The notes under the pieces were generated by a model. That model was given only the letters and a program-made list of their open reading frames with translations, searched no databases and was not told where the DNA came from. A DNA stretch of 6,547 nucleotides from Candidatus Aminicenantota bacterium (GTDB taxonomy: Bacteria > Acidobacteriota > Aminicenantia > Aminicenantales > Aminicenantaceae): the NCBI GenBank assembly GCA_016926925.1, contig JAFGNQ010000495.1, positions 1 through 6,547 on the forward strand. Reading direction: 5' to 3'. The position numbers and the translations under genes were made by a program. Below are positions 1 through 6,547 of the stretch, piece by piece. Each line of letters starts with the position of its first letter. Position 1 is the first letter of the stretch.

Positions 1-2
1 AT

Positions 3-31
3 TTGTCAAGTATTATTCAATAAAATATAGG
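3..31 (+). promoter_or_regulatory. Weak candidate sigma70-type promoter upstream of repeat copy A
   Basis: TTGTCA (3-8, one mismatch to the -35 consensus) is followed after 17 bp by TATAGG (26-31, four of six matches to the -10 consensus). The surrounding DNA is AT-rich. If real, its transcript would run through the whole structured repeat at 76-333 into the gene at 352, giving a leader of about 310 nt. Such matches are common by chance in AT-rich DNA, so this is only a candidate. Nothing else is recognisable in positions 1-75. Confidence 0.2.
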
Positions 32-75
32 TTTCAGTTTGCTGGATTGTTTGTGACTCTATCGAGCTGCCGTTC

Positions 76-91
76 TAGCCTGGATTATTCA
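76..91 (+). repeat. Left terminal inverted repeat of copy A (16 bp)
   Basis: TAGCCTGGATTATTCA is the exact reverse complement of positions 318-333. Pairing stops outside at 75/334 (C opposite A) and inside at 92/317 (C opposite A). A related sequence, CCTGAATTATTCA, with one difference over 13 bases, occurs at 6419-6431 as the end of copy B. A 16-bp perfect match at this spacing is very unlikely by chance. Confidence 0.85.
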
Positions 92-119
92 CGAGTCGAG
101 ATTGCTGTAGAAGCGAGGC

Positions 120-160
120 ACAAAGGATGCAGCTGTGGTTGTCCACCGCAAATCCTTTGT
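120..160 (+). repeat. Imperfect hairpin inside copy A
   Basis: ACAAAGGAT (120-128) pairs perfectly with ATCCTTTGT (152-160). Inside, GC (132-133) pairs with GC (148-149), and GTGG (135-138) pairs with CCAC (143-146) around a TTGT loop. This gives a 41-nt stem-loop with small internal loops. There is no T-run after it, so it is not an intrinsic terminator. The matching region of copy B lies at or beyond the window edge, so conservation cannot be judged. Confidence 0.6.
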
Positions 161-174
161 AACGAAGCAGATGC

Positions 175-205
175 AGTAAGATCGGCTCGCCCGATGGGTA
201 AAAAA
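175..205 (+). repeat. Conserved 31-nt core of the repeat, copy A
   Basis: This segment matches the reverse complement of 6485-6515 at 29 of 31 positions, with no gaps; the differences fall at 187 and 195. The weaker match extends left to the shared AACGAAG (161-167). It contains the ATCGG/CCGAT hairpin and ends in an A-run that forms the start of the long-range stem. It is the best-conserved part of the element and the natural probe for finding further copies. Confidence 0.85.
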
Positions 206-317
206 TGTCGATTGAAAATAAAAAGTGCAATGAGAATGAAAAAATATGATTGATTCCACGGAAAAACGAGGAAAGTTCTGATTTCATATTGTTTGGTATA
301 AGTATCGACATTTTTTA
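199..317 (+). repeat. Long-range stem of copy A (14 bp, 91-nt loop)
   Basis: Positions 199-212 pair perfectly with 304-317 (TAAAAAATGTCGAT and its complement). The 91-nt loop contains a second 7-bp stem, AATATGA (243-249) with TCATATT (284-290). In copy B the same stem forms at the same register with a different sequence: the pairs at 206/310, 211/305 and 212/304 change from T-A, A-T and T-A to C-G, G-C and C-G, and 208/308 changes from T-A to G-U. Paired changes of this kind support selection on base pairing. Confidence 0.75.
294..302 (+). promoter_or_regulatory. Candidate extended -10 promoter for the gene at 352
   Basis: TGG directly before TATAAG (297-302) forms a TGn-TATAAt-like extended -10. 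The -35 region at the usual distance (about 274-280) is poor, which extended -10 promoters tolerate. It would start transcription near 309, inside the 3' arm of the stem at 304-317, giving a leader of about 40 nt ending in a strong ribosome binding site. It lies in the variable loop of copy A and has no counterpart in copy B. Confidence 0.35.
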
Positions 318-333
318 TGAATAATCCAGGCTA
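318..333 (+). repeat. Right terminal inverted repeat of copy A (16 bp)
   Basis: TGAATAATCCAGGCTA is the exact complement of 76-91. It ends six bases before the AGGAGG of the gene at 352. If the stem forms in RNA, it would lie next to the ribosome binding site and could influence translation. The sequence further inside, read inward from this end, matches copy B over 18 of 20 bases (CCTGRATTATTCATAAAWAA). Confidence 0.85.
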
Positions 334-339
334 ATCACG

Positions 340-345
340 AGGAGG
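340..345 (+). promoter_or_regulatory. Strong Shine-Dalgarno for the gene at 352
   Basis: A perfect AGGAGG ends six bases before the ATG at 352, an ideal spacing, and fixes that start. It is the strongest ribosome binding site in the window and begins just after the right end of repeat copy A. Confidence 0.85.
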
Positions 346-351
346 AAGGCA

Positions 352-933
352 ATGAAAAGATATGGTTTTTTACTTCTAATTTTCGTTTTTGCGGCTGTCT
401 TAGTCTTAGTTCTGCAAAAATCCGGCCTGTGGAAAACCATGACGGCCGAAGATCTCGAAGCTTCCATCGAAGTGGTGGATGTCAAAACATCCTGGGTGGA
501 TAAATACTATCAACCCTGGCCTCAAAGACTGATCCTTGTACCATCCATATCTTTTCGTGTCAAGAACATAACAGAAAAGCCCATCAAATACATTAATTTC
601 AATGCCAACTTCCGCTTTCGGGACGACTACGAAAATTTGGGCGACGCATATCTGGCAGCTATCCGAGGAGAGCCGGTTCCTCCCGGAGAAAAAAGCGATG
701 TTATCCATTTGAAGAGCAATTACGGAGTCGAGGGAAAAACTTTAGCTTCTTTCAAGGACAATCCGCAGTGGAAGATCGTGATCGTGAAGCTTTTTGCCCA
801 AGGGCAGGGATCTCAATTCCTCCCCTTAGGGGAATGGGAAGTATCCAAACAGATAGATTTCAAAGAGCCGGAACCTGTCGGGATGAAAAAACAGGAGACA
901 AAAGAAGAACTGAAAAACGAGGAAAAGAAGTAA
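352..933 (+). CDS. Hypothetical membrane-anchored protein with a predicted beta-rich domain
   Basis: A 193-residue protein I do not recognise as a named family. Residues 6-21 form one strongly hydrophobic segment after MKRYG. With no cysteine for lipidation and no clear signal peptidase site, this looks like an uncleaved N-terminal anchor with the rest outside the cytoplasmic membrane. Residues 60-170 look beta-rich, with alternating hydrophobic strands such as LILVPSISFRVKN and KYINFNANFRFRD. A conserved-looking PVPPGEKSDV turn (108-117) and a late strand pair (141-170) follow. The pattern of a 'VKN...EKPIKYI' strand followed by 'PPGE' resembles FxLYD or other immunoglobulin-like exported domains, by inference only. 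The tail (171-193) is highly charged and Lys/Glu-rich. The start is fixed by a perfect AGGAGG. The gene stands alone on its strand, converges on the mfd-chaperone cluster, and is preceded by repeat copy A. Coding status is well supported; function is unknown. Confidence 0.85.
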   Translation: MKRYGFLLLIFVFAAVLVLVLQKSGLWKTMTAEDLEASIEVVDVKTSWVDKYYQPWPQRLILVPSISFRVKNITEKPIKYINFNANFRFRDDYENLGDAYLAAIRGEPVPPGEKSDVIHLKSNYGVEGKTLASFKDNPQWKIVIVKLFAQGQGSQFLPLGEWEVSKQIDFKEPEPVGMKKQETKEELKNEEKK

Positions 934-969
934 GCTCTCTCGAAATGGGGCAGTGAAGCTCTCCCGGAT
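934..969. other. Convergent intergenic gap, no clear terminator
   Basis: This 36-bp gap separates two genes that end facing each other. I see no GC-rich hairpin with a T-run in either direction. It contains one imperfect direct repeat, AAGCTCTCTCG (932-942) and AAGCTCTCCCG (956-966), 24 bp apart. Termination here may be factor-dependent, or transcripts may overlap. Confidence 0.5.
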
Positions 970-1944
970 TTACATCTCGAGTGGATTGGGTATCAGGATT
1001 TTAATGTAGCTGCGCTTTTTCAGATCCTCTAAATACTTATCCAGTTCTTTTTCCTGCGCCTCGGAAAAAAGCTTTTCTTCGATTTCTTTACGGACTTCTT
1101 CGAAGGCTTTCAAACGTTTTTCTTTTCTTTCGACAAGCTTCAACCGCCACCAGCCTTCACGAATGTTGAGCCAGGGCGAGATTTCTCCGGCGGCCAGCAC
1201 ATCGACCGCCTCTTCCAGGCCTTTTTCCAATTCCCCCTTTTTGAAACTCCCCAAGTCTCCTTGAGAATCTTTTTCCGGCCCCTCCGAGTACTCGCTCGAC
1301 AACTGGCCGAAATCGTCTCCGGAATTTATACGGTTGTCAATCTCTTGTTTTTTATTCTCGAGTTCGTCCTCTGATTTGCCTTCTTCTGCAAAATAGATGG
1401 CTTTGAGCGTGAACTCAACCGGATCTATAAACTCTTCTTGATGCTGTTTGTAGTAGGCTACAATTTTCGAATCATCGATGGCAATCTTCCTGCCGACCTC
1501 CGAAAATATGATGTTTTGCCTTAGGAATTGCTGCTCCATTTCGTTCTTAAAAGATTCAAAATCCATTCCTTGCTGCGCCAGTGCCCGCTGCAGCTGTTCA
1601 TCCGTAGCTAAGTTGTTCTCGCGCTTGATATTCTCGATGGTCGTTTTTACCTGTTCGCCGACATCGAGTCCCATTTTTTTTGCTTCCTGGCTGAGAAGAA
1701 GGTTGGTGATCATGGAATTCAAGAGCTCTTTTTTTGCCAGATCATACTGTTGGGTGAATTTTTCGCCCTGCAATTGAGAGCGAAGCATCCTGTAGAGGTT
1801 GTCATGCTCTCGCTTGTAATCGGAGAGTGTGATGACATCATCGTTTACGATAGCGACTATCGCCTCAACGATCTCTTGGCTAAAAAGAAACGCCCCGCTC
1901 ATGAAAATCAGGGAGATCACGATAAGAAGTTTAGTTATCCTCAT
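970..1944 (-). CDS. SurA-like periplasmic chaperone with a single, degenerate parvulin domain
   Basis: A 324-residue exported protein. Residues 1-22 are a signal peptide (basic MRITK, hydrophobic core, cleavage probably near FS-QE). Residues 24-46 carry the SurA N-domain hallmark (EAIVAIVNDDVITLSDYKRE), followed by a helical chaperone region to about 172. One parvulin (PpiC-type rotamase) domain spans about 176-272, with the QGDLGSF loop (228-234). A helical C-terminus follows. E. coli SurA is longer and has two parvulin domains. Both histidines usual in active parvulins are missing: the 'HIL' position reads AIY (182-184) and the late 'GYH' reads GWW (264-266). I therefore infer chaperone rather than isomerase activity, probably for outer-membrane or secreted proteins. 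It is last in the minus-strand cluster. Its ATG lies inside the upstream gene (14-nt overlap), with AGAGGA (1956-1951) six bases before the ATG, which suggests translational coupling. Family is confident; the exact gene name is not. Confidence 0.88.
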   Translation of the reverse strand: MRITKLLIVISLIFMSGAFLFSQEIVEAIVAIVNDDVITLSDYKREHDNLYRMLRSQLQGEKFTQQYDLAKKELLNSMITNLLLSQEAKKMGLDVGEQVKTTIENIKRENNLATDEQLQRALAQQGMDFESFKNEMEQQFLRQNIIFSEVGRKIAIDDSKIVAYYKQHQEEFIDPVEFTLKAIYFAEEGKSEDELENKKQEIDNRINSGDDFGQLSSEYSEGPEKDSQGDLGSFKKGELEKGLEEAVDVLAAGEISPWLNIREGWWRLKLVERKEKRLKAFEEVRKEIEEKLFSEAQEKELDKYLEDLKKRSYIKILIPNPLEM

Positions 1945-2923
1945 AGTCCATCCTCTGGTATTGGAAAGAGAGATTGCTGGGGTAAGACTTCCAGTCCCAC
2001 TGGCTTTTCAAGCTTGAAAGGTGCTCGGCTAAATGCTGCTTGATCTTCTGGTTCAAGATTTTAATCTTGATCTCCTCAGAGACCATTTCTTGCGGTACAA
2101 GCTCCGATTCGAATTTGGCGTCGAGCCTGAATATATGGTACCCGTAGGTTGACTCTACAACCGGACTGACTTCTCCGACACCCAAAGAAAAGATCACTCT
2201 CTCCATCTCAAAAGGTAACTGTCCCTGCTCGAATATACCCATATCACCCCCTTTAGCTGCTTCCACGCCGGATGATTCTTTTCGAGCGATTTCCCTGAAT
2301 GTCTCTTCCGCGGCATTTTTCACATTCTCGAGGATCTCGATCGCCTTATCCTCTTTTTCCGTGAGTATCTGGCTTACTTTTACCCTTTCGGGTCTTAGAA
2401 ATTCTCTTTTATTAAGATCGTAGTACTCTGTGATCTCATCATCCGATACATCGATGTGCGTCACTTTTTGGGACATGTACTTCTCTATGCGAAGCCTGTT
2501 GATGAGTGCTGTGATCTCTTCTTGTTTCAGGGAGTCGATATTCCCCTCCGGTTGATGTTCCCGGGACAGTTTGGCTAAATACTGTTTTTGCTCGTCGACG
2601 GATAAGGAAATTTCGCTCTTTTGAGCAGCATGCAAATAAATTTTTTCATCGACGAAATCATCAAATATTCGGCTGAGGGAACCCAGAGAAAGTCCTTTAT
2701 ACTCATCCCCGAAGAGAGAGCGGAGAAAATTCTCAAAGTCAGTATTGAAATAAAAAGAATCTTCAATCTTGAGAACAATATTGTTCATCTTTTGGGGATC
2801 GTTCAGATTGCCGGACAAAAGAGGTTCTTCCGCACTCTTATTTTGGCAGCTAAGAGAAAGGAGTATCAAAAATGTCACAAGCAGAGAAAACCCGGCCCGC
2901 GTTTTCAACTCTAGATTTTTCAT
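1931..2923 (-). CDS. Parvulin-type peptidyl-prolyl isomerase, predicted lipoprotein (PrsA/SurA-like)
   Basis: A 330-residue protein of the SurA/PrsA type. Residues 12-25 are a hydrophobic signal ending in LSLS-Cys26. This fits the broad lipoprotein pattern, though Ser rather than Leu/Val/Ile at -3 is not canonical. The mature protein would be a lipoprotein in the periplasm or on a membrane. Residues 47-170 are a helical SurA-N-like region (FDDFVDEKIYLHAAQK, then a DVSDDEITEYYDLNKREF linker). The parvulin domain spans about 178-270, with GGDMG (225-229), GVGEVSPVVES (248-258) and GYHIFRL (261-267). The late histidine (His263) is kept, but the early 'HIL' histidine is Gln185, so isomerase activity may be reduced. 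A helical tail follows. The ATG is the first start after an in-frame stop; its Shine-Dalgarno is weak (AGG of CCAGG, 8 nt away). It lies 28 bp after mfd and overlaps the next gene by 14 bp. Confidence 0.9.
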   Translation of the reverse strand: MKNLELKTRAGFSLLVTFLILLSLSCQNKSAEEPLLSGNLNDPQKMNNIVLKIEDSFYFNTDFENFLRSLFGDEYKGLSLGSLSRIFDDFVDEKIYLHAAQKSEISLSVDEQKQYLAKLSREHQPEGNIDSLKQEEITALINRLRIEKYMSQKVTHIDVSDDEITEYYDLNKREFLRPERVKVSQILTEKEDKAIEILENVKNAAEETFREIARKESSGVEAAKGGDMGIFEQGQLPFEMERVIFSLGVGEVSPVVESTYGYHIFRLDAKFESELVPQEMVSEEIKIKILNQKIKQHLAEHLSSLKSQWDWKSYPSNLSFQYQRMDYEDN

Positions 2924-2931
2924 CGTCGCAA

Positions 2932-2942
2932 CCTGGATTATA
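2932..2942 (-). repeat. Short ATAATCCAGG motif matching the repeat end
   Basis: On the minus strand, 2941-2932 reads ATAATCCAGG, identical to ten bases of the right end of copy A (321-330), eight bases before the ATG of the lipoprotein gene. The flanks do not match the repeat. It overlaps the TATAAT at 2942-2937 and supplies the weak AGG ribosome binding site. It may be coincidence or an eroded remnant. Confidence 0.3.
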
Positions 2943-2966
2943 GTACATTAATTACATTAAACTCAA
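2937..2966 (-). promoter_or_regulatory. Candidate internal promoter for the two chaperone genes
   Basis: On the minus strand, TTGAGT (2966-2961, four of six -35 matches) lies 18 bp before a perfect TATAAT (2942-2937). The -35 falls inside the last codons of mfd. Initiation would fall near 2930, leaving a very short leader of about 7 nt before the ATG at 2923. This would let the chaperone genes be expressed independently of mfd. The perfect -10 is the main support. Confidence 0.45.
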
Positions 2967-5900
2967 CTTCTTCAAGATGAAAATGGTTTCATCCATGATC
3001 CCAGCCTCGCTTTCGGAAGTCAGATTGAGGCTCATAACCCCCTGAGGAGTGATCGACCCGGTATGCTGCTCGAGCAACTGGATCATTTTAGCAAGATCGG
3101 CATGTGGAGAAAGAAGGAATTTGACAATAATTTTCCGCCCGACCCTGTCAATGGCTTGGATGCGGATCTTTTGTGCCAGATATTTGACCGCGCCGTAGCG
3201 TAGCAGGTTTTTTATACTGGACGGGAAAGGGCCGTAACGGTCTTTCATCTCGGCTCTAATGAGCTCGATTTCTTCAAGGTCGGCTACGGATGAAATCCTT
3301 TTATACAGGTCAAGCCTGAGGTTGATCTGTGGGAGATAGTCTTCCGGAATCCGGATATCCACCTTCATATTGATTTCGCTCTTGACCTCCTCCTCTCTTT
3401 CTCCCTTCAGCTCTTTGATCGTATTCTCCAGCAGATTCATATAATAATTGAATCCAACGGCCTCCATGTAACCGTGTTGCGCAGAACCCAGAAAGTTGCC
3501 GGCCCCTCTGATTTCTAAATCCTTAGCCGCCAGCCGGAATCCCGAGCCCAGCTCGCTGAATTCCTGGAGAGCTTTCAATCGTTCCTTCGCCAGTGGCGTC
3601 AAATCCGTAAAGGGAGGGACGAGAAAATAGGCCACGGCTTGACGCGACGAGCGACCGACCCGGCCCCGAAGCTGATAGAGCTGGGCAAGGCCGAATCGAT
3701 CGGCATGGTTGACCAAAAGAGTGTTGACCAGCGGAATATCGATTCCGTTTTCGATGATCGTTGTCGAGACGAGAACATTGTGTGTCCGCTTGATGAAGCT
3801 GACCATCCTTTCCTCAAGAGCTCTGTTGGGCATCTGACCATGGATGGTAACGACCTCTGCCTGCGGCACCCATTTTTTGATCATAGCGGCAATCGAGTCG
3901 ATGTCATCGATTTTATTGTGGATAAAATAGACTTGACCTCCACGTCCCAGTTCAGCCTTGATGGCCGATGCTATGAGATCTCGACTGAATGTCGTAACAA
4001 CCGTATGGATAGCCAACCGATCTTTGGGAGGTGTTTCAATAAGGCTGATATCCCTCAGCCCCGACAAAGACATGTTAAGGGTCCTCGGAATCGGGGTTGC
4101 CGTCATGGTGAGAACATCGATATTCGCCTTGATTTTTTTGATTTTCTCCTTATGGCTAACACCGAATCTTTGCTCCTCATCGACCACCAGAAGTCCGAGT
4201 TCACGAAATTGAACGTCCTTGGCAAACAGCCTGTGAGTTCCGATGACCACATCCACCAAGCCTTTTTTCAAATCTTCAACAATCCTTTTCTGCTCCGCAT
4301 GGCGCTGAAGCCTGGACAGCATTTCGATCCTCACAGGAAAGAACACCATCCTTTTTTGAAAGGTTTTATGATGCTGGCTGGCAAGAACCGTTGTCGGACA
4401 GAGCACGGCAACCTGTTTTCCATCCATCACTGCCTTGAAAGATGCCCGCATGGCTAGCTCCGTTTTGCCGTAGCCCACATCCCCACAGAGAAGGCGATCC
4501 ATCGGAGATTCCGACTCCATGTCTTCATTGATGTCCGCCATGGCCCGGAGCTGATCTTCCGTTTCCGAATATTCAAATGTTTTTTCGAAATCCGACTCCC
4601 AAACCCCCTTCTGGCTGAAGCGATGCCCTTTTACAGCCCTTCGCCGTGCATACAGATGCAGGAGCTCTTTGGCCATCGTTTCAATGGCCTTCTTCGTCCT
4701 CGCTTTGGTGCGTTCCCAGTTGAGCGACCCCAGCTTATTCAGAGTCGGAGCGCCGGTTCCCAGATTGGCATATTTCTGAACGAGGTTCAAATCCTCCACG
4801 GGGACAAAAAGTTTATCATCGTCTCGATAGCGGATGAAAATGAACTCGCGCTTCTTTTTATCCACTTCGAGCTTCACCAGGCCCGAGAAAACTCCTATCC
4901 CACAATCGGTATGAACAACATAATCACCCTCACTGAGATCTTGAAAATGGGTTGTGAAAGGCTTGATCCTCGGCCGACTGACAAGGATCTTGTCTTCGGT
5001 GAATATGTCGCTCTCCGAGAAGACGGCAACTTTCTCCTTTGGATAGCGGAAGCCCTGGCTGAGGCCTCCGACAAGGAGGGCAACGGCTCCATCGACAGGG
5101 ACTGTATAAGGATCGGATGTCTCCAGGTAAGGAATCTGGTTCTGGGAAAGGAGGTGTGCAAATTTACGACGGACGCCCGGATTGGCGACATAGACATAGC
5201 TCCGCTCGCGTTCCTCCTGGCTTTTCTTCATATAATCCAAAAAAAAGGGAATTCTGTTGGCGAACCGGCTGATACTCTGGAAGGAAAAACGGATAGTCGG
5301 AGCGTCTGGAGACACAAGATCGGACAGAGACAAAGCCTCCCGACCGATTTGTTCCCAGAGCGCGGGAGGATATATTTTTTCCGGAGGAAGAGCCATCCTC
5401 TTTTGTTCTTTGATTTCCTGAAACTGCTCTTGCAGGCTCTCAAAAGTCTCCTCCCAGTCCCGTCTGACTTCTTGGATGTCGTCGACCACGAGGAGATGAT
5501 CACCCAGGTAATCAGGGAATGGGACAAAGCGGTCTTTATTCAAAAGGGACTGGAAAAAAAAAGAAGGAAAGACCTCCCCTTTCCTTAAACACTCTGCCTT
5601 CTCGGAAAGGTCTTTAGGAAAAACATTCTTATGGATCGAGCGCGCATTTTTGATCCATTTTTGAACGAACTCCGGCGTGCCGGGAAATTCACGCAACGAA
5701 GGCACGATGAGAGATATTGTTTTAGAAACGGACCGCTGTGTCGATGGGTCAAAGGTCCTCAGGGAAAGCACTTTATCTCCGCTGAACTCGATACGAAAAG
5801 GATACGTCTCCCAAGGGGAAAAGACATCGACGATTCCGCCGCGCCATGCGTATTCTCCGTGAGAGCTGATGATGTCTTCCTGCGAGTATCCGTAATCGTG

Positions 5901-6377
5901 CAGGACTCGAAGCAGTCTGTCCCGTCCGAGTTCCTCACCCTTTTCGACATTCAAGAACATACTTTTCAAAGCTGAGGGACAAGGAAACGGTTTGAGCAGC
6001 CCGAAAAGATTGGTGACGATAAAACGAGGCTTTACGTGCTCCAGTGCGTAGAAAAACTTCATACGAGAAGATACAGTATCCAGGGATGGCGAAATCTCTC
6101 TGTAAGGTGTCTCTGATAGTGCCGGGAGTACGGCCAGGGATGGCTCGATTCCGAATTGGGACAGATAAAAGCGGCACTGTTCTTCAAAATCGGGTAATGC
6201 ACGATGGGAAGGTCTGATAAATATAATTTTTTTTCGGGTGTGTTTGAGCAGGCTTGCCATCAAGTAAGGCTTGGCAGGCTCGACAATCCCTGTGATACAA
6301 ACCTTCTTCTCTCCCCGGTCCACTGCTTTTACGAGGTCTTGAAACTCGCCAGTCTCTGCAAGAAAGTCCAAACTCAT
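2952..6377 (-). CDS. mfd: Transcription-repair coupling factor Mfd
   Basis: A 1141-residue cytoplasmic ATP-driven DNA translocase, close to the E. coli length of 1148. It removes RNA polymerase stalled at lesions and recruits UvrA for nucleotide excision repair. All modules are visible. The N-terminal UvrB-like region (1-230) includes the UvrA-contact stretch (EYAWRGGIVDVFSP 175-188, RTFDPSTQRS 207-216). The RNA-polymerase-interacting domain lies at about 478-550 (DLSEGDYVVHTDCGIGVF, YRDDDKLFVPVEDL). The helicase-type motor has Walker A GDVGYGKTE (632-640), DEEQ (733-736), TATPIPRTL (759-767) and QLRGRVGRS (902-910). A TRG-type translocation motif (LEIRGAGNFLG 954-964) and the C-terminal regulatory domain (about 1005-1141) follow. 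No truncation or missing catalytic residue is seen. The ATG is the first start after an in-frame stop. It has only GAGG two bases away, too close for a normal Shine-Dalgarno; a TTG at codon 3 (6371) would be better spaced. It is first in the cluster with two exported chaperones. Confidence 0.97.
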   Translation of the reverse strand: MSLDFLAETGEFQDLVKAVDRGEKKVCITGIVEPAKPYLMASLLKHTRKKIIFIRPSHRALPDFEEQCRFYLSQFGIEPSLAVLPALSETPYREISPSLDTVSSRMKFFYALEHVKPRFIVTNLFGLLKPFPCPSALKSMFLNVEKGEELGRDRLLRVLHDYGYSQEDIISSHGEYAWRGGIVDVFSPWETYPFRIEFSGDKVLSLRTFDPSTQRSVSKTISLIVPSLREFPGTPEFVQKWIKNARSIHKNVFPKDLSEKAECLRKGEVFPSFFFQSLLNKDRFVPFPDYLGDHLLVVDDIQEVRRDWEETFESLQEQFQEIKEQKRMALPPEKIYPPALWEQIGREALSLSDLVSPDAPTIRFSFQSISRFANRIPFFLDYMKKSQEERERSYVYVANPGVRRKFAHLLSQNQIPYLETSDPYTVPVDGAVALLVGGLSQGFRYPKEKVAVFSESDIFTEDKILVSRPRIKPFTTHFQDLSEGDYVVHTDCGIGVFSGLVKLEVDKKKREFIFIRYRDDDKLFVPVEDLNLVQKYANLGTGAPTLNKLGSLNWERTKARTKKAIETMAKELLHLYARRRAVKGHRFSQKGVWESDFEKTFEYSETEDQLRAMADINEDMESESPMDRLLCGDVGYGKTELAMRASFKAVMDGKQVAVLCPTTVLASQHHKTFQKRMVFFPVRIEMLSRLQRHAEQKRIVEDLKKGLVDVVIGTHRLFAKDVQFRELGLLVVDEEQRFGVSHKEKIKKIKANIDVLTMTATPIPRTLNMSLSGLRDISLIETPPKDRLAIHTVVTTFSRDLIASAIKAELGRGGQVYFIHNKIDDIDSIAAMIKKWVPQAEVVTIHGQMPNRALEERMVSFIKRTHNVLVSTTIIENGIDIPLVNTLLVNHADRFGLAQLYQLRGRVGRSSRQAVAYFLVPPFTDLTPLAKERLKALQEFSELGSGFRLAAKDLEIRGAGNFLGSAQHGYMEAVGFNYYMNLLENTIKELKGEREEEVKSEINMKVDIRIPEDYLPQINLRLDLYKRISSVADLEEIELIRAEMKDRYGPFPSSIKNLLRYGAVKYLAQKIRIQAIDRVGRKIIVKFLLSPHADLAKMIQLLEQHTGSITPQGVMSLNLTSESEAGIMDETIFILKKLSLM

Positions 6378-6383
6378 GGCCTC

Positions 6384-6413
6384 ATTATACGTTTTATTTG
6401 TCCGGTGAGTCTA
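6384..6413 (-). promoter_or_regulatory. Candidate mfd promoter placing the start site at the ATG
   Basis: On the minus strand, TAGACT (6413-6408, four of six -35 matches) lies 18 bp before a perfect TATAAT (6389-6384). Only six bases separate the -10 from the ATG, so initiation at the usual seven bases falls on the A of the ATG (6377). This is the geometry of a leaderless mRNA and agrees with the lack of a properly spaced Shine-Dalgarno. It lies between mfd and the end of repeat copy B. Confidence 0.5.
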
Positions 6414-6418
6414 TCCGA

Positions 6419-6547
6419 CCTGAATTATTCATAAATAACGACGGCACTTTCAATCTCAAGATTTTTTTCTTCTTATTGCCGCCGTTTTTTACCCTTCGGG
6501 CGCGCCGATCTTACTACAAAGCCTTCGTTGCAGCCCACTCGCGGTAG
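6419..6547 (-). repeat. Structured dispersed repeat, copy B (partial, runs off the window)
   Basis: Read on the minus strand, this region repeats the plan of copy A. It has AACGAAG (6529-6523), the 31-nt core (6515-6485, 29 of 31 identical to 175-205), a long-range stem, and the end TGAATAATTCAGG (6431-6419). The stem pairs 6491-6477 with 6446-6432: 13 Watson-Crick pairs, one G-U (6482/6441) and one A-A mismatch (6487/6436). The loop is only 30 nt against 91 in copy A. A near-palindrome (AATCT at 6452-6456 with AGATT at 6459-6463) sits in that loop. The G-U would be C-A on the opposite strand, so the fold favours the strand in mfd's direction. The other end of the element, and a partner for TGAATAATTCAGG, should lie beyond the window. 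No coding region is supported in 6378-6547. Confidence 0.72.

Follow-up and report, generated by a model that had tools for sequence, protein, structure and literature searches.

Hairpins in small mobile repeats are often regarded as incidental features of the DNA. Among the described families, the repeats reported here are reminiscent of the Correia or NEMIS elements of Neisseria, which, in the available part of PMC2229807, are short and non-coding, carry terminal inverted repeats (TIRs) and a target duplication, lie beside genes and have an RNA fold. The same part proposes that NEMIS hairpins are RNase III targets in adjacent mRNA, and together with the available part of PMC3733652 it presents MITE RNA folds as acting on neighbouring mRNA. 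As described there (PMC2229807), Correia/NEMIS elements are about 107 or 155 bp long with 24-bp TIRs and TA termini, whereas the elements here, which we set apart on that description, measure 252–256 bp in their commonest form, have 13-bp CCTGRATTATTCA ends, a 4-bp YTAR duplication and a four-way junction, and occur in another phylum. ERIC/IRU and YPAL repeats are likewise dispersed, intergenic and mobile, with stable folds that can affect mRNA (PMC2229807, PMC3733652, available parts), but their ends and sizes differ, and in those texts they appear as long stem-loops (CIR as two arms and a linker) with no four-helix junction.

In the Bacillus cereus group, the MITE-like repeats bcr1–bcr3 often lie in UTRs or operon spacers, and some of the families bcr1–bcr18 have conserved secondary structure. 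The available part of PMC3446304 names the MITE-like (bcr1–3) and the structured repeats (bcr10, bcr18) apart, whereas the element here is both; the host is also different, and here too the separation is by description. REP, REPIN and CGTC-tagged palindromes share with our element a dispersed, palindromic and intergenic character, but REPs are GTAG- or CGTC-tagged units of 20–40 bp (PMC3733652, available part) and the element here has 252 bp, TIRs and a target duplication.

The window, by which we mean the whole 6,547-nt stretch of DNA that was analysed, contains two copies of this element, A and B. The Rfam comparison that the preliminary description had called for gave no match to the elements in the window up to E 10, nor to the element in seven loci up to E 1. 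The literature searched contained neither the end sequence TGAATAATTCAGG nor any joint mention of Aminicenantes and "miniature inverted", and no description of the family was recognised in the related literature; six 13-mers of the core occurred in studies that, by title and the start of the abstract, are unrelated human, animal or virus work. We consider it likely that copy A, which is intact, and copy B, which is partly visible, belong to a new MITE-like family of the Aminicenantales with an interior under selection for its single-strand fold, probably at the level of RNA.

The two copies and the covarying four-way junction

The window encodes a 193-aa protein, two PpiC/SurA-like proteins and Mfd; these genes place it near Candidatus Aminicenantes, the best match over the SurA-like protein being 59% identical. 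The features that concern us are the following.

75..78, + strand: left flank CTAG, imperfect 4-bp target duplication (YTAR)
79..330, + strand: copy A, complete mobile element of 252 bp, bounded by TIRs, one of 100 aligned full copies
79..91, + strand: left terminal inverted repeat, 13 bp, CCTGGATTATTCA, outer stem
92..189, + strand: head hairpin, ~98 nt, internal loops largely conserved (GA-type mismatches, GAGGC/AACGAAG)
190..198, + strand: mini-hairpin CCC-GAT-GGG, with double canonical changes
199..212, + strand: 5' arm of the tail stem, from inverted repeat and covariation
213..303, + strand: tail loop, variable among copies in sequence and length (loop lengths counted with 17-nt arms)
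304..317, + strand: 3' arm of the tail stem, from inverted repeat and covariation
318..330, + strand: right terminal inverted repeat, 13 bp, TGAATAATCCAGG, outer stem, pairing with CCTGGATTATTCA
331..334, + strand: right flank CTAA, three of four letters equal to the left flank
352..933, + strand: 193-aa gene 3' of copy A, without Pfam match, start codon 21 nt past the element
6384..6413, - strand: promoter-like TAGACT-18-TATAAT before mfd, by match to the consensus
6419..6547, - strand: copy B, 5' part missing, cut by the window end, by match to the head model
6419..6431, - strand: right terminal inverted repeat of copy B, TGAATAATTCAGG
6432..6445, - strand: 3' arm of the copy B tail stem, read from the sequence
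6478..6491, - strand: 5' arm of the copy B tail stem, read from the sequence

Model R1, a covariance model that represents the head by 63 copies, copy A among them, matches copy A at 79–198 with E 1.8e-31, a value that is partly by construction. Copy B was absent from the building and is matched at 6547–6492, truncated at its 5' side, with E 7.7e-9.

The stem first noticed in this locus is the fourth arm of a four-way junction in a transposable element. In copy A, positions 199–212 (TAAAAAATGTCGAT) and 304–317 (ATCGACATTTTTTA) pair at 14/14 positions across 91 nt; the 14-bp long-range stem is perfectly complementary, and its presence is confirmed. The corresponding arms of copy B lie on the minus strand at 6491–6478 (TAAAAAACGGCGGC) and 6445–6432 (GCCGTCGTTATTTA). 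The preliminary description had stated that copy B forms the same stem in the same register with altered letters; the register is indeed kept, but only 13 of 14 pairs form, an A-A mismatch at 203/313 having been missed. Its three double changes from A to B (206/310 TA to CG, 211/305 AT to GC, 212/304 TA to CG) and the change of 208/308 from TA to G-U read as it gave them, and so does the loop of 91 nt in copy A. The loop of copy B is 32 nt rather than 30, the smaller figure requiring one extra A-T pair.

As RNA, positions 76–333 fold with z = -10.2, and none of 200 dinucleotide shuffles was equally stable. On the sense strand the consensus consists of a 13-bp terminal stem, the head hairpin, the mini-hairpin and the tail hairpin, which together form the four-way junction, and in copy A no unpaired base separates the four helices.

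For covariation, 116 distinct heads yielded 100 full copies. Left out were four that the script could not place and whose tails are present (L150, L152, L153, L154), nine heads without a right terminal repeat (contig end or degenerate; L168 has truly lost its tail) and three whose right repeat has 3 mismatches (L066, L155, L089). At least 11 of the 14 standard tail pairs form, in fixed register, in 91 of these 100 copies, the window's among them, and the 5' arms are of 43 distinct kinds; six of the nine copies below 11 pairs (L038, L048, L080, L111, L120, L148) show a one-base offset as judged by eye. When the arms were randomly re-paired among copies, 47% still had at least 12 tail pairs, since the A/T part of the arms is common to the copies. 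The count of tail pairs is therefore weak by itself, and the argument rests on double changes.

Double changes from one canonical pair to another were counted on a FastTree tree, with 60 simulations of independent columns on the same tree as the null. All four helices covary: there were 11 such changes in the terminal stem (null mean 0.6, maximum 2), 56 in the head (4.7, maximum 10), 12 in the mini-hairpin (0.8, maximum 4) and 26 in the tail (2.9, maximum 8). The tail result supports the earlier claim that pairing preserved through changed bases marks a selected RNA or single-stranded DNA fold; many further copies with unmatched changes between the arms, named at the outset as the outcome that would count against it, did not turn up. 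In a MAFFT alignment of 40 full-length copies, 95.6% of 2520 cells pair, against 37–42% when slid by 1–3 columns, and 38 of the 63 pairs had changes in both partners, against 4–13 when slid; within the tail helix, 11/15 pairs have a double change and 91.5% of cells are paired. When each column pair was given a G-test against a tree null, just two head pairs were significant (E < 0.05), the best tail pairs reached E 0.15–0.3, and no column pair outside the structure was significant; this test is too weak to carry the case, and the counts of double canonical changes were used instead.

Movement and spread within the order

Further copies, which the preliminary description had proposed to seek in relatives, are plentiful. 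A full copy from a relative, used as a DNA query against 94 genomes of the order, matched 51 of them (E<=0.001), in a search that scored about eight candidates per genome, gives no copy numbers and returned many matches to the head only. Counts of the end pattern CCTGNATTATTCA in eight relatives were 24, 18, 49, 7, 4, 2, 0 and 0, and its reversed control occurred in none of them; the strict core pattern has 66 matches in one genome (G029) and 55 in another (G046). Contigs often end in or beside a copy, as do six of one assembly (G001 C15, C24, C84, C101, C164, C184) and the window itself at 6547. The repeat thus probably breaks assemblies, and copy numbers from drafts are underestimates.

Copies measured 193–308 bp in 98 of 107 cases and were shorter in nine, the commonest form having 252–256 bp and no transposase gene. 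The 4-mers to the left and right were identical in 29/100 copies, where 6.3 were expected and the maximum over 2000 shuffles was 15; identical 5-mers flanked just 2/100. The commonest flanks (left, right) were TTAA (20, 21), TTAG (6, 13) and CTAG (8, 7), that is, YTAR. YTAR duplications probably resemble those of IS5-like transposons. A filled site is seen in genome G008, where a 256-bp copy occupies the spacer that separates surA from the orthologue of the 193-aa gene (L015). The same spacer is empty in two close relatives (L004, L005), with downstream flanks 97% and 95% identical, and the filled site has two CTGG where the empty one has a single CTGG; the element is also absent from that spacer in the more distant L002 and L003. 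The element thus moves as one unit of ~255 bp with TIRs and a 4-bp duplication mostly at YTAR, and with TIRs at both ends, a duplication of fixed length, one filled and empty site and many short copies it has the characters of a MITE.

Its movement would presumably depend on a DDE-type transposase that acts in trans upon the terminal repeats. Searches of draft genomes with PF13701 (IS1380-type, 6 genomes) and PF01609 (DDE_Tnp_1, 10 genomes) gave transposases, but none had these terminal repeats beside it, and none was adopted as the autonomous parent. Five distant TIR pairs in the fetched loci were considered as a larger transposon and set aside, as their duplications did not match and each pair seemed to consist of two separate elements. 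As for a vehicle, the core pattern had 0 matches among viral contigs, and among plasmids the head from the window had 0 matches and a distant head 3 weak partial ones.

Several copies depart from the common form. One element with family ends consists of the head only (L035 723–847, 125 bp, CTAA duplication), and three of 144–145 bp consist of the tail only (L030 712–855, L053 754–898, L054 736–880), as if the family were modular. In five others (L029 708–1063, L043 1978–2383, L005 1294–1599, L040 408–713 and L049 763–1064) a second, CGTC-like palindrome, recognised by eye as CGTCGTTGCGAGGAGCGAAGCGACG..GCAATC or a relative, is inserted in the head hairpin. This palindrome probably resembles the CGTC-tagged REP super-family. 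Tandem elements whose ends lie a few bases apart occur in seven loci (L074, L075, L080, L066, L091, L093, L095), as if one element had inserted at the duplicated target of another.

Neighbouring genes, strand and competing readings

Only 1 of 114 copies with both ends overlaps a long ORF (>=150 aa). Between genes of the same direction, 41 copies lie in sense and 19 in antisense (p 0.006); the others lie between divergent (25) or convergent genes (10) or have a neighbour missing or more than 400 nt away (19). Gene starts are found on the 3' side of 73 copies and on the 5' side of 47. The genes in these counts are ORFs of at least 80 aa, not curated, and the orientation bias is modest. The element was absent from the mfd leaders of 12 relatives (304–400 nt) and from the leaders of the 193-aa gene at 13 places (42 nt in L001, 400 nt in the others; 14 loci were fetched, of which L015 and L063 coincide); in 9 of these 25 leaders there are isolated words that resemble the ends with at most 3 mismatches. 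Copy B lies upstream of the promoter-like site before mfd and is thus probably outside the mfd transcript. A TATAAT-like -10 box a few bases before the mfd start, seen in the window and in L002–L005 and L011–L013, suggests that this transcript is very short or leaderless.

The terminal repeats contain an AATAAT that reads outward and is exact in 49/100 right ends, and in copy B it forms part of a promoter-like TTGAAA-18-AATAAT. A -35-like hexamer 16–18 nt from AATAAT is present at 5/100 right ends (15% in shuffles) and 14/100 left ends (9% in shuffles), none in the 100 copies having 5/6 letters, so that an outward promoter from this AATAAT is unsupported over the family. Positions 1–420 of the window contain one promoter-like and one terminator-like site, against chance expectations of 1.0 and 0.2. 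In positions 6340–6547, where 0.3 promoter-like sites would be expected, there are two, and one lies inside copy B. A T-run often stands at the end of the tail hairpin; as many copies have none, we did not adopt a terminator role for it.

The two strands of the element can be told apart by their changes, since a Watson-Crick pair that becomes G·U on one strand becomes A·C on the other, and the two should be equally frequent if duplex DNA alone matters. Wobble exceeded A-C among events from Watson-Crick pairs in the head (100:33), the TIR (22:4) and the mini-hairpin (9:3), and the excess in the tail (25:16) was not significant. Unpaired columns show no mutation bias of this kind (changes per column: C>T 4.5, G>A 6.0, A>G 4.0, T>C 3.0). 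Wobble also exceeded A-C in all six slid controls (72:60 to 81:33); strand symmetry, not sliding, is the proper null for this comparison. Compared with its complement, the sense strand gives the better fold in 100/100 elements, 100/100 heads and 73/100 tails, against 104/191 flanking stretches, so the fold is strand-asymmetric. With DNA folding parameters the sense strand is still better in 98/100, and hence a fold of single-stranded DNA is also possible. The strand test of the tail stem being weak (25:16; 73/100), selection at the level of RNA is better seen in the head hairpin.

These results bear on several readings of the stem. Were duplex DNA all that matters, the stem would be an extended TIR or a cruciform read by a transposase, and would covary because both ends have to suit one enzyme. 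The presence of TIRs and a 4-bp duplication agrees with this, and so do the three tail-only elements, in which the tail arms join the terminal repeats directly as one long TIR, and the tail stem itself, which is without clear strand bias. We nevertheless think it unlikely: one arm is internal, not terminal, in copies A and B and the other composites, the interior head and mini-hairpin covary, and neither the better sense fold of every element nor the wobble excess in head and TIR would be expected. Alternatively, the matching changes may stem from copying between the arms of a palindrome, by template switching or gene conversion, and not from selection. Quasi-palindromes are known to undergo such correction, the arms of the tail are A/T rich and close to palindromic, and the tail of some distant copies resembles a reversed head by eye. 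Such correction would, however, erase wobbles and mismatches, and here G-U persists (TIR pair 5/259 is GU in 33/40, head pair 18/109 UG in 35/40) and the GA-type internal loops have largely been retained throughout the family, which makes copying a rather improbable source of the pattern.

It is also conceivable that the elements act on the genes after them, either as cis-regulatory RNAs in the manner of riboswitch-like leaders or as outward promoters. The end of copy A 21 nt before a start codon, the surplus of gene starts on the 3' side and the outward AATAAT, with its promoter-like setting in copy B, all point in that direction; but tens of copies per genome, a target duplication and an empty site are at odds with it, the element is absent from the 25 orthologous leaders, copy B precedes the likely mfd promoter, the -35-like hexamers have the frequencies given above, none with 5/6 letters, and Rfam gave no match. 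We give this explanation hardly any weight. Selection of the interior as a single-strand fold is thus the reading that we favour, most likely acting between moves in RNA read through from neighbouring genes. The fold may act within untranslated regions as a module that insulates or stabilises, by analogy with NEMIS and ERIC, or may protect the element itself. The surplus of sense copies between genes of the same direction and the single overlap with a long ORF speak for RNA. Against this reading, or limiting it, are the absence of a partner transposase from our searches, the sense advantage that DNA parameters also give, the weak strand signal of the tail, the wobble excess in the slid controls, the weak G-test, the probable position of copy B outside the mfd transcript and the modest orientation bias. 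The family offers many diverged natural copies, on which the fold can be examined as one would a functional RNA, and this includes a strand test that duplex-DNA explanations fail.

Related cores elsewhere in the phylum

Under strict filters and with nine candidates scored per genome, model R1 matches 17 of 396 genomes of the phylum. Eight of these lie outside the 94 genomes of the order (G192, G228, G274, G286, G301, G312, G338, G405), and in G286 and G301 the model is matched only in part. The pattern GATGCRAGGC-N25-55-AACRMAGCAGATG occurs in 15/396 genomes of the phylum, with 0 for the reversed control, and in 0/398 genomes of the Pseudomonadota, the phylum of Rugamonas.

Other ends (GGGYTCGCGCARAAATAA...) surround the core in G338, G274 and G405. 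By our own counts, identical TTA or TAA flanks are present in 12 of 13 such copies, and the minimum-energy fold of the sense strand is four-way in 9 of the 13, L211, L225, L236 and L237 folding otherwise. A search for enclosing inverted repeats (>=18/24 pairs, ungapped) found them for 20 of 34 cores; several of the misses fall at the ends of contigs or belong to genomes of the order in which the ends are shorter. Besides CCTGRATTATTCA, the end types, as read, are GGGYTCGCGC, GGGCATGCGC, GTACAGCTCC, GAGCCTGTCC, TGTCCTGTCC, GCAGGCTGCT and CAGSCCGTGG, of which GGGYTCGCGC and GGGCATGCGC may be related.

Perhaps, then, though we lean somewhat against it, the four-way-junction core is a module at the level of RNA that outlives its transposons, a structured RNA spread throughout the phylum by swapping ends. 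The module would comprise the head (GATGCRAGGC ... AACRMAGCAGATG), the mini-hairpin and a paired tail, and its occurrence within several unrelated types of terminal repeat is a suggestion that we make tentatively. In that case the conserved thing would be the folded cargo and not the transposase ends; and if the core is truly common to unrelated terminal repeats, a selected RNA function of MITE interiors becomes directly testable within one phylum.

In several distant Acidobacteriota copies (L208, L224, L235–L237, L212, L209) the tail resembles a reversed head by eye, and the element may therefore derive from an inverted dimer around a CCCGAAGGG centre. Among the seven loci compared with Rfam, L206 is the only one with matches above the gathering threshold, which lie outside the element: two copies of the Acido-Lenti-1 motif (RF01687), at 845–890 on the minus strand and 991–1036 on the plus strand, stand inverted ~100 nt apart near the element, and the motif may itself be the terminal repeat of a mobile element.
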